This document shows positions 1 to 64,000 of a DNA stretch of 64,000 nt, in pieces. A model generated the notes under the pieces. The model worked only from the letters and a program-made list of their open reading frames with translations, ran no database searches and had not been told where the DNA came from. The translations under genes and the position numbers were made by a program. Source of the stretch: Nitrososphaeraceae archaeon (lineage in GTDB: Archaea; Thermoproteota; Nitrososphaeria; Nitrososphaerales; Nitrososphaeraceae); the NCBI GenBank assembly GCA_031316115.1, contig JALDRC010000003.1:62001-126000 (forward strand), in the 5' to 3' direction. How positions within the stretch are numbered: position 1 is the first letter of the stretch; the number at the start of each line of letters is the position of its first letter.

Positions 1-523
1 CAAATGGAATTGGCAATCCCTTGACAGTATCTCTATAAAATCACCTTTAGGGGGGCGATGACTGGTCATAATCCAACTGATAGGAGTAAATTAGGCAGTA
101 AAAGACATATTTTAACAGATAAGAAAGGTATTCCTCTTTGTACTTTTATAACATCTGCCAATACTCACGATGTTACTGTTGCCACAAATACCATTGATAA
201 TATTGTTATCAAAAGACCATCACCATCCAAATCTAAACATAAACAGAATCTATGTCTTGATAAAGCATATCATTCCAAAGAAGTAGAACAAGAAATCATC
301 AAAAGAGGATACATTCCACATATACTTCACAGGAGAGAAGAAATCAAATTATTGCAGAAAAAGCATCCTGCAAGAAGATGGGTAGTAGAGAGAACAAATT
401 CATGGGATAACAGATTCAGGAAATTGTTCACAAGATATGAAAAGAAAGATGAGAACTACTTTGGTCTTGTGGAATTAGCTAATAGTCTTATTATTTCCAG
501 GAGGTTAATTTTGGGATAGGCTC
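1..523 (+). mobile_element. IS5-family (IS427-group) insertion sequence, 3' part
   Basis: This is the right-hand part of an insertion sequence cut by the window edge. It carries the catalytic transposase frame and ends in a terminal inverted repeat near 509-523 (TTTTGGGATAGGCTC, read inward GAGCCTATCCCAAAA), the end type common in IS427-group elements. The transposase stop codon lies inside this repeat. The left end is outside the window, so the target duplication cannot be checked. A decayed relative with a similar end lies at about 20030-21705 on the other strand. Group assignment rests on the LGG...GxNPTDR...KR protein signature and on the end sequence. Confidence 0.75.
58..519 (+). CDS. 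IS427-group transposase, catalytic half (partial, -1 frameshift)
   Basis: This is the C-terminal part of a DDE transposase of the IS5 family. Visible residues are the second catalytic Asp in LCLDKAYH (residue 68) and the catalytic Glu in RRWVVERTNSW (residue 111). The first catalytic Asp, in SLDSISIKSPLGG, lies upstream in frame 2 (about bases 2-55). The two frames join at a run of six G at 50-55, where a -1 slip gives LGG-AMTGHNPTDR. The ATG at 58 is therefore probably internal and not a real start. Two-frame transposases made by ribosomal slippage are known in this group. The element could be active if the missing left part is intact. Confidence 0.8.
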   Translation: MTGHNPTDRSKLGSKRHILTDKKGIPLCTFITSANTHDVTVATNTIDNIVIKRPSPSKSKHKQNLCLDKAYHSKEVEQEIIKRGYIPHILHRREEIKLLQKKHPARRWVVERTNSWDNRFRKLFTRYEKKDENYFGLVELANSLIISRRLILG

Positions 524-602
524 TTAGTTATAATAAATATCTAATTAAATTACACAAATATTGTTTATTTAAAAACTAATGATTATTTCACTTTTGAGGA
601 AA

Positions 603-1847
603 CTACTTGCTATTTTTATTACAATCATAGTTTGCTCGGAAGTGGGATTTCCCGCTATCTGTAACATAGACATAACCCTTAGAATCAATGGCAATATCAT
701 GAGGGATTAGAAATTGGTTATCTTTACATCCAAGAGATCCCCACATCGTAATAAAGTTCCCATCGTTATTAAATTTTTGAATTCTAACATTTCGTGTATC
801 TACTACATATACATTACCTTCAGAATCAACGACAATCCCGTGATTTTCTATAAACTGTCCTTCATTTTTACCTTCACTGCCCCAATGTTTTATAAATTTC
901 CCAGTATCATCAAAAACTGATATTCTTGAATTTTGTCTTCCGTCAGTTACATAAACTAAATCATTCGCATCAACTGTAATATCATGTTGATGTACAAATT
1001 GTCCTTTCTTTTCACCTTTTTTCCCCCACATGTCTATGAATGAACCATTGCTATCGAATTTTTGTACCCGAGGAAGAGCTTGATCGCTAACATAAACATT
1101 ATTTTTTGAATCTAACGCTACTCCCCATGGTTTTTTAAACTCTCCTTCATCGTCCCCTTTCTTTCCCCACATCGTGATAAAAGTGCCATTGTTATCAAAT
1201 TTTTGGATATTTTCTGCAGAGTATTCTGCGATATAGATGTTATCTCGTGAATCTACTGCCATACTTTCGGGTTGCAAAAATTCTCCTCCACTTTTACCTT
1301 TCTTTCCCCACATCGTGATAAAAGTTCCATTGTTATCAAATTTTTGAATGTTACAATTCTCTGCATCACTAACGTATATGTTATCTTCTGAGTCAATAGT
1401 TATCCCATGTGCATGAAGAAATTCTCCATCATTAGATCCGACGTTACCCCAACTATCTACTAATGTTCCATTTTTGTTAAATTTCTTTATAAAATGAAAA
1501 TCTGAATAATAAGAATCTGTTTTCATGTCATCAGCATTATTAGAATGTAGAACTGATTGAATTTGATTATTTATACAGTTCTCTTTTTCAGAATCCTCTG
1601 AATCTTGATCAGATGTGTCATCAGAGGAAGAAGTGGACTCTTCTTCAAGTGTCGCAAAAGATTTCTCCTCAGATGTTGAAATAGATTTGCCATCAGCTGT
1701 GGATTGGTAATCCTCTATAGAGTAATAATCGTGGGGATTAAATTCAAATTCTTGAGCATTAATAGTAGAGATACAATGAATAGAAATAAGACAAGAAACA
1801 ACTATACTAAAAGGTAGAAATGCAAATAAATTTAGAATTTTATCCAT
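603..1847 (-). CDS. Secreted NHL-repeat beta-propeller protein
   Basis: A 414-residue protein that begins with a signal peptide (hydrophobic stretch about residues 7-28, then INAQE). A Ser/Glu/Asp-rich linker follows (about 45-92), then six NHL-type repeats from about residue 118 to 400. Each repeat follows the pattern FxxxWGxxGxxxGxFxxPxxIAVDSxxNVYVxDxxNxRIQKFD. Such repeats form an extracellular beta-propeller used for protein or ligand binding, or as part of a lyase. No catalytic motif is visible, so binding partner and function are unknown. The gene stands alone, and a heptanucleotide tandem repeat lies 74-108 bases upstream of its start. Several repeats are nearly identical in DNA (around 1160-1200 and 1305-1350), which suggests recent repeat duplication. 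Confidence 0.85.
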   Translation of the reverse strand: MDKILNLFAFLPFSIVVSCLISIHCISTINAQEFEFNPHDYYSIEDYQSTADGKSISTSEEKSFATLEEESTSSSDDTSDQDSEDSEKENCINNQIQSVLHSNNADDMKTDSYYSDFHFIKKFNKNGTLVDSWGNVGSNDGEFLHAHGITIDSEDNIYVSDAENCNIQKFDNNGTFITMWGKKGKSGGEFLQPESMAVDSRDNIYIAEYSAENIQKFDNNGTFITMWGKKGDDEGEFKKPWGVALDSKNNVYVSDQALPRVQKFDSNGSFIDMWGKKGEKKGQFVHQHDITVDANDLVYVTDGRQNSRISVFDDTGKFIKHWGSEGKNEGQFIENHGIVVDSEGNVYVVDTRNVRIQKFNNDGNFITMWGSLGCKDNQFLIPHDIAIDSKGYVYVTDSGKSHFRANYDCNKNSK

Positions 1848-3016
1848 ATAAAAAAATGGTTTTTAATAGATATTAAGATTATACTAGAAAATTATAGCCA
1901 AGTTCTCTAGTACACCTATAGAATAAAGAATAAAGAATAAAGAATAAAGAATAAATAACTAAAAATTGAATAGGATCTTTTTAAAATTATATTTTGTAAG
2001 AATGATATTCTTATTTAGTTGTACAGATACATATCAGAATCTATTAGCGATGAAATAAAGTTATTTCTTGTTAAAGTTACATTATCCATGAATACTATGT
2101 TTTTATCAGGATAGAAAATATTAAAAAGATAAAAAAAGAAGAAAAAATTACAAATATCATATCTGAGAAGGATACTTTTCTGTGTATCATCTGTTATCTA
2201 ATAAAATATGTATCTTCATTGAAGTTCTGTAATGGGTATTTATATTATAATTTGACAATCATATTGTGATTAATGTATTAGCAATATCCATTCAACTCAC
2301 AATAAATATGGGAATTAGTTTAATTACGATATATTCCAATTATAATAAATATCAATACTAAAATATTAGAAAATATGTTTATACAATTTAAGTAAATTTA
2401 ATATTAAATGGATTTCCTTTAAAAAACTAGCGAATATATTTATTATTATTGGATTTGTCATAATAGTGTTAGAGACTGTAACATAATTCTCTTCTGATTT
2501 ATCGAATAATAGAAAAAAAGAGACACAAGCAAAAATTAGAAAAGAATGAGACTGTGTAGTCGAACTATCATGAAATGTGAAGAACTAGAACAAATTTTCC
2601 TTCTAATGTAAATCATAGTTTAGTAATAACATATGCAACCTAGCAACCTTCGATAGAGATCCACGAAATAATGCAAATAAAATTGATTAAAAATGTATTA
2701 TGTAATTATTATCATGATTTTTAAAAAATAAATAAAAATACCTTAACAATTTTTTTTATGTGTCGAAATTTGATTGTAATCTTTTAATAATTGTTTCCCT
2801 AATTTAAGGAAATATGTACCTTAATAAATCCTAGGTTATATTTTTCATTTTCCTTCAGTCAATCTATTTACAGTAAGAATATAAAAATTCTAGTTTTGAC
2901 AAAATTCGATTATAGCAGTCGGTTCTTAAAGATTTTTTTATTTATACTATTTTGATCCAATTTAATTAAATAATCATAATGGATTTTGCAATATAATTCC
3001 CAAGGATGTTTATTAA
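1848..3016. other. AT-rich intergenic region without recognised gene
   Basis: Between the NHL-repeat gene and the CBS gene there is about 1.2 kb of AT-rich DNA with dense stops in all frames. The only structure I can support is the GAATAAA tandem repeat at 1921-1955. The promoters of the leftward NHL gene should lie in its left part. I see no tRNA, no transposase motif and no ORF with plausible codon use. Confidence 0.6.
1921..1955. repeat. Tandem repeat, five perfect GAATAAA heptamers
   Basis: Five uninterrupted copies of the 7-mer GAATAAA run from 1921 to 1955. They lie 74-108 bases upstream of the start codon of the leftward NHL-repeat gene. A 7-bp unit is not a multiple of the helical turn, so gain or loss of units would shift the phase of upstream elements. 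Slipped-strand copy-number change is plausible but not shown by one sequence. Confidence 0.9.
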
Positions 3017-3835
3017 TCAAGTTTTAATATCTCTTATAGCTTTAATTATGTCTGTTTTTGTTAATATTCCGACTAAATTTTCTTCTGAGTCGATAACTGG
3101 AACTCCACTTATTTTGTTATCCCGCATTATCCTGCCTGCTTGAGCAAGGTCTGAATTATTTCTTATGGTGATAGGATCATTCATAATATCTTTTGCAAGC
3201 AAAATATGTCCTATTTGAAATAATGTTTCTGATTTTGCTTTCTTATCATCAATAAATGCAGTAATTGGCATCATGTCTCTTTGTGTAATAATTCCTATTG
3301 GCTTGTTATTCCTTATAACCACAATTCTAGATACTCTCTTTTTTAACATAATTGTTAAAGATCTATGAATGGAATGAGAGGATAAAACGGTATGAACATT
3401 TTTTGTCATGTATTCATTCACACTTTTTAAATTTTGAAACTGATCTGCATAAATCTTTACTAGGTCGCTTTTAGTTATGATACCAGTAGGCTTTCCATTT
3501 ATTACAAATGAACTTATTTTCTTTGATAACATAATACTAGCGCATTTTTCTAATGGTGTATTATCAGTGATTGTTATCAGAGGGCTATTCATGACTTTGG
3601 AAACTGTTATTTTGTCCAATGGTAAAGTAGTCTTATTATAAACCATTCGACCGATACCTTTTTCCGTTATTATTCCTATAGGATTGGAATTTTTTTCTAC
3701 GATTAATCTACTAATGTTATTTTTAATCATGATTTCCCTCGCATCTAGAAGAGAATTAGTAGAATTAATTGTTAAAGCTGGTTTTTTAAATTCTCCTATT
3801 AAAATTGTCATGGTCGAATATAGATTTACATCCAT
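3017..3835 (-). CDS. Four-CBS-domain protein
   Basis: A 272-residue protein built only of four CBS motifs (about residues 15-75, 80-135, 140-195 and 208-270), i.e. two Bateman modules. Typical strings are NNISRLIVEKNSNPIGIITE, KKRVSRIVVIRNNKPIGIIT and NKISGVPVIDSEENLVGILT. There is no attached enzyme, channel or DNA-binding domain. Stand-alone CBS proteins bind adenine nucleotides or similar ligands and modulate partners; the partner is unknown here because neighbours are distant. The family is very common in Nitrososphaeria. Confidence 0.9.
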   Translation of the reverse strand: MDVNLYSTMTILIGEFKKPALTINSTNSLLDAREIMIKNNISRLIVEKNSNPIGIITEKGIGRMVYNKTTLPLDKITVSKVMNSPLITITDNTPLEKCASIMLSKKISSFVINGKPTGIITKSDLVKIYADQFQNLKSVNEYMTKNVHTVLSSHSIHRSLTIMLKKRVSRIVVIRNNKPIGIITQRDMMPITAFIDDKKAKSETLFQIGHILLAKDIMNDPITIRNNSDLAQAGRIMRDNKISGVPVIDSEENLVGILTKTDIIKAIRDIKT

Positions 3836-4144
3836 ATTAGTCTATTGAATAATCAATTACTATTTTTAGATGGTCTAAAGATACAGCATAAACTATCTTA
3901 GCAATGATATATCGGGAAAAATATTCAATGGTATGTAGATTTATTGGTGATGAAAATAAATTTGAGATTTGATCTTATACTTAGAACTATGATTTTTTGA
4001 ACCTGGATTAAATGAATATTTCTTTCTGAAAATGATTTGACGGTTTAATAACATTTTTGATACTAGGTAAGAATATCTAAAAATAATTCTTGATATCAAA
4101 ATAAATAAGTTTAGTAAATGTTATAAAAATAATTCAATAAGAAT

Positions 4145-4820
4145 GGTTGCGTTAATTTAAGAAAAGAAATTCAGCTGTCAATCTTTTATTTTAACAATAT
4201 ATGTAATTAATATTTTCTAGACTTAGAACATATACATGTCTTTCAATCTATTCTATATATTTGTACTTACCTGGTCTAGAGATGTGAAATATAAATAACA
4301 GTGTGGAAATATTTAAGAAAAAGAGTTATGTTGCTGTTTGAAAATATATTCAACTAATGATTTGGTTCATTGCCGATCGATAGCAAGCAAAATGTTTCAC
4401 ATCTATCATAGATAAGACAGTTATTATGATTGGTGGTCAGTATTTTTTTATTATGTATCTGTATTTGACCTGTTGAGAAATCTATACTTGGAATTCATAT
4501 ATCAAAGAAAATACCAGTTTTGGAACAGATAACATAATGGTATCTATTGTTTAACAATTAGATAGACAATCCGTTTACATAGATGAAGATCAGTGATATG
4601 CATAGACATATAATTTCCTGAATTTAAAATAAAGGTTACATTCATTTTTGGAAAAAAGTTAGATTGAAAGAATGATGCATTATTTTATCGATATTACAGG
4701 TTGAATATTTTGATGAGTACATGGCATGTTTAATGAAGGGTATTAACAATTTGGATCTATAATAGCAATACAATTGAATGATGATCTTTGTTCATTTGTA
4801 TCTTTGTTATTAAGACAACA
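4145..4820 (+). pseudogene. Decayed IS6-family element (copy A)
   Basis: This stretch aligns by eye over its length with the better preserved copy at 12365-13085. Shared strings include AGTTATGTTGC, TTGGTTCATT, TATCATAGAT, TTGGAATTCATATATCA versus TTGGAATCCATATATCA, and ATACAATTGAATGA. Frames are broken by many stops and small indels, and the D-D-E motifs are barely legible. The left end GGTTGCGTTAATTTAA (4145-4160) resembles the terminal repeat of copy B. The right end near 4810-4820 (TTAAGACAACA) fits the same repeat with a three-base loss. It is an old, dead insertion. Confidence 0.7.
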
Positions 4821-5492
4821 AAATTTCTATTTCTAATCTCAATTGTTTTATATTACTAGTCAAAATTACTAATTTTTCATTCTAATCTGATTTCTATTTT
4901 CTACTTCACACATTTTTTTTCTGATATTAGATTTATCTTCAGATAAACCTGCAAACATCTACAAGAGATCCTTTTCTTAGGATCTTGTCCAGACATTACT
5001 TGATACATATCCTCATTAAACAAATAAGACATTGCCTTACTAATGCATGTCATGCCTGAGAGGAAGTTAACCAGAATAACAAAAAATAGAAAAGATGAGA
5101 TAAAATTTCCATATATTCAACAAAACAAAATTTCAAAAATTAGTCAATTTATTTAATAACAAAGATAAATCTAAACAATAATTCTTTCCAGTAAATAAAT
5201 ATTGACTTAATTTTTATGGTAATATTATAAACAATGTCTTAAAATGTAGTGAGAGTATTCTGAAATTATTGGAAATATTGAGAATCTCGTGAATTATGAG
5301 AATAAAAAAGAAAAATAAATTAACTAACAGACCAAGAATCACTTATCAAAATAGGAAGATGAATTAAAATCTTAACAGACAAATAGATACTCGCATAATT
5401 TTAGCCAATAAAACCATTTACTTAAAAGATCAATTAAGTCTATTTTTTACGAAAATCATTAAAATTGTTTTTATATTAGTATTTCGGATGTA
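4821..5492. other. AT-rich intergenic region
   Basis: About 670 bases between the IS6 remnant and a small membrane-protein gene. There is an imperfect inverted repeat at 4962-4988 (CAAGAGATCC ... GGATCTTG) that could form a short hairpin. No coding sequence or RNA gene could be supported. Confidence 0.5.
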
Positions 5493-5498
5493 TTGGTA

Positions 5499-5741
5499 AT
5501 GGCTCAAGGTATAATGGATAAGGTTAATGAATACATTAAAGACATTCGAAATGATGATGTAAAAACGATAGTTATAGGACTATTTGCCCTTATTGGATTT
5601 ATTATTCTTGTCTATGCAATATTTGCTGGAATTGTAGGGGAATCGGTATCAGTAGTAGCAGATACAGTATTTGTTGCAGTATTAGTTGGACTTTTTACTT
5701 TGGTAGGAATAATAATTGGCCAATCAATGAGAAAGAAATAA
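5499..5741 (+). CDS. Small two-helix membrane protein
   Basis: An 80-residue protein with two hydrophobic segments (about residues 24-46 and 53-75). A charged N-terminal part (MDKVNEYIKDIRNDDVK) precedes them and the C-terminus is basic (QSMRKK). I chose the ATG at 5499 rather than the in-frame TTG two codons upstream because the result is a normal MAQGIMDK start. A TATA-like stretch (TTTTATATTAG) lies about 25-30 bases upstream. It stands alone between large gaps. I do not recognise a family; the good codon structure and clean two-helix hairpin make it a probable real gene. Confidence 0.65.
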   Translation: MAQGIMDKVNEYIKDIRNDDVKTIVIGLFALIGFIILVYAIFAGIVGESVSVVADTVFVAVLVGLFTLVGIIIGQSMRKK

Positions 5742-7860
5742 TACTTTCATCTTGGAAGTCAAATTTTTATCCTATTTTCACTTTAGATAGTTTCGTTGGT
5801 TAATTAGTTAAACAAATGGAATACATTATGTTTTCGAGATATATTTCAAGTTCCTTAACAATTATTGGATTCGAATAGGCAACTAACCCTAATTTTATCT
5901 GTTGACATAGTATATGATTAGAAATCAAGATATCTTTACAAATATTATTTTATAAACTTATTATAATTGGTGTTTGAAAATGTTGGAACCATCTTTATTT
6001 ACTGATACTGATTTAATTGCTGCTTCATATTTTTTATAATTATATAATATACCTTTATCTATAATAAAAGAAGTATACGATTAACAGTTAATTTAAAATA
6101 TTAATGATCGCAGAATAATATGTTTCTGTTTTTTTATTGGGAGTGAAAGGTTGTCTGTTGAAATACTACTCATATGATTGAATGAAAATTTTATCAAAAC
6201 GGTCACAGGAATAAAACACTTTCAATTCATTAATCTAATCAAAAATATTTATTGTTAGATTTTGTGGTGTTTTATTTATTGACAATTTGTGTTTTTTATT
6301 TCTTGAATGTGAGGATTAAAATGAATAATAACTTGTTATACCGTATGACAATGTTAAGTAAAATATATTTTGTATATTAAATTATCAATTATATTGAATT
6401 AACAATAATTATTAACATTCATAAAACAACACCTTACAGTTAGATACGATAAAATAATATATTTTGAGAAAACTTACATAATAATCAATTGAAATTTAAT
6501 ATTTAAGAATAGTTTCCTAATTTTATTGTATATAGTTTTCTTAAAACCTAATTATTATTAAATCCTAATATCACCTACAAATACATCTTAAACAAACAGT
6601 AAACAAAAATAACTCCCATGTCAGTTATAGATCATTCTTTCAACAACTAATTAAAAAAATATGAATTAACAACGATAATAATTTTTAGGTAGCAGTAATC
6701 CTTTTGTAATGACCATTGGAATAACTGTTATTGTATCATTCATCCAACTGTATTCGCAACAACAGTATAAAGATCCTTGTACTAAAAACCAAAAGAAAAA
6801 TTCTACAAAGTTAAATCGTATAAAATAAAATCTAGCCACATTACCACAAATTGAGCATGTAATACTGGTAAGATGTCTGCAGTTCTGGTTAATGGCGCGA
6901 CTGAAGAGAAAGATAGAACAGCTCAATAACGTTGATTCTTAGTTAACCCTGATGATGATGTGGATAACATTAAATAGATTTCATAAATATCTGTTCAAAT
7001 CATAAAAATAATATAGCAACATCTTCAGAACTACCGTCAATTGTACTAGATAACAATGATGATTACTTTACTACTAAATGAAGGTTTTCTACTTCTACCA
7101 GAATTGTTAAATAAATTCAATACCTTTCTCGCAGATAAGCATATAAATGCAGATATTGGTGAAGAAAAATAAATTGAAAATGTTGAAGGATTGTGTATAC
7201 GAATTGTTACGGAGTTTAAGGATAAAAGAAAAATAATTGAAAAAAAATAAGAATGAACCTTGAAAATGGTCAATGTTATGTGAAGGATATGTCGAACATG
7301 TTATGAATAATTTAATTGATTCCCTAATCTATCGAATATATAACAACATTTACAATAGTGTGAAAATTGGAAAACCAAACGTTCAACAACTAGAACAGAA
7401 CAGATGATAATATAATGTACAATTTTAGTAAATGAAAAAATGACAAGAATTAAAAACCCAGTTATCTGATAAATAAAGCTTTAAAAAAAAGAAAACAGAT
7501 AATGGCGATGAACAATTTTCTTGGCAAATCCACAAAATTTAAGTTTAACTATAATAGTTAAGCGATATTACATTGATTTATAAAACAATACCGTGTTTTC
7601 AAAATTTAGTTATTCATATGAATAAATATTAATTTTAACTTTTACATGTTATTTTTAAACTAACTTCATGGCTATCCTGACCTAAAACTATTATTGATAG
7701 TCCATTTGATAACTACGTTTTAAACTTAAAGATATTGGTATACCTGTATGCTTTGAATAGAAAGATAAACAAACAATTCTTCTTATTCTTTCATTACTTT
7801 TTATGGTAAAATCTACCAAAACCAATAAAATATCCATTAAAATTAAACTAATAGAATTCA
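5742..7860. other. 2.1-kb AT-rich gap with at most one small gene
   Basis: This is one of the largest gaps in the window. Apart from the weak candidate at 6666-6926, only short, low-complexity frames are present. No transposase motif, tRNA or repeat array was recognised. It may hold regulatory RNA or degraded genes below my detection. Confidence 0.5.
6666..6926 (-). CDS. Possible small cysteine-rich protein
   Basis: An 86-codon frame with a cysteine pattern that could bind zinc: TCSICGN near residue 24-30 and GSLYCCCEYSWMND near 51-64. Between them lies an aromatic stretch. The spacing CxxC...YCxC is reminiscent of small zinc-ribbon proteins, but I cannot name a family. It sits alone in a gap of more than 2 kb and its promoter is not evident. 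It could equally be a chance frame or a gene fragment. Confidence 0.3.
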   Translation of the reverse strand: MSCSIFLFSRAINQNCRHLTSITCSICGNVARFYFIRFNFVEFFFWFLVQGSLYCCCEYSWMNDTITVIPMVITKGLLLPKNYYRC

Positions 7861-8883
7861 TTGAAAATTAATAATGTATACTTGTTGGTTAGCTTACTTT
7901 TATGTATGCTGATTTTGTCTGCCCTTTCATTTAATACTAAATCAATTCTTGGTCGCGATGCAAACTATTTTCCCAGTTTTAATATTTTACAACATTCATA
8001 TGCACTCGAGGATGAGAAGGAGGAAAATGAGGAAAATGAGGAAAAAACTAAAGGAGACTCAATTATGAAAATTGCAGCTGCAGGAGATTGGGATTGTAAT
8101 GGAGAGACAAAAGATACTGTGAAAAATATTGTAAATCAAGATCCTGACATAGTGTTAGCTCTTGGTGACCTCTCGTATAATGGAAAAGCAAAATGTTGGT
8201 TAGAATTGATAGAACCAATAGCAGATATAACTTCCATAGTAATTGGAAATCACGAAGTAGATTCGAAAAAAACAACAAAAGACTACATGGAATTTTTTGG
8301 TTTAGATGAACAATATTATTCATTTAATTATAAAAATGTGCACTTTTTAGCATTGTCTACAGAAACCAAATATGATGACGATTCAGACCAATATGAGTTC
8401 GCTGTCCGAGATCTCGAAAAATATTCTAAAGAACCTTTTATTGATTGGATTATAGTATTTTATCATAAATTTGCATACACTTCTGCGAACGGTCTACCAC
8501 CAGAAGAGGACTTTGCAGAAGTTTATCATCCTCTTTTTGACAAATACAAAGTTGATCTGGCGTTACAAGGTCATCTACATGCTTATGAAAGAACCTATCC
8601 AATTACATTTAACGATGATGACGAGGATGAACCCATTGTACAGAATGACAATCCCAATTTCTATGACAATCCAAAAGGAACTATTTTCTTAACTGTTGGT
8701 ACAGGTGGTGCGCATGATATGGTTTTATCTTCCTTAGAAGATTTTACAGCAGAAGGGAGAGATGGTGATTTTGGAATACTGGATATCACCCTAGAAAATG
8801 ATCGAAAGACTCTGACAGGTAAATTTATTGAGAATGGAAAGAAGGAAAAAGTTTTGGATGAATTTACTATTGTCAAAAATTGA
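7861..8883 (+). CDS. Secreted calcineurin-like metallophosphoesterase
   Basis: A 340-residue protein with a TTG start that preserves a signal peptide (MKINN then hydrophobic residues 6-24). An acidic linker (50-64) precedes the catalytic domain. Metal-binding motifs are in family order: GDWD (75-78), GDLSY (102-106), GNHE (129-132), YHKFAYTS (H202) and GHLHAYERTYP (H238, H240). The arrangement resembles purple acid phosphatase and alkaline phosphatase D-like enzymes, so a secreted phosphomonoesterase or diesterase is likely. It has no operon partners; substrate is unknown. Large gaps flank it on both sides. Confidence 0.9.
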   Translation: MKINNVYLLVSLLLCMLILSALSFNTKSILGRDANYFPSFNILQHSYALEDEKEENEENEEKTKGDSIMKIAAAGDWDCNGETKDTVKNIVNQDPDIVLALGDLSYNGKAKCWLELIEPIADITSIVIGNHEVDSKKTTKDYMEFFGLDEQYYSFNYKNVHFLALSTETKYDDDSDQYEFAVRDLEKYSKEPFIDWIIVFYHKFAYTSANGLPPEEDFAEVYHPLFDKYKVDLALQGHLHAYERTYPITFNDDDEDEPIVQNDNPNFYDNPKGTIFLTVGTGGAHDMVLSSLEDFTAEGRDGDFGILDITLENDRKTLTGKFIENGKKEKVLDEFTIVKN

Positions 8884-10961
8884 TATTTGATATTCTAATT
8901 ACGATTTAGGGTATGTTTACAGTGATAGAATTGTTCTCGCTTCAATCCTTAAAATGGTTGAGCATTTGGGGAGATTTGGCAGTCCTTAAAGAATTATCTT
9001 AAAATTCTTGTTGTAGTTCTACGAGACTTTTGGTAAAAGATATTTGATAATTCTACTCTATTATATTGTATACTGAATTAGGAATTCCTTTCTAACATTT
9101 ACTTTTTACTTTTAGTTACTCAAAGAGAAAATCCTATTTGGTTTTATATAAATACATATACATATTTTGTTAACTTTGTTTTAACATTCTCTATATGTCT
9201 TATCCATTGTATTACAATGGTAGTATCTATAACATCAGTAGAATTAATCAATTACAATTACAAAATTATCATCATTTAACCAAAGTTTTGTGTCAATCTA
9301 GTTTATTTTAAAATTCAATCTGTTAATTATTTTACATATCAATTTGTAATCTCAAACTAATGGCAATAATGTAGGTGGAAGGTAGTTTAGTACTACTTTT
9401 GTTTGTCTAGACAATATATGAATGGTTATGCATTTTCCGAGTTTACAAAATGGAAATAGATCGAACAGAAACCTCTACCATGTATCTTTTGATATTTCTC
9501 AGGCTTTTCAATTCATCGGTTCAATTCAAGAAAATAAAATAGAGGATAATAGATCTCTCGTTGAACTAGTTATTTATTTAAATTATTAGAACTGATCTGA
9601 AATCAATATAATTAACTAGTTGAATTTGGTGAATGATCGGGTTTAACAATTTCACATTTTTCGATTTTCAAACAGCAGTTATTTTAATATTTTATAGAAA
9701 GGTATGAAAACTTTTTTTTAGTGATACGAATCGTTACTGGAATATTTAATTTATATCTTCTGTTTTTTTATACCATAAAACAAAGATATGACTGCCAAAT
9801 TTATTGAAATTTTTTTACAATAACTGTATCGGATCAAAATAGGTTTTTTATGGGTTATACCTGCTGCCAAACAGCAGTTAAAGTTAAGGCAATATTTGGT
9901 TGGCCTCCCAAAGATTTGATATTATTTGAGTAATTTTGCTTCTGCAATAAAGGTTCTGGGAATGAAGAATTATCGATTGTATTACTTTTAGTCTGGAATT
10001 AACTATTAAGATTCCATAAAACAAGGTTAGGCTTAAATACCTTTCAGGCAGGACAATCATAAACGTCTTTTTCTATCTATTGTTCATCCTCAGTACTCAA
10101 AATGAACTGCATCTAAATCTTCTGAAATTTATAATTCTTTTGGTTTTTTTAATGAGTTTCCACTTCTTTGTAAGTTGCCGTTTACAACTCTATATCACTC
10201 CTAATAATTCTTGTTTTTAGGCTATACTTTGAATATTAATAAATGAATTTAAGATGAAAATTTTATTACATCTCAACATATTGATTTGTTTACGATAATA
10301 GTAATATCGAATTTAGCTACACAATTTATGAAAAAGGATAATGTAATTGTTATATTAAGTTTGATGAGTACATTTATTTTTTTCTGTTACGATAAGATAA
10401 AATTCTTTTCTATCTCAGGATGAATTAAGAGAAAAGTCCAATAAGAAAAAGAATGCTAATTATGGCAAATATACAAAATTGTTATTCATAATAAAGCCTT
10501 GTTTTTTAAATGAAAATATTATGAAATTATTAACAATCTTGATCTCATTGATTATTGGTATTATTAACAATCTCAACTACAATAATACTACCAATAACAA
10601 TTTAGAAAAGATATTTGTCCATATTTAATGGGGCTAATTTCAAATGATTTAATCATATATGTAAATGATTCATTTACAATGTCTAATCAGTCTCAATCCG
10701 AGACATGGATGAATTGGAATAGAACAATTGGTGTGCATGTTTACTTAGGCATTTAAATCTAAAATAAATATTATAGTCGTAGAAACAATAATCAATTTTC
10801 AAAATAGTGTAGGATCAAATTCCTTTGTCAAGCAGCCAGAGATAATTGATTCATATAACTTGGGATCTATAAAGTTAAAGTTGTAGACGAAAAAATGAAA
10901 AGTCATTTATAGTATATTATTTTGTGAAAATATTAATATTACAGATTATCAAAAAAAGAAA
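8884..10961. other. 2-kb AT-rich gap
   Basis: No gene could be supported here. A perfect 6-bp hairpin (CTGCTG, five-base loop, CAGCAG) is at 9861-9877. A 42-codon frame starting ATG at 10628 and ending at 10756 has mixed composition but no recognisable motif. The final 100 bases should contain the promoter of the ZnuA-like gene. Confidence 0.5.
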
Positions 10962-11978
10962 ATGATTAATGGTTTAATATCTGGAATTATTTTGATTAGT
11001 ATTTTAACATTGATATCAACCAATGAATATGCACAATCTCAGCCAGATATTGCATTAGATTTGATAAAATTAAAAGTAGTTACATCAGTTTCTCCTATAA
11101 CAAATATAGTGAAAAACATTGGAGGAGATTTGATTGATCTCGTTGGCCTAGTGCCGGAAGGAGTTAATTCACATACTTTTGAGTTAAGACCATCTGATGT
11201 TATTAAAATCAATAAGGCAGATCTAGTTATTATAGATGGATTAGGTTTGGAAACAAATATCGAAAAAATTGCCGATGAACTAAAAAATAAGAAAGGAGAC
11301 AATCTTCATATATTAAAGTTAGGAGACAATACTATTTCAAAAGGTGAATGGATATTTGATTTTAGTTTTCCAAAAGAAAAAGGAGATCCAAATCCGCATT
11401 TGTGGTTAAATGTAGAATATGCAATAAAGTTTGCCAATTTAACTAGAGATAAGTTAACAGAAATAGATCCTAGCAATCAGGGATATTATAATAACAACAC
11501 TAGAAATTATATCTCACTTTTGAAAAAACTAGATGGAGGAATAAAACAAGCAGTAGAAAGTATTCCTGTAGAAAATAGGAAATTATTAACATATCATGAT
11601 TCGTGGGCCTACTTTGCTCCAAGATATGGAATGGAAGTAATAGGTGCAATACAGCATTCAGATTTTGGAGAACCAACTCCTTTAGAGGTTGCTAGATTAA
11701 TAGATCAAATACGTATCGAAAAGGTACCGGCGATATTCGCTTCTGAAGTATTTTCAAGTAAGTTTATAGATCAAATTGCTAAGGAGGGAAATGTAACAAT
11801 AGTAGAGACTTTGAGTGATGATGATTTACCTGGACAAGATGGAGATGAAAATCATTCTTATGTAGGAATGATGTTAGAAAATATGGAAAATATGATCATC
11901 CCACTCGGAGGAAATATTGAATCTTTAAAGGAGATAAAGCCAATGGACACGTACAAACAATTTGAAGTAGAAAAGTAG
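10962..11978 (+). CDS. Zinc/manganese ABC transporter substrate-binding protein (ZnuA-like)
   Basis: A 338-residue extracellular metal-binding protein of the cluster A-I (ZnuA/TroA) family. A signal peptide covers about residues 1-25. Candidate metal ligands lie in the family motifs: H71 (GVNSHTFELRPSD), H146 (DPNPHLWLN), H212 (LTYHDSWAYF) and an acidic group after VETLS (D286-D288). A long helical backbone between the lobes is evident. It should capture Zn2+ or Mn2+ for an ABC importer, but no ATPase or permease gene is near, so it must work with components encoded elsewhere. The short His/Asp-rich loop seen in some ZnuA proteins is missing. Confidence 0.9.
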   Translation: MINGLISGIILISILTLISTNEYAQSQPDIALDLIKLKVVTSVSPITNIVKNIGGDLIDLVGLVPEGVNSHTFELRPSDVIKINKADLVIIDGLGLETNIEKIADELKNKKGDNLHILKLGDNTISKGEWIFDFSFPKEKGDPNPHLWLNVEYAIKFANLTRDKLTEIDPSNQGYYNNNTRNYISLLKKLDGGIKQAVESIPVENRKLLTYHDSWAYFAPRYGMEVIGAIQHSDFGEPTPLEVARLIDQIRIEKVPAIFASEVFSSKFIDQIAKEGNVTIVETLSDDDLPGQDGDENHSYVGMMLENMENMIIPLGGNIESLKEIKPMDTYKQFEVEK

Positions 11979-12364
11979 TTTTGAGATTTCTTTATTTTTA
12001 TCAGGAATTTATTATTTAAATGATTGTTTATACTTCTTTTTGATCATAAACAAGTAGTTAATTGTTTATAATTAAGGTAGTAAAGTAGATACATGTCCCT
12101 TAGTATGGTATACTTGTAAATCCCACCAGTGTAGATATTTATATATATTTATAGTAACAAATCAAATATTGAAAAATGAAATAGTATCTTTTGGAAATGA
12201 GACTAACACAAAAAATAATAAAAAAGATAGCATAGACTATGACTTTACTGATTTTTCTCTATAAGTTTATACAACCAATTCCACTTCAAATTGGTACTTT
12301 TCTATCATGTCTGCTCTATAAATTTCTGCTAAATTGACTTTTATGGTTTTTAATAATATACTAC
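11979..12364. other. Intergenic region
   Basis: About 390 AT-rich bases between the ZnuA-like gene and the left end of the IS6 copy B. Nothing recognisable was found except poly-T and TATA-like tracts (near 12140). Confidence 0.5.
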
Positions 12365-13085
12365 AGTACTGTTAAGTTAACGAAAGAGCTTTAGTTGTGA
12401 ATGTTCTATTTCTAATCTATGGTTATTAGATTATTTGAAAGAAACAGAACATTTACATGTATAGTAATGTATTCTTTGTATTTGTACTTAGTAGCAGTTT
12501 AAGAAACACATCTAAAGCATTGGAACTGTTCAAGGATCAGAATAGAAGTTATGTTGCAATTTGGGAGTGAATTCAGTGTTTTGGTTCATTACAGATTTTC
12601 AAGAGAAAAAGAGTATCTGCTTTTATCATAGATGAAACCATTATTCAGATTGGTAATCAGCATCTCTGGTTGTGGATTTGTATTGAACCAAATCAGAGAT
12701 CTGTGCTTGGAATCCATATATCAGAAGAGAGAAACATGTTTGTATCAGAGAATTTTATCAGATCTCTTGTATCCAAATATGGTAGACATACAGTTTTCAC
12801 AGATGGAGGTACATGGTATCCTCAAGCATGTAACTTTTTGCATCTCAAATATAGATTACATTCACCTTTAAAGAAAAGTCTGATTGAAAGAGTGATCCAG
12901 TACTTTAAGGATAGAACAGAATGTTTTGATGATTACTATTCATGTACCAAGAATGGTAGTATAAAATGTGATCTACAGCATGTATACAATTGAATGAAAT
13001 TATTTATTTATCTCTATAATTCAAAAGTTAGAGATATATATTGTTTTTAAAATTGGATGTGGAATACTCTTAAATTGACAGCACC
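12365..13085 (+). mobile_element. Inactivated IS6-family element (copy B)
   Basis: About 720 bp bounded by imperfect inverted repeats: AGTACTGTTAAGTTAA (12365-12380) and TTAAATTGACAGCACC (13070-13085), matching at 12 of 16 positions. Inside is one transposase gene. Its D-D-E residues are all legible: FIIDETIIQIG, VFTDGGTWYP and LIERVIQYFKDRTE. Size, end sequence and the DET...DGGTWYP...ERxxxxxKDRT pattern fit archaeal IS6-family elements. Reading frames are broken by stops (TAA near 12500, TGA near 12570) and indels. A much older copy lies at 4145-4820. Confidence 0.8.
12440..12993 (+). pseudogene. IS6-family transposase, frameshifted
   Basis: The gene can be read as NTSKALELFKDQNRSYVAIW, a stop, IQCFGSLQIFKRKR, then AFIIDETIIQIGNQHLWLW and on to the end. 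The catalytic domain from about 12620 to 12993 is nearly intact after one shift between frames around 12670, but the N-terminal part has two stops. The protein ends at ...QHVYN because a tryptophan codon has become TGA at 12991-12993; the next codons still read as transposase (IKLFIYLYNS). It cannot make functional enzyme. Confidence 0.8.
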
Positions 13086-13181
13086 TATCGATTCTTTGTT
13101 TCAATTCTGTAAAGCAACCAGAAACTTGCCCTGAATAGAACGGCCACATCTGATATAACTGCCATGTCTTTAATCAGATCC

Positions 13182-13589
13182 CTACTTGTTCTTGAATAAA
13201 TTTTCTATCATATCCAGATTATTTTTGATTTGGGTGTATAGAGCATTTATATCTTTTATTGATTCTTGATCATTTACGGCATTAGAAAAATCTTCTCTAA
13301 TCATTATTTCAGTATCTTCCATTAAATCTTTATCTAACTCTTTCAATTGGTCTTCAATGTATTCATAATTGTCTATGTATGCTATATCTACAAGTTCAGA
13401 TGCTCCTGTATAATTTTGAGATTTGTATTCTGTCATGGTTTGATTTAATAAATTTTTAATATTAGAAACTATTTGTAATGGATCGTCGTCTTGAGCATTT
13501 ATATAATTTTCTCCTGATAAAGTAATTATAGTTGATCCTACTATTGCCAAAAATAAATATATGCATTTAATATATTTTGGTCTCATCAT
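13182..13589 (-). CDS. Small secreted helical protein (FTR1-periplasmic-like)
   Basis: A 135-residue protein with an N-terminal signal peptide or anchor (about residues 8-32, ending YINAQ). The mature part is helical and acidic. The stretch YTGASELVDIAYIDNYEYIE followed by LKELDKDLMEDTEIMIRED resembles the periplasmic region found with FTR1-type iron permeases and similar small proteins, though this is only pattern similarity. No permease is adjacent. It begins about 100 bases after the IS6 copy B and is followed by a gap of more than 1 kb. Confidence 0.65.
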   Translation of the reverse strand: MMRPKYIKCIYLFLAIVGSTIITLSGENYINAQDDDPLQIVSNIKNLLNQTMTEYKSQNYTGASELVDIAYIDNYEYIEDQLKELDKDLMEDTEIMIREDFSNAVNDQESIKDINALYTQIKNNLDMIENLFKNK

Positions 13590-14779
13590 CCCTAAAGAAA
13601 TGTACAGGATATTTATATCGTTTGTTATTTCTCTAAATATAGAATAACACTAGGAAATATTGCTATTAAGATATGAACTTATTATATAAAATCATCTAAG
13701 CAGTTTCTACTTTTATATATTAAATTTACAAAATCTATTGACTATTATAATTTAGGTAATCCATCATCATAGTCAGATACTGGTATGCTCTGAATAGTTC
13801 ACCCTCTATTTTATATAGAAAGTTATTTCTAATGCTTACATTAAACGAATAATGATATTAAAGGAGTTAACATTTCTAGAGTTATAATGTTATTTATTGT
13901 AATAGATTAGCAGATTAACAAAACAATATTTGTTTGATAAATAATATCAGTATTTACAAAATGAATGTAATTTATTTCACATATCGGACTGAATACAATT
14001 CTTTTGTTTTATTTATATACAACAATATTATAGCCAATAACTATATCGATTATTTTGGATTTGAAGAGGTCAATAAAATTTTAGATTGAGCCATTTTTTA
14101 TGATGTTGTCTATCCTCTAATTATTACTAAGCTTAGATACATAGTAATGGAAATTATTATAGTAGATTTTTTTAATTTTTGTATTAATGGATATTTGATT
14201 TAATATAATATGAAAATAATTAGCTATAGTTTATCAATTTCAGTTATAAATAAAAATATTTTATATAATATTATTATCTATAAAAAGAACAAATAGTATA
14301 TATTGGTGCACTCTGATTTTCAATATATTAGGATTTTCACTATATCTATTAATTATACTAACTATCTATTTCATAAATAAATACAAAGATGGTTCTTTAA
14401 TATGTTATCAAATCTAAAAATCAAGAGAAAGATATTTTAGAACAAATCAACATTTTCTAAATATATTATATGGTAAAATCATGTGTTTTACCTAGTATAA
14501 TAAAACTTTTAATAAAATATCACATATTCATATCATCTAGTTTTATATAGTGTTGATTTTGTTAAATTCTCATAGCAATAGTTTTTTTAACATTATAATA
14601 TTAATTATGATGATAAAACTTATTTTCAATCATTACAATATTAGCGGATAAGGACACTAACACATAATTTACATATTTTTCCTTGAAAAGTTCGAGAATA
14701 TCAAGTAGCTATTGAGTATAGATCATAGGGACATCAAATATATAAAGAGTTAAATTTCATCATTTAAAAAAATATTATT
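13590..14779. other. 1.2-kb AT-rich gap
   Basis: No supported gene. All six frames are interrupted by frequent stops, and I saw no transposase motif, tRNA or array. The leftward secreted-protein gene at 13182-13589 has its promoter in the first bases. Confidence 0.5.
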
Positions 14780-15124
14780 TTACAATTCAGAAATTTTTTT
14801 ATTATTTATTGCATTGATATCGATATCACCTTCTCTGTATTCAATAAATATATTAGAAAATCTGGCAAGTAAGAATCTTGATTCGTTGATTTTACTTTTT
14901 TCTATTTTTTCAATTAATAATAACTGTTTCGAGAGCAGCCATTCGACTTTCCTATAAGCAGTAGTATGAGGAATTTTTTTTTCAGCTATGATCTCATCAA
15001 CTGTTTTTGATTGAGTAATAGTTGAATCTAATATCGTCTTTGATACCTCATCTGCTAATGCTGCTAGGATAGCGTGTTTCAATTTGTTGTTTTTAATTAT
15101 ATTCAACTTAGAATTTTTATTCAT
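14780..15124 (-). CDS. Winged-helix transcriptional regulator (paralogue of 42611-42970)
   Basis: A 114-residue ArsR-type winged-helix protein. The DNA-binding core is clear: ILDSTITQSKTVDEIIAEKK (turn and positioning helix), IPHTTAYRKVEWLLSKQ (recognition helix) and a wing LLLIEKIEKSKINESRFLLARF. It has a close paralogue at 42611-42970; most of residues 10-90 are identical or conservatively changed. No cysteine metal site is visible, so it is not a classical metal sensor. It precedes no obvious operon; the next leftward gene is more than 1 kb away. Targets are unknown. Confidence 0.8.
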   Translation of the reverse strand: MNKNSKLNIIKNNKLKHAILAALADEVSKTILDSTITQSKTVDEIIAEKKIPHTTAYRKVEWLLSKQLLLIEKIEKSKINESRFLLARFSNIFIEYREGDIDINAINNKKISEL

Positions 15125-15183
15125 TTGTGTTCAGCATAAAAAGTAAAGACGAAATAAAAAGACCCATGACTAGGAAACTTGTG

Positions 15184-15537
15184 TTAGTTATTCAGGGCGC
15201 TCAAAGTTTTAATAGCTTCTTTTGCATGGTCTAGGGCAGCTTGAAAGTTCTCTTCACTTACCATTTTGATTGCAGCTTCTATTCTTTTTTCTGCATCTGT
15301 TGCATTAGGATTATCTTTAATTTTATCTTCCATTATTGATTCAATTTGAAATAATATCTTTTTGGAATCTTTGTCTTCATTTTCCAATTGTGTAACTGTT
15401 TGATTCAGCAATGTCAATTCTTCTGTAAATTTATTTTCTTGTGCATATACATGAAAGTTTGTTACTGTTAAAATAGACAAACCCATCACAAGAGCTGATA
15501 TTGCTACAACAAATATTTGATTTTCTTTAGGTTTCAT
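15184..15537 (-). CDS. Small secreted helical protein
   Basis: A 117-residue protein with a signal sequence (hydrophobic about residues 9-30, then HVYAQEN). The mature part is helical and charged and ends in a repeat-like helix pair (AEKRIEAAIKMVSEENFQA and ALDHAKEAIKTLSALN). It is a typical small exported protein of this lineage with no known function. It lies 59 bases upstream of the wHTH gene on the same strand and might share its transcript, but there is also room for a separate promoter. Confidence 0.65.
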   Translation of the reverse strand: MKPKENQIFVVAISALVMGLSILTVTNFHVYAQENKFTEELTLLNQTVTQLENEDKDSKKILFQIESIMEDKIKDNPNATDAEKRIEAAIKMVSEENFQAALDHAKEAIKTLSALNN

Positions 15538-15652
15538 AATCTATTTTTGAAATAATGAAATCATATAAAAAGAGTAGTATAACTTAGTTACGATGGTTCC
15601 TAATTTTGTTATATCAAAGTTTTTATTATGTTCTATTAGAATACACACAGAC

Positions 15653-16102
15653 ATGAACTTGGAACAGATCATAATAATTGGCCTTTCCGCAATAATATTA
15701 TCTACTTTGATAATATATTTTATTGTAGCCAATAATGAATACAGCAGTCTTCTTGAATTTGCTGCAGAAGGTTTGGATGGTGAGATACAAGAACTTCAGA
15801 TCGAGATCGCCCTATTTGCAGGATCTGGTTTAGTATACCTAGGTTTGTTGGCTTGGATTTTAATCAAAAAATTGAATAATATCCTACCTTACGTAATACT
15901 AATAGTAGTATCTACAGCACTAATCATCACGTATGCATTATCTCGAACAACAGGAGTTCCTATAATCGGGATAGAATTCTATATCGGTAAATATGATATA
16001 GCAACAAAAATACTTCAAGGTGTTATAGTAGTTATATCTGGATATTTGATATATAGAATAAAAACTAACAATAGACCAGTAAAAATTATGGAAAAAACAT
16101 AG
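15653..16102 (+). CDS. Four-helix integral membrane protein
   Basis: A 149-residue membrane protein with about four hydrophobic helices (roughly residues 5-25, 48-68, 75-95 and 115-136). I chose the ATG at 15653 (MNLEQIIIIGL) because the longer frame from 15593 adds an unconvincing polar leader. The second loop is acidic (EFAAEGLDGEIQELQIEI). I do not recognise a family by sequence; small four-helix proteins of this kind are frequent in Nitrososphaeria. It is divergent from the secreted-protein gene at 15184-15537. Confidence 0.7.
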   Translation: MNLEQIIIIGLSAIILSTLIIYFIVANNEYSSLLEFAAEGLDGEIQELQIEIALFAGSGLVYLGLLAWILIKKLNNILPYVILIVVSTALIITYALSRTTGVPIIGIEFYIGKYDIATKILQGVIVVISGYLIYRIKTNNRPVKIMEKT

Positions 16103-16544
16103 GGAAGAATTAATAGTAAAATTAAATGTATACAATCTTCTAAATGATTTTTCTCTTTATTTTAGTCAATAAATTTTTTTGGTACAATAATTGACTAAAT
16201 ATATAAACATCTTATTATATTGATATAATAAGATATTTAAATGCAATTTTGATACAACATCATTTTATGTACTTCTTTATAGACATTATATTTTCCTATT
16301 TCTTCAACCAGGTATAAGATAATGTTTTCAATACCATCCATATGTCATTACTTTGAAATTTAAGTACATCTGATTGGGAAAATAACCATAAGAAATAGCG
16401 ATAAGCGATCGGAATAATTTTATCATGTATAATAAAATATATTAACTTGTTTTTTGAATCCAAAGTAATTAACTTTGTTTTATTTTATATGGTAAAAACT
16501 CTTCTCTCTAAATTTGCTTTAAGGATGAGATATATTGCTTGCAG

Positions 16545-17035
16545 TCACACCAAGGAAATATATAAAGAAAATAAACAGTAGTGTAATATGAAACAAGATA
16601 TTCTAATTCTCATAAGTCTTTTCTCAGCATCAACAAGTTGATGTCTTACCTTTATTTTGTAGGCTGTAATCTTGCTAATGTGTTCTTTTCCTCTACCTTC
16701 TACATTAAGACTTCTATTTACAATATTCACCATCTGCTCTGAAACAAAACCGGTAGCATTTCTTACCTCGATTATCATTTTCTCTATCCTATCCGGAGTT
16801 CTACATGGACTGTTTTGTGGTCTTCTGGACCTAAGTCTTAGACCTGCGATATCTTCTCTGAACCTTTTTACTACTCACTTTAGCTGGCGTTTACTCCTGC
16901 CAATCATCTTTGCGGCTTCCTGCCTTGTTATCCTAATTAAGTCAGTAGCGAGTATTATAACTACTGTCTTATACCGTCTTCTAATTATTTCTGGCTGTTT
17001 CTTTAATAGGTTGATATACCGTTTCTCTTAGTACA
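16545..17035 (-). pseudogene. Helix-turn-helix transposase N-terminal remnant
   Basis: On the minus strand a frame can be read as TRQEAAKMIGRSKRQLK, one TGA stop (16875-16877), then VVKRFREDIAGLRLRSRRPQ, NSPCRTPDRIEKMIIEVRNA and onward to 16545. This is the N-terminal helix-turn-helix part of an IS481/IS630-like transposase, where the first helix pair is followed by an arginine-rich stretch and a second HTH. The catalytic DDE domain is missing. It lies directly upstream of the higher-GC multicopper oxidase and suggests IS-linked arrival of that gene. Confidence 0.6.
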
Positions 17036-17175
17036 GTTCTCCATTTTCAATAATCATTGATTTTCACTTCTTAATTTATTATGAATGAGGAGATGGGACA
17101 TATGTCTCTTAACTTACTGAAATATTTCTCAATAAGAGCAAAAATCTTAAATATCGCCTTGAAACAACGGCAGTT

Positions 17176-18675
17176 ATGTTTATTCAGTCACGTAAATTTG
17201 TATTTATTACTCTGTCTATGTTATCTTTTATAGCCATCATTACAGGCCAAGATACATTTGGCACCAGTGCAAGTAATATGTTCGATGAGAACCTTACCGA
17301 CATCATCGGTCAGGGACAGTCATCACCGCTTAAAGGGATGAATTTCTCTAAGACTAACTCAGTTCACAGCCACGAAGGAATCTTGGAAACGACAATGATC
17401 ATTGATGAGCATGAAGGTATGGTTGGAAACCAATCAGTCAAAGCGATAACATATAACGGCTCGCTCAATGGACCAACACTACACATAAAGCCAGGCGAAA
17501 GAATGGTCATTTACCTTGTCAATAAGCTTGAACAACCTACAAACATACACTTTCATGGATTACATGTATCACCATTAGGCAGCTCAGACAATATCTTTCG
17601 TGTAATTGGACCAGGAGAAACTGTAAAGTACGTGCTCGATATTCCAATCGATCATGAAAAAGGAACTTTTTGGTATCATTCGCATCTGCATGGCCTCACT
17701 ACTAATCAAGTGGGAGGTGGATTGTCTGGTTTACTCATGATAGAAGGCTTAGAAGACTTGCTCCCTGATGAGTTGCACAATGCTGCTCAACATACGTTTA
17801 TCATGAGGGGTTTTCCATGGCATTATTGGCATCTTAACTATTCTTCCCCGACCTATCAGACTATCAATGGAGAGATCAATCCTATTGTAAGCATTTCACC
17901 GAGCGAGACTCAACTATGGCGATTTGCGAATATTGATCCCGGAACGTTTTACAATATAACATTACCTGACCATACCTTCCGCGTCATTGAACAAGATGGT
18001 AACCCTGTTTGGGAAGTTTGGGATACAAAATACCTTGTAATCCCTGCTGGTGCTCGATTCTCAGTACTGGTTACTGGTGGAGAAAATGGAACTTATCCTC
18101 TCAAAATGTTGAAGTACAGTGGTGGTTCTCAGCTCCCATATCCTGAAGAAACCTTAGCAACGATAAATGTGCAAGGCAATGCTGGAGATGAGACAACAGA
18201 TGTCAATGTATCTAGTCTAGTACCCATACAGGATCTAGGAGATCGTGAAGTCCAGGTTCAACGTACTTTAGTCTTCTCTCCGTCCACGTCCAACACAACA
18301 ATGAACCGCTTTGGCGAGGCTGGAACTAACATGATCGATGGTAAGATTTTTGATCCTAACCGGGTCGACCAAAAAGTGAAGTTAGGAGATCTAGAGGAAT
18401 GGACGATTAAAAATATCGATGACGAAGATCATACATTTCACATTCACGTAAATGACTTCCAGGTAATGTCGGTGAATGGTCAACAGTATGATGCCCATGG
18501 TTTGCAGGATACAGTTATCCTTCCGTCCAATGGTGAAGTGGTAGTGCGTATGCCATTTGAGGATTTCGTTGGAACATTCGTCTATCATTGCCACATTCTT
18601 CCACATGAGGATACTGGTATGATGGGTACTGTTCTGGTGGTCGATCCATTCACACCGCCATCCATACCACAATAG
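17176..18675 (+). CDS. Secreted multicopper oxidase (laccase-like)
   Basis: A 499-residue three-domain multicopper oxidase with a signal peptide (about 8-31). All four copper-binding motifs are present: HFHG (H125, H127), WYHSH (H168, H170), HTFHIH before VNDFQV (about 424-429) and HCHILPHEDTGMM (H471, C472, H473, H477, M482 as type-1 axial ligand). It should oxidise a phenol, metal or other reductant with reduction of O2 outside the cell; the substrate is unknown, and copper(I) or Mn(II) are possible. Base composition is visibly richer in GC than all its neighbours, with many C- and G-ending codons, and IS remnants lie on both sides. This suggests recent horizontal acquisition. Confidence 0.93.
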   Translation: MFIQSRKFVFITLSMLSFIAIITGQDTFGTSASNMFDENLTDIIGQGQSSPLKGMNFSKTNSVHSHEGILETTMIIDEHEGMVGNQSVKAITYNGSLNGPTLHIKPGERMVIYLVNKLEQPTNIHFHGLHVSPLGSSDNIFRVIGPGETVKYVLDIPIDHEKGTFWYHSHLHGLTTNQVGGGLSGLLMIEGLEDLLPDELHNAAQHTFIMRGFPWHYWHLNYSSPTYQTINGEINPIVSISPSETQLWRFANIDPGTFYNITLPDHTFRVIEQDGNPVWEVWDTKYLVIPAGARFSVLVTGGENGTYPLKMLKYSGGSQLPYPEETLATINVQGNAGDETTDVNVSSLVPIQDLGDREVQVQRTLVFSPSTSNTTMNRFGEAGTNMIDGKIFDPNRVDQKVKLGDLEEWTIKNIDDEDHTFHIHVNDFQVMSVNGQQYDAHGLQDTVILPSNGEVVVRMPFEDFVGTFVYHCHILPHEDTGMMGTVLVVDPFTPPSIPQ

Positions 18676-18680
18676 AGTTT

Positions 18681-18824
18681 TTACTTATCTTCATAGTCTC
18701 TGAGGATAACGATATAAAAATCTGTAGGTATGAGTATATTCTGCATATTGGCAAATTTCAAAGTTAACACAATCAACAGTGAGACTCCTATGACAAAATG
18801 AATCAACATTCTATGAAGCCGCAT
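18681..18824 (-). CDS. Possible 47-residue membrane peptide
   Basis: A short frame convergent with the multicopper oxidase, starting MRLHRMLIHFVIG with one hydrophobic helix (about residues 8-25) and a polar C-terminus (RDYEDK). A longer in-frame ATG at 18923 exists, but its leader is lysine/phenylalanine-rich and unconvincing. Codon use is plausible. There is no family I recognise, so it may be a chance frame. Confidence 0.3.
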   Translation of the reverse strand: MRLHRMLIHFVIGVSLLIVLTLKFANMQNILIPTDFYIVILRDYEDK

Positions 18825-19019
18825 TAGAATTACCCTATAAAAAAGAAGGTAGAATTTAGAGATGTTGTTACCTTTAAAAACTAAACAAAAAATAAATAAA
18901 ATAAAAGATGAAATTTTTTTCATGTATTATAGAAACTCTACGAGAATTCAAAATCAGTTTTTTCATATAATGAGTTTATAATTTCTGAATAGTTCAGCGG
19001 CTAATTACAAAGAATTTTT

Positions 19020-19850
19020 ATGAATCTTTTCTCTCTTGTTTTGGTTCTTCTACTTGCTATGAATGAACCGGAATGTTTTGAATGATCCTGTAAATAGTAT
19101 ATGTATACATCCATGAACTTTCTTATCAATACTTAATACACATTGCTTCTGCATTCACAGTTATTCACATATACAATGCCATTTGTATATTCTTTCTGTG
19201 AATGGATTACTCTTTTGTGTATGAAACCATGTATGTTTTTCTAACTGGTCATAAGATCTATATTCATCTATAAATATTGTAGAACCATATTCTACATTTT
19301 TAAATACAATATCAAGAGGTGGTTTTTGAACAGAACATAGAAATATGTAATTCCATTTCCTCTTTGATGAATACATGTTATCATTGGACGGTCCTTGTAA
19401 AATGTACCTCTTCTACCTTACAATGATATGAGTCCTCTCTTCCTGGGTTTTCTTCCTGATCTTATTATCTTAACATGATATGATCTTTCAATCCTACCTC
19501 GATATAGAATTCATCACCTTCTGTAAGACCATCAAGTTTATTATATGTGGTTAATGATGATGAGGATATTTTTTCCATAACTGTTCCGATGAATCTACAG
19601 CATCTTGGATATGGTACTACCATTTCAAAAGATATCTTTCTTATAGAACATCTAGCAGATAATACAAAGCTATAATGCCAAAAATCATAACTTCAATGAT
19701 GTATACGAATAGTGAAATACAGTACCTGTTTTGTCATTGAACCATCTTTCAAACTATTTACAAAAATATTTTTGATATGATCTGTAGTGACAATCCTTTT
19801 TGATATTATAAGAATGACAACGCGGACAAATTACAATACTTCCATCGAAT
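19020..19850 (-). pseudogene. Decayed IS1595-family (ISXO2-like) transposase
   Basis: Three legible blocks on the minus strand fit an IS1595 transposase in the right order. First is a zinc-ribbon start ICPRCHSYNIKKDCHYRSYQ (about 19775-19840). A middle block follows with FKNVEYGSTIFIDEYRSYDQ then LEKHTWFHTQKSNPF (19161-19320). Last is a tail block reading NGIVYVNNCECRSN and FIASRRTKTREKRFIKIL, down to about 19020. The blocks are in different frames with many stops between. The catalytic Asp-containing D-E-Y-R-S-Y motif is still visible. This is a dead element in the IS cluster beside the multicopper oxidase. Confidence 0.75.
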
Positions 19851-20117
19851 ATTTTGGATTAAACTGGTATGCCAGTATTCATCAGGAGGTGAAGAGAGAG
19901 TTAAAGTAAACACTTCTTAATTAGGTGTTGTTGATTCTAAAATTTTGCTGAAAAATTTGGAAATAAGAGCGAATCTGATCAGAAAATATATCATAATTGG
20001 CAGATATTAAAAGTCATATAACAATATACAACCTATCCGAAAACTCCTCCTCTCTTATAAAGTACATACAAAATCGAATATAGAAATATAGTTATCTTCC
20101 TTATTTTCGCATCTAAT

Positions 20118-21128
20118 TGCTGTGTTGCATAACTCTATACTGTTAACACATTTAGCTTACCCATTATAGTCATATTATGTGAGAAATTGGAAGAATTACA
20201 ATGAATCACTTGTAAGAAGAGGAGAAATATTACTTGATTTTGATGTTATTGATAATTGGTATATTGAATTAGAAGAGATTAATGGAGGCAAGGAAGGAAG
20301 AAAATTTGTATACCCAGACTCATTTATCAGATTGCTTGGATACATGAGACTATACTTTCATTTACCATATAGACAAACGGAAGGAGTAGTAAGAGAACAC
20401 GCTTCAAACACATTATTGCCATCTATTCCTGATTATAGTAACATCAGCAGAAGAATCAACAAATTAGATATCACTATTTCTAATGATGATAAATCCATTG
20501 TAAATAACGATAATTTTGTAATTGCAATTGATGCTACAGGTGTTAAAGTTACAAACAGAGGAGAATGGATCAGACATAAGTGGAATGTCAAGAGAGGTTA
20601 TCTCAAAATACATGTTGCTGTAGATATCAAACAAAAGAGAATTCTATCATTGCAGGTAACCAGTGAAAAAGTACATGATGGAAAAGTACTGCCTGAACTG
20701 ATAGAAGATATCACAATAAACCAGAATAAGGAAATAGATATGACTATCGCAGATGGTTCATATGATAACAACAAAATATTCCAGTTTCTATCGTTTAACA
20801 ATATCAAGCCAGCAATAAAGGTAAGAAAGAATTCAAGATGTAGAAAGACCAATCATTACCTTAGAAATAAGACTGTAATGATGCAGAGAACTGATCTTGC
20901 TAAATGGAAAGATAGCGTAAGCTATGGAAGTAGATGGATAGTAGAATCAGTATTCTCATGTATCAAGAGAATGTTTGGAGAATATGTTACTGCTATTAGA
21001 TTTGAGAACATGGTTAAAGAGATGCTACTGAAAGCATCATTATATAACTTGTTTCAGAGAATAACTGTCACATAAATATCTGTTTTAGTATGATATGTTG
21101 ATTTGTAAATCAGTTGTGCAACAAAGCA
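20118..21128 (+). mobile_element. Intact IS5-family (ISH1-like) insertion sequence
   Basis: A complete 1011-bp element. Its ends are inverted repeats: TGCTGTGTTGCATAACT (20118-20134) and AGTTGTGCAACAAAGCA (21112-21128), matching at 15 of 17 positions. It is flanked by an exact 8-bp direct repeat CATCTAAT (20110-20117 and 21129-21136), the target duplication. An 8-bp duplication fits the ISH1 group of the IS5 family. One uninterrupted transposase gene fills it. It inserted into an already decayed IS427-group transposase gene. The perfect duplication and open frame indicate a recent, possibly active element. Confidence 0.9.
20179..21075 (+). CDS. IS5-family (ISH1-like) DDE transposase
   Basis: A full-length 298-residue transposase. 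The DDE triad is visible: D118 (FVIAIDATGVK), D192 (MTIADGSYDNN) and E256 (SRWIVESVFSCIKRMFGE). The region around D118 continues RHKWNVKRGYLKIHVAVD, typical of the IS5/ISH1 type. The start is GTG at 20179; an in-frame stop (TAG) lies four codons upstream, so it cannot be longer. The gene has no frameshift or internal stop, and element ends and target duplication are intact, so it is probably functional. Confidence 0.92.
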   Translation: MRNWKNYNESLVRRGEILLDFDVIDNWYIELEEINGGKEGRKFVYPDSFIRLLGYMRLYFHLPYRQTEGVVREHASNTLLPSIPDYSNISRRINKLDITISNDDKSIVNNDNFVIAIDATGVKVTNRGEWIRHKWNVKRGYLKIHVAVDIKQKRILSLQVTSEKVHDGKVLPELIEDITINQNKEIDMTIADGSYDNNKIFQFLSFNNIKPAIKVRKNSRCRKTNHYLRNKTVMMQRTDLAKWKDSVSYGSRWIVESVFSCIKRMFGEYVTAIRFENMVKEMLLKASLYNLFQRITVT

Positions 21129-21821
21129 CATCTAATCAATAATCACCTAAATCTGTTTATCCATGAGTATATATTCTCAAATACCCATCTTCTTCTGTAT
21201 TTTGGCATCTTTCCTTTCTTTTTTTTAATTCCAAGAGGAGTGTCTTGACTTATTAATAGACTACGTTTGGTACCTGATTTACTGCTGTCTGTTGGGTTTG
21301 GTCCTGCACTTTTTCCCCCAAGAGATGCTTTGTTATTGCACTATCCATTGATTGCCATTTCCAGTTGATACCACCTTTTTCATCTTACATCTTTTGACCA
21401 TCAATCCAGATATGTTTGAATATTCCAACTTGTCTCCATTCCTGAAATCTATCATGTAAAGTAATCTATGCACCAAGATTTGGTAATGCTTTCCACTGGC
21501 ATACAGTACGTGCTACACATATAGAAGGTAGGATTCATTGTCCTTCTATCATCCAGCCTTGGACGACCTGTCTTTTTTTTCTTTTGGATTTATTTACAAG
21601 AAGATGTGAAATTTGATTCCATAATTTATCTGATATTTCATAAGATGAATCTTTAGATCTTAATTTTTCTATATATTTAATGCAAATCGTATTAAAATCT
21701 CAAATGATCTCAATTGTCAAAATAAAGATTTATGGAATTTAATCCATAATCTAAAATTATTTGTTACCAAAGTATAAAACTAACTGAATTATTTTATGTA
21801 TCCTACGATTTAGAAACCTAT

Positions 21822-22106
21822 TTAGGATATAGGTTCATGTTTTTCTATTGTAGGTTGCTGTCCTTTATATGTAATTAGAATAGTATCATTTACTTCGTAA
21901 GAACAATTATTTATCATTCTTGGAATATTGTCTCCTGCCTCCACTATACATGTAGTTCCTTCCTTGATCTTCACCATAGCTTCATCTGTTGTACTCCCGC
22001 TAAAAAGACTTTTAGCAGAAGATCCTAATAAAGCAAATATGATTACTACTGCTGCAATTCCAAATATTAGGCCTAATTTTTTAGGTGATATTGAGTCAAA
22101 ACTCAC
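21822..22106 (-). CDS. Small membrane-anchored protein
   Basis: A 94-residue protein with one N-terminal membrane helix (about residues 12-30), a positively charged cytoplasmic start (SPKKLG) and an extracellular domain of about 60 residues. Two cysteines in that domain (TTCIVEAG and NNCSYEV) could form a disulfide. The fold would be mostly beta. I do not recognise the family. It is the first gene after the IS-rich zone and stands alone, with a 470-base gap before the TFB gene. Confidence 0.65.
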   Translation of the reverse strand: MSFDSISPKKLGLIFGIAAVVIIFALLGSSAKSLFSGSTTDEAMVKIKEGTTCIVEAGDNIPRMINNCSYEVNDTILITYKGQQPTIEKHEPIS

Positions 22107-22539
22107 ATTTTTATTTTTTCATTCAAATATTTAATCATTTTTTACTTGACTTTGATAAGATTGTCCAACTTCTATTATTGTATTAATAAATTGATAATTT
22201 TTAATGCATACTTATTCAACGTTTACAGAACCTTATTTGTATTATAATCATTTACTATGGTAACAATATCCATTCACAGAAATTCCGGCAATTTCCTTTG
22301 GGTAGACCATCCCAACTTAAATATTTTGAAGCTATAGATCATTTTTATGTAATATTTCTATATAAAAGCAATCAGATGAAGTTATATGTAAAATATACCT
22401 TAAACATTGTTATTAATAAAAGTTAGATTTCTTTAAAACATAATATATATTAATTAGGAAATTTAAGTTAATTTGCATTTCTATAGCAATATTCTTCGAA
22501 ATAGTATATTATATAAGATTATCGAATTTCTAGAAAACG

Positions 22540-22547
22540 TATAAATA
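22540..22547 (+). promoter_or_regulatory. TATA box of the TFB gene
   Basis: A consensus archaeal box A, TATAAATA, lies at 22540-22547. Its centre is about 30 bases before the ATG at 22574, which places transcription start at or a few bases before the start codon. The mRNA is therefore probably leaderless. The rest of the gap 22107-22539 holds no recognised feature. Confidence 0.7.
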
Positions 22548-22573
22548 AAATAATTCATTACTATGAAAGTCTA

Positions 22574-23539
22574 ATGGAATACAGGGATAACAATGACTCT
22601 ACTCAGGGAAATCCAAAAAGTCCAGCATATTGTGAATTTTGTCAGAAGGATTCCATAATTTTTGACAACTCTGCTAACGAATTTGTTTGTTCGGCATGCG
22701 GTTGTGTATTAAACAATGATTCATTAAATAATGAAACCATGCAGGGTTTCATTGCACAGTCGGATTTTACAGATCGTTCTAGAACTGGAATGCCAGAGTC
22801 CTTGGCAGTCCATCACAAAGGATTATCAACTCTAATTGGAATTGGTGATACTGATGCCAGAGGGAAGGCATTACTGCCAAAGCAAAAAATGGAAATCCAA
22901 AGATTACGAACTTGGAATAGTAGGTCTCAGCTTAATGATTCGATCTCTAGAAATCTAGAAAAAGCATTAAAATATTTGAATAATTTTGGTGATAAACTAT
23001 GTCTAAATAATGCTGTGATTGAAAGTGCAGCTTACATTTATAGAAAAGCAGCAGTTAAGAAATTAGCTAAAGGTAGATCAACAATTGGGTTAGTTGGTGC
23101 TGCATTATATGCTGCTTGTAGGGAAGCATCCACACCTAAAACTATTTTAGATGTGGCTGAAATCTGTAATATATCAAGCAAAGATTTAATGTCACACTAT
23201 AAATTAATTTTGAATGAATTAGACCTCCGTATACCAGCAAGCAAAGGACCTGATTATGTAACCATAGTTTCTAACAGATTAAAGTTGAGTGAAAAAACAA
23301 AAAGAGAAGCCTTACATATACTTGCTCTTGTTCAAGAGAAAGGAATATCAATTGGAAAAAATCCTAGGGCAATTGCAGGAGCAGTTATATATTTAGCTTC
23401 TCAAACATGTGATGAATTTATCAGGCAAGTTGAAATTTGTCAAGTTGCAGATATCTCGACCGTTTCATTGAGAAAAAGATGTAAAGAAATAAGAGCATTA
23501 CCTGGCTTTGAAAATTTGGAAAAAATTCAGGATATATAG
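22574..23539 (+). CDS. tfb: Transcription initiation factor TFB
   Basis: A 321-residue archaeal TFIIB homologue that bridges TBP-TATA and RNA polymerase. The N-terminal zinc ribbon has C20, C23, C39 and C42 (YCEFCQKDS...FVCSACG). The B-reader/linker region contains DRSRTGMPESLAVHHKGLST with the conserved GxP motif. Two cyclin repeats follow (about 120-210 and 215-310), including the signature GRSTIGLVGAALYAACREA and GKNPRAIAGAVIYLASQ, and the C-terminal HTH (ISTVSLRKRCKEI). Length is normal. Nitrososphaeria encode several TFB paralogues, so it may direct a subset of promoters. A strong TATA box precedes it. Confidence 0.96.
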   Translation: MEYRDNNDSTQGNPKSPAYCEFCQKDSIIFDNSANEFVCSACGCVLNNDSLNNETMQGFIAQSDFTDRSRTGMPESLAVHHKGLSTLIGIGDTDARGKALLPKQKMEIQRLRTWNSRSQLNDSISRNLEKALKYLNNFGDKLCLNNAVIESAAYIYRKAAVKKLAKGRSTIGLVGAALYAACREASTPKTILDVAEICNISSKDLMSHYKLILNELDLRIPASKGPDYVTIVSNRLKLSEKTKREALHILALVQEKGISIGKNPRAIAGAVIYLASQTCDEFIRQVEICQVADISTVSLRKRCKEIRALPGFENLEKIQDI

Positions 23540-23605
23540 TTTATACTAGAGGCTTATTCATGGTAGCAACTATAATGAACTAAATATAGTTGCAGGTTGT
23601 ACTCA

Positions 23606-23782
23606 TTACAAATTTTTTCCATTGATAAACCAATTTTCTTTTGAATTTTCTTCAAATACTACAATTACATGTTCAGGTTTAGTCTTTAGGATCTGGACGG
23701 CTGTTTTGGTAATCTCAGCTGCAAAGTCCTTTTTTTGTTCTTCTGATCTTCCTGGATACATTGATATTGTTATAATCGGCAC
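23606..23782 (-). CDS. 4-oxalocrotonate tautomerase family protein
   Basis: A 58-residue tautomerase-family subunit. I set the start at the GTG at 23782 because it puts proline directly after the initiator (PIITISMYPGRSEEQK); Pro-1 is the catalytic base in this family once Met is removed. Other family features are the IT.....GRS.EQK helix start and the C-terminal VVFEEN.KENWFINGK strand. The usual active enzyme is a hexamer. Substrate is unknown; in non-degraders these proteins often have promiscuous tautomerase or dehalogenase activity. It is convergent with TFB. Confidence 0.88.
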   Translation of the reverse strand: MPIITISMYPGRSEEQKKDFAAEITKTAVQILKTKPEHVIVVFEENSKENWFINGKNL

Positions 23783-23904
23783 AAAAGTTATACAGATATC
23801 TTCTAAATAAATCAATCAATCTATGGAATAAATCCAGAAAATCTGCAATGTGAAGGAACTCCAGATACAATAAAATAGAAAGTTTTCAATTTAGATTAGT
23901 ATTC

Positions 23905-25017
23905 ATGTTTGGTATAGATAACCTTAAAGGAGATAATATCAAGTTTAAGATCTTTTTAATTTGTATATTATTACTTTTTGTGGTTTCTACCTCTGCATTT
24001 TCAGTGAAAAATATGCTAGGGTTTGATGAAGATTCGAAAGATATCGGAGAAATAGCAGTAGAAAATTCCGCAAAGGAGATCAGGATTGGTTACTTTCCGA
24101 ATGTAAATCATGCACAAGCTATAATAGGATTTGGAAACGGAGATTTTCAAAAGGAACTTGGTACAGATATAAAAATTAAAGACAGAGTTTTTAATGCTGG
24201 TCCGTCTATAATAGAAGCTTTATTTGCCAATCAGTTGGATATGGCATTTGTAGGTCCCAATCCTGCAATCAATGGGTATGCAGCAGACAATGAATCATTA
24301 AAAATTATATCAGGAGCTAGTTCTGGTGGAGTACTTTTTGTGGTAAGGAATGACTCAAATATCAATTCTGTGGAGGATTTTCATAACAAAAAATTTGCAT
24401 CACCTCAAATTGGAAACACACAAGATGTGGCATTAAGAAAATTTCTACTTGATAACGGTTATAAAACTACAGACAATGGTGGTGATGTAAAAGTTCTTCC
24501 CGCTGCAAATCCTGACATTTTTACTCTTATGCTAAAAAAAGATATTGATGGCGCATGGGTACCAGAGCACTGGGGTTCAAAAATTATTAAAGAGGCTAAT
24601 GGAAAGTTATTTTTAGAGGAAAAGGATCTATGGAAACCAGACAAAAAATTTGTTACTACCCAGATCATAGTCAAGACCGATTTTTTAAAGAAAAATCCTG
24701 ATATCGTGAAAAAAATATTGCGAACACATATTGATATCACTGATTGGCTAAACGAGAATAAAGAAGAAGGAATAAAAGTATTTAATGATCAAATAAAGAA
24801 AATCTCTGGCCAAGAAATTCCAGAAGAAATTCTAAAAGATTCGTTTGATAAAATAGAGTTCACCTATGATCCCATAAAAGAATCATTATTTGAAATGGCA
24901 AAGAATTCATATGAAATCGGCTATCTAGGAGACACTATGCCAGATATAAAGGGCATATACGATCTTGATGTATTAAATCAAGTCCTAAAAGAAAAAAGAC
25001 TAGAGGAAATAAAATAA
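23905..25017 (+). CDS. ABC transporter substrate-binding protein, SsuA/TauA/NitT type
   Basis: A 370-residue binding protein with an N-terminal membrane anchor or signal (about 13-33). The mature domain starts EIRIGYFPNVNHAQAIIGFG, typical of the SsuA/THI5/NMT1 fold, with ALFANQLDMAFVGPNPAING and NTQDVALRKFLLDNGYKTTD. Candidate ligands are aliphatic sulfonates, taurine, nitrate or thiamine precursors; the sequence alone cannot decide. The second lobe has a full set of helices, so it is not truncated. No ATPase or permease is adjacent, so the transporter partners lie elsewhere. Confidence 0.88.
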   Translation: MFGIDNLKGDNIKFKIFLICILLLFVVSTSAFSVKNMLGFDEDSKDIGEIAVENSAKEIRIGYFPNVNHAQAIIGFGNGDFQKELGTDIKIKDRVFNAGPSIIEALFANQLDMAFVGPNPAINGYAADNESLKIISGASSGGVLFVVRNDSNINSVEDFHNKKFASPQIGNTQDVALRKFLLDNGYKTTDNGGDVKVLPAANPDIFTLMLKKDIDGAWVPEHWGSKIIKEANGKLFLEEKDLWKPDKKFVTTQIIVKTDFLKKNPDIVKKILRTHIDITDWLNENKEEGIKVFNDQIKKISGQEIPEEILKDSFDKIEFTYDPIKESLFEMAKNSYEIGYLGDTMPDIKGIYDLDVLNQVLKEKRLEEIK

Positions 25018-25075
25018 TAATATTTTTTCTAGAAAATTTTTGGTTCCATTCAGATAATGAAAAATTAATTACAAT

Positions 25076-25408
25076 TTACCTTTGTATTTCTAACGTAGGT
25101 GAATTTTTGATATGCGTTTCAATCTCTCTGTTAAGAGAAGAATTGACAAAATCCAATAAATTTTTTCCTAATTGTGAGTTATTATTTAGATAAAAAGTTT
25201 TATTTCCTTTCTTACTAGTCAAAATTATTTCTTTTTTAAGTAATGTCAGGAGGATCTTCTGAATATTCTGATAGGAAATTTTAGTTAATATGCTTATTTC
25301 TTTTGTTGAATATGAAAAGTCTTTATTAAAAATAAAAAAATCCAATACCCTAGCAATATCGTTCCCAAATAAATTTTCAATGGGACGTTTCCGATTATAC
25401 TTTATCAT
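25076..25408 (-). CDS. Winged-helix DNA-binding protein
   Basis: A 110-residue protein with a MarR/ArsR-like winged helix (about residues 15-75): NDIARVLDFFIFNKDFSYST, KEISILTKISYQNIQKILLT and the wing LLKKEIILTSKKGNKTFYLN. The C-terminal 30 residues are helical and may serve in dimerisation. No ligand-binding cysteines or histidines stand out. It is divergent from the next gene (25500), 91 bases away, so it may regulate that intergenic region. Confidence 0.7.
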   Translation of the reverse strand: MIKYNRKRPIENLFGNDIARVLDFFIFNKDFSYSTKEISILTKISYQNIQKILLTLLKKEIILTSKKGNKTFYLNNNSQLGKNLLDFVNSSLNREIETHIKNSPTLEIQR

Positions 25409-25499
25409 CTAAATCAAAGATTACAAACATTGAAATAATATATATAGATTTGATTAAAATTTCATATCCTTATATATTCGAAAAAAATAGCTTTTACGT

Positions 25500-26291
25500 A
25501 TGTTAAAGGTAGACGGCTGGAAAAAATGGTTCCTTTATCAACTTATTGGAGAAGGAGTTCATAATGCTGTTTATCATGATCAGATTCTACTAGAAATTGG
25601 GAATAATTATGATATCAACCTTGATAGAGCTTTGAAAGAATTGATTGATGATGGAATCATAATGCTAATTGAATCAAGGAGAAAGAAAAAATATATCGTT
25701 AATTTTGATAGATTAGAAGATGCACAAAAAATAATCAATATTACAGAAATAGCTAATCACAGTAGAGGAAAAATTAATTATGACCATAATAATGTTAATT
25801 ATATTAATTTAGAAAATAATAGTAACTATATTCAGCCATACCTATCAGAGCCTGAGGGGTATATATACTGGTTTGATAATGAAGAAAATAGAAAATTTAG
25901 AAAACAGAGCGTTTACAGGATCTACGTTAAAGAGACAGATAAAATGAATTTTGCTGCTCAACTGATTACGAAATCAGTAGGTGGTTCAAAGATTATATAT
26001 ATAGGATCACTCAACGATCCCAACTCGTATATATCCAGATTATGGAGAGCAGTTCAATCGGTCTCAGAGGAAATGAGGGATGGGACATTTATTCTACAAA
26101 ATATACAAGATAAAGATAGAATAGCATGTGGAAATAATAGACAAAGAGGAAAAATTGCCTTATCGATTTTTAGAAAACTAGGATTTATTCAACAGGCGGA
26201 ATTTAAAGGAAATTCTACTCGCTTCAAAGTAAGCGGTAAAAAACCATATTCTATCACTTTAGATGAAATATTTAACATCTCTGGAAAATAA
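25500..26291 (+). CDS. Hypothetical protein with terminal winged-helix-like segments
   Basis: A 263-residue protein I cannot assign to a family. The N-terminus (about 1-75) reads like a winged helix: WKKWFLYQLIGEGVHNAVYH, then LDRALKELIDDGIIMLIESR and KKKYIVNF. The middle (105-185) contains a predicted mixed alpha/beta part with YIGSLNDPNSYISRLWRAVQ. The C-terminal part (about 205-255) again looks like a winged helix with RGKIALSIFRKLGFIQQAEF and a wing STRFKVSG. A DNA- or RNA-binding role is likely from these features, but this is inference. It faces the wHTH gene at 25076-25408. Confidence 0.65.
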   Translation: MLKVDGWKKWFLYQLIGEGVHNAVYHDQILLEIGNNYDINLDRALKELIDDGIIMLIESRRKKKYIVNFDRLEDAQKIINITEIANHSRGKINYDHNNVNYINLENNSNYIQPYLSEPEGYIYWFDNEENRKFRKQSVYRIYVKETDKMNFAAQLITKSVGGSKIIYIGSLNDPNSYISRLWRAVQSVSEEMRDGTFILQNIQDKDRIACGNNRQRGKIALSIFRKLGFIQQAEFKGNSTRFKVSGKKPYSITLDEIFNISGK

Positions 26292-26342
26292 TCTTTTGTA
26301 TGACTTTGCTATCTTTAAATTAAATAATAAGTGTTAGAAATT

Positions 26343-26825
26343 TTAAATATTTTTGAAAATATTTGCATTTATTTGATAAAAATCATATACTATTATATGG
26401 GAATCCATTCCAGTACTGACTATTTGACTCAAGACAAATAGTAAGATAATAAACGCAATAACTATAACCACCAAAATTATAATTCTATATTTGATATCTT
26501 GAATTTTATTCTTTACAGGAGCTTTTTCTTGGTTTTTTATGGTTTCCTCTTTTTGGATTTGTTTAATTTCTTCTTTTTTCTTTTTTTCTACCTCTTCTTG
26601 TCTCTTTCTAGATTGCTTTGTATTAAGAATTGGTATTTTTTTGACAATTGATCCATCCTCTACTGAACGTTGTACTTCATACAGGATTACGTCATTATCA
26701 GGAGACTTGGAATTGAAGAGTTCAAGAGCTTGTGGGTAATCTTCGAATTCTTCTATTATTTTATCCCATTCAACCATCCACGATTTAGTTGGCTGATTTG
26801 AATCTTCTTCATGGGTATCACTCAT
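26343..26825 (-). CDS. Tail-anchored hypothetical protein
   Basis: A 160-residue protein with a soluble N-terminal part, a lysine/glutamate-rich coiled-coil stretch (about residues 76-110, RKRQEEVEKKKKEEIKQIQK) and one membrane helix near the C-terminus (about 113-135). Such an arrangement places the coiled coil in the cytoplasm with a C-terminal membrane anchor. No family was recognised. It follows ctaB on the opposite side of a 98-base gap and on the same strand, so it could be the last gene of that transcript. Confidence 0.65.
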   Translation of the reverse strand: MSDTHEEDSNQPTKSWMVEWDKIIEEFEDYPQALELFNSKSPDNDVILYEVQRSVEDGSIVKKIPILNTKQSRKRQEEVEKKKKEEIKQIQKEETIKNQEKAPVKNKIQDIKYRIIILVVIVIAFIILLFVLSQIVSTGMDSHIIVYDFYQINANIFKNI

Positions 26826-26923
26826 TCAATAGGATTTAAACAATCTTATTTAATAAATTTTAATAAAATAATACAAGTTTCCAATACTTCTATCAACTAA
26901 AAATTACCTTGTCCTCTGTGAAA

Positions 26924-27808
26924 TCAATGAAAAAATGCATCTACTATAAATGCAATAAAAATGGCAGTAAGATATGGGCTAGAAAATTTGAATACAGTCC
27001 ATGATGCGCGTTCAGATGGTTTAATCAATAACCATAGAGACAGTGCAAGCATTATTGCACCAAAAATAATAGTTGTAATCAAATATATCAAACCGAATTG
27101 ATTAAAGAAAAAAGGGAGTATACTAAAAAAAACCATCATTATAGTGGTGCCAGCGATAATCCTTACTGATGTCTTTTCATTAGAAACGACTGGTAGCATT
27201 GGAACATTTGCCTTCTGATAATCTTTTTTTACATGTAAAGCAAGACTCCAAATATGTGTAGGTATCCATAAAAATACCAAGGCAGCCATCACAATACCTA
27301 TTTCTATATTCTGTGTGGTCACAGTAACATATCCTATAAGAGCGGGAGCACCTCCTGAAAATCCTCCTAAAAGAATATTTGATTGACTTCTTCTTTTTAA
27401 CCATTTACTATAGACAATTATGTTATCAAAAAGACCAAAAACCATTAGAATAAATGCCCAAATATTGATAAACCATGAAAATATTAACGAAATAGCGGTC
27501 AGTATTAAACCAAATATCAAAGCATTTCTGGGAGAAACTCTTCCTGATGGGATAGGTCTATCTTTAGTTCTATCCATAATAGCATCAATGTCCCTATCGT
27601 TATACCCAGTCAGAGTGTCAGCAGCGGCTGAACCTGCAGCAACACCTCCTAATAGCAATATCCATGTTACTGGACTTATAGGAATGTCGAAGAGAAAAGA
27701 GGCAGTTAAGGCAGATCCAAAAGCAGTAAAAACTAACAAATACCAGATTTTAGGTTTTGTTAATTCATAGTAATTTTTTAGTTTATCAACTAATTGTATT
27801 TGGATCAC
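26924..27808 (-). CDS. ctaB: Heme O synthase (protoheme IX farnesyltransferase)
   Basis: A 294-residue UbiA-family polytopic enzyme that adds a farnesyl group to heme b to make heme o, needed for the heme-copper terminal oxidase. The first Asp-rich motif is clear at about 70-85 (NDRDIDAIMDRTKDRP), as is the second conserved loop YSKWLKRRSQSNILLGGFSG. The motif WIPTHIWSLAL is also typical of CtaB. Around nine membrane helices are predicted. Start is GTG at 27808. It may be cotranscribed with the asd-like gene upstream (76-base gap). Confidence 0.95.
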   Translation of the reverse strand: MIQIQLVDKLKNYYELTKPKIWYLLVFTAFGSALTASFLFDIPISPVTWILLLGGVAAGSAAADTLTGYNDRDIDAIMDRTKDRPIPSGRVSPRNALIFGLILTAISLIFSWFINIWAFILMVFGLFDNIIVYSKWLKRRSQSNILLGGFSGGAPALIGYVTVTTQNIEIGIVMAALVFLWIPTHIWSLALHVKKDYQKANVPMLPVVSNEKTSVRIIAGTTIMMVFFSILPFFFNQFGLIYLITTIIFGAIMLALSLWLLIKPSERASWTVFKFSSPYLTAIFIAFIVDAFFH

Positions 27809-27884
27809 AGTTTGACTTTCAACCCGGTTTGTGATAACTGATTCATTGCCTTGTTATTTATATCTTAAAAATACCATCCAAATA

Positions 27885-28961
27885 TCATATCACATTTTTA
27901 GATTTCAGTAATTCAGCCAAAAGTACTGCTCCCTTTGCTGATCCCATTTTTTCATTGTGAGATAACAATACATACTTTATCCCATTCTCGAAAACTGTAT
28001 CTTTTCTTAGTCTTCCAACACACGTAGTCATTCCATCATTAATTTCCCTATCAATTCTTGGTTGTGGTCTAGTTGGATCGTCATGTACTATAATGTATTG
28101 CTTAGGGGACGAAGGCAATCCACTAAGTTTAACATTATCAGAAAACCTCACCATTGTGTTTTTAACATCTTCTGGTTCCACAGGTTTCTGAGTCTCTACG
28201 AATACCGTTTCGGTATGTCCATCCATAACAGGTACTCGAGTACATGTACAGCTTACCTTGAACTTAGAGGGTTGAATAGAGTTATCTACAAAAGAGCCTA
28301 GGATTTTTTTAGTTTCAACTTGAACCTTTTCTTCCTCTTTAGGAATAAAAGGTATAACATTATCAATTATATCCAGGGCAGCTACTCCAGGAGATCTTCC
28401 TGCTCCAGATATTGCTTGCATGGATGTCATAAAGATAGAATCAATTCCGAAATTATCTAATATTGGTTTAAGAGAAATTGCCAGGCCAGTGGTTGTGCAG
28501 TTAGGAAGTGGACATACAAATCCTGCCCAATCCCTTTTTTTCCTTTGTTCATTTAATAATTCAATGTGATCGTCATTTATTCCAGGGATTAATATTGGGA
28601 CATCTTCTTGATATCTAAAGGCGGCGGCAGTACTGATTACTGGTGTGGTGTTAGCTAATTTAGGTTCTATAATTTGAGCATCAGACGATTCTAAAGCAGT
28701 AAAGATGAGGTCAAAATCTTTCGGTTTTAGATCCTCTACAGAACTTACTATCTCATCTTTTATATATTCTGGAACCTGTTCTCTATTATGCCATCTTAAC
28801 ACCCCGCTGTTTGGATCTCTGATTGCATCGATATACTTTTTTCCAGCTGACCTCTGAGAAGAAGCTAAAAACTTTAACTCAAACCAAGGATGTTTATCTA
28901 GTGCTACTACAAATTCTTGACCTACTGCACCAGTAGATCCTATCAGTGCTACTTTTAACAT
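27885..28961 (-). CDS. asd: Aspartate-semialdehyde dehydrogenase family NADP reductase
   Basis: A 358-residue enzyme with the archaeal-type ASD fold. NADP-binding GSTGAVGQEF (8-17), the catalytic cysteine C155 in LPNCTTTGLAI and H249 in VPVMDGHTETVF are present. The classical role is reduction of aspartyl phosphate to aspartate semialdehyde in Lys/Thr/Met synthesis. In Sulfolobales, a paralogue of this archaeal type is the malonyl/succinyl-CoA reductase of the 3-hydroxypropionate/4-hydroxybutyrate cycle. Which substrate is used here cannot be told by motif alone. It is divergent from the cobalamin operon. Confidence 0.92.
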   Translation of the reverse strand: MLKVALIGSTGAVGQEFVVALDKHPWFELKFLASSQRSAGKKYIDAIRDPNSGVLRWHNREQVPEYIKDEIVSSVEDLKPKDFDLIFTALESSDAQIIEPKLANTTPVISTAAAFRYQEDVPILIPGINDDHIELLNEQRKKRDWAGFVCPLPNCTTTGLAISLKPILDNFGIDSIFMTSMQAISGAGRSPGVAALDIIDNVIPFIPKEEEKVQVETKKILGSFVDNSIQPSKFKVSCTCTRVPVMDGHTETVFVETQKPVEPEDVKNTMVRFSDNVKLSGLPSSPKQYIIVHDDPTRPQPRIDREINDGMTTCVGRLRKDTVFENGIKYVLLSHNEKMGSAKGAVLLAELLKSKNVI

Positions 28962-29079
28962 ATTACAAGAAATAACTAGATAATTACGATCTAATAATCG
29001 TTATTCATTAAAAAAAAGTTTTTACATGATTATAGATTATAGGGATCAGCTTCGTATTTAGATTTGAAAAGATCGAGGT

Positions 29080-30216
29080 ATGATCAATAAAGATTCCTTG
29101 CGTTTTCAAGATGATGAAAATGAAATTAATAGATTAGATGCATGTACACATGGAGGTTTACATTCAATTGATAACATCGGTAAAATTAGATTGGATTTTA
29201 GTTCTAATATCAATCCACTGGGGATCTCAAATAAAGTAATAAAAAAAATTACAAAGAATATTAATAATATTTCATGTACCTACCCTGATCCCAAGTGCAA
29301 AGAATTAAAAAAAAAAATTTCAGAATATCTAGGAGAGGATATCACCCCAGATTGGATTACAGTAGGAAATGGTGCAACAGAACTAATACATCAGTTTGTA
29401 AGATCCTTTCCTTATAATGCAATTATCCCTATTCCCACATTTTGTGAATACGAATTAGCTGTCAGACGAAGTCAATTAAAAGTAGATTTTATCAGATATT
29501 CAGAAAATTTTCAAGTGGATTGGAAATGTCTACTGAACACATTTAAAAAGAGAGATAAAAGTATTGTATTTCTGTGCAATCCCAATAATCCTACAGGTAC
29601 AATTGTACCAATAGAAATAATAAATTCTATCCTAAATAAAATAAAAAACAAGGATACGATAATTTTTATTGATGAAAGTTTTATAGAATTTGTAAGTAAT
29701 CATAAGCAGTATTCTATGATTTCTCAGATTATAGCAACTAGCAATGTTATTGTACTCAGATCTATGACAAAGTCTTTTGGATTAGCTGGATTACGTCTAG
29801 GATATTTGGTAGCAAATCCCAATCTATTGAAAAAGATAAACAAAAACCAAATAGCATGGAATGTAAACAGTATTGCGCAGCTGGCCGGGATAGAAGCACT
29901 TAAAGATCAGGAACATTTGATAAAAGCAAAACTAATGATTGAGAAAGAAAAGAACCGAGTAAGAAAAAGAATCAAACAAACAATGAAAAATTTGAAAAGT
30001 TATGATTCAGCGGCTAATTATCTCTTGATAGAGTTAAAAGACGGCGATTCTAAAAGTTTTAGGGATAAATTATTGGATAATTTTGGAATATTAGTTAGGG
30101 ATTGCAGTAGTTTCAGAGGACTATCGGATAAGTTCATTAGGATAGCTATAAGGACTCCTTACGAGAATGATATTCTTCTTAAATCTCTTGAAGGTATGAA
30201 TAATTCTGACAACTAA
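29080..30216 (+). CDS. cobD: L-threonine-O-3-phosphate decarboxylase (CobD type)
   Basis: A 378-residue class-I/II fold PLP enzyme. PLP lysine K231 lies in RSMTKSFGLAGLRLGYL; other motifs are FLCNPNNPTG (164-173) and FIDES (196-200). The N-terminal THGGLHSI...LDFSSNINPLGIS is the hallmark that separates Thr-P decarboxylases from histidinol-phosphate aminotransferase. The product, (R)-1-amino-2-propanol phosphate, supplies the nucleotide-loop linker of cobalamin. Being first in a cobalamin operon supports this over HisC, though HisC cannot be fully excluded. The symbol follows Salmonella usage, not the Pseudomonas CobD. Confidence 0.88.
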   Translation: MINKDSLRFQDDENEINRLDACTHGGLHSIDNIGKIRLDFSSNINPLGISNKVIKKITKNINNISCTYPDPKCKELKKKISEYLGEDITPDWITVGNGATELIHQFVRSFPYNAIIPIPTFCEYELAVRRSQLKVDFIRYSENFQVDWKCLLNTFKKRDKSIVFLCNPNNPTGTIVPIEIINSILNKIKNKDTIIFIDESFIEFVSNHKQYSMISQIIATSNVIVLRSMTKSFGLAGLRLGYLVANPNLLKKINKNQIAWNVNSIAQLAGIEALKDQEHLIKAKLMIEKEKNRVRKRIKQTMKNLKSYDSAANYLLIELKDGDSKSFRDKLLDNFGILVRDCSSFRGLSDKFIRIAIRTPYENDILLKSLEGMNNSDN

Positions 30217-30267
30217 CTATCATAATACGTTTCTAAAATACCAGATAATAAAGGAGTAAAATGATAT

Positions 30268-31137
30268 TTGACAAAGGCAAAAATATTGATGATACAAGGA
30301 ACATCCTCAGGTGTAGGAAAAAGCATTTTAGTAACGTCTTTATGTAGAATTATTTCAGACCTTGGATTTCGGGTCAGTCCATTCAAAGCCCAAAATATGT
30401 CTTCTAATGTTTATAAAATTTCAAAATTTGAGCAAATTTCAAATATTCAGGCAGTTCAAGCATTTGCTGCAAGAACCAATCCAACTTGGAAAAATAATCC
30501 TATTTTATTACTTCCATTAGGAGATTATATGAGTAATGTCTTTCTCAAAGGAAAATTTTACAAAAGTATGCACGCATCGAATTATTATAGAGACTTTGTA
30601 ATTAAAACCGGATTTCCTGTAGTAATAGATGCATTAGAAACTTTAAGAAAAGACAATGATGTAATAGTAATAGAAGGTGCTGGATCTCCAGCCGAAATTA
30701 ACATTGCAAAATACGATATTGCTAATATGTTACTTGCAAAGAGAATAAATGCTCCAGTCATTCTTGTGTCAGACATTGAAAGAGGCGGTTGTTTTGCTAG
30801 TATTGTAGGAACTATGCAATTACTGAAATTCAAACATCAACAATTAGTAAAAGGGTTTTTAATAAATAAATTTCGTGGCGATAAGACTCTGCTCAAAGAT
30901 GCTATAAAATATGTAGAGAAATCCCTAAATATCACATGTTTTGGTGTTATCCCCAAGATTACTGTTTCGTTACCAGAGGAAGATTCATTGGATAGTAATA
31001 GTGACAATAGCTTCAAACAAGATGGAGAATATTCAAATGAAATCTTGGATAACCAAATAGATATTTTAGCATCGGAGATAAAAAAGAATATCAAAATAGA
31101 CTACATCTTGGAGAGGGTTTTGAAATTATCTAGATGA
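30268..31137 (+). CDS. cbiP: Cobyric acid synthase lacking the glutaminase domain
   Basis: A 289-residue protein that matches only the N-terminal ATP-binding synthetase half of CbiP/CobQ. The P-loop is GTSSGVGKS (11-19), followed by PFKAQNMSSN, EGAGSPAEINIAKYDIANM, VSDIERGGCFASIVGT and KGFLINKFRGD. It ends soon after LPEEDS, where the family's class-I glutamine amidotransferase domain (about 200 residues with a catalytic Cys) would begin. The stop overlaps the next gene by 4 bases, so no lost domain lies downstream. Start is TTG. It should amidate adenosylcobyrinic acid a,c-diamide, with free ammonia or a separate glutaminase as nitrogen source; this is inference. Confidence 0.88.
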   Translation: MTKAKILMIQGTSSGVGKSILVTSLCRIISDLGFRVSPFKAQNMSSNVYKISKFEQISNIQAVQAFAARTNPTWKNNPILLLPLGDYMSNVFLKGKFYKSMHASNYYRDFVIKTGFPVVIDALETLRKDNDVIVIEGAGSPAEINIAKYDIANMLLAKRINAPVILVSDIERGGCFASIVGTMQLLKFKHQQLVKGFLINKFRGDKTLLKDAIKYVEKSLNITCFGVIPKITVSLPEEDSLDSNSDNSFKQDGEYSNEILDNQIDILASEIKKNIKIDYILERVLKLSR

Positions 31138-32114
31138 TAGTCTCAGTTAGCATCACATTAATTCTAATAATATCCCTTATCATCGATATTTTATGTGGTG
31201 ATCCAAGAAATCGATATCATCCTGTCGCATGGATAGGTAAAATGACAAAATATTTTATTCCAAAATTAAAAATAGATAAAGATGATAAAAAAGAATTTGA
31301 GAAAAAAAGAGGAACTGTTTTTACTGTTTTTTTTGTACTATCATCAGTAATTTTGATACATTTATCCTTGAGCTTTTTGTGTCATTATTATTACTTTATA
31401 TTTTTTATAGTATCGGTTTACTTACTGTATAGCAGTATTTCTATAAAGAATATGGAAAATCATATAAATATGATTGTAGACGCTTTGCGTAAAAAAGACA
31501 TTATTGCTGCGCGTAAAAAACTATCCATGATCGTAGGAAGAGATACCAAGGATTTAGAGGAACAACATGTAATATCAGGGGCAATAGAATCTGTTGCAGA
31601 GAGCACGGTAGATGGTATAATTTCACCTATATTCTATTTTTCAATTTTTGGTTCTTCTGGGGCATTTGTATTCAGAATCATAAATACATTAGATTCAATG
31701 ATAGGATATAGAGACAATTATTTTATAGATATAGGATGGATGGCTGCTAAATTTGATACGTTTGCGAACTACATTCCAGCTAGACTAACTTCTATTTTCA
31801 TAATTGTCGCATCATTTTTCATAAAAGCCAATTGGAAAAATTCTATAAAAATACTGAAAAGCGATAGACATGAAACACCCAGTCTCAATTCAGGTTATCC
31901 AATGTCAGCGATGGCTGGTGCATTAAATGTGAGGTTAGAAAAGATTAACTTTTATCAAATAGGTATCCCAGCTGAACAATTGACTGTAGAAAAATGCAAA
32001 GTTGCAATAAAAATAATGAAGATTGCAGTGGTTTTATTTTGTTTGTCAGTTTCTATCCCCTTTATATTATTGCTAGGTTTGGTTAAGTGGTGGAATATTT
32101 TATTTGGCATTTGA
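31134..32114 (+). CDS. cbiB: Adenosylcobinamide-phosphate synthase
   Basis: A 326-residue membrane enzyme that joins aminopropanol phosphate to adenosylcobyric acid. Family motifs include DILCGDPRNRYHPVAWIGKM near the N-terminus, VGRDTKDLEEQHVISGAIES with AESTVDGIISPIFYF, and NTLDSMIGYRDNYFIDIGW, GYPMSAMAGALNVRLEK. About five or six hydrophobic helices are visible. It overlaps cbiP by 4 bases and cobS by 11 bases, which indicates translational coupling within one operon. Length is normal. Confidence 0.95.
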   Translation: MIVSVSITLILIISLIIDILCGDPRNRYHPVAWIGKMTKYFIPKLKIDKDDKKEFEKKRGTVFTVFFVLSSVILIHLSLSFLCHYYYFIFFIVSVYLLYSSISIKNMENHINMIVDALRKKDIIAARKKLSMIVGRDTKDLEEQHVISGAIESVAESTVDGIISPIFYFSIFGSSGAFVFRIINTLDSMIGYRDNYFIDIGWMAAKFDTFANYIPARLTSIFIIVASFFIKANWKNSIKILKSDRHETPSLNSGYPMSAMAGALNVRLEKINFYQIGIPAEQLTVEKCKVAIKIMKIAVVLFCLSVSIPFILLLGLVKWWNILFGI

Positions 32115-32853
32115 TAGACTTTTCTCAGTATTATCATTTTTAACAGTTATACCAACAAGAGGCAAGAAATATGAAATAGAGTATGTTGCAAAAAATATGT
32201 ATTTGTTTCCTATTGCAGGCCTCATAATAGGAATTATTATTGGATTCGTCTCTTTTGTTATATATGATTACGTCCATGGAATATTACTAGGCTTTATAAT
32301 AACTGCAATGTTAATAGGATTCACAGGATTGCATCATACTGATGCCTTGTCAGATCTTGCTGATGGATTGATGGTAAGGGGGTCTAAAGAGGAGAAACAC
32401 AGGGCAATGGCAGATCCTAGAAATGGAACGGCGGGAAGTGTAGTGATAGTTTTCTACATAGTAGGAACGGTAATATTATTTTCATATCTAGATGACAAAT
32501 CACAGTTAATTTCTCTGATTATTATTGCAGAGATATTATCAAAATACAGCATGATTTTACAATGTTATATTGGGAAATCGGCTTGGGAGGGGTTGAATAC
32601 ATGTTTTGTTACCCAAATGAAGAATAATAAAAAAATGATTATATCTACAATCTTGATGGCATTGTTATTAATAATCTTTGGATATGATATCTATCAGATA
32701 ACCATAGCAATTATGACAATGTTATTTGTTACCTTTTTTCTTTTGTTAATTTCTCAGAGAGCATTGGGTGGAGTTTCTGGAGATACTATTGGGGCTACTA
32801 ATGAATTATCAAGATTTTTAATTTACTTTATGTATGTTATCCTGATAAAGTAG
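32104..32853 (+). CDS. cobS: Adenosylcobinamide-GDP ribazoletransferase (cobalamin synthase)
   Basis: A 249-residue integral membrane protein that joins the activated cobinamide to alpha-ribazole (or its phosphate) to complete cobalamin. It starts at a TTG inside cbiB (MAFDRLFSVLSFLTVIPTRG, the typical CobS N-terminus). The Asp-rich motif is intact: HHTDALSDLADGLMVRGSKE, followed by MADPRNGTAGSV. Six or seven hydrophobic helices follow. The order cbiB-cobS-cobY fits the final steps of the pathway. Confidence 0.95.
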   Translation: MAFDRLFSVLSFLTVIPTRGKKYEIEYVAKNMYLFPIAGLIIGIIIGFVSFVIYDYVHGILLGFIITAMLIGFTGLHHTDALSDLADGLMVRGSKEEKHRAMADPRNGTAGSVVIVFYIVGTVILFSYLDDKSQLISLIIIAEILSKYSMILQCYIGKSAWEGLNTCFVTQMKNNKKMIISTILMALLLIIFGYDIYQITIAIMTMLFVTFFLLLISQRALGGVSGDTIGATNELSRFLIYFMYVILIK

Positions 32854-32860
32854 AGTAATA

Positions 32861-33514
32861 ATGCAAAGAAATATTCCAAAAATCATAGGTGTAATTATGT
32901 GTGGTGGGAAAAGCTCTAGGATGAGGAAACATTACCAGACTGAAAAAACTATGATCAGGCTAGGAAATAAACTTATGGTGGAATATATAATAGATAGTTT
33001 AAAAAATACGAAGTTTTTTTTTAAAATAGTATTAAATACAACTAAACATACTGCTAGAACGAAAGCTTTCTTAGTAAAAAAATATGGAATGGATGTCCCG
33101 GATATAGAATTCTTTGAAACAGGGGGGAATGGATATTCACTAGATTTGAAATCACTGCTTTTAAAATATAGTGACTATATCATCTTTGTTTTCCCTGCGG
33201 ATTTACCATTATTATCTCTATATGATATAGAAAATATATACAAGTCGTGCAAATTCCAATATCCATGTAATTCAATTATAATAGAAAAATCCTTTGTAGA
33301 GAGTTTAGGAATAAAACCGAGTGTTTCCTTTACTTATAGAAACAAAGATTATTGTTATGCAGGTATTGAAATATTCAATCCTAGAAAAATATCTAATCTG
33401 GAAAATAACATCCCAGAGAGATTTATCGTGAAAAATCAAATTGGTATTGCAGCGAATGTTAATCTAAAAACAGACCTAGAAATTGTACGAAGGATGATAC
33501 AAACAAGAATCTGA
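32861..33514 (+). CDS. cobY: Adenosylcobinamide-phosphate guanylyltransferase
   Basis: A 217-residue nucleotidyltransferase of the archaeal CobY type, which replaces bacterial CobU. The nucleotide-binding loop IMCGGKSSRMRK is at about 13-24 and the metal-binding FPADLPLL in the middle. It transfers GMP from GTP to adenosylcobinamide phosphate to form the substrate of CobS. It begins 7 bases after cobS. A MobA/IspD-like role is less likely given this context. Confidence 0.9.
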   Translation: MQRNIPKIIGVIMCGGKSSRMRKHYQTEKTMIRLGNKLMVEYIIDSLKNTKFFFKIVLNTTKHTARTKAFLVKKYGMDVPDIEFFETGGNGYSLDLKSLLLKYSDYIIFVFPADLPLLSLYDIENIYKSCKFQYPCNSIIIEKSFVESLGIKPSVSFTYRNKDYCYAGIEIFNPRKISNLENNIPERFIVKNQIGIAANVNLKTDLEIVRRMIQTRI

Positions 33515-33519
33515 GTTAA

Positions 33520-33720
33520 TCAATCAAGATTAGAGATGATCTCACCCAATATCTTTGCTTTTCCACCGGACCGCTGAGCTAATAATTCATTACACGACTT
33601 ACAATAGAGATCTTTTGTTGTATGTGAATAAATAATGGTTTTTCCGTCACATTTTGTGCATTTAACATTGTAATATTCACTTTTAGGGTTAGGAATTAAT
33701 ATATTCTCTTTCACTATCAA
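33520..33720 (-). CDS. rps27e: Ribosomal protein S27e
   Basis: A 66-residue zinc-ribbon ribosomal protein of the small subunit. Zinc ligands are in VKCTKCDGK and LYCKSCNEL, followed by the conserved SGGKAKILGEI. The frame opens at TTG 33720, but a GTG at 33714 (MKENILIPNP) is preceded by GGTGAT at ribosome-binding distance, so that may be the true start. It lies 18 bases downstream of rpl44e and is convergent with cobY. Confidence 0.93.
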   Translation of the reverse strand: MIVKENILIPNPKSEYYNVKCTKCDGKTIIYSHTTKDLYCKSCNELLAQRSGGKAKILGEIISNLD

Positions 33721-33738
33721 TCACCTGACTTTAAGTTA

Positions 33739-34014
33739 TTAGCCTATTTCTAATTTTCTCATTCGCATTCCTTCTTTCATGGATTTTCTTTGACATGTTT
33801 TACATGTATATCTAAGTGTGATTTTCTTAGTAGTTTTAGCTGTACGTTTTAATTCAGGAAATTTTTGACCACCATATCCTTTTTTATCTTCCGCGTGTCG
33901 TCTAGTACCTAAAGCACTTTTTCGGTCTTTTCCTTTTTTATAAATTGAAACAGATTGAACAGTATGACTTTTGCATTTAGGGCAAAATTTACGCATTTCC
34001 TTTTGCATCTTCAT
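33739..34014 (-). CDS. rpl44e: Ribosomal protein L44e
   Basis: A 91-residue large-subunit ribosomal protein. Zinc-binding cysteines are in FCPKCKSHTV and YTCKTCQRKS. The basic middle contains GTRRHAEDKKGYGGQKFPEL, the classic L44e signature (the GGQ-like loop near the E site). The ATG at 34014 is chosen because a TATA box is centred about 26 bases upstream, fitting a leaderless start. It forms an operon with rps27e, as in many archaea. Confidence 0.96.
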   Translation of the reverse strand: MKMQKEMRKFCPKCKSHTVQSVSIYKKGKDRKSALGTRRHAEDKKGYGGQKFPELKRTAKTTKKITLRYTCKTCQRKSMKEGMRMRKLEIG

Positions 34015-34035
34015 GTAGATTTTTTAATATTAGGG

Positions 34036-34043
34036 TTATTTAA
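34036..34043 (-). promoter_or_regulatory. TATA box of the rpl44e-rps27e operon
   Basis: On the minus strand the sequence TTAAATAA lies at 34043-34036. Its centre is about 26 bases before the L44e ATG at 34014, so transcription should begin at the start codon (leaderless mRNA). Confidence 0.65.
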
Positions 34044-34184
34044 GGAAAACTACTCTATAGAAAGCTGAAAATTGTGTTTGATATCAAAAAATTTCAAAAA
34101 AATAAATTTCGAGATTCATGAGACTTTGTATATTGAAAAAAATTTTTGTTAACTTACCGATTTTTAGTTTTACTCATTAAACGC

Positions 34185-34190
34185 TTATAA
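34185..34190 (+). promoter_or_regulatory. TATA box of the 46-residue membrane peptide gene
   Basis: ACGCTTATAAGCAACC has the box-A core TTATAA at 34185-34190. Its centre lies about 31 bases upstream of the ATG at 34219, giving an expected leader of only a few bases. Confidence 0.6.
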
Positions 34191-34218
34191 GCAACCTATC
34201 TCTTATCATACAAAGAAA

Positions 34219-34359
34219 ATGGACATACTTGGTAATTTGATACAACAGTTACATGTTCCTATAAATATAGAGACCTTCGGGGTGTGGGTACCATTAGCTT
34301 TCGGATTGGCAGTAGGTTTAGTATATGTTATAGCCTCGGGGCTTAGACGTCCAACATAA
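34219..34359 (+). CDS. 46-residue single-helix membrane protein
   Basis: A small gene with one central membrane helix (about residues 22-40, VWVPLAFGLAVGLVYVIASG), an amphipathic start (MDILGNLIQQLHVP) and a basic tail (LRRPT). GC is higher than its surroundings, codon use is good, and a TATA box sits at leaderless spacing. The composition and architecture resemble accessory subunits of respiratory or other membrane complexes. I do not recognise the family and neighbours give no hint (ribosomal genes on one side, a nuclease-like gene on the other). Confidence 0.65.
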   Translation: MDILGNLIQQLHVPINIETFGVWVPLAFGLAVGLVYVIASGLRRPT

Positions 34360-34418
34360 AAACAAACAATACCTATTTTTATTTTTAAGAAATAAGATTA
34401 AAATCTAAAATTGATAAA

Positions 34419-35063
34419 TTAATTATATAGAAATAATAGTTGATCTTCTAGAGCTTCGAATTCTAGTAAAAATGATTGCAATGATTTGATGGGAACTACA
34501 GGAACTCCACAAATCAATTTAAAATTCGAATCATATAAGGTTATCAGCATGGGAAGTGCTTTTTTAATTTTTTTATTATTGACAAGAAAATTTCTGGTCC
34601 GAACTACCTGTTTTTCTATATATAGCATTATGGCGGACCTGCTGTAATTTCTCCAATGCTTACAATCTATACAAAGAAGAAAATTATTTTTTACAGCAAC
34701 AACATCTAACTGGCATCGAGGTTTAGTTAGATGGATATTCACTTTTGTATCGTAATCTGATTTGATTAAGACCTCTGATGTGAATAACTCAAAATCTTTC
34801 CATGTTAATAATTGTGAGCATGTTTGTATATCGCATCCAGATCGTATTGCAATTAATATCATTTGAATTTTGTCCGACTCTGAAAAGGATATTATCTTAT
34901 TTTTGTGAGATAATCTTCCAATTTTATTAATATCTAAAAAGCTGATAACATCTGTAAAAACTTCGTTATTCTTTACCCCTAGCAAACTCTGAAAATAGTC
35001 CAAATTAAATGACTGAGCTTTAATATTCAAAAGAATTTTGTTAATGATAGCTTGAGATAACAA
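34419..35063 (-). CDS. PD-(D/E)XK nuclease-like protein
   Basis: A 214-residue protein. The C-terminal half has a restriction-endonuclease-like core: an acidic helix FELFTSEVLIK (E92/E97), then CQLDVVAVKNNFLLCIDCKHW, where D120, D133 and K135 fit the D...D-x-K active site. The N-terminal 90 residues are helical and include a wHTH-like part (SQLLTWKDF preceded by a helical bundle). The family resembles Mrr-like or archaeal DNA-repair nucleases. No methyltransferase partner lies near, so a classic restriction role is not supported; DNA repair is more likely. Confidence 0.7.
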   Translation of the reverse strand: MLSQAIINKILLNIKAQSFNLDYFQSLLGVKNNEVFTDVISFLDINKIGRLSHKNKIISFSESDKIQMILIAIRSGCDIQTCSQLLTWKDFELFTSEVLIKSDYDTKVNIHLTKPRCQLDVVAVKNNFLLCIDCKHWRNYSRSAIMLYIEKQVVRTRNFLVNNKKIKKALPMLITLYDSNFKLICGVPVVPIKSLQSFLLEFEALEDQLLFLYN

Positions 35064-36029
35064 AGCGTACTAGATTGGCAAGTAAGATCAATAAATTCCT
35101 TCATTGGGAAATTATAATAGATATAGGTACCAGGATCTATTTCTTTCAATGTACTATTCCATATCTTATCCTGTAATCTGCCATAACAAACTCAGAATAT
35201 GGAGCTAAAAAATAAATGGTATGTATATATAGTTTGCAAAAACCCCAAATAATGATAGAAGCTATTAGTGTTTTTACCAGTTAATACATGGGTTGTCTTC
35301 TACAATTTGTCACAAAATGTTATAAGATTCCCACTTTTTTTCAAATATTCTATTAAAAAAGATAGGAAAAACCTATTTTCTTAAGATAAACACCATTAAG
35401 AGTTATAAATTGAAAGATACTCTAACTCTACGGATATCTCTAAATCTTGTTCTGCATATATAGAATTGTCTTTCTGATTAGTTACAACTAAATTCAATTT
35501 AGATTAATAATAGTGTACTAAAATGATTTTATCCTTGATATTCCAGTACGGTATGAAAACCCAAAGAGATCCTGATAAAAGGATCGATGATTTAGTCCGA
35601 TTTGGCTTTATCCAATTACCAGCCCTATTTTTACTCTTCCAGGAGGATTATACAGATTTAAAAGTATTAAAACTATTGTGAAGCTGGTTTTATACAATCT
35701 CTCTTAAAGTTTGCGTAATAAATATTATTAATAAATCATTATTCCTTGATAATTTTCGATTAAATCTCACTCTGCTATAACACAACTTCAATGTATTATA
35801 CTATAATAGCTTTATTAATCTGTAAAATTCTGATTGGTTGAATTCTCGAGTAGCAAAGTTATGTTAGTAAAATCGTTCATAAATGTTGTTATATTTTAAT
35901 GTCTAATGTATTATCTATTCAGATTAAATTTTAGTCAATCTAATACAATAGTTTGATATGAAATAATTAGCTAGATTTTATAAATTTTGGATTTGTATAA
36001 TCTAGAAAAGACAATATGCTAAATCTATA
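35064..36029. other. Intergenic region of about 970 bases
   Basis: This gap lies between the nuclease-like gene and the PDCD5-S19e operon's end. One 42-codon frame (ATG at 35553, stop at 35681; begins MKTQRDPDKRIDDLVRFGF) has locally higher GC, but no homology signal that I recognise. It may be a fragment of a lost gene. No RNA gene was recognised. Confidence 0.4.
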
Positions 36030-36320
36030 TTAAATTCTGTTGATTTTAAAATCCTTCTTTGGTGTTTGGATACTTATTAATATCCGTTTTAACTCTTCAT
36101 CGGATAAAGCATGATTCAGTCTTCCGCTTGATGCGGCGCTAACAAGATAGTTTTCAACAGCCTGTGCAAGATCTGGTTTTACCAATCTGACATTAGCTAA
36201 TCTTTGTCTAGCTGTTGAATCCAAAAGTGCCATCATTATTTTCTGACGCATTGCTTCTGCTTCAGCTTCTCTTTTCCTGAGCTCCTCTTGGTTTGGGTTA
36301 GATTGTGAATCTATACTCAT
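36030..36320 (-). CDS. PDCD5-family DNA-binding protein
   Basis: A 96-residue member of the PDCD5/TFAR19 family. The conserved core reads LLDSTARQRLANVRLVKPDL and AQAVENYLVSAASSGRL, preceded by an acidic/basic helix (EELRKREAEAEAMRQKIMM). The family binds nucleic acid and is found next to ribosomal protein genes in archaea, as here (4 bases after S19e). The exact role is not known. Confidence 0.93.
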   Translation of the reverse strand: MSIDSQSNPNQEELRKREAEAEAMRQKIMMALLDSTARQRLANVRLVKPDLAQAVENYLVSAASSGRLNHALSDEELKRILISIQTPKKDFKINRI

Positions 36321-36324
36321 TGAC

Positions 36325-36777
36325 TTAGGAATACCTACTTAATTCGGGAACATCTTTTATAAGTTCTTTATGGATTTCTGTAGCTAATCGATCAGCTCTT
36401 TTCATTCCATCATCTGAAATTATTCTTCCATTTGGTTTTTTTACCAAATAACCAGAATTCTCAAGTTGTTTTAAACCGGTACGTATAATTGCTCCACTGG
36501 CATCAACGTGATGGGCCAAGAAATATCCTCTTTGCTTTCTACCGCCATATTTACTTTTGAGTTCTGCGACGGAAATTGGACCATGAAGATAGATTTTTCG
36601 TATCAATGAAGCACATCTTAAGTAATACCAATCTTTATTTTGAGGAATTTTTTCGGTATGGGGGCCTGTCTTTACAAAATAAGACCACGTAGGTGGTTCA
36701 ATCTTTTTATCATTCTTTAAATGTCCCGCTAATTTTTCAATGAATTTGTCAGCTGGAACATCATAAACTTTAGCCAT
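36325..36777 (-). CDS. rps19e: Ribosomal protein S19e
   Basis: A 150-residue small-subunit ribosomal protein with a winged-helix fold. Signature stretches include WSYFVKTGPHTEKIPQNKDW, YLRCASLIRKIYLHGPISVA and HHVDASGAIIRTGLKQLENS. In archaea and eukaryotes it acts in late small-subunit maturation and head assembly. It lies in one leftward cluster: Rpr2, S19e, PDCD5. Length and start (MAKVYDVPADKF) are typical. Confidence 0.96.
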   Translation of the reverse strand: MAKVYDVPADKFIEKLAGHLKNDKKIEPPTWSYFVKTGPHTEKIPQNKDWYYLRCASLIRKIYLHGPISVAELKSKYGGRKQRGYFLAHHVDASGAIIRTGLKQLENSGYLVKKPNGRIISDDGMKRADRLATEIHKELIKDVPELSRYS

Positions 36778-36833
36778 TATAACATCAGAATAATTCTAAA
36801 ACCCCTATAAATCCTTATTCTCAAACAAAACAA

Positions 36834-37133
36834 TCATAATAATTTCCTATAAACATAATTACATTTTAGACAAGTAATTCTTAACGCTTTTACTTGGGAC
36901 CGTCCTATTCTCACTCTGGAATTATATCCTGGAGAAATAAAATTCTTACATTTCTTACAATAAAATTGGCGTATGTTATATGGAAGCTTCAGCCGTACCC
37001 TTTTCGCAATTTTTTTTGCAAGTCTTGCTTGATCGTTAGCCAAATCATAGTCTAGATGTTTTTCTTCAATGGCATTGTTAATCAAGATAGATATTCTTTC
37101 ATAAGCAAGAAGCTTTGTTTCCTGTTTTCTCAA
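36834..37133 (-). CDS. rnp4: RNase P protein component 4 (Rpr2/Rpp21)
   Basis: A 99-residue protein with the Rpr2 zinc ribbon: FYCKKCKNF and ITCLKCNYVYR supply four cysteines. The N-terminal helices (ERISILINNAIEE, ARLAKKIAKRVRLKLPYNIR) pair with the Rpp29 subunit in archaeal RNase P, which matures tRNA 5' ends. The start is TTG at 37133. It leads the S19e-PDCD5 cluster with a 56-base gap. Confidence 0.9.
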   Translation of the reverse strand: MRKQETKLLAYERISILINNAIEEKHLDYDLANDQARLAKKIAKRVRLKLPYNIRQFYCKKCKNFISPGYNSRVRIGRSQVKALRITCLKCNYVYRKLL

Positions 37134-37265
37134 GCTATCTAATAAATCCCATCAAAAGAGATAAAAATATTTCACTTTCATTGTGTAGAATATTTTAAAT
37201 TTCAATTTAGCCTTTTAAAATTATAAAGCAATCAAATTATTGACAATGGGATAACAGAGATAACA

Positions 37266-37970
37266 ATGAAGTTTTCATTAGTGATTGCAGAAGCAGCTAT
37301 AGAAAGCATTCCAGAAATATTACAACATAACAAAATTGTGAAAGAACATGCAGTAAGGCTAAATAAATCAGTTAATGAACTCATTTTGGATATCAACTAT
37401 CATTACTTTGCTATGAAAAAGGCAGGATTGAAACATAGAGAAAAACGTGGACGTCCTGACATTATACATTTTTGCTTATTGTGTATATTGTCAACACCTC
37501 TTTTTTTTGAAAATCAAATCAAGGTATATGTTCATACTATCGACAATAAAGTAATATTTATTGGTGAAAATCTGAGGATTCCAAAGTCCTTTTTAAGATT
37601 CGAAGGTGTAATGATGAAATTATTTCTTGAAAAAAAAATTATCTCAAATGAGAAAGCATGTTTGTTGGAAATAAAAGATATGACATTGGAGCAACTTTTG
37701 AAAATAATAAAACCTGATGAAATTATAGGATTTTCTACCACTGGAAACACCAAGAGATTAGAACAAATATTAGCGGAAAACCTCAAATACAAAAAAGGGC
37801 ATTATGTATTTATAGTTGGGGGATTTCAGAGTGGCCATTTTTCTGAGGAAAGCTTAAAAAGTATGGCTAAAATATTTTCTATTTCGCGATACAGTCTTGA
37901 GGCACATGTTGTAATTTCTAGATTGATTTATGAGTGTGAGAAATTTTTGATTCACCAAAAACCTAATTAA
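37266..37970 (+). CDS. nep1: rRNA pseudouridine N1-methyltransferase Nep1
   Basis: A 234-residue SPOUT-class methyltransferase (Emg1/Nep1) that methylates a pseudouridine in 16S rRNA helix 35. The motif RGRPDIIHFCLL (61-72) and the SAM-binding knot residues VFIVGGFQSGHF and ISRYSLEAHVVISRLIYECE are intact. It is divergent from the RNase P/S19e cluster and fits this ribosome-biogenesis neighbourhood. Confidence 0.94.
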   Translation: MKFSLVIAEAAIESIPEILQHNKIVKEHAVRLNKSVNELILDINYHYFAMKKAGLKHREKRGRPDIIHFCLLCILSTPLFFENQIKVYVHTIDNKVIFIGENLRIPKSFLRFEGVMMKLFLEKKIISNEKACLLEIKDMTLEQLLKIIKPDEIIGFSTTGNTKRLEQILAENLKYKKGHYVFIVGGFQSGHFSEESLKSMAKIFSISRYSLEAHVVISRLIYECEKFLIHQKPN

Positions 37971-38015
37971 AACGAAAACATTTTTAATTACTGTATGGAG
38001 CTGAATATTAGCTAA

Positions 38016-39359
38016 TTGAAATCGAATATAAAATTTTTCTTGTATATTCAAACATTCCTTGCTTTTTTTATATTGAATATCTTGATTTTTAATCCAATTA
38101 CTAGTGTATTCGGTGATGGTTTGTTTGAAGAGAAATTACCTCCAGCATCAGTAGGGGATCGGGAGGCAAGCTTATATACTAAAATTAGCCCTCCAGTTCT
38201 GACATCTGAAAGCAAAGAAAATGCTTTTTTTGAATTAAAATTGTTCGATGCAAAAACTGATCAAAACATAGAACATGTTTCTTACTTTATAACAGTCACC
38301 AAAGATGGAAAATTAATTCTTCGAGATCTATTTCATTCACATCAAGGACCACTAAAGCTAAAAATAGATCCCCAACCTGCCCAGTTTGTTACTGTCTATG
38401 GTTCACAAGAGCCATTTCTTGGTGGTTGGGTTAGTCAAACTGGAGACATTTCAGTTAGCGGCCCTATTCTCTTGGAAGGTGGATTATATCATTTTGCCAT
38501 AGAAATATTTGGTATTGATAATGACAGAAATATTTTTACCCCTGAGACAGCTCCGAGGTTTGATTCTTATCTAAGTGTTGGTGATGTTTTTAAGAATGAT
38601 GTTGTTGATGGCGGAAATAACTATAATGTCACCATAATATCATATTATGATCAAATCCAGAATTTTACATATGATTCACCAAAAAAGGAGTTCTCATGGA
38701 AAATGCCATTTAATTGGGATCTTAATAGAATTAAAGAGCAAAACATTTTTGTTCATGAGGAGGTAAAAATACCAAAAATCTTTAGCACTTTTGGAGATTC
38801 AAAGGCATTCAATGCAACGGTAAATCTAAAACCAGTAACTGGAAGATCTCTTGCCATAGATCCATTTACAGAAGAAAATAATTTAATATTACACTATCTG
38901 TTGAATAAAGCAGACCTTATTAAATTAGCTGAAGCTTTTCAAGGTAAAGGAATAGAAAATATGACATTTACTTTGACCCCTTCAGAAGAAAAACCTATCG
39001 AAACAACTAAAGAAGTTGTTGCTGACAAAGGAGGAATTTTAACAAAGTTAGAGTGGCCTAACCAAGTAATTTCAAATCAAGATAACGAGTTAAATCTAAA
39101 GTTTTCAGACGCACTAACTGATTCAGCATTAAATGCAGATGTAAAGTATGATATAGCTTTTTATGATCAAAATGATGTTCAAACTATCAAGAAAGAAGAT
39201 TTGGTGGCAAAGAATGCGACAGACTCACAAGTTTTTAATTTCCCTGAAAAAGGAATATACAGAATGGAAATAGATGTGAAAGCTATAAACTATCCTGGCG
39301 TAACATCACCAGATGAGACAAGGAATGGGTTATCGAGAGGAACTGTAGTCGTATCATAA
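38016..39359 (+). CDS. Large secreted protein of unknown function
   Basis: A 447-residue exported protein, TTG start with signal sequence (about 9-30, ending SVFGDG). The mature protein looks beta-rich with several Ig-like or PEGA-like segments; a conserved-looking portion is HVSYFITVTKDGKLILRDLF, then HSHQGPLKL. No C-terminal anchor is visible. I do not recognise the family, though similar proteins seem widespread in Nitrososphaeria. It stands alone between nep1 and a methyltransferase gene. Confidence 0.75.
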   Translation: MKSNIKFFLYIQTFLAFFILNILIFNPITSVFGDGLFEEKLPPASVGDREASLYTKISPPVLTSESKENAFFELKLFDAKTDQNIEHVSYFITVTKDGKLILRDLFHSHQGPLKLKIDPQPAQFVTVYGSQEPFLGGWVSQTGDISVSGPILLEGGLYHFAIEIFGIDNDRNIFTPETAPRFDSYLSVGDVFKNDVVDGGNNYNVTIISYYDQIQNFTYDSPKKEFSWKMPFNWDLNRIKEQNIFVHEEVKIPKIFSTFGDSKAFNATVNLKPVTGRSLAIDPFTEENNLILHYLLNKADLIKLAEAFQGKGIENMTFTLTPSEEKPIETTKEVVADKGGILTKLEWPNQVISNQDNELNLKFSDALTDSALNADVKYDIAFYDQNDVQTIKKEDLVAKNATDSQVFNFPEKGIYRMEIDVKAINYPGVTSPDETRNGLSRGTVVVS

Positions 39360-39511
39360 ATTATTTGAGCGATAAGAAGGAAAATTCCGGTTTTATTTAT
39401 CTTCTGAATTTTCGCTCCTCATCTTATTTGTTTTCTTTTCTATCTTTTCTTTATTTTCTGGGATCTACAATAACATAAAGTTATATCTCGAATAAAATTA
39501 GAAATACAAGT

Positions 39512-40492
39512 TTGAAAATAATTTTTGCTAAACATTTGATTTGTATAAAACATTGTGATAAACAATACAGGCTCATACTAGAGAATTTAATAGAGAAAGA
39601 TGGAAAAGAATGTATTGAAGGATTCTTAATATGTCCAAATTGTAATTCTAAATATCCAATTATTGAGGGTATAGCAATAATTGTAAATAATTTTCCAGGT
39701 TATATTGAAAATAGGACTGAAATGTATGGTAAATGGCTATTAGAATGTAAGACTGATTCTATGAAAGAATTTTTGAAAGATTCTGGAAGATCTGTATCTA
39801 CCAGACTAGCAGAAAGTGACTTGTATGAAGATGGTGGAATTTGGTATTTTCCATACAAGTGGTTCCAGCAGGAAAATCATAGAGAGGACAGATTAATAAA
39901 ATCTTTGAAATGGAACATAAACCCAGATGAACTTTATGATCGTGTAATCAACAGTATTAACCCAAAATTTGATGGAATAGCTTTGGATCTTGGCTGTGCG
40001 ATGGGTAAATCTACTATAAAACTAGGAAAAAAGTATTCATTTGTGATAGGAGTCGATCTTTCTTTTTCCTTTATAAAGGAGGCACGTAAAGTGATGCAAC
40101 AAGACTTGCAAGGAAATGTGGAATTCTGTGTAGCAGATACCTCTTCTTTACCTTTTCATAGGATGAAATTTGACTTGGTTTTGGTTATGAATTTGATAGA
40201 ATTGGTAAATCCCAAAGAACTATTATCAACCATTCATAAATTACTAAAGCCACAATGTGATGTTATCATCACTGATCCGTATGATTACAATAGAAAGAGA
40301 ATAATTGAAGACAAATATGATGCCCAATCCTTTAGACAATTAGTTGAAGACAATGGATTCGAGATCAATCCATCCAATAAAAAAAAGGAAGCATTTATTC
40401 CATGGATATTGAAGATCAATGAGAGAGTATATTTATTCTATTTTGTAGATTTTATTAGAGCAAAGAAACTATCAAAACACAAACTATTTTAA
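39512..40492 (+). CDS. SAM-dependent methyltransferase with Trm112-like zinc ribbon
   Basis: A 326-residue protein. The first 60 residues resemble a Trm112-type zinc ribbon (CIKHCDKQ, ICPNCNSKYPIIEGIAII). The rest is a class-I methyltransferase: motif I GIALDLGCAMGKSTIKLG (about 155-172), an acidic end of strand 2 (IGVDLS) and FDLVLVMNLIELV (motif IV region). The substrate is unknown; fusion of a Trm112-like domain suggests a small molecule or protein target. Start is TTG at 39512. It ends 100 bases before the Cdc6 gene. Confidence 0.82.
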   Translation: MKIIFAKHLICIKHCDKQYRLILENLIEKDGKECIEGFLICPNCNSKYPIIEGIAIIVNNFPGYIENRTEMYGKWLLECKTDSMKEFLKDSGRSVSTRLAESDLYEDGGIWYFPYKWFQQENHREDRLIKSLKWNINPDELYDRVINSINPKFDGIALDLGCAMGKSTIKLGKKYSFVIGVDLSFSFIKEARKVMQQDLQGNVEFCVADTSSLPFHRMKFDLVLVMNLIELVNPKELLSTIHKLLKPQCDVIITDPYDYNRKRIIEDKYDAQSFRQLVEDNGFEINPSNKKKEAFIPWILKINERVYLFYFVDFIRAKKLSKHKLF

Positions 40493-40592
40493 TAATTGAA
40501 TCGAAATAAATATAAAAATCTTTTATGATTGTTAGAAAATAATAAAGAAATAATAATGATGAAGATAACTAATATAGTGAATAAACGATCTT

Positions 40593-41756
40593 ATGCAGGA
40601 GCAATTGATTTTCAAAGACAGAACAAAGCTTTCACCAAGATATATTCCAAAGGAATTACCACATCGTCAAAAACAAATTGATTTACTTAAACGAATATTT
40701 AGTAGTATTAAAAATGATCCGGACAAATATCCTTTAACAATTTTACAAATTATCGGTCCTACAGGTATTGGTAAAACTTCTACTCTTATAAAATTCGCAA
40801 ATTTATTACAAGAAGAACTAGCAGATAATAAAATTAGTTCCAAAATTGTATACATCAATTTAAAATTATTAGGTGGTAACAAATATGCAATCTATAAATA
40901 TATTCTAGGATCGATCGCACCTGAATTACCTGCACAAGGGTTAAGTGCAGAAGAAATGCTAAGACAGATGATTGATTACTTAGATAAAACTTCATCATAC
41001 GCCTTAATAATATTGGATGAAATCGATTACTTGATTAAAATTTCAAAAGACATAGGTATAATTTATGACTTGACCAGACTTACAGAATTTTACCCAACTA
41101 AAAGATGTAATGTAAAAGGAGTTATATTTATTGCCAGGAGTACTGAATTTTATGAAAAGCTAGATGCTGCAGAATTAAGTTCCCTTGGACGGGTAGCAAT
41201 AGAGTTTCCAACATATACCATCAACCAAGTGAGTGATATTATTATGCAACGATCAGAAGAGGCATTTATTGAAAAAGTAATTGGACCAGATATAATAGAT
41301 TGGATTGCAAGAATTCTTATTTCACCATCCGTAAATGGTGATATTAGATACGCTCTAGATCTCTTAACCTATTCTGGAAATCTTGCAGAAAATGAAGGGA
41401 CTGGTAAAATTCTCATAGAACAAGTCAAGAAAGTACATCAGCAAATATTCAACGGAATCACTGACGAGGATATTAAAGAACTTTCCAAGGGAGAGATAGT
41501 ATCTTTGTTAGCGATCATTAGGGGGATAAGACTTAAACAAAGAGAATACACAGAATTAAAAGAAATTGAAATGCAAGCAATAGAAATAGCAGAAAATAAT
41601 AATATTAAAAATATGGACATATACGATAGTCTAGATGAACTTTCTGCAAAGAAAATAATAACAGTTCAATCTTTAAAAAAAATATTTTTAGGATCTGCAT
41701 CAATAGATGATTTAGAGAAAATTTTGGTCAAAAGACTTGACGCGATAAAAAGTTGA
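40593..41756 (+). CDS. cdc6: Replication initiator Orc1/Cdc6
   Basis: A 387-residue AAA+ ATPase that binds origin DNA and loads MCM. Walker A is GPTGIGKT (55-62), Walker B LIILDEIDYLI (D142, E143), and sensor-1 region VIFIARSTEFYEKL follows. The C-terminal winged helix is also present (EIVSLLAIIRGIRLKQREYT). Its stop overlaps the next gene. Replication origins often lie beside this gene in archaea; I looked for origin-recognition boxes in the neighbouring gaps but did not find a convincing repeat. Confidence 0.95.
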   Translation: MQEQLIFKDRTKLSPRYIPKELPHRQKQIDLLKRIFSSIKNDPDKYPLTILQIIGPTGIGKTSTLIKFANLLQEELADNKISSKIVYINLKLLGGNKYAIYKYILGSIAPELPAQGLSAEEMLRQMIDYLDKTSSYALIILDEIDYLIKISKDIGIIYDLTRLTEFYPTKRCNVKGVIFIARSTEFYEKLDAAELSSLGRVAIEFPTYTINQVSDIIMQRSEEAFIEKVIGPDIIDWIARILISPSVNGDIRYALDLLTYSGNLAENEGTGKILIEQVKKVHQQIFNGITDEDIKELSKGEIVSLLAIIRGIRLKQREYTELKEIEMQAIEIAENNNIKNMDIYDSLDELSAKKIITVQSLKKIFLGSASIDDLEKILVKRLDAIKS

Positions 41757-42058
41757 GCGAAAATCATTCCGTAAAGGATATAGTAGAAATTGGTTTTGGA
41801 ACTATAGGCAAAATAAGAATATTAAGAGCATTGGCAGAAGATAATAAATTGCTAACTATTTACGCTTTACACAAAAAAACAAGTTTAAAACGTGAAGATA
41901 TTAAAAGAAATATATCTGATTTGATATCAATAAATTGGGTTGTAGAAACAAAACTTGGAAATAACGTTTATTCTTTAAATAGAGAAGATTATTACGTTAA
42001 AAAACTAATTACATTTTTTCAAGAAATTGGATATATTGGTGAAAACCATTATTTATAA
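41753..42058 (+). CDS. Winged-helix protein overlapping cdc6
   Basis: A 101-residue small winged-helix protein. The core is GKIRILRALAEDNKLLTIYA, LHKKTSLKREDIKRNISDLI and the wing NWVVETKLGNNVYSLNRE. It starts with TTG and overlaps the cdc6 stop by 4 bases, so the two are translated together. It may help regulate cdc6 or bind origin DNA, but that is inference from overlap. Confidence 0.8.
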   Translation: MSENHSVKDIVEIGFGTIGKIRILRALAEDNKLLTIYALHKKTSLKREDIKRNISDLISINWVVETKLGNNVYSLNREDYYVKKLITFFQEIGYIGENHYL

Positions 42059-42610
42059 AAAAAGGTAAACAGATAAAACCTAATAGAAGATACGGTATTC
42101 AAATCCAAAGTAATAGAAAAGTTATAGTGGTTTAGATATGTTGATTAAGTTTAATAATATATCATCTCTAAAATACAATTATATTTGTTTATAAAATTAT
42201 CGAATTAAAATTCTAACACACGGATAATATGTTTCAATATTTCACTCAAATATTTAGATTGATTATTTAGTTTATTTGCTATGAATTCTATTTTTAAATT
42301 ACAAATAATTGTATCTTTAGATCTATAATTTACTTATAATAATAAACCCTCGTAATCACTAAGATTTTAGACTTTGTCTATTAGATGTCCGAATTAATCT
42401 GTTTATCTATAATATGTTTCCTGTCTAAAGTAAAGTTCCCACTTGCTGCAAATTGATCCTTATTATTTGTAAAATATCCTAGTTCTAATACTATTCAATT
42501 AAACTAATATATATTATGTTTAACCTTAAAGTATGTGTACTACTATCCTAATTTTAAAAATTTTATAGATTTTGATAAAAATACAAATCAATTTTTGTTG
42601 GTGTGAATAT
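42059..42610. other. AT-rich gap after cdc6
   Basis: About 550 very AT-rich bases. This would be a natural place for an origin, but I could find no repeated initiator box or inverted G-rich repeat. Nothing else recognisable. Confidence 0.4.
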
Positions 42611-42970
42611 ATGGATGAAGATTCTAAATTTACTATCATAAAAAATAAAGAACTAAAAAATGCCATAATAATGGCCTTGGCAGATGATATAACTAGAAGA
42701 ATATTAGATTCAACTATTTCTCAGTCAAAAACAGTTGAACAGATCATAGCGGAAAAAAAAATTCCTCATACTTCTGCATATAGGAAAGTCGAATGGCTGC
42801 TCTCGAAACAGTTATTATTTATTGAAAAAATAAAAAGAAATAAAATAAAGGAATCAAGATTTTTACTTGCAAGGTTTATTAGCATAATTATTGAATATCA
42901 ACATGGTCTTATTGAAATTCGAATATTGCTGAATAAAAATATTAATGAAATGAAGAAAAAGTGTAAATAA
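42611..42970 (+). CDS. Winged-helix regulator (paralogue of 14780-15124)
   Basis: A 119-residue wHTH protein. I placed the start at the ATG at 42611 (MDEDSKFTIIKNKELK) because it aligns with the start of the paralogue (MNKNSKLNIIKNNKLK); an upstream in-frame TTG gives an implausible leader. Shared core: ILDSTISQSKTVEQIIAEKK, then IPHTSAYRKVEWLLSKQLL. The wing and C-terminal helix differ more. The two genes probably act on different targets or ligands. Confidence 0.82.
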   Translation: MDEDSKFTIIKNKELKNAIIMALADDITRRILDSTISQSKTVEQIIAEKKIPHTSAYRKVEWLLSKQLLFIEKIKRNKIKESRFLLARFISIIIEYQHGLIEIRILLNKNINEMKKKCK

Positions 42971-43835
42971 GACAAATTGTCATCACTGGATTGCATATTA
43001 TACTAATGAATTTCTTACCTGTTCTCATAGCTTAGATTTCTAGGAAATGTTAGGCTAAGCTCAATTTAAATCATATAAAAAGAAGATCATATTATTTTGA
43101 AACTATCTACATATAAATAAGAAAAAATTTTATCATTTTATTTAGTTGATATAATTCATATTATTAAATAGTAGTCACTTTAATGTTGCATTCTAAAATC
43201 CTATCAATGTGATTAATATTCAGATCGATAAAACATGTGAAAAGGATTGTTACCGTTATTACTACACTATTATATCGATTTAAAAAATTATTAATATTAT
43301 CAATATCATATATTTACCCATTAAATTTTGATGCAATAATTTTAGGAATCTAAGTAATCGATAATAAGATAAAATTATTATCTTTATAACATTTTATATA
43401 TAATATAACTTTTTATATGTAACTTAGAATACAGACATAGTTTTTAGATATCTATTAGATGGCTATATTATCTATTAGTTTACAATTTTGAAATTATGAT
43501 TGATAACGTATGAGATATAGATCGTTACTGATTTTTAACTTATCGATTACCATATTTTCAGGATGAAAATTTTTCAAATAATAATAGTATTTGGTTGGTA
43601 AACTTTAATTGAAGGTTCTTCGAATCTAATGTAAGAGCTAGCGTGTCATTCTTAAAATATCGTTTGAGTAGATTTAGGAGAATTACCAAGAATAGAATTT
43701 TTCTTATATTTAGATATATTTTCTTTCTATACGTTAAATTTAAGCTCAAAATAGGTTGGCTTTAGACTTTCATATACCTTACCGAATTAAGATCAAACCT
43801 AACATTCAATAATAGATTTATTAGTTTACATTATA
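42971..43835. other. AT-rich intergenic region
   Basis: About 865 bases with no supported gene. A leftward 63-codon frame near 43558-43749 has low-complexity, stop-flanked composition and no motif, so I do not call it. The rightward Roadblock-like gene should have its promoter in the last 60 bases. Confidence 0.45.
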
Positions 43836-44207
43836 ATGGATTACAACAAGCTATGTAAATCAATATTTGCTCTACATGACGATATTAGATACGCAGGAGT
43901 TGTAGATGAAAGTGGTGTCCTGGTAGCAGGTGGAATGAAAAAAGGTATTGATTCTATTGTAGATGAAACAAGTGAAGAGCTGTATCTTGCTCAAACATCC
44001 ATCAGGAGGTCAATGAGAGAAAGATTTGACGAAACAATGGGTAAAGCAAGATTTTCATATGTAGAACGTGAAAAAATATCTATTCTGACATTGTATTTAG
44101 ATAAAAAAATACTCTTGATAACACTGGAACCTAATATTGACTCGCATACTGTAATCGATGTTGCTGAAGATTCTCTAGATATGATTAACGGAAAAATAGA
44201 TAGTTAA
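43836..44207 (+). CDS. Roadblock/LC7-like small protein
   Basis: A 123-residue protein that looks like a Roadblock/longin-type domain: starting helix KLCKSIFALHDDIRYAGVVD, then a hairpin with ESGVLVAGGMKKGIDSIVDE and strands FSYVEREKISILTLYLDKKI followed by LLITLEP. Nitrososphaeria encode many such proteins; they may serve as scaffold partners of small GTPases or signalling systems. No partner is adjacent. It is convergent with valS. Confidence 0.75.
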   Translation: MDYNKLCKSIFALHDDIRYAGVVDESGVLVAGGMKKGIDSIVDETSEELYLAQTSIRRSMRERFDETMGKARFSYVEREKISILTLYLDKKILLITLEPNIDSHTVIDVAEDSLDMINGKIDS

Positions 44208-44255
44208 TAAATTTTTCATATTTCCTCATTTTCTTTTAAAAAAAGCATTCTATCT

Positions 44256-46640
44256 TTAAGAAATATCTGAATCTATCAAGTTATGCATTACTACAAGATC
44301 ATTTTTGAATTCAGTTAATTCTTCAGGTATTGAAATGGAAATGGGATCTTTTAAAGAATTTTTTTTACCAGTATGCGGATTTATGGATTCTTTTTTTCTA
44401 TTCCATACATACGAGTTAAAATCAATTATTTTTTGAGTATAAGATTCAAAATCCTTAAACTGATCTGTAAACATAGGTTTTAACTCCAAATGAATACTCT
44501 TTCTAGAATAGAGTTCTTTCCATAGTGTATCGGTAATAAAAGGACAGATTGGTGCTAGCAATAATAATATAGTAGAAAAACATTGGTGCAGTGTGTATAG
44601 AGCAGAATTGTGAGATTGTTGATTAGAATTATCATAAACCCTATTCTTTACCATTTCGATATAATGGGCTGCAAAAATGTTCCAGGTAAAATCCCTTATC
44701 TGGTTGGATGGTATAAAGAAATTATATAGATCATATCCTTTTAAACAATTTTTTACCAGTTTGAATAATTCGGATAAAATCCATTTATCAGTAGATAATA
44801 AATTCATTTCATGTCTATCAAGATCCGTTAAACTATCAGAAAAGGAGGATAGAAATCTACCTATATTCCATAATTTCGATAAGAATTTTTGAGATATAGC
44901 TATGCTTTGTTCAGAGCATCTAAAATCTTGGCCCAGATTAGTTTCACTAGCTGACCAAAATCGAAAAGTATCAGCTCCATATTGTTGTATTATAGGAAAA
45001 GGATCTATAACATTTCCTTTACTTTTACTCATCTTTTTGCCTTTTTCATCTACTCCATACCCCATAATCCAAGCATTAGTCCAAGGTAGCGAACCTGTTA
45101 GTTGATAGCACCTGAGCATCGAATAATATAACCATGTTCGGATAATATCTTTTGCTTGTGGTCGTATTGTAGTTGGATATATTTTCTTAAAAAAATGTGG
45201 ATCGGATACATACTTAGAGATAAATAGAGGAGTGATACTAGAATCCATCCAAGTGTCGAAGGTTTTTGTTTCTCCAGTAAAATCGTTTGATCCACACTTT
45301 AGACAACTACGAAACGGTGGTTTTTCTTTCCATGGTTGATAATATTTGCCAGGTAAAGGGACATTTACTTCTTGACAAGTATTGCAAAACCAAACAGGTA
45401 CTTCAGTACCATAAAATCTCCTTCTGGAAATTGGCCAATCTATCGATATAGTGTTAAGCCAATTATCTAATATTTGTTTATGTACTTCTGGATAAAAGCA
45501 TATATTTTTAGAAATATCCTTAATAATAGGTACAAATTCTACCTGTTTTAAATAATAATCTTGTAATGGAATTATCTCTATTGGGGTTTTACTTCTTTCG
45601 CATATGGGAGTTCTGTGAATTACTTTTTCAATTTTTTCTACGAATCCGTCTTGTTTTAAATCGTTAATTATGTTTTCTTGTGCTTGTTTAATTTTTTGAT
45701 TTTGATATTTTCCTGCTTCCTTTGTAATACGGCCATTTTGATCCACTGAAACTATTTCCTCTAACTTGAGATCTCTAAAGACTTGAACATCATTTTGATC
45801 TCCATAACTACAGACCATTAAAGCACCAGTTCCAAATTCGGGTTTGGCAGAATGATGGGTCATAATAGGAACTGACCTACCAAAAAGAGGCAATATCGCT
45901 CTTTTACCATGTATGCCAAAAAAACGATCATCCTTAGGATTTACTATTACAGCTTGACAAGCAAATAATAACTCTGGTCTAGTTGATGCTATCAGTATCT
46001 TATCATTGGTATTTTCGATTTTAAATTTCATATAAACAAGATTGGTTAAAATGTCATCGTAAATTATTTCTGCATCAGCGATAGTTGTACCACAATCTAT
46101 ACAATAATTATTAGGTCTATTAGAAATGTAAATTAGACCCTTTTTCCATAAATCTATAAATGTTTTTTGTGTGAGTGATCTGAATTCTATTGAGTCAGTT
46201 CTATAATATTCTTTAAAATTAGCACTTATTCCAAGATTTTTCATAATGCTAATCATTTCTGATTCCAGATCGTCTAGAGCAGATTTACATAGATCTAAAA
46301 ATTTTTCCCTTTCCATTTGTTTCATTCTAATTTTGTGTTTTTTCTCAGTGTAGATCTCGACTGGAAGACCATTCCTGTCTATTCCAATTGGAAACAAAAC
46401 TCTATTTCCATACATTCTTGCTGTCCTTGCAATCATATCTATCTGCGCATAATGAGCAGCTGCTCCTATATGCCAAGGTCGTCCTGAGGGATAGGGAGGA
46501 GGAGTATCTATTACAAATATATTTTGTGCATCGTTATTTTTATCGAAAGTAAAATTATAAATTTCTTCATTATCCCAAGACTCTAAAATTATAGATTCAA
46601 GTTTGTGATTCCAAGATTTAGAAGTTATCTTAGGTTCCAT
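44256..46640 (-). CDS. valS: Valyl-tRNA synthetase
   Basis: A 794-residue class-I synthetase. The HIGH-type motif PPPYPSGRPWHIGA is at residues 47-60 and KKMSKSKGNVIDP at about 535. The CP1 editing region contains STRPELLFACQAV and EFGTGALMVCSYGDQNDV, the variant seen in a subset of archaeal and some bacterial ValRS. WPISRRRFYGTEVPVWFC is also characteristic. C-terminal anticodon-binding helices and a short tail are present, without the long coiled-coil arm of bacterial ValRS. It charges tRNA-Val. Confidence 0.96.
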   Translation of the reverse strand: MEPKITSKSWNHKLESIILESWDNEEIYNFTFDKNNDAQNIFVIDTPPPYPSGRPWHIGAAAHYAQIDMIARTARMYGNRVLFPIGIDRNGLPVEIYTEKKHKIRMKQMEREKFLDLCKSALDDLESEMISIMKNLGISANFKEYYRTDSIEFRSLTQKTFIDLWKKGLIYISNRPNNYCIDCGTTIADAEIIYDDILTNLVYMKFKIENTNDKILIASTRPELLFACQAVIVNPKDDRFFGIHGKRAILPLFGRSVPIMTHHSAKPEFGTGALMVCSYGDQNDVQVFRDLKLEEIVSVDQNGRITKEAGKYQNQKIKQAQENIINDLKQDGFVEKIEKVIHRTPICERSKTPIEIIPLQDYYLKQVEFVPIIKDISKNICFYPEVHKQILDNWLNTISIDWPISRRRFYGTEVPVWFCNTCQEVNVPLPGKYYQPWKEKPPFRSCLKCGSNDFTGETKTFDTWMDSSITPLFISKYVSDPHFFKKIYPTTIRPQAKDIIRTWLYYSMLRCYQLTGSLPWTNAWIMGYGVDEKGKKMSKSKGNVIDPFPIIQQYGADTFRFWSASETNLGQDFRCSEQSIAISQKFLSKLWNIGRFLSSFSDSLTDLDRHEMNLLSTDKWILSELFKLVKNCLKGYDLYNFFIPSNQIRDFTWNIFAAHYIEMVKNRVYDNSNQQSHNSALYTLHQCFSTILLLLAPICPFITDTLWKELYSRKSIHLELKPMFTDQFKDFESYTQKIIDFNSYVWNRKKESINPHTGKKNSLKDPISISIPEELTEFKNDLVVMHNLIDSDIS

Positions 46641-46803
46641 TTCCTTCTTTTAGACTTAATGTTTTAATGTGGTTATTAACGTTGATATCAAATGTAGAAA
46701 AATATGTCTATGATTATTTAGGTATGTAGATATCTTCCTGATTGGTTCCATTATTTAATAATCAAAAATATATTCTAGATTAATAATAAAATTTTTAGAT
46801 TTG

Positions 46804-47619
46804 TTATTCTAGTTTAGCAAGAAGATGTGCACCTTTGTTAACTCCTTCATAGATATAGACTCCTAAAGCATCGATATTATCTGGCATGCTGGGGGAAAGT
46901 ATACGAATGATTTCCTTGGAGAGATTCTCTACTGTTGCTTCATCAGGTAAAAGATAGACTGTGGATTTTGGTAATTGTAGATTAAAAAATCCTTTTGGAC
47001 CATCAAACTGCACATAGCAATACAGATCGTCTTCTCTAATCAAATATTGTTTATTTATAAAAAATTTATGATCGAATTCACCTATCGCTTTTTTAATTAT
47101 CTTCTTAGCTTCACTAAAATCCATTACTAATCCATTATTCATAGCTCCAATAATTTCTACCATCACGGTAGAGGTATGACCATGAAGTATAGAACATTTT
47201 TTAACTAAAGGCAGGATATGAGCATAATCGAAAGATAGCGATGGATCTTCGATAAAAATCGATCCTATTTGACAATCTTTTGACTTGAATAGGAAAAGGG
47301 AATCGAATTCATTAGTTTTACCTGCATATTTGGAAGATCCAATTCCAACAAGATCAAGATTTGGTAATGAATTTTTTAGTTCTCGGAAATTTTCTAAATC
47401 GTTATCAGATTCAATGATTTGTAAATATTTATTATTGCCGATTTTAAAATCAATTATCTTATTAGTTTTTTTATCTGGCAATGAAATTTTTACATCAATC
47501 TCATAAGGAGTTTCGAGAAAATTAAATAAATTTGATATAGATAGTTTGGTTCGATTCTCAATGAGAGATCCGTTATGATTTATATATTTAATACTACTTT
47601 CCACGAGATTTCTAGTCAT
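46804..47619 (-). CDS. 6-pyruvoyl-tetrahydropterin synthase family protein with N-terminal extension
   Basis: A 271-residue protein. The C-terminal 145 residues are a PTPS/QueD domain: zinc ligands H134, H146 and H148 (FDYAHILPL, LHGHTSTV), candidate catalytic C142, DF (167-168), D183-H184 and late catalytic acids (EATVENLS; YEG at 258). This fold makes tetrahydropterin or 6-carboxy-tetrahydropterin for queuosine/archaeosine. The first about 125 residues are an extra region (starting MTRNLVESSIKYINHNGSLI) that I cannot assign. Typical family members are about 120-140 residues. It is divergent from the PP-loop gene. Confidence 0.85.
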   Translation of the reverse strand: MTRNLVESSIKYINHNGSLIENRTKLSISNLFNFLETPYEIDVKISLPDKKTNKIIDFKIGNNKYLQIIESDNDLENFRELKNSLPNLDLVGIGSSKYAGKTNEFDSLFLFKSKDCQIGSIFIEDPSLSFDYAHILPLVKKCSILHGHTSTVMVEIIGAMNNGLVMDFSEAKKIIKKAIGEFDHKFFINKQYLIREDDLYCYVQFDGPKGFFNLQLPKSTVYLLPDEATVENLSKEIIRILSPSMPDNIDALGVYIYEGVNKGAHLLAKLE

Positions 47620-47833
47620 TTTCTAATTTACTTAAATCAAAAGATTTTATGTATAAAAATCTTTAAAGACAAATTATACAAGTATAAAGGTATCACAAGT
47701 CCTGGGTAAATATAATCAAATAATATAACTAATTTAAGGAAAATAGCCAAAACATGTAAATATTCCTTCATAACGTAGAGTTTTAAAGAGAATTTATTAA
47801 AGATAAATTGGGTATCTATTTCAGTCTATATGA

Positions 47834-48625
47834 TTGTTTGATATAAGGAGAAGACTATTGCAATGTGTTAAAAATAGTCTAGCCAAGGAGGTAGATTTTG
47901 CAATTGCATTCTCCGGAGGTGTAGATAGTTCCTTGCTTGCAAGAATTGCTGCTGATAATTATAGCGATGTTACTTTAATATCTATAGGTTTTCCTAATTC
48001 ACATGATATCGAATTTGCTAAAATTGTTTCTAAGAAAATGAACATAAATCATTTAACATATGAAATAAGGATGGAAGAATTTGCTAAAATCTCTAAAAAA
48101 ATTCTATTATCTATTCCATGTAATAATATTTCTCATATCGAAAACTGTATAGCCTATTGTTTTATCGCTTTAGTGGCTTCATCACAGGGATTTAAAATTG
48201 TTCTAACAGCAAACGGATTTGATGAGCTTTTTTGTGGATATGATCGATTTAGGCACTTATTTTCTAAAGGTATAACAGAGATCAATAGATTTATAGATGA
48301 AAAAATTGAAAATGAATTAAGGCTTTTTGAAGAAATTAATACTATGACAAGAGAATACGATATCAGTATACGGCAACCATTTTTATCAAATGAATTTATT
48401 TCCTTTGCTAAACAAATTCCAATAGATAAAAAAATCAAAGGTAGTGATGATTTTCTAAGAAAGCATATAATAAGAGAAGCTGCGATTTCTCTTAATGTTC
48501 CATTAGAAGCTGCTTTAAAACGGAAAAAGGCTTTACAATATGGATCTATGATCCACAAAAATCTTAGAAAAATCTTAAAAGACAGTCATACTCGAAAAAT
48601 TCTTGCAACTAAGATCAATCACTAA
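47834..48625 (+). CDS. Asparagine-synthetase-like PP-loop protein without glutaminase domain
   Basis: A 263-residue protein equivalent to the C-terminal synthetase domain of AsnB. The PP-loop SGGVDSS is at 27-33; further motifs are LTANGFDELFCGYDRF and IRQPFLSNEFISFAKQIP. The N-terminal class-II glutamine amidotransferase of AsnB is missing; there is an upstream TTG start and no room for it. It may use ammonia to make asparagine, or be a PP-loop enzyme with another substrate. It lies next to the PTPS-like gene (divergent), which suggests tRNA or cofactor chemistry as an alternative. Confidence 0.82.
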   Translation: MFDIRRRLLQCVKNSLAKEVDFAIAFSGGVDSSLLARIAADNYSDVTLISIGFPNSHDIEFAKIVSKKMNINHLTYEIRMEEFAKISKKILLSIPCNNISHIENCIAYCFIALVASSQGFKIVLTANGFDELFCGYDRFRHLFSKGITEINRFIDEKIENELRLFEEINTMTREYDISIRQPFLSNEFISFAKQIPIDKKIKGSDDFLRKHIIREAAISLNVPLEAALKRKKALQYGSMIHKNLRKILKDSHTRKILATKINH

Positions 48626-48698
48626 AATATTAGTTTTGAGAAAATATCTAAAATAATAATATGAGAAAGATAATATTCTAATCAATTGTAATTATAAA

Positions 48699-49340
48699 AT
48701 GATGTTTATCGCTATGTCAAATCTAGGACAATTAAAAAATTCTATTTTTTGTTTATCACTATTTATTTTTTATCCATTAGCAACTCCTATACACTTTATT
48801 GATCCATATTCTATCAAATGGATAGATTATACTGAACCAAATGGGAAAATTTCCTTGCAATATCCAAATTTAACAGATTGGAAAATCAATTTAAAAGATC
48901 ATAATTTTAAGGAAATTGAGTATATTCAGGTATCTCATGTAGATTCTTCTGCCTATGTAAATATTTCATTAAGGATTATTCCAATAGATTTAAAAGATAT
49001 TCCAAAATTTTTTGATTTTGAGGTTAGTCAATTTTCCAGAAGTACGTTAAATCCAGAGATATTATTAGATTTATTTGAAAACTATAATAAACCTAAACCA
49101 AATTTTTCAGTATTTGAAAAACATTCTGACAAATATACGATAGATGGTAACAAAGCTTATGGAATTTTAACTAGACAATCATTTGGTCTAGGAAATACGA
49201 CGGGAATGTTAACTTTATATTCTATGGATAATAAACATAATTATCTCATAGAATTCAAATATATCTTTGATCCCAATTCCTATATTACTTATCTTCCCAT
49301 TACAGAAAAAATATTGGATTCAATAAGAATAAAAAATTAA
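48699..49340 (+). CDS. Secreted protein, PsbP-like in pattern
   Basis: A 213-residue exported protein with a signal peptide (about 14-33). The mature part begins with ISLQYPNLTDWKINLKDHNF and ends with a strand and helix YLPITEKILDSIRIK, in the manner of PsbP-like or DUF proteins with a beta-sheet and one helix. Asn/Thr-rich potential glycosylation sites occur (NISL, GLGNTTG). No function is known. It follows the PP-loop gene by 73 bases on the same strand and might be cotranscribed. Confidence 0.7.
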   Translation: MMFIAMSNLGQLKNSIFCLSLFIFYPLATPIHFIDPYSIKWIDYTEPNGKISLQYPNLTDWKINLKDHNFKEIEYIQVSHVDSSAYVNISLRIIPIDLKDIPKFFDFEVSQFSRSTLNPEILLDLFENYNKPKPNFSVFEKHSDKYTIDGNKAYGILTRQSFGLGNTTGMLTLYSMDNKHNYLIEFKYIFDPNSYITYLPITEKILDSIRIKN

Positions 49341-49782
49341 GTGTCACTTTTATGAATCATAAAACCTTTATAAAACACAATCGATTAAATTGATATTTTT
49401 CTTGTATTTTGAATGTCAACATTAACAAATCTAAAAAAGTATTATCCCAGCTAACTAAATGCTGTAAATCCAATTGTATTCAACTATTTCCTCATATATA
49501 CTCTAATTACACTTTCTCAAACTAATTGTTGTAATTTGTTGTTGAAATCGTCATTATTCAAAATTAAGGTTTCTTGTATAAGACCAAAATATCCTACAAT
49601 TACACAATCTTTCTGAGTGTTATTTAAAAATTATTTATTTTAAAGAAGAGAAGATAAATCTACTAACATATAGTGTTTGTATATTTTTCTAGGTTTGTTA
49701 GTCAAAAATACAATATTTGTTATTATTCCACAACTAATGCATTACTCCAGATAGTAAAGATTATCAAGTCTATAAATGAATT
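49341..49782. other. Intergenic region
   Basis: About 440 AT-rich bases between two convergent genes, likely holding terminators for both. No gene found. Confidence 0.5.
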
Positions 49783-51156
49783 TTACTGAGTAGATTTTTT
49801 AGAGGACATAATTTGATTATTAACTATTAAAGATACATTTTCAATTATTTTTTTACCTGATGCAAAATGATTCTCCGGATTGAAAAGATATTTCAATTCA
49901 TCCAGAGTAAAGTATCCAGATAGTACTGAGTCATTTTTGATTGCTTCAATAAAGTGTAAATCTCTATCTTTTGCTTCAAATGCAACCCTTTGAATATCTC
50001 TATAAGCTTCTATTCTAGGAACTCCCTTTTTAACTAGTGACTCTAATACAAATTCTGCAAAAATTTGTCCTTTTGTGATATCAATGTTTGATCTTATTTT
50101 CTCAGTCTTTACCGACAGACCACCTACAACCTTTATCATAGTACTGAGCATTTCTTCGAGTAAAATCACACCCATCGGGATAGTAAATCGTTCATTTGCT
50201 GAATTTGATAAGTCTCTTTCATGCCATAATGAAATATTATCCATTGCTACGTTTAACAGGGAACGTAATAATTTTGCTAAAGAGGAAACCCTTTCGCTTT
50301 TGATTGGATTTCTTTTGACTGGAACTGCACTGCTTCCCATCTGTCCTGTTTTGAATTCTTCTGCGACTTCACCTATTTCTGTTCTTTGTAAGTTTCTTAT
50401 CTCAATTGCTATCTTATCCAGAGAGGTGCCAATTAAAGATAATACAAATTGTACTTCAGCTAACCTTTCTCTGGGGATAACCTGAGTTGCTGCATCTACA
50501 GGAAATAAATTTAAAATGGAAGAAACTTGCCTCTGAATTTCTATTGCCTTATCACCCATTAAAGAGCCAGTTCCTACCACTCCTAAGGTTTTGCAAAGTA
50601 AAAATCTTTTTTTTCCTTCTTCTATTCTTTCTAAATGTTTTACCATCTCTGCGGCCCATACAGCAAATTTTAGCCCAAATGGGATAAGACTAGCATGTTG
50701 ACCATGAGTTCTACCAACTGCTGGTAAATTTTTGAAAGCCTCAGCCTTATTTGATAAAATAAAAACAAGTTCTCTGATTTTGGATTCTATAATCTCAAAG
50801 GAATCCCTTAATTGCATAGAAGTTGTGGTATCAACAATATCGTTACTTGTTAAACCGAAATGAACCCAAGGTTGTACCTTTACTGAGCACTCTTCGCTGA
50901 GTGCTTGTACAACAGATGCCATATCATGATCCGTGGTAGATTCAAGTTCTTTAACCCTAGCTAAGGTAATTTTTCCTGATTTTGCCTGAAAATTTATTTC
51001 GTCTGATGCAGATTTTGGTATTAATCCATGATCTGATTGGGCTAATGCTACTGCTGCCTCAAATTCTAGAATATATTCCAATCTTTTTTGTTCATCAAAA
51101 ATCTTTTTTATTTCTCTACTACCATATCTTCCAGAATCAATTGGCAGAATACCCAT
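49783..51156 (-). CDS. purB: Adenylosuccinate lyase
   Basis: A 457-residue member of the fumarase/aspartase superfamily. It cleaves SAICAR and adenylosuccinate to fumarate and AICAR/AMP in purine synthesis. The signature loop is intact: GQMGSSAVPVKRNPIKSERV. Other motifs are TDHDMASVVQAL, HFGLTSNDIVDT and GRTHGQHASLIPFG. Length is normal. It heads or follows a leftward cluster with the CitE-like lyase (88-base gap) and the MDR reductase. Confidence 0.96.
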   Translation of the reverse strand: MGILPIDSGRYGSREIKKIFDEQKRLEYILEFEAAVALAQSDHGLIPKSASDEINFQAKSGKITLARVKELESTTDHDMASVVQALSEECSVKVQPWVHFGLTSNDIVDTTTSMQLRDSFEIIESKIRELVFILSNKAEAFKNLPAVGRTHGQHASLIPFGLKFAVWAAEMVKHLERIEEGKKRFLLCKTLGVVGTGSLMGDKAIEIQRQVSSILNLFPVDAATQVIPRERLAEVQFVLSLIGTSLDKIAIEIRNLQRTEIGEVAEEFKTGQMGSSAVPVKRNPIKSERVSSLAKLLRSLLNVAMDNISLWHERDLSNSANERFTIPMGVILLEEMLSTMIKVVGGLSVKTEKIRSNIDITKGQIFAEFVLESLVKKGVPRIEAYRDIQRVAFEAKDRDLHFIEAIKNDSVLSGYFTLDELKYLFNPENHFASGKKIIENVSLIVNNQIMSSKKSTQ

Positions 51157-51244
51157 ATATCTCTAGTATTGATTCTATTAAGAAAATAAACTTTGTTAGA
51201 AAATATCACACCAGTAGAATAGAAATTGTTACAATGTAGAATCA

Positions 51245-52156
51245 CTACTGTTTTTTTAACGAATCAAGTATCCATTTCGCTTGTTTTAAATGAACAGCAT
51301 CGATCATCTTACCTTCAATCTTTAATGCCCCCTGTTTGTATCCTTTTTGTTCAACCTGTTGGAAAATAGCTATGACTTTATTGGCCCAATCTATTTCATT
51401 CTTTGAAGGAACAAAAACCTCATGTACAGGTTGTATATGCTTTGGATGGATTATAGTTTTTCCTGCATATCCAAACCTTTTTGCTATAGTTGCATCTTTT
51501 ATTAATCCATCTATATCATCCACTTTTTGCCAGATAGAATCTAGTGCGGAAATACCGGCAGCTCTTGCGTCTACCGGAATCTTTGATCGAGCATAAGTAT
51601 ATTCTAATCCATCTTTTTCTACATAATCTAATTTCATATCATATAAATAGTCAAATACACCGAAAACTAGTGCAATAATCCTGGAATCACAAGAAGCAAT
51701 ATGATATGAATTCACAACTCCCAAAGAAGATTCGATTGACGGTATTATCTTGAGTTTGTCTAGGTTAATTTTTTTTTCTATTGTTTCAATAGTCTTAATG
51801 ATCGTATGTAGTTCTACAACTGTGTTAACTTTAGGTATAACTATTCCATCCAATCCACGGGAAATGATGGATTTTAAATCATTTTCATAAAATCCAGATT
51901 CGAATGAATTTATTCGTACAAATATAAGAGGACCTTTATCAATCGAATTCACATTGCTATCTTTTATTTGAGTAGAAGGATTGTTTGAGATGGTTTGTAG
52001 TACCATTTTCCTCGCTTCTTCTTTTTCACTAACAGGAACAGAGTCTTCTAGATCATAGCAAATTATATCTGGAGAAAGGGACTTTGATTTATCTAAAAAT
52101 TTTTTATTATTTCCAGGTATAAATAATAATGTTCTGAACATTATTTCCAGACTCAC
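51245..52156 (-). CDS. HpcH/HpaI-CitE family aldolase/lyase
   Basis: A 303-residue CitE-like protein with the TIM-barrel motifs FRTLLFIPGNNKKFL, DIICYDLEDSVPVSEKEEAR, GIVIPKV, IIPSIESSLGV and FVPSKNEIDW. The homologous part begins at M6 (MFRTLL), so the start may be five codons later. Family members cleave or form malyl-CoA, citramalyl-CoA or related CoA esters. No CitF/CitD partner is present, so it is not part of citrate lyase. The nearby reductase suggests CoA-ester chemistry, which is inference. Confidence 0.88.
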   Translation of the reverse strand: MSLEIMFRTLLFIPGNNKKFLDKSKSLSPDIICYDLEDSVPVSEKEEARKMVLQTISNNPSTQIKDSNVNSIDKGPLIFVRINSFESGFYENDLKSIISRGLDGIVIPKVNTVVELHTIIKTIETIEKKINLDKLKIIPSIESSLGVVNSYHIASCDSRIIALVFGVFDYLYDMKLDYVEKDGLEYTYARSKIPVDARAAGISALDSIWQKVDDIDGLIKDATIAKRFGYAGKTIIHPKHIQPVHEVFVPSKNEIDWANKVIAIFQQVEQKGYKQGALKIEGKMIDAVHLKQAKWILDSLKKQ

Positions 52157-52182
52157 ATAAAATAAATAAAAAAAAATAAAAA

Positions 52183-53253
52183 CTATAGTTTTTGAGGTGT
52201 TGTAAGTATTTTGCCAATCTGATCTGCATTAGCCATCATTACATGACCTTTTGCCTGATCAGAAAACGGAAGTGTAGTTGATATGAGTGGTTTAATTTTA
52301 CCTTTTCCTGTCCAATAAACAACTTGTTCTAATTCCGCTTTTGTTCCTTGGGTTGAGCCAAGTAAATTAGTGCCTTTAAAGAAAAGATATCTAAGATCAA
52401 TTGTAGAATCGTACCCAGTAGTTGCTCCAGTAGCAACTAGACTTCCACCCATTTTTAAAAGAGAAACTTCCTGTGGAAAAACTGCCTTTCCAATATGTTC
52501 GAATACTACATCCACACCCTGTTTATTAGTAATTTGTCTTACTTTTTTGTACCAATCAGATTCTCTATGATTTACTACATGATCCGCTCCTAACTCTAGG
52601 CATTTATCCATTTTTTCTTTATTTCCTGCAGTAGCTATAACATCACAATTGTATAATTTTGCTATTTGAATTCCCATCATTCCTACTCCACTTGTACCTC
52701 CCATTATCAAAACAGTTTGTCCAGGCTTAATTTTGACTCTACCAACTAACATATGCCATGCGGTCATACCCACCATAGAGATAGCTGCGGCATCATCAAA
52801 TGACATGTTATCTGGAATTTTAGCTACATTTACCTCTGGCAAATGAGTGTATTGTGCAAAACCACCCCACAATGGTCCAGTTTGAAAACCCCAAATTTGC
52901 CTCTGAGCACAATCGTATTCTTTTCCATCAGTACATAGATCACATATCCTACAACTCATGTTTGAATGAGAAACTACTCTATCGCCTATCTTAAATTTAG
53001 TAACTTCTTCCCCAACTTCCACTACAGTACCAGCTGCATCGCTCCCCGAGATATGCGGAAGAGGAGTCTGTACAGGCTCTCCCCATATTGCCCATAAATC
53101 GTTATAATTATAAGCCGCCGTTTCGACTTTGATCAAAACTTCATTTGGTTTTATTTTAGGAGTATCAATATCTTCAATCTTAATTACTTTGGTAGGGTCC
53201 TGATTATATTCTCTAAAAACTGCTGCTTTCATTGTTTTGAAAATGCTATCCAT
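52183..53253 (-). CDS. Zinc-binding MDR-family reductase (quinone/enoyl-CoA reductase-like)
   Basis: A 356-residue medium-chain dehydrogenase/reductase. The structural zinc site has C101, C104, C107 and C115 (CRICDLCTDGKEYDC). At the usual catalytic zinc position it reads AYNYNDLW, so the catalytic Cys is lost, as in quinone, crotonyl-CoA and acryloyl-CoA reductases. The NADP fold is MGGTSGVGMMGIQIAKLY. It may reduce an enoyl-CoA, and acryloyl-CoA reductase of the 3-hydroxypropionate/4-hydroxybutyrate cycle is one candidate. The homologous start is MKAAVFRE (ATG at 53232). It lies 26 bases upstream of the CitE-like gene. Confidence 0.88.
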   Translation of the reverse strand: MDSIFKTMKAAVFREYNQDPTKVIKIEDIDTPKIKPNEVLIKVETAAYNYNDLWAIWGEPVQTPLPHISGSDAAGTVVEVGEEVTKFKIGDRVVSHSNMSCRICDLCTDGKEYDCAQRQIWGFQTGPLWGGFAQYTHLPEVNVAKIPDNMSFDDAAAISMVGMTAWHMLVGRVKIKPGQTVLIMGGTSGVGMMGIQIAKLYNCDVIATAGNKEKMDKCLELGADHVVNHRESDWYKKVRQITNKQGVDVVFEHIGKAVFPQEVSLLKMGGSLVATGATTGYDSTIDLRYLFFKGTNLLGSTQGTKAELEQVVYWTGKGKIKPLISTTLPFSDQAKGHVMMANADQIGKILTTPQKL

Positions 53254-53323
53254 ACTTAATATAGTTAACTAGTAAAATTTTAAAAAATTCAGTTGTTATG
53301 CTAAAAAGTGTTTTAATGAAATA

Positions 53324-53980
53324 TTAAACTGAAAATTTTATTCCTATTTTTTTAAAAACATCTTTCCAATTTCCGATTTTCATCAAAGAAACCAAATCTT
53401 CCTTGGTATCTATATCAAAGGTCAAATTTGGATCAGTCAATTGCTTAACAAATACATTTCTGAATCTGGCCTCTAACAAATGATTATAATAACTATTATT
53501 GTCATAATGTGTTTTTATAATATTATGAGGTTTACGTAGCAAGATATTCGTTCCATCATATCTTTTCGATGGACAAATTATAACACCATTTGAAAAATCA
53601 TTTGATATTTCACATAGATCGTTGATATCCTTTGAACTAATCAAAGGTAAATCGATAGGTATTACAAGACTTGCATCAATATTTTGAGTTTCTAAGTAAG
53701 AATCAGCTGTTGAAATTGCATTATTAACTCCTTCCCGATGATCTGTAATATTAGTAATTTTTTTGTGATTGCTTAGATGTTGGAAATTTTCAGTATTTGA
53801 AATGACTAGAATCTCGGATATTAAAGATGACTTTTCTAACTTTTTGATAGTTAAATCAAAAAAGTAGTTTACAAGAACCATTCTTTCAAACGGATCTAAT
53901 ATAGAAGATAATCTTGACTTGGAATTTCTAAGATTTTTTATTGGAACTATTGCTACAATCTTCAATTTTGGTTTTACCAT
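53324..53980 (-). CDS. cofC: 2-phospho-L-lactate guanylyltransferase
   Basis: A 218-residue nucleotidyltransferase of coenzyme F420 synthesis. It activates 2-phospholactate (or PEP) with GTP for CofD. Motifs: VAIVPIKNLRNSKSRLSSIL at the start, the SLVIPIDLPLISSKDI metal site and CPSKRYDGTNILLRKP. It overlaps cofD by 7 bases, so the two are one translational unit. Confidence 0.93.
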   Translation of the reverse strand: MVKPKLKIVAIVPIKNLRNSKSRLSSILDPFERMVLVNYFFDLTIKKLEKSSLISEILVISNTENFQHLSNHKKITNITDHREGVNNAISTADSYLETQNIDASLVIPIDLPLISSKDINDLCEISNDFSNGVIICPSKRYDGTNILLRKPHNIIKTHYDNNSYYNHLLEARFRNVFVKQLTDPNLTFDIDTKEDLVSLMKIGNWKDVFKKIGIKFSV

Positions 53981-54915
53981 ATGGTTGAGATGAATTTTGC
54001 TAGATTAACTTCATCTCGTTTATTTCTCATGATGATGTTTGTATTGTAAGTCTTCACATTGATATTCATGATTGAATCTGCAAAATTCAAGTCTGAATTA
54101 TGAACTACCAATTTGCGGATAAATTTTGAATAGAATTTTGCTATCCCCAATGGGGAAATTTCAATGTTTTTGGATTTAAGATATTTACCTGCTGGTCCGC
54201 TAATAGGTTTTCGTCCGATAATAGGAGAAATAGCTAGAATCTTATCTTTATTGGATTTTAATTCTTCATACACAGATTTAATTGATATAATAGGACCGAT
54301 ACTCGATACGGGGTTCCCTGGAGCTATTATTATCGATCTAGATGAACGTAATGATTTTATAACTTGCTTATTTGATTTTGCATTTTCAATGTTATTGTAA
54401 TATACGTCATGAACTCTAGGTTTTCCTTTAAACTTTACCCAAAAATCTTGAATATTGAGGTCACCTTTATCAGTAACGATTCTTGTTTCAATTGGAGTGT
54501 CTGTAGCTGGTATCACATCATTTTGAATTCGATATTTTCTACAAATATACCTAGTCGCTTGTGACAAAGATAAACCTTCATTGATTAATTTTGTTCTAAT
54601 AATATGGGTTATTAAATCCTTATCTCCAATTTTAAACCAACTATCTTCATCTAACTTTTTCATATTTTTTATAAAATTAAATGAATCGTCCTTTATTCCC
54701 CAACCACGTTTCTTGTCGAGTATTCCTGCTAGTCCATAAATAGTTGTGTCGATATCAGGACATATATACAAACCATGAAGCCAAAAATTATCGCCAACGT
54801 TGACTATTATAAATAATTCGGAGGTAATGGAGCTTAAACCACGAATTAACTTAATGGAACCAGTTCCTCCAGCTAGAACTGTTATCAAATAGCAAAAGAG
54901 ATTAAGAAGATACAT
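53974..54915 (-). CDS. cofD: 2-phospho-L-lactate transferase
   Basis: A 313-residue enzyme that transfers the phospholactyl group to Fo, forming F420-0. Motifs: ITVLAGGTGSIKLIRGLSSI, NVGDNFWLHGLYICPDIDTT, YGLAGILDKKRGWGIKDDSF and IIAPGNPVSSIGPIISI. A TATA-like box at 54941-54950 sits about 30 bases before the ATG at 54915, favouring that start; a TTG at 54888 would start directly at ITVLAGG. It is the first gene of the cofD-cofC pair. Confidence 0.94.
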   Translation of the reverse strand: MYLLNLFCYLITVLAGGTGSIKLIRGLSSITSELFIIVNVGDNFWLHGLYICPDIDTTIYGLAGILDKKRGWGIKDDSFNFIKNMKKLDEDSWFKIGDKDLITHIIRTKLINEGLSLSQATRYICRKYRIQNDVIPATDTPIETRIVTDKGDLNIQDFWVKFKGKPRVHDVYYNNIENAKSNKQVIKSLRSSRSIIIAPGNPVSSIGPIISIKSVYEELKSNKDKILAISPIIGRKPISGPAGKYLKSKNIEISPLGIAKFYSKFIRKLVVHNSDLNFADSIMNINVKTYNTNIIMRNKRDEVNLAKFISTIW

Positions 54916-55060
54916 GTAAAATTTTCGTTTTTTAAGAATTTTTTATTTAATATTCATATACATTAAAAAATGATTGTTTTCTTAACGATTGTCCCAGATT
55001 TTTATAATAATATATTATTATAATAATAAGAGTTATATTCTTCAAAAGGAGAGGTTTAAT

Positions 55061-56104
55061 GTGAACCGAAAGGTCTTAATGTCATGTTGGATTATGGGAT
55101 TAATTTTATTACCTTCAGTTTTTTCACAGGCATTTGCTTCGCAGATGGAAATATTCATGGTGCCATCAACTGATACTTCTAAACCAGATTTTACTGGTTC
55201 GACATTTTTGACTATTAAATATCCTCCAGGAAGCGAGTTGTCAAAAATTTTTAATGGAACTACTGAAACACTTTCATTTACTTTAAATTCGACTGATCCT
55301 GGAATGGCCGAATTGGTAAAAACAGTTAACAATGCTATTCTTACGGAAAAAAATAGTCCCGTACAATTGGAAAATGCAACCGTACAATATGTAGCCCAAA
55401 TTAGGGGCGATGAAAATAGAGTTTCGATTGCTTATAAACTCAAATTTGATCCTGTAATGACAAAGTTTGTACTTCCCAGTAATGGAACTACAGCAGTAGA
55501 CTTAGATTGGAGAAGTTTCGTAGTTAAAGAACCTCTTACAGTAGAGGTTCCTCAATATGGTAATTTTGATATAAACTATCTCATTGCTCCAATTCAGGCA
55601 TTGTATCCAGACGCTGCCAAACTTCTTTTATCATCTGAAGATACAAAAAAAATTCTAGAAGCTCCGCTTATGAATTTTGAAGAAATTGGTTTACCGATGG
55701 AAAGATGGCATTTCCTCTTTGATCCAACAGGAAGTCAAGCCACAGCTGCTGGTTCAGGATATGCTGAACAAGGAGGTTCGAGAGTAGTTTCTGTGTTTTC
55801 TCTGGGAGAAAGTAGTTTCCGAGAGGGAACTCATACAGTTACTGAATCTTCCGTTGATACAACTGTTGGTGGTTCTGAAATAAGTATGAGAACGTCAACC
55901 CCACCTCCAAGTGGCCAATTACAGATAGCAGGATTTGCAAAAATTCAGAATATAGGTGGTAGTGAGGTTGCATTTATTACAGCCAATGCACCTGAAGGAA
56001 CTGTAACTTCCTCTGGAAATTTCCCCATTCAAGTATTACTTATTTTTGGTGGAATGATGGGAGCAGTTGCTATCTTAGTTCTTCTTAAAGCAAGGAAAAA
56101 ATAA
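55061..56104 (+). CDS. Secreted, C-terminally membrane-anchored protein
   Basis: A 347-residue protein. I chose the GTG at 55061 because it is preceded by an AAGGAGAGG ribosome-binding site at the right distance and gives a proper signal peptide (MNRKVLMSCWIMGLILLPSV, then QAFASQ). The longer frame from 54989 has an implausible leader. The mature part is beta-rich with a domain of unknown function; the C-terminus has a membrane helix (about 318-341) and a basic tail (ARKK). It is likely a cell-surface protein. The upstream 54996-55028 DNA is an ATA-rich palindrome-like tract. Confidence 0.8.
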   Translation: MNRKVLMSCWIMGLILLPSVFSQAFASQMEIFMVPSTDTSKPDFTGSTFLTIKYPPGSELSKIFNGTTETLSFTLNSTDPGMAELVKTVNNAILTEKNSPVQLENATVQYVAQIRGDENRVSIAYKLKFDPVMTKFVLPSNGTTAVDLDWRSFVVKEPLTVEVPQYGNFDINYLIAPIQALYPDAAKLLLSSEDTKKILEAPLMNFEEIGLPMERWHFLFDPTGSQATAAGSGYAEQGGSRVVSVFSLGESSFREGTHTVTESSVDTTVGGSEISMRTSTPPPSGQLQIAGFAKIQNIGGSEVAFITANAPEGTVTSSGNFPIQVLLIFGGMMGAVAILVLLKARKK

Positions 56105-56299
56105 TCTTTATTTTCTTTTTAATTTTTGGATTAATTATTTTTTAGATTAAAATGGATTGTTAATTTTTTGATCGTCAATAAAATTTTATTATAGTTAGCA
56201 CTATTCAGTCTCTTTTAGCACTATATATATAAGTAACTATAAGATATAATGTTTACAAAGTGATATCAAACTTTTTTTTCTTAGGTAGGGTCTTCAAAA

Positions 56300-57169
56300 A
56301 TGGTTTACATAAGAATTAAACGTATCAAAAATCACGACTATGCATATCTGGTAAAAAATACATGGATTAACAAAAAACCTAAACAGACCATAGTTAAATA
56401 TCTAGGAAATGTTTCTCGTTTAAAAATAGAAGATATTCCTGAAGAATATATAACTGATCAAATAAGAACATTTCTTCAACGTGTCAATCGAAATACCAAT
56501 GAACCTGAAATTTATGACATAAAGCTTCAAGATAACATATTCAATCTGTTAAAGGATCATGACATTAGTAAGCTAACCAAACTTTATCAGTCTATAGGTG
56601 ATTTGGATCTGGTCGATTTTTATGAAAGAATGATTATTCCAGTATTACATAAAATTGGTGATCTTTGGGAAAATGGAAAATTGGATGTTGCTACTGAACA
56701 TGTATGCAGTAACGCAACCTCAAATCTAATTAGTAGTATTAATTTAGACAAGACATATATTCAAAGCAAAAATAAAGGAAAAATTGTATTGTGCACTCCA
56801 GAAGGAGAGTTACATAACATAGGTTGTGAAATTTTAGGTTCTCTCCTGATGGAAAGAGGTTATAAGATATTTGATATTTCACCATCAATGCCTAATCAAT
56901 CCATCGCAGAATACATTCACGAGATCAAACCGGATTTAACAATCATCTCCTTTACATTAAAGGAGTGTGTAAATAGCGTTGTTAGATTAATAAACGAAAT
57001 AAACCAAAAAGACAAAAATTTTAGGATAGTGGTGGGAGGTACCGGTTCAAGTTTGTTAAAAAATAAGATAACAAATAACAGAAATATCAATAATAGATAT
57101 ACTTTTGTTTTAGAGGATGTAACAATTAGATATTTTATAAAAAATATTAAAAAATTTCTAAAAGATTGA
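56300..57169 (+). CDS. CarH-like B12-binding protein with non-MerR N-terminus
   Basis: A 289-residue protein in three parts. Residues 1-60 (MVYIRIKRIKNHDYAYLVKN, then KQTIVKYLGNVSR) look like a small beta domain also seen at transposase N-termini. Residues 80-150 form a four-helix cap with W123-x9-E133-H134 (IGDLWENG, LDVATEHVC), the W-x9-EH signature of CarH/LitR sensors. Residues 160-285 form a Rossmann B12 domain with lower-ligand H172 in EGELHNIGCEILG and VVGGTGSS. The position that is His132 in Thermus CarH is E124 here. No enzyme domain is attached, so a corrinoid sensor is likely. MerR-type DNA binding is absent. Confidence 0.82.
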   Translation: MVYIRIKRIKNHDYAYLVKNTWINKKPKQTIVKYLGNVSRLKIEDIPEEYITDQIRTFLQRVNRNTNEPEIYDIKLQDNIFNLLKDHDISKLTKLYQSIGDLDLVDFYERMIIPVLHKIGDLWENGKLDVATEHVCSNATSNLISSINLDKTYIQSKNKGKIVLCTPEGELHNIGCEILGSLLMERGYKIFDISPSMPNQSIAEYIHEIKPDLTIISFTLKECVNSVVRLINEINQKDKNFRIVVGGTGSSLLKNKITNNRNINNRYTFVLEDVTIRYFIKNIKKFLKD

Positions 57170-57479
57170 AGTCTGTTAATTTCAAATAACTAAAATAACT
57201 TCCAATATGAAAGTTAATACAAGTTCAACATTACTCATTTGTTATTTAATAGGAACAGAATTATTGGAAAATAATTTTGAGATACTAGATAAAAATAATC
57301 ATTATTTGAAATATTGGTAATTGGTTTAGACATTTTATATTTCTCCTACTTATATATTATTATTCAAAAATTTTTAAAAAAACTAATTGATTTGTCCAAA
57401 GTATTATAAAGAGAAAGAGTTAATTTTTTATTTTGTATACACAGGAGCTTTTTTTAGAATTACTATTTCGAAAAATTAA
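57170..57479. other. Intergenic region
   Basis: About 310 AT-rich bases between convergent genes. Nothing recognisable beyond poly-T tracts that may act as terminators. Confidence 0.5.
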
Positions 57480-58151
57480 TTATGCTACTATCTTTGTTCT
57501 ATAAAATGAAAGAATTATTCCTGCTGCTCCAAGTGCTATAGCGACATAAATCATTAGATATATTACATCAATATCTTTTTGTATAGAATCAATTTTATCT
57601 AAAGATTCTGCTATTAAGGATTGTGTTGAATTTATTTCGTTGTTTGAATCTCTTATTTGTTTAGAAATATCGTTTATCAACGGTCCCATCTGTTTTGCGA
57701 TATTTTGAGTAGATTCAGTAGTACCGCTGGATTCTATAGGAAAAGCTAATTTGTCAGTAGTTTCAACATCTTCTATCGCTACTTTCGTATCAACATTTTG
57801 ATCATTAATTTTTCCATTTATGGACAGAGAATAAGATCCTATTTTCTTAGGAATAATGTCAGCTACATAGGCGCCAGCAGATTGTTCAGAAGGTAAAAAT
57901 CTTAATTCTTTTGAAAGGCCTCCGTATGTTACGGAAGTAGAAACATCTTTTAGTGCGTTTCTAATTGGATTATCCTCTTCAGATACTGAAAGCCATACTT
58001 GATTCAAGAGATCTATCATCGGAGGTTCATTTACCCAACCTACTTCAAGAGTAAGATTTCCTATTTGAACTGTTTGATGAGCGAATACAACAGATGGATT
58101 TAAGAAGATTAATATCAACATGATAGGAAGAACAAGTAACAGGATTTTCAT
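57480..58151 (-). CDS. Secreted anchored protein, coiled coil plus C-terminal helix
   Basis: A 223-residue protein with a signal peptide (1-24, ending VFAHQ), a beta-rich domain (about 25-130; HQTVQIGNLTLEVGWVNEPP), a helical linker with heptad pattern (about 150-195; IAKQMGPLINDISKQIRDSN) and a membrane helix (about 197-217) with a short basic tail. The histidine right after signal cleavage (H25) and its divergence from the CopC-CopD fusion gene suggest a periplasmic copper role, as in CopC-like proteins. This is inference; no clear copper site is visible. Confidence 0.72.
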   Translation of the reverse strand: MKILLLVLPIMLILIFLNPSVVFAHQTVQIGNLTLEVGWVNEPPMIDLLNQVWLSVSEEDNPIRNALKDVSTSVTYGGLSKELRFLPSEQSAGAYVADIIPKKIGSYSLSINGKINDQNVDTKVAIEDVETTDKLAFPIESSGTTESTQNIAKQMGPLINDISKQIRDSNNEINSTQSLIAESLDKIDSIQKDIDVIYLMIYVAIALGAAGIILSFYRTKIVA

Positions 58152-58445
58152 AGTAGGGTAATAGGTTGGGCCATATTTTAAGTATTAAAAAAATGAAGAT
58201 GGGTAACTGAATGAAAATCGTATGTTTTGAATATTATGTAATATTCCCATCTATGATAATGAGTATTATTAGAAAAATTTTCTTATTACTGATTATCGAT
58301 TTCCAAAGAAAACACTAAACTAAATACAGATAATACATGTCGGTTAATGATTGCAATCACTGCAAAGAGAAATTAATACTTATAACCTGATCTCTACCAG
58401 TGTACCATAAATTATATAGTTCTATTTGGTTAATAATTAAAGTCA

Positions 58446-61400
58446 ATGTTTCCTATAAACAACTTTCAGATTTCATTCAAATTTATTCTTTTAAGTATAC
58501 TATTGTTTAGTCTATCAAATTTTCTTCAAAATGTGGATGCACATCCTATAGTTATAAATTCTATTCCCAAACAATTTCAAGCTGTTGAAACAGCACCAGA
58601 TAAAGTAACGCTTTTTTTTAGTGAACCAATAGTATTAAAATTTAGCCAAATTTTTGTTCTAGATTCAGAGGGAAATCATGTTGAAGAAGGTGATGCCACT
58701 AATTTAGATGGCGACCATGCTACAATTACTATCCCTCTCAAAAAAGACCTCCAAGCAGGAACATATACAATCGTTACCAAAGTTCTTTCTGCTGTAGATG
58801 GACACGTAGTAGATAATTCTGTTATTTTTAATTTTGGAGAGGGAGGAAGTGCTGCAGATCTTCAAAAAGCTGCTACCGAAAAGAAAGATATACTGAAATT
58901 GTTATCTCTTGAAAATTCGTTTTCAAGAATTCCAGGATATATTGGTCAAATAATATTAGTAGGTAGTATTTTTACTTTTTTGTGGATTCGAAAACCCTTT
59001 TTAAAATTTAATTGGTTATTTAATAGCGTTGAATCATATGCTACTGAGATTAGGAAAAATTTACTAAGATTAGATATTATTGCGACTTTACTCATTTTGG
59101 GATCTATTGTTGCAATGGTTTTAGTTCAAGCTTCATCAATCAACGGAACTATAGCTGATGTATTTAGTACAGAGTTTGGAAATATGGTTCTAATACGATT
59201 AGTTTTATCTATGGCCCTTTTTATTATATTAATAAATCTTTATCGTAAGATAAAGACATCTATTCTAAGCATAAAGAATTCAATGATAATTCTCGGGATT
59301 GGATTGGTAATACTGTTAACAAATAGTTTAATATCTCATGCTGCAGCATTACAAGATGATATTGTTCCCATATTTCTAGATTATTTCCATGGATTTGCTG
59401 CCTCTATTTGGATTGGTGGACTGATATTTTTGTCATTTGTGTTAGTTCCAAGACTTTTAAAGGTTAAACCTGAGATCTTGAAAATTAAATTGGGTTCTAT
59501 TATAATACCAAGATTCACATCAATTATTTTACCAATCTTAGGGAGCTTGAGTATTACTGGTCCGACATTATTATGGTCAATTGAAAGTGATTTTTCGTTA
59601 GCGTTTTCATCTTTGTATGGAAAAATACTTGTTGTAAAATTGACATTAGCAATAATCATGATAATACTGGGTGCATATCATCAATTTATAACTCAAAACA
59701 AATTACAAAATCTCCTTGTAAAACCTATAACAAGTACGCAGAACGGAAATTATGATGAAACAGGAAATACACAATTAGTTATCGATAAATCATCTTTATT
59801 AAATAAATTTAAAAAGAACATACAGATTGAATCATTTATTGGCATTGGTCTTTTATTAGCAGTTTCATTAATGACGAATATGGTTTTACCTTCAGGAGAA
59901 TTTCCTTCAACCGACAATGAAACCAATATTTTTACTACTAATCTCTTAGGAGGAGGGAATAATGTGATGAACAATGAAAATCAAAATTTGTACTCTACAA
60001 CATTATTTGCTAATGATCAAAAAATTGATGTAGATTTAGAGCCTTTATCATTGGGTCAAAATAATATTGTAGCTACTTTTACATATAGCAACGGATCTCA
60101 GGTACAAAACATAGATAATGCCTCTTTAAATATAGTTCAGATAGAAAAAGGAATTGGTCCAATTCCTATCGAAATGAATAAAGACTCAGAATCCACATTC
60201 TCAGCGTCTATTCCTATTAGTACTCTTGGTTTATGGCTTTTTGAATTACAAGGGAAAACTTCAGAGCCAAACGTTCCTAATACCGTAGCATCTTTTTCTG
60301 TTGATATAAGACCTAAAATATCAGATTTAAATTTCAACATTACAGAATATAAATTTCCAGAACAATCTCTACCATTGTATCCAGTCTATCATTCCCAGAG
60401 TAACTCAATTTGGATTGGAGACACATCTCCAGGAAGTGGGAGATTATGGGAATTTAACTTGGAAAATAATAATTTTACTATGCATAAAATAACTGGAATA
60501 AATCTTATAACATTAGCTATTTTCGATCTTAAGAATGCTAATGTCTTATGGCTAGTTGATCCGACTTCTAATATTCTTGGGAAATATAATATTGATACAG
60601 AAGAATTTAATCAATATGAAATACCTGTAGAGGGGATAGTTACAGGTCTAACAATAGATGACAAGGATAATGTATGGATCGCAAACTTGCAAGATAATTC
60701 CATTATTAAATTTGATGCAGTTAATAATACATTTACATCATTTGATATACCTACAGAAAATTCTAATCCACTTGGACTCACTTTTGATGAACAAAATAAC
60801 AACATATGGTTTATAGAGTCGATAGGAAAGATTGGTAAAATAAATTTACAAACTAACGAAATTGTAGAATATCCTCGGGAAAATGATACAGCAAATAAGA
60901 ATATAATGGTAGAACCTACCTTTCTGATATTGGATCCGGATAGTTCAAATATATATATTAGTAATCATGGAAATAACAAAATAATCCAATTTAATCAGTT
61001 TTCTGAATCTTTTAAAGAGTTTGATCTAGGCGATCCAGAAGGCCTGGCATTTGGAATGGCTTTCGATCAGTATAATAATCTTTGGATAGCTGAACATGTA
61101 GTAGATACACTAGCATTGCTAGATCCAACTAATGGAGAAACATTTAATGTAAATATTCCAACTCAGGGTTCATTTGTTCAATATATTATATCGGATTCAA
61201 AAGGAGAAGTTTGGTTTGCAGAACAAAGAGGAAATGCATTGGGAAAGGTTTCTACGACTTTTACTCCTTCTATTTCACAGGCAAGTAGCAAATCACAGAC
61301 TGCTATAAATGGAAGTCTTAATACTAATTTGAATCAAACTAATCCTATATTTTCCACGCAACTATTAGAAGGAGTAGACTTTCACAATGTTTTCGGTCCT

Positions 61401-61535
61401 ATAATTATACTAGGGGTTTTAGGAGCTACAGTATTATATGTGTTAAATGATCGACAAGTTCGAATTAATCTACAAGATATGGAAAATTATAAACCATCTC
61501 AAAGAAAATATAAAAAAAGTAAAACTAAAAACTGA
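58446..61535 (+). CDS. CopC-CopD fusion with C-terminal beta-propeller
   Basis: A 1029-residue membrane protein with three parts. Signal peptide 9-32, then a CopC domain with mature His33 (AHPIVINSIP) and the SAVDGHVVDNSVIFNF motif (H120). A CopD domain with about eight membrane helices follows (160-480), including the HGFAASIWIGGLIFLSFVLV motif. After a beta-rich linker comes a virginiamycin-B-lyase/NHL-like propeller (about 640-945; repeats such as IDDKDNVWIANLQDNSIIKF). A final helix (about 990-1008) anchors the end. CopC binds copper outside, CopD carries it in. The propeller may sense or bind ligand. It is divergent from the secreted H25 protein. Confidence 0.9.
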   Translation: MFPINNFQISFKFILLSILLFSLSNFLQNVDAHPIVINSIPKQFQAVETAPDKVTLFFSEPIVLKFSQIFVLDSEGNHVEEGDATNLDGDHATITIPLKKDLQAGTYTIVTKVLSAVDGHVVDNSVIFNFGEGGSAADLQKAATEKKDILKLLSLENSFSRIPGYIGQIILVGSIFTFLWIRKPFLKFNWLFNSVESYATEIRKNLLRLDIIATLLILGSIVAMVLVQASSINGTIADVFSTEFGNMVLIRLVLSMALFIILINLYRKIKTSILSIKNSMIILGIGLVILLTNSLISHAAALQDDIVPIFLDYFHGFAASIWIGGLIFLSFVLVPRLLKVKPEILKIKLGSIIIPRFTSIILPILGSLSITGPTLLWSIESDFSLAFSSLYGKILVVKLTLAIIMIILGAYHQFITQNKLQNLLVKPITSTQNGNYDETGNTQLVIDKSSLLNKFKKNIQIESFIGIGLLLAVSLMTNMVLPSGEFPSTDNETNIFTTNLLGGGNNVMNNENQNLYSTTLFANDQKIDVDLEPLSLGQNNIVATFTYSNGSQVQNIDNASLNIVQIEKGIGPIPIEMNKDSESTFSASIPISTLGLWLFELQGKTSEPNVPNTVASFSVDIRPKISDLNFNITEYKFPEQSLPLYPVYHSQSNSIWIGDTSPGSGRLWEFNLENNNFTMHKITGINLITLAIFDLKNANVLWLVDPTSNILGKYNIDTEEFNQYEIPVEGIVTGLTIDDKDNVWIANLQDNSIIKFDAVNNTFTSFDIPTENSNPLGLTFDEQNNNIWFIESIGKIGKINLQTNEIVEYPRENDTANKNIMVEPTFLILDPDSSNIYISNHGNNKIIQFNQFSESFKEFDLGDPEGLAFGMAFDQYNNLWIAEHVVDTLALLDPTNGETFNVNIPTQGSFVQYIISDSKGEVWFAEQRGNALGKVSTTFTPSISQASSKSQTAINGSLNTNLNQTNPIFSTQLLEGVDFHNVFGPIIILGVLGATVLYVLNDRQVRINLQDMENYKPSQRKYKKSKTKN

Positions 61536-61818
61536 TAAATTTCAAGAGCGTTGTATTGGACAATGATATTTTCCTTGATAGATTTTAATTTTTTATGTAT
61601 TAATAATTCAGTTGGGTTAAAAGAATAAACTGAAATATTTCATTTATCTAAATACAATAAAACTCATGGTATAAAAATCGAAATTTAGCATTATACCTAT
61701 ATTTATTCGTTAACAACCTTATTTCGTCGCTCTGAATTAATCGTTATGAAAAATTTCCTATTCAATATTTAATAAAATTAGATGGTTAAATAGCTTGAAT
61801 CTTTTAATATAAAGATTA

Positions 61819-62310
61819 TCATGATGGATTGAAAAAATCAAATACAGAAGCCAAAAGACCTTTTTGTGGTTCGCGTACAGAAATATCAAATTTGGTCATC
61901 AGAGGATTTGTTGCATATTTTGGATCATCATTGATTTTAGCCAGCAAAAATATTTCATAGTCACTACTATTAGTGAACATATGATCAATAAAAATATCCC
62001 CTATAGGATAAAATTTATATGGAATTTGATCAACAATTTTCCCTAGTTTTTTATCTTTTATTATTATAGATGCGAATAATCCATAAACATCTAGATTGTC
62101 CTTTTGAACATTAAAATTCAATTTGGCAGAATCCCCATTTGGAATAGGTTCCTTTGGATATGGTAGAAATAAGATTTTGTAATTTTCAATCTCTGTCATT
62201 ATTACGTTTGGAGCATCTTCTGGTATGTGACCGTAGACAGAACCATATGCTAATGAAGCAATGAGACACATAAATGTCAATTCTATTATGAAAAAAGTAT
62301 TACATTTCAA
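61819..62310 (-). CDS. Secreted protein of unknown function
   Basis: A 163-residue protein with a signal peptide (about 5-27). The mature domain (residues 28-150) is predicted beta-rich: ENYKILFLPYPKEPIPNGDS, then LDVYGLFASIIIKDKKLG and DHMFTNSSDYEIFLLAKIN. This pattern resembles CopC/YtkA-like or cupredoxin-type folds but lacks an evident copper site. It lies 22 bases downstream of the next secreted-protein gene on the same strand, so the two are probably one operon. Confidence 0.7.
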   Translation of the reverse strand: MKCNTFFIIELTFMCLIASLAYGSVYGHIPEDAPNVIMTEIENYKILFLPYPKEPIPNGDSAKLNFNVQKDNLDVYGLFASIIIKDKKLGKIVDQIPYKFYPIGDIFIDHMFTNSSDYEIFLLAKINDDPKYATNPLMTKFDISVREPQKGLLASVFDFFNPS

Positions 62311-62332
62311 ACTAATATCATTGCCATTGTTG

Positions 62333-62773
62333 TCATTCAGTTTGTAATGAACTAATTGTAAAATTCATTTTGAATACATCAGGGCTCGGCCTATGAGCTA
62401 CTAAACCAGAACCTGTAAAGTCTACTTCTCCTTGAGTGGAATCAGATAACAATTTATCTGTTGTATAATAGATTCCACCTATATTCCAAAGATTTGAAGG
62501 TGCCGTATTATTTGATGTTATCGTGTAGGCAATTATGTCTACCGGCAGAGTAGAATTGAACTTTACGATTCCGTGAAAGATCTTTTCCCCGGTGGTATTT
62601 ACTAGATTTACTATCTGATGGGATTCATGACCCAACGCATTATGAGGTACAGAATTTTGATTTAATATTGTTTGGTCAGTATCTACAGCATTAACATAAT
62701 CCACATTTATAAAGAGTATACTCGTGATTAAAAGGATTAAAGGAATAATAATCAAATACTGATGATTTATCAT
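62333..62773 (-). CDS. Secreted protein of unknown function
   Basis: A 146-residue protein with a signal peptide (about 5-29, ending YVNAVDTD). The mature part is beta-rich; a histidine-rich stretch (VPHNALGHESHQIVNLVN) may bind metal. N-glycosylation-type sequons are present (NTTG, NNTAPSN). It is first in a two-gene operon with 61819-62310. The neighbouring copper-related genes suggest a copper or redox context, but that is inference. Confidence 0.68.
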   Translation of the reverse strand: MINHQYLIIIPLILLITSILFINVDYVNAVDTDQTILNQNSVPHNALGHESHQIVNLVNTTGEKIFHGIVKFNSTLPVDIIAYTITSNNTAPSNLWNIGGIYYTTDKLLSDSTQGEVDFTGSGLVAHRPSPDVFKMNFTISSLQTE

Positions 62774-63263
62774 TTAGAAATTTTTATTAAGTTTTTTATT
62801 TAAAATTATTGGAACATTCTTCGATATGAATTAAAAATTCCAGGCAGAAAGATTTTAACAAAATTCGTTGTTTATAAAAACCTTAATTGAAATAAAATTA
62901 TTTTTACAGTCTTAAATAAATTCAAGTAATCTATCATAGTATCTATTGATACTGATTCTAATATATAAAAGATAAAATTCCATTCAAAATATATGATACA
63001 ATCTGATGTAATCAAATACTTAAGTAAATTAAACTATTGATTTTTTAACAAATTATGAGATTGGAGAAAATGTTTTAACAAATAAGAATTGAGAATATAG
63101 TTAAAAAATGGTTTATTAACTATCTACGCAGTTATCAACATAGAAATTAAAGGTAATTCATACATGATGAAATAATTGTAATAGGATATTTATTACCTAG
63201 TGCTAACCTCATTAATGCGATTTAAGATTTTTAAGCAGGTTATAAGAAATAATAGTCAATCAT
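62774..63263. other. Intergenic region
   Basis: About 490 AT-rich bases between divergent genes, expected to hold both promoters. No gene or RNA was recognised. Confidence 0.5.
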
Positions 63264-64000
63264 ATGGTTCAATTTCTTATACTGCAAATTTTAATAGTTT
63301 CGTTAATATTCTTAACTTTTGCCACCACTTTAAAATTTGGCTATTCTGAACCAATTATTAATGATCCTTCTTTAAGTGTACAAATTATAGCAAAAGATTT
63401 TTCCAAACCAACAGGAATGGTATTTTTAGATAACAACATTATGGTTATTGAAAAAGACGGAGATGTAAAATTAATTTCAGAGGATACCAAAGAAGAATCT
63501 ACATTATTACAATTCGATGTTGATACTAAAAGCGAAAGAGGATTGTTAGGAATTGAAACAAACGGAAATGATGTTTTTTTTTATCTCACTGATGCAAGTT
63601 CAGATCCAATTAAAAATAGAGTTTTTAAATACTTGTGGAATGGAAATGAATTGTCTAACCCCAAATTGATATTAGATCTTCCTGCGTTACCAGGACCCAA
63701 TCACGATGCTGGAAAACTAGTTCTAGAAAAAAATAATCAAAATGGAATAACGGAAAATCTTTATGTAATAATTGGTGATCTTAAACATGATGGAATACTT
63801 CAAAATCAAAAATCGGAGGATGAACCCGATGATACAGGAGTAATATTCCGAATCAATGCATTAGATGGTTCACCAGTAGACAATAATCCGTTTATTGCAA
63901 ACTCTGATTTTTCAAAATATTTTGCATACGGAATTAGAAATAGTTTTGGCTTAACATTGGATCCAGAATCTGGTTATCTATGGGAAACTGAAAACGGTCC
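63264..64000 (+). CDS. PQQ-dependent sugar dehydrogenase-type protein (5' part)
   Basis: The first 245 codons of a secreted soluble glucose/sorbosone dehydrogenase-type propeller, cut by the window edge. A signal peptide (about 4-24) comes first. Motifs: FSKPTGMVFLDNNIMVIEKD, ERGLLGIET, PGPNHDAGKL, NLYVIIGD and finally YGIRNSFGLTLDPESGYLWE, then TENGP at the edge. These are the repeat motifs of the family; PNHDAGKL corresponds to the catalytic-base HxxG motif with His in NHDAGKL. In archaea the cofactor and substrate are uncertain because PQQ synthesis is not shown here. Confidence 0.9.
   Translation, partial: MVQFLILQILIVSLIFLTFATTLKFGYSEPIINDPSLSVQIIAKDFSKPTGMVFLDNNIMVIEKDGDVKLISEDTKEESTLLQFDVDTKSERGLLGIETNGNDVFFYLTDASSDPIKNRVFKYLWNGNELSNPKLILDLPALPGPNHDAGKLVLEKNNQNGITENLYVIIGDLKHDGILQNQKSEDEPDDTGVIFRINALDGSPVDNNPFIANSDFSKYFAYGIRNSFGLTLDPESGYLWETENG

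Follow-up and report, generated by a model that had tools for sequence, protein, structure and literature searches.

The proteins closest to the one described here are light-sensing B12 proteins of the CarH/LitR kind, CtMerR and the photocobilins. The published light signature of cobalamin-binding domains, the SignatureFinder class, consists of the motifs GxxW, EH, GxxH and GxxxP (PMC11796333). The EH pair contacts the adenosyl group in both CarH and CtMerR (PMC11796333, the source also of the names and numbering of the CtMerR motif residues used here). In CarH operators, direct repeats stand in tandem and overlap with the promoter (PMC8156234). In ammonia-oxidising archaea (AOA), photolyase marks the epipelagic members, and light inhibits ammonia oxidation in sunlit waters (PMC9239080). 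The literature searched contained neither a description of how AOA sense light nor an earlier report of an archaeal B12 photoreceptor, so that such a protein appears to be undescribed in archaea, as the original prediction for this locus had supposed.

The window, a stretch of 64,000 nucleotides from an organism that groups with the Nitrososphaeraceae, TH1177 group, contains a gene that we consider likely to encode an autoregulating protein of the Nitrososphaerales (thaumarchaea) that acts as both photoreceptor and transcription factor and depends on adenosylcobalamin (AdoCbl), judging from sequence, predicted fold and genome context. On balance, it also seems probable that this gene represents a B12 photoreceptor family unreported in archaea, with a DNA-binding module of its own that is shared with IS1634 transposases and an operator code of tandem TTAGCACTA repeats abutting TATA. 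Such a family would control a light regulon, with DNA photolyase among its members, in a large part of the ammonia-oxidising archaea and in related marine lineages. The original prediction noted neither the tandem operator nor the spread of the family through the lineage, and its coordinates omit the promoter (56195-56232) that holds the operator. The features of the locus are collected in Table 1.

Table 1. Features of the candidate photoreceptor locus and related elements (window coordinates unless another contig is named)
Feature	Position	Strand	Basis or remark
Candidate sensor-regulator gene	56300..57169	+	ORF call: 289 aa (stop included), ATG start
N-terminal domain, aa 1-60	56300..56479	+	putative DNA-binding module; predicted three-stranded antiparallel sheet
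Four-helix cap (B12-binding_2, aa 79-144), bears G120-x-x-W123-x9-E133-H134	56534..56731	+	Pfam, alignments, AlphaFold2
W123 (upper-face Trp) and E124 (TtCarH His132 position)	56666..56671	+	alignments
E133-H134, EH pair	56696..56701	+	alignments; PMC11796333
Rossmann B12-binding domain, aa 160-256	56777..57067	+	Pfam
G169-E-L-H172, lower axial His (GxxH signature)	56804..56815	+	alignments
S194-P-S-M-P198, GxxxP counterpart	56879..56893	+	alignments
Operator repeat 1, TTAGCACTA	56195..56203	+	motif match
Operator repeat 2, TTAGCACTA, 20 bp from repeat 1	56215..56223	+	motif match
TATA-like box (TATATATAA), abuts repeat 2	56224..56232	+	sequence; TATA-like stretch after repeat 2 conserved in other sensor promoters
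Cobalamin genes (CobD-like aminotransferase, CobQ-like, CbiB, CobS, CobY-like)	29080..33514	+	about 22.8 kb from sensor
Second tandem operator of the window's genome	L204:8367-8624 (G000:C17)		20 bp before a 70-aa ORF

Both Pfam B12 domains of the protein exceed their cut-offs, and the chain ends at residue 289, directly past the Rossmann domain (Pfam, AlphaFold2). The AlphaFold2 model, computed with 45 family members as input, has a mean pLDDT of 91.3 and runs from three strands (residues 2-9, 12-23 and 26-37) through the helical cap to the Rossmann domain. Pfam finds no MerR domain in the protein, and the model places a three-stranded sheet at the N-terminus instead, in agreement with the claim that the MerR domain had been replaced. 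The CarH-type core that had been proposed from W123-x9-E133-H134 and H172 also stands. In a phmmer alignment these residues (W123, E133, H134 and H172) coincide with W156, E166, H167 and H204 of CtMerR (PDB 8jbs); P198 aligns with the proline of the CtMerR GxxxP motif and E124 with Arg157. A profile of the family searched against the PDB gave photocobilins (8j2x/8j2w, 1e-21), CtMerR (8jbs, 8e-20) and AbDPcob (8j2y, 2.5e-17) as the top four of 31 matches. Structure comparison, which the original prediction had proposed, gave ranks 1-7 of the Foldseek search to CtMerR and SasPcob, with a TM score to 8jbs_B of 0.80 by target. The window protein carries GxxW, EH and GxxH of the light signature together with SxxxP, its SPSMP having Ser in place of the Gly of GxxxP. 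Many Nitrosopumilaceae carry all four motifs; the first position of GxxxP is Gly in these and Ser or Ala elsewhere, while the Pro is nearly invariant. The best NCBIfam model is CarH (NF052513), at 55.5 bits and under its 400-bit cut-off. The absence of both the MerR domain and His132, together with a score under the curated CarH cut-off, sets the protein outside the CarH family, although its mode of working is most likely CarH-like.

The core belongs to a widespread family. A relative of the sensor is present in 49 of 151 genomes of the order (E 5e-30 or better). Scanning genome contigs with the family alignment gave 165 relatives, whereas a single-sequence query of the same contigs returned none; 80 were kept, all of them thaumarchaeal. 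These come from Nitrososphaeraceae, Nitrosopumilus, Nitrosopelagicus, Nitrosarchaeum, Nitrosotenuis, Nitrosocaldus, Nitrosocosmicus and Nitrososphaerales such as UBA223, and none was found on the viral contigs searched. The W-x9-EH signature is not a product of chance, since GxxW-x9-EH is kept in all 77 full-length relatives and two alignments show no variation at G120, W123, E133, H134 and H172. W-x9-EH is missing from three MetH-type B12 proteins of the genus to which the window belongs. The N-terminal segment is as well conserved as the sensor part, nearly all relatives in the 49 genomes aligning from residue 1, which answers positively the question raised with the original prediction of whether this domain persists in orthologues. 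Its invariant residues are M1, K7, Y14, V18, W22, Q29, Y34, L35, G36 and P47.

The upstream regions of the sensor genes have a recurrent organization, in which a tandem direct repeat, TTAGCACTA...TTAGCAYTA, lies directly before a TATA-like stretch. At least one candidate operator site occurs within 150 bp in 87 of 95 sensor promoters, against 5.9 (maximum 12) in shuffled sequences. Close tandem pairs, practically missing from the shuffles, have a spacing of 19 bp in 30 of the 34 counted. The pair in the window, both copies perfect, is the sole exact tandem pair of TTAGCACTA in its 3.16-Mb genome. A survey of 40 genomes, chosen as 26 with and 14 without a sensor, yielded 19 exact pairs, one microsatellite included, and 12 of them lie directly upstream of sensors. 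Neither the 14 sensor-less genomes nor the reversed-pattern control contained any. Candidate sites also precede genes for DUF1722 (38/39), FAD oxidoreductase (34/39) and an exported-protein family (55/60), compared with 200 of 1207 other genes. Photolyase genes have an upstream candidate site in 4 of 21 cases, and several sit behind genes having one; the photolyase promoter of the window's genome shows no clear TTAGCACTA site. The second-best pair of that genome (one mismatch, 20-bp spacing) lies beside an SRPBCC-TIGR01777 gene, and a TIGR01777 homologue adjoins the sensor in another genome (G032). Since the search of the window's genome at 20-bp spacing gave three matches against four in the reversed control, only the matches with zero and one mismatch were used. 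At 19-bp spacing with up to three mismatches, one match stood against five in the reversed control, and it was treated as noise. A third, single copy of TTAGCACTA is found in the window at 63198-63206 (-), 58 bp before an ORF starting at 63264 that looks sugar-dehydrogenase-like by eye; this copy may be due to chance. Repression in the dark is the sign of regulation suggested by this layout, since a protein seated on repeat 2 would cover BRE/TATA.

The N-terminal domain is a candidate for binding these repeats. Residues 1-37 include nine K/R and one D/E. The likeness to transposase N-termini that had been noticed from the sequence is substantiated by hhalign, which matches the domain to eight IS1634-type transposase N-termini with 92% probability (E 6e-7). 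The comparison was made with bacterial IS1634 proteins because the genus of the window yielded a single full IS1634 transposase, and this one begins without the N-terminal segment. Profile comparison with the N-terminus of a thaumarchaeal Fic protein gave 88%. This Fic protein (L156:757-1644, -) shares the three-stranded module of the sensor, and the module thus appears to be mobile between protein families. Searches with the N-terminus of Pfam, NCBIfam and PDB profiles returned chance matches only, and Foldseek with the domain alone gave no significant match, solved DNA-binding domains included; for this reason no named DNA-binding fold is claimed. DNA binding by the domain would fit its charge, position, relatives and operator.

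The lack of a significant match to a known DNA-binding domain could also mean that the sensor acts through a partner, in the manner of AerR-CrtJ, and that a different factor binds TTAGCACTA. TFB, HTH_45 or MEDS genes near the sensor in some lineages would provide such factors. However, no single other regulator always adjoins the sensor, whereas the operator occurs in step with the sensor from genome to genome and, in most sampled lineages, lies at the promoter of the sensor gene itself. The N-terminal domain, moreover, has a basic charge, a conservation equal to that of the sensor part and a kinship with transposase N-termini. We regard action through a partner as unlikely, if the strongest of the competing accounts, and direct binding by the sensor as the better reading.

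The genes that accompany the sensor point to light. Of the 151 genomes of the order, 14 encode a PF03441 photolyase, and every one of these also carries the sensor; the photolyase is absent from 35 of the 49 sensor genomes. The hypergeometric probability of this co-occurrence is 3e-8 with phylogeny ignored, and physical linkage is for that reason the stronger argument. A sensor lies no more than 10 kb from ten of the 14 photolyases and no more than 2.5 kb from eight; the linkage extends over two families and several genera, and its probability by chance is about 1e-13, even if two sensors are allowed per genome. The window's sister in the tree (L003, G116) has its photolyase 434 bp from the sensor; the genome of the window has it on a different contig. 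Neighbours that recur among the 101 sensor loci include an NAD(P)-binding oxidoreductase (65 loci, at a median of 470 bp), DUF1722/YbgA (36), TFB (35), an FAD oxidoreductase of the amine-oxidase/CrtI kind (34, at a median of 5 bp) and an SRPBCC-like protein (27, a weak family match). Similar assemblages are found in bacteria. The T. thermophilus island brings together carH, crtB, phr, crtI and a DUF523-DUF1722 gene, and the ChrR cluster of Pseudoalteromonas has the order DUF523/DUF1722, phrB, NTF2, SDR and FAD oxidoreductase. The Pseudomonas LitR region includes phrB, a short-chain dehydrogenase and an FAD oxidoreductase (PMC9758184). The neighbours of the archaeal sensor mirror these three light regions, and the context indicates a role in light responses.

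Some further observations concern genes in or near the sensor loci. The TFB paralogue lies a few genes from the sensor (L036, L045 and L048 are examples), and TFB genes in sensor loci have a TTAGCACTA-like upstream site in 32 of 53 cases; TFB may act as an alternative factor for initiation within a light cascade. A TFB gene is also present in the window, at 22574-23539 (+), 33 kb from the sensor. The F420 genes CofC and CofD are located at 53324-54915 (-), about 1.4 kb from the sensor and in the opposite direction. Photolyases of the 8-HDF type use an F420-like antenna, and it is conceivable that CofC and CofD supply a photolyase antenna in connection with the sensor. At L176:8405-10270 (G138), a second, diverged sensor paralogue adjoins MEDS-domain and HTH_45 genes, with a photolyase about 2.2 kb away; MEDS is among the domains fused to photo-B12 domains in bacteria (PMC11796333).

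The binding of B12 that the protein would require also suits a regulator of cobalamin status, which would sense the presence or absence of AdoCbl to tune genes, light being incidental. The cobalamin operon that had been reported about 23 kb from the sensor is indeed in the window (Table 1), and apo and holo CarH differ in DNA binding (PMC8156234). Nevertheless, the recurring neighbours that can be annotated are photolyase, DUF1722 and oxidoreductases, and no gene for cobalamin synthesis or uptake was seen among them. The adenosyl-contacting EH pair and the Trp are invariant, and a sensor of ligand level would need no photo-signature. This explanation is improbable in our judgment. AOA make cobalamin anyway, and thus the distance to the operon is not functional evidence; we read the cobalamin genes as the context of chromophore supply, outside the switch itself. 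The CobQ-like protein (30268-31137, +, 289 aa) matches only 1-245 of the 480 positions of cobyric acid synthase models, the second half being missing.

The original prediction was correct in noting that the position of the second His is not conserved. It is E124 in the window protein and A, S, E, Q, D, M, R, K, V or L in relatives, with no His in any of the 77. From this loss it had proposed redox or ligand sensing, and the lack of a residue for bis-His ligation does count for a cobalamin-based sensor of redox state or reactive oxygen that induces photo-oxidative repair genes; oxidative-stress factors such as ChrR/ECF sigma can run bacterial regulons of the same genes. However, proven green-light photoreceptors have Arg (CtMerR), Gln (SasPcob) or Tyr (AbDPcob) at the position of TtCarH His132 (PMC11796333), and the missing second His is therefore no argument against light. 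The signature of the adenosyl pocket is retained, and the sensor is present in every photolyase genome. With these photoreceptors and the linkage to photolyase and light-regulon genes, that part of the prediction is weakened, and we give redox sensing little credence. A corrinoid protein of a methyltransferase system, which would share both Pfam B12 domains and has weak matches to MtbC and MtgC models, is very improbable, as the MtaC/MtbC/MtgC models score 32-54 bits against cut-offs of 215-450 and are all missed widely, corrinoid proteins and MetH score below the photoreceptors in the PDB profile search (31 matches), and the annotated recurring neighbours of the 101 loci include none of the methyltransferase partners that had been named as evidence against a light sensor.

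For the photoreceptor reading, we infer AdoCbl binding, a response to light, DNA binding through the N-terminal domain and repression in the dark. In the dark, AdoCbl would be held between the cap and the Rossmann domain, with H172 below and W123, E133 and H134 above, and the protein would form an oligomer. Its basic three-stranded N-terminal domains would hold the tandem TTAGCACTA repeats beside TATA/BRE, thereby blocking TBP/TFB. Green-blue light would break the Co-C bond, with loss of the adenosyl group, and the pocket would relax as it does in CtMerR and SasPcob, with no bis-His ligation. Release of the DNA would then derepress the sensor gene and photoprotection genes (photolyase/DUF1722, NAD(P)- and FAD-oxidoreductases and TIGR01777). 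For ammonia-oxidising archaea, the analysis offers a candidate photoreceptor with its presumed chromophore, along with a predicted operator and genes that may form its regulon. If the proposal is true, it extends B12 photobiology to archaea, joins the photo-B12 domain to a new DNA-binding module and provides a compact green-light switch working at a TATA promoter.

In comparison with known systems, the locus resembles CarH/LitR of Thermus thermophilus, Myxococcus and Pseudomonas in its sensor core, in a tandem-direct-repeat operator at the promoter (PMC8156234) and in the company of photolyase, DUF1722 and a phytoene-desaturase-like or other FAD oxidoreductase. It differs in having a basic three-stranded domain for the MerR winged helix, no His132 and an archaeal TATA promoter, and its operator repeat is TTAGCACTA, about 19-20 bp apart, as opposed to the 11-bp nAnnTnnACAn of CarH/LitR. 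The IS1634 transposases and the archaeal Fic protein are alike in the N-terminal 40-50 residues (by profile), which are joined there to DDE or Fic domains. The photocobilins SasPcob and AbDPcob (PMC10979010) are the best profile match of the sensor core and similarly lack the second His, but their biliverdin-binding and diguanylate cyclase domains are absent from the window protein. CtMerR of Chloracidobacterium thermophilum (PDB 8jbs/8jbt) is the best Foldseek match; the Trp, the EH pair, the lower His and the Pro are aligned, and neither protein has the bis-His residue. Unlike the window protein, CtMerR is bacterial and has a MerR-type DNA-binding domain, and the two are 21% identical over the aligned core.
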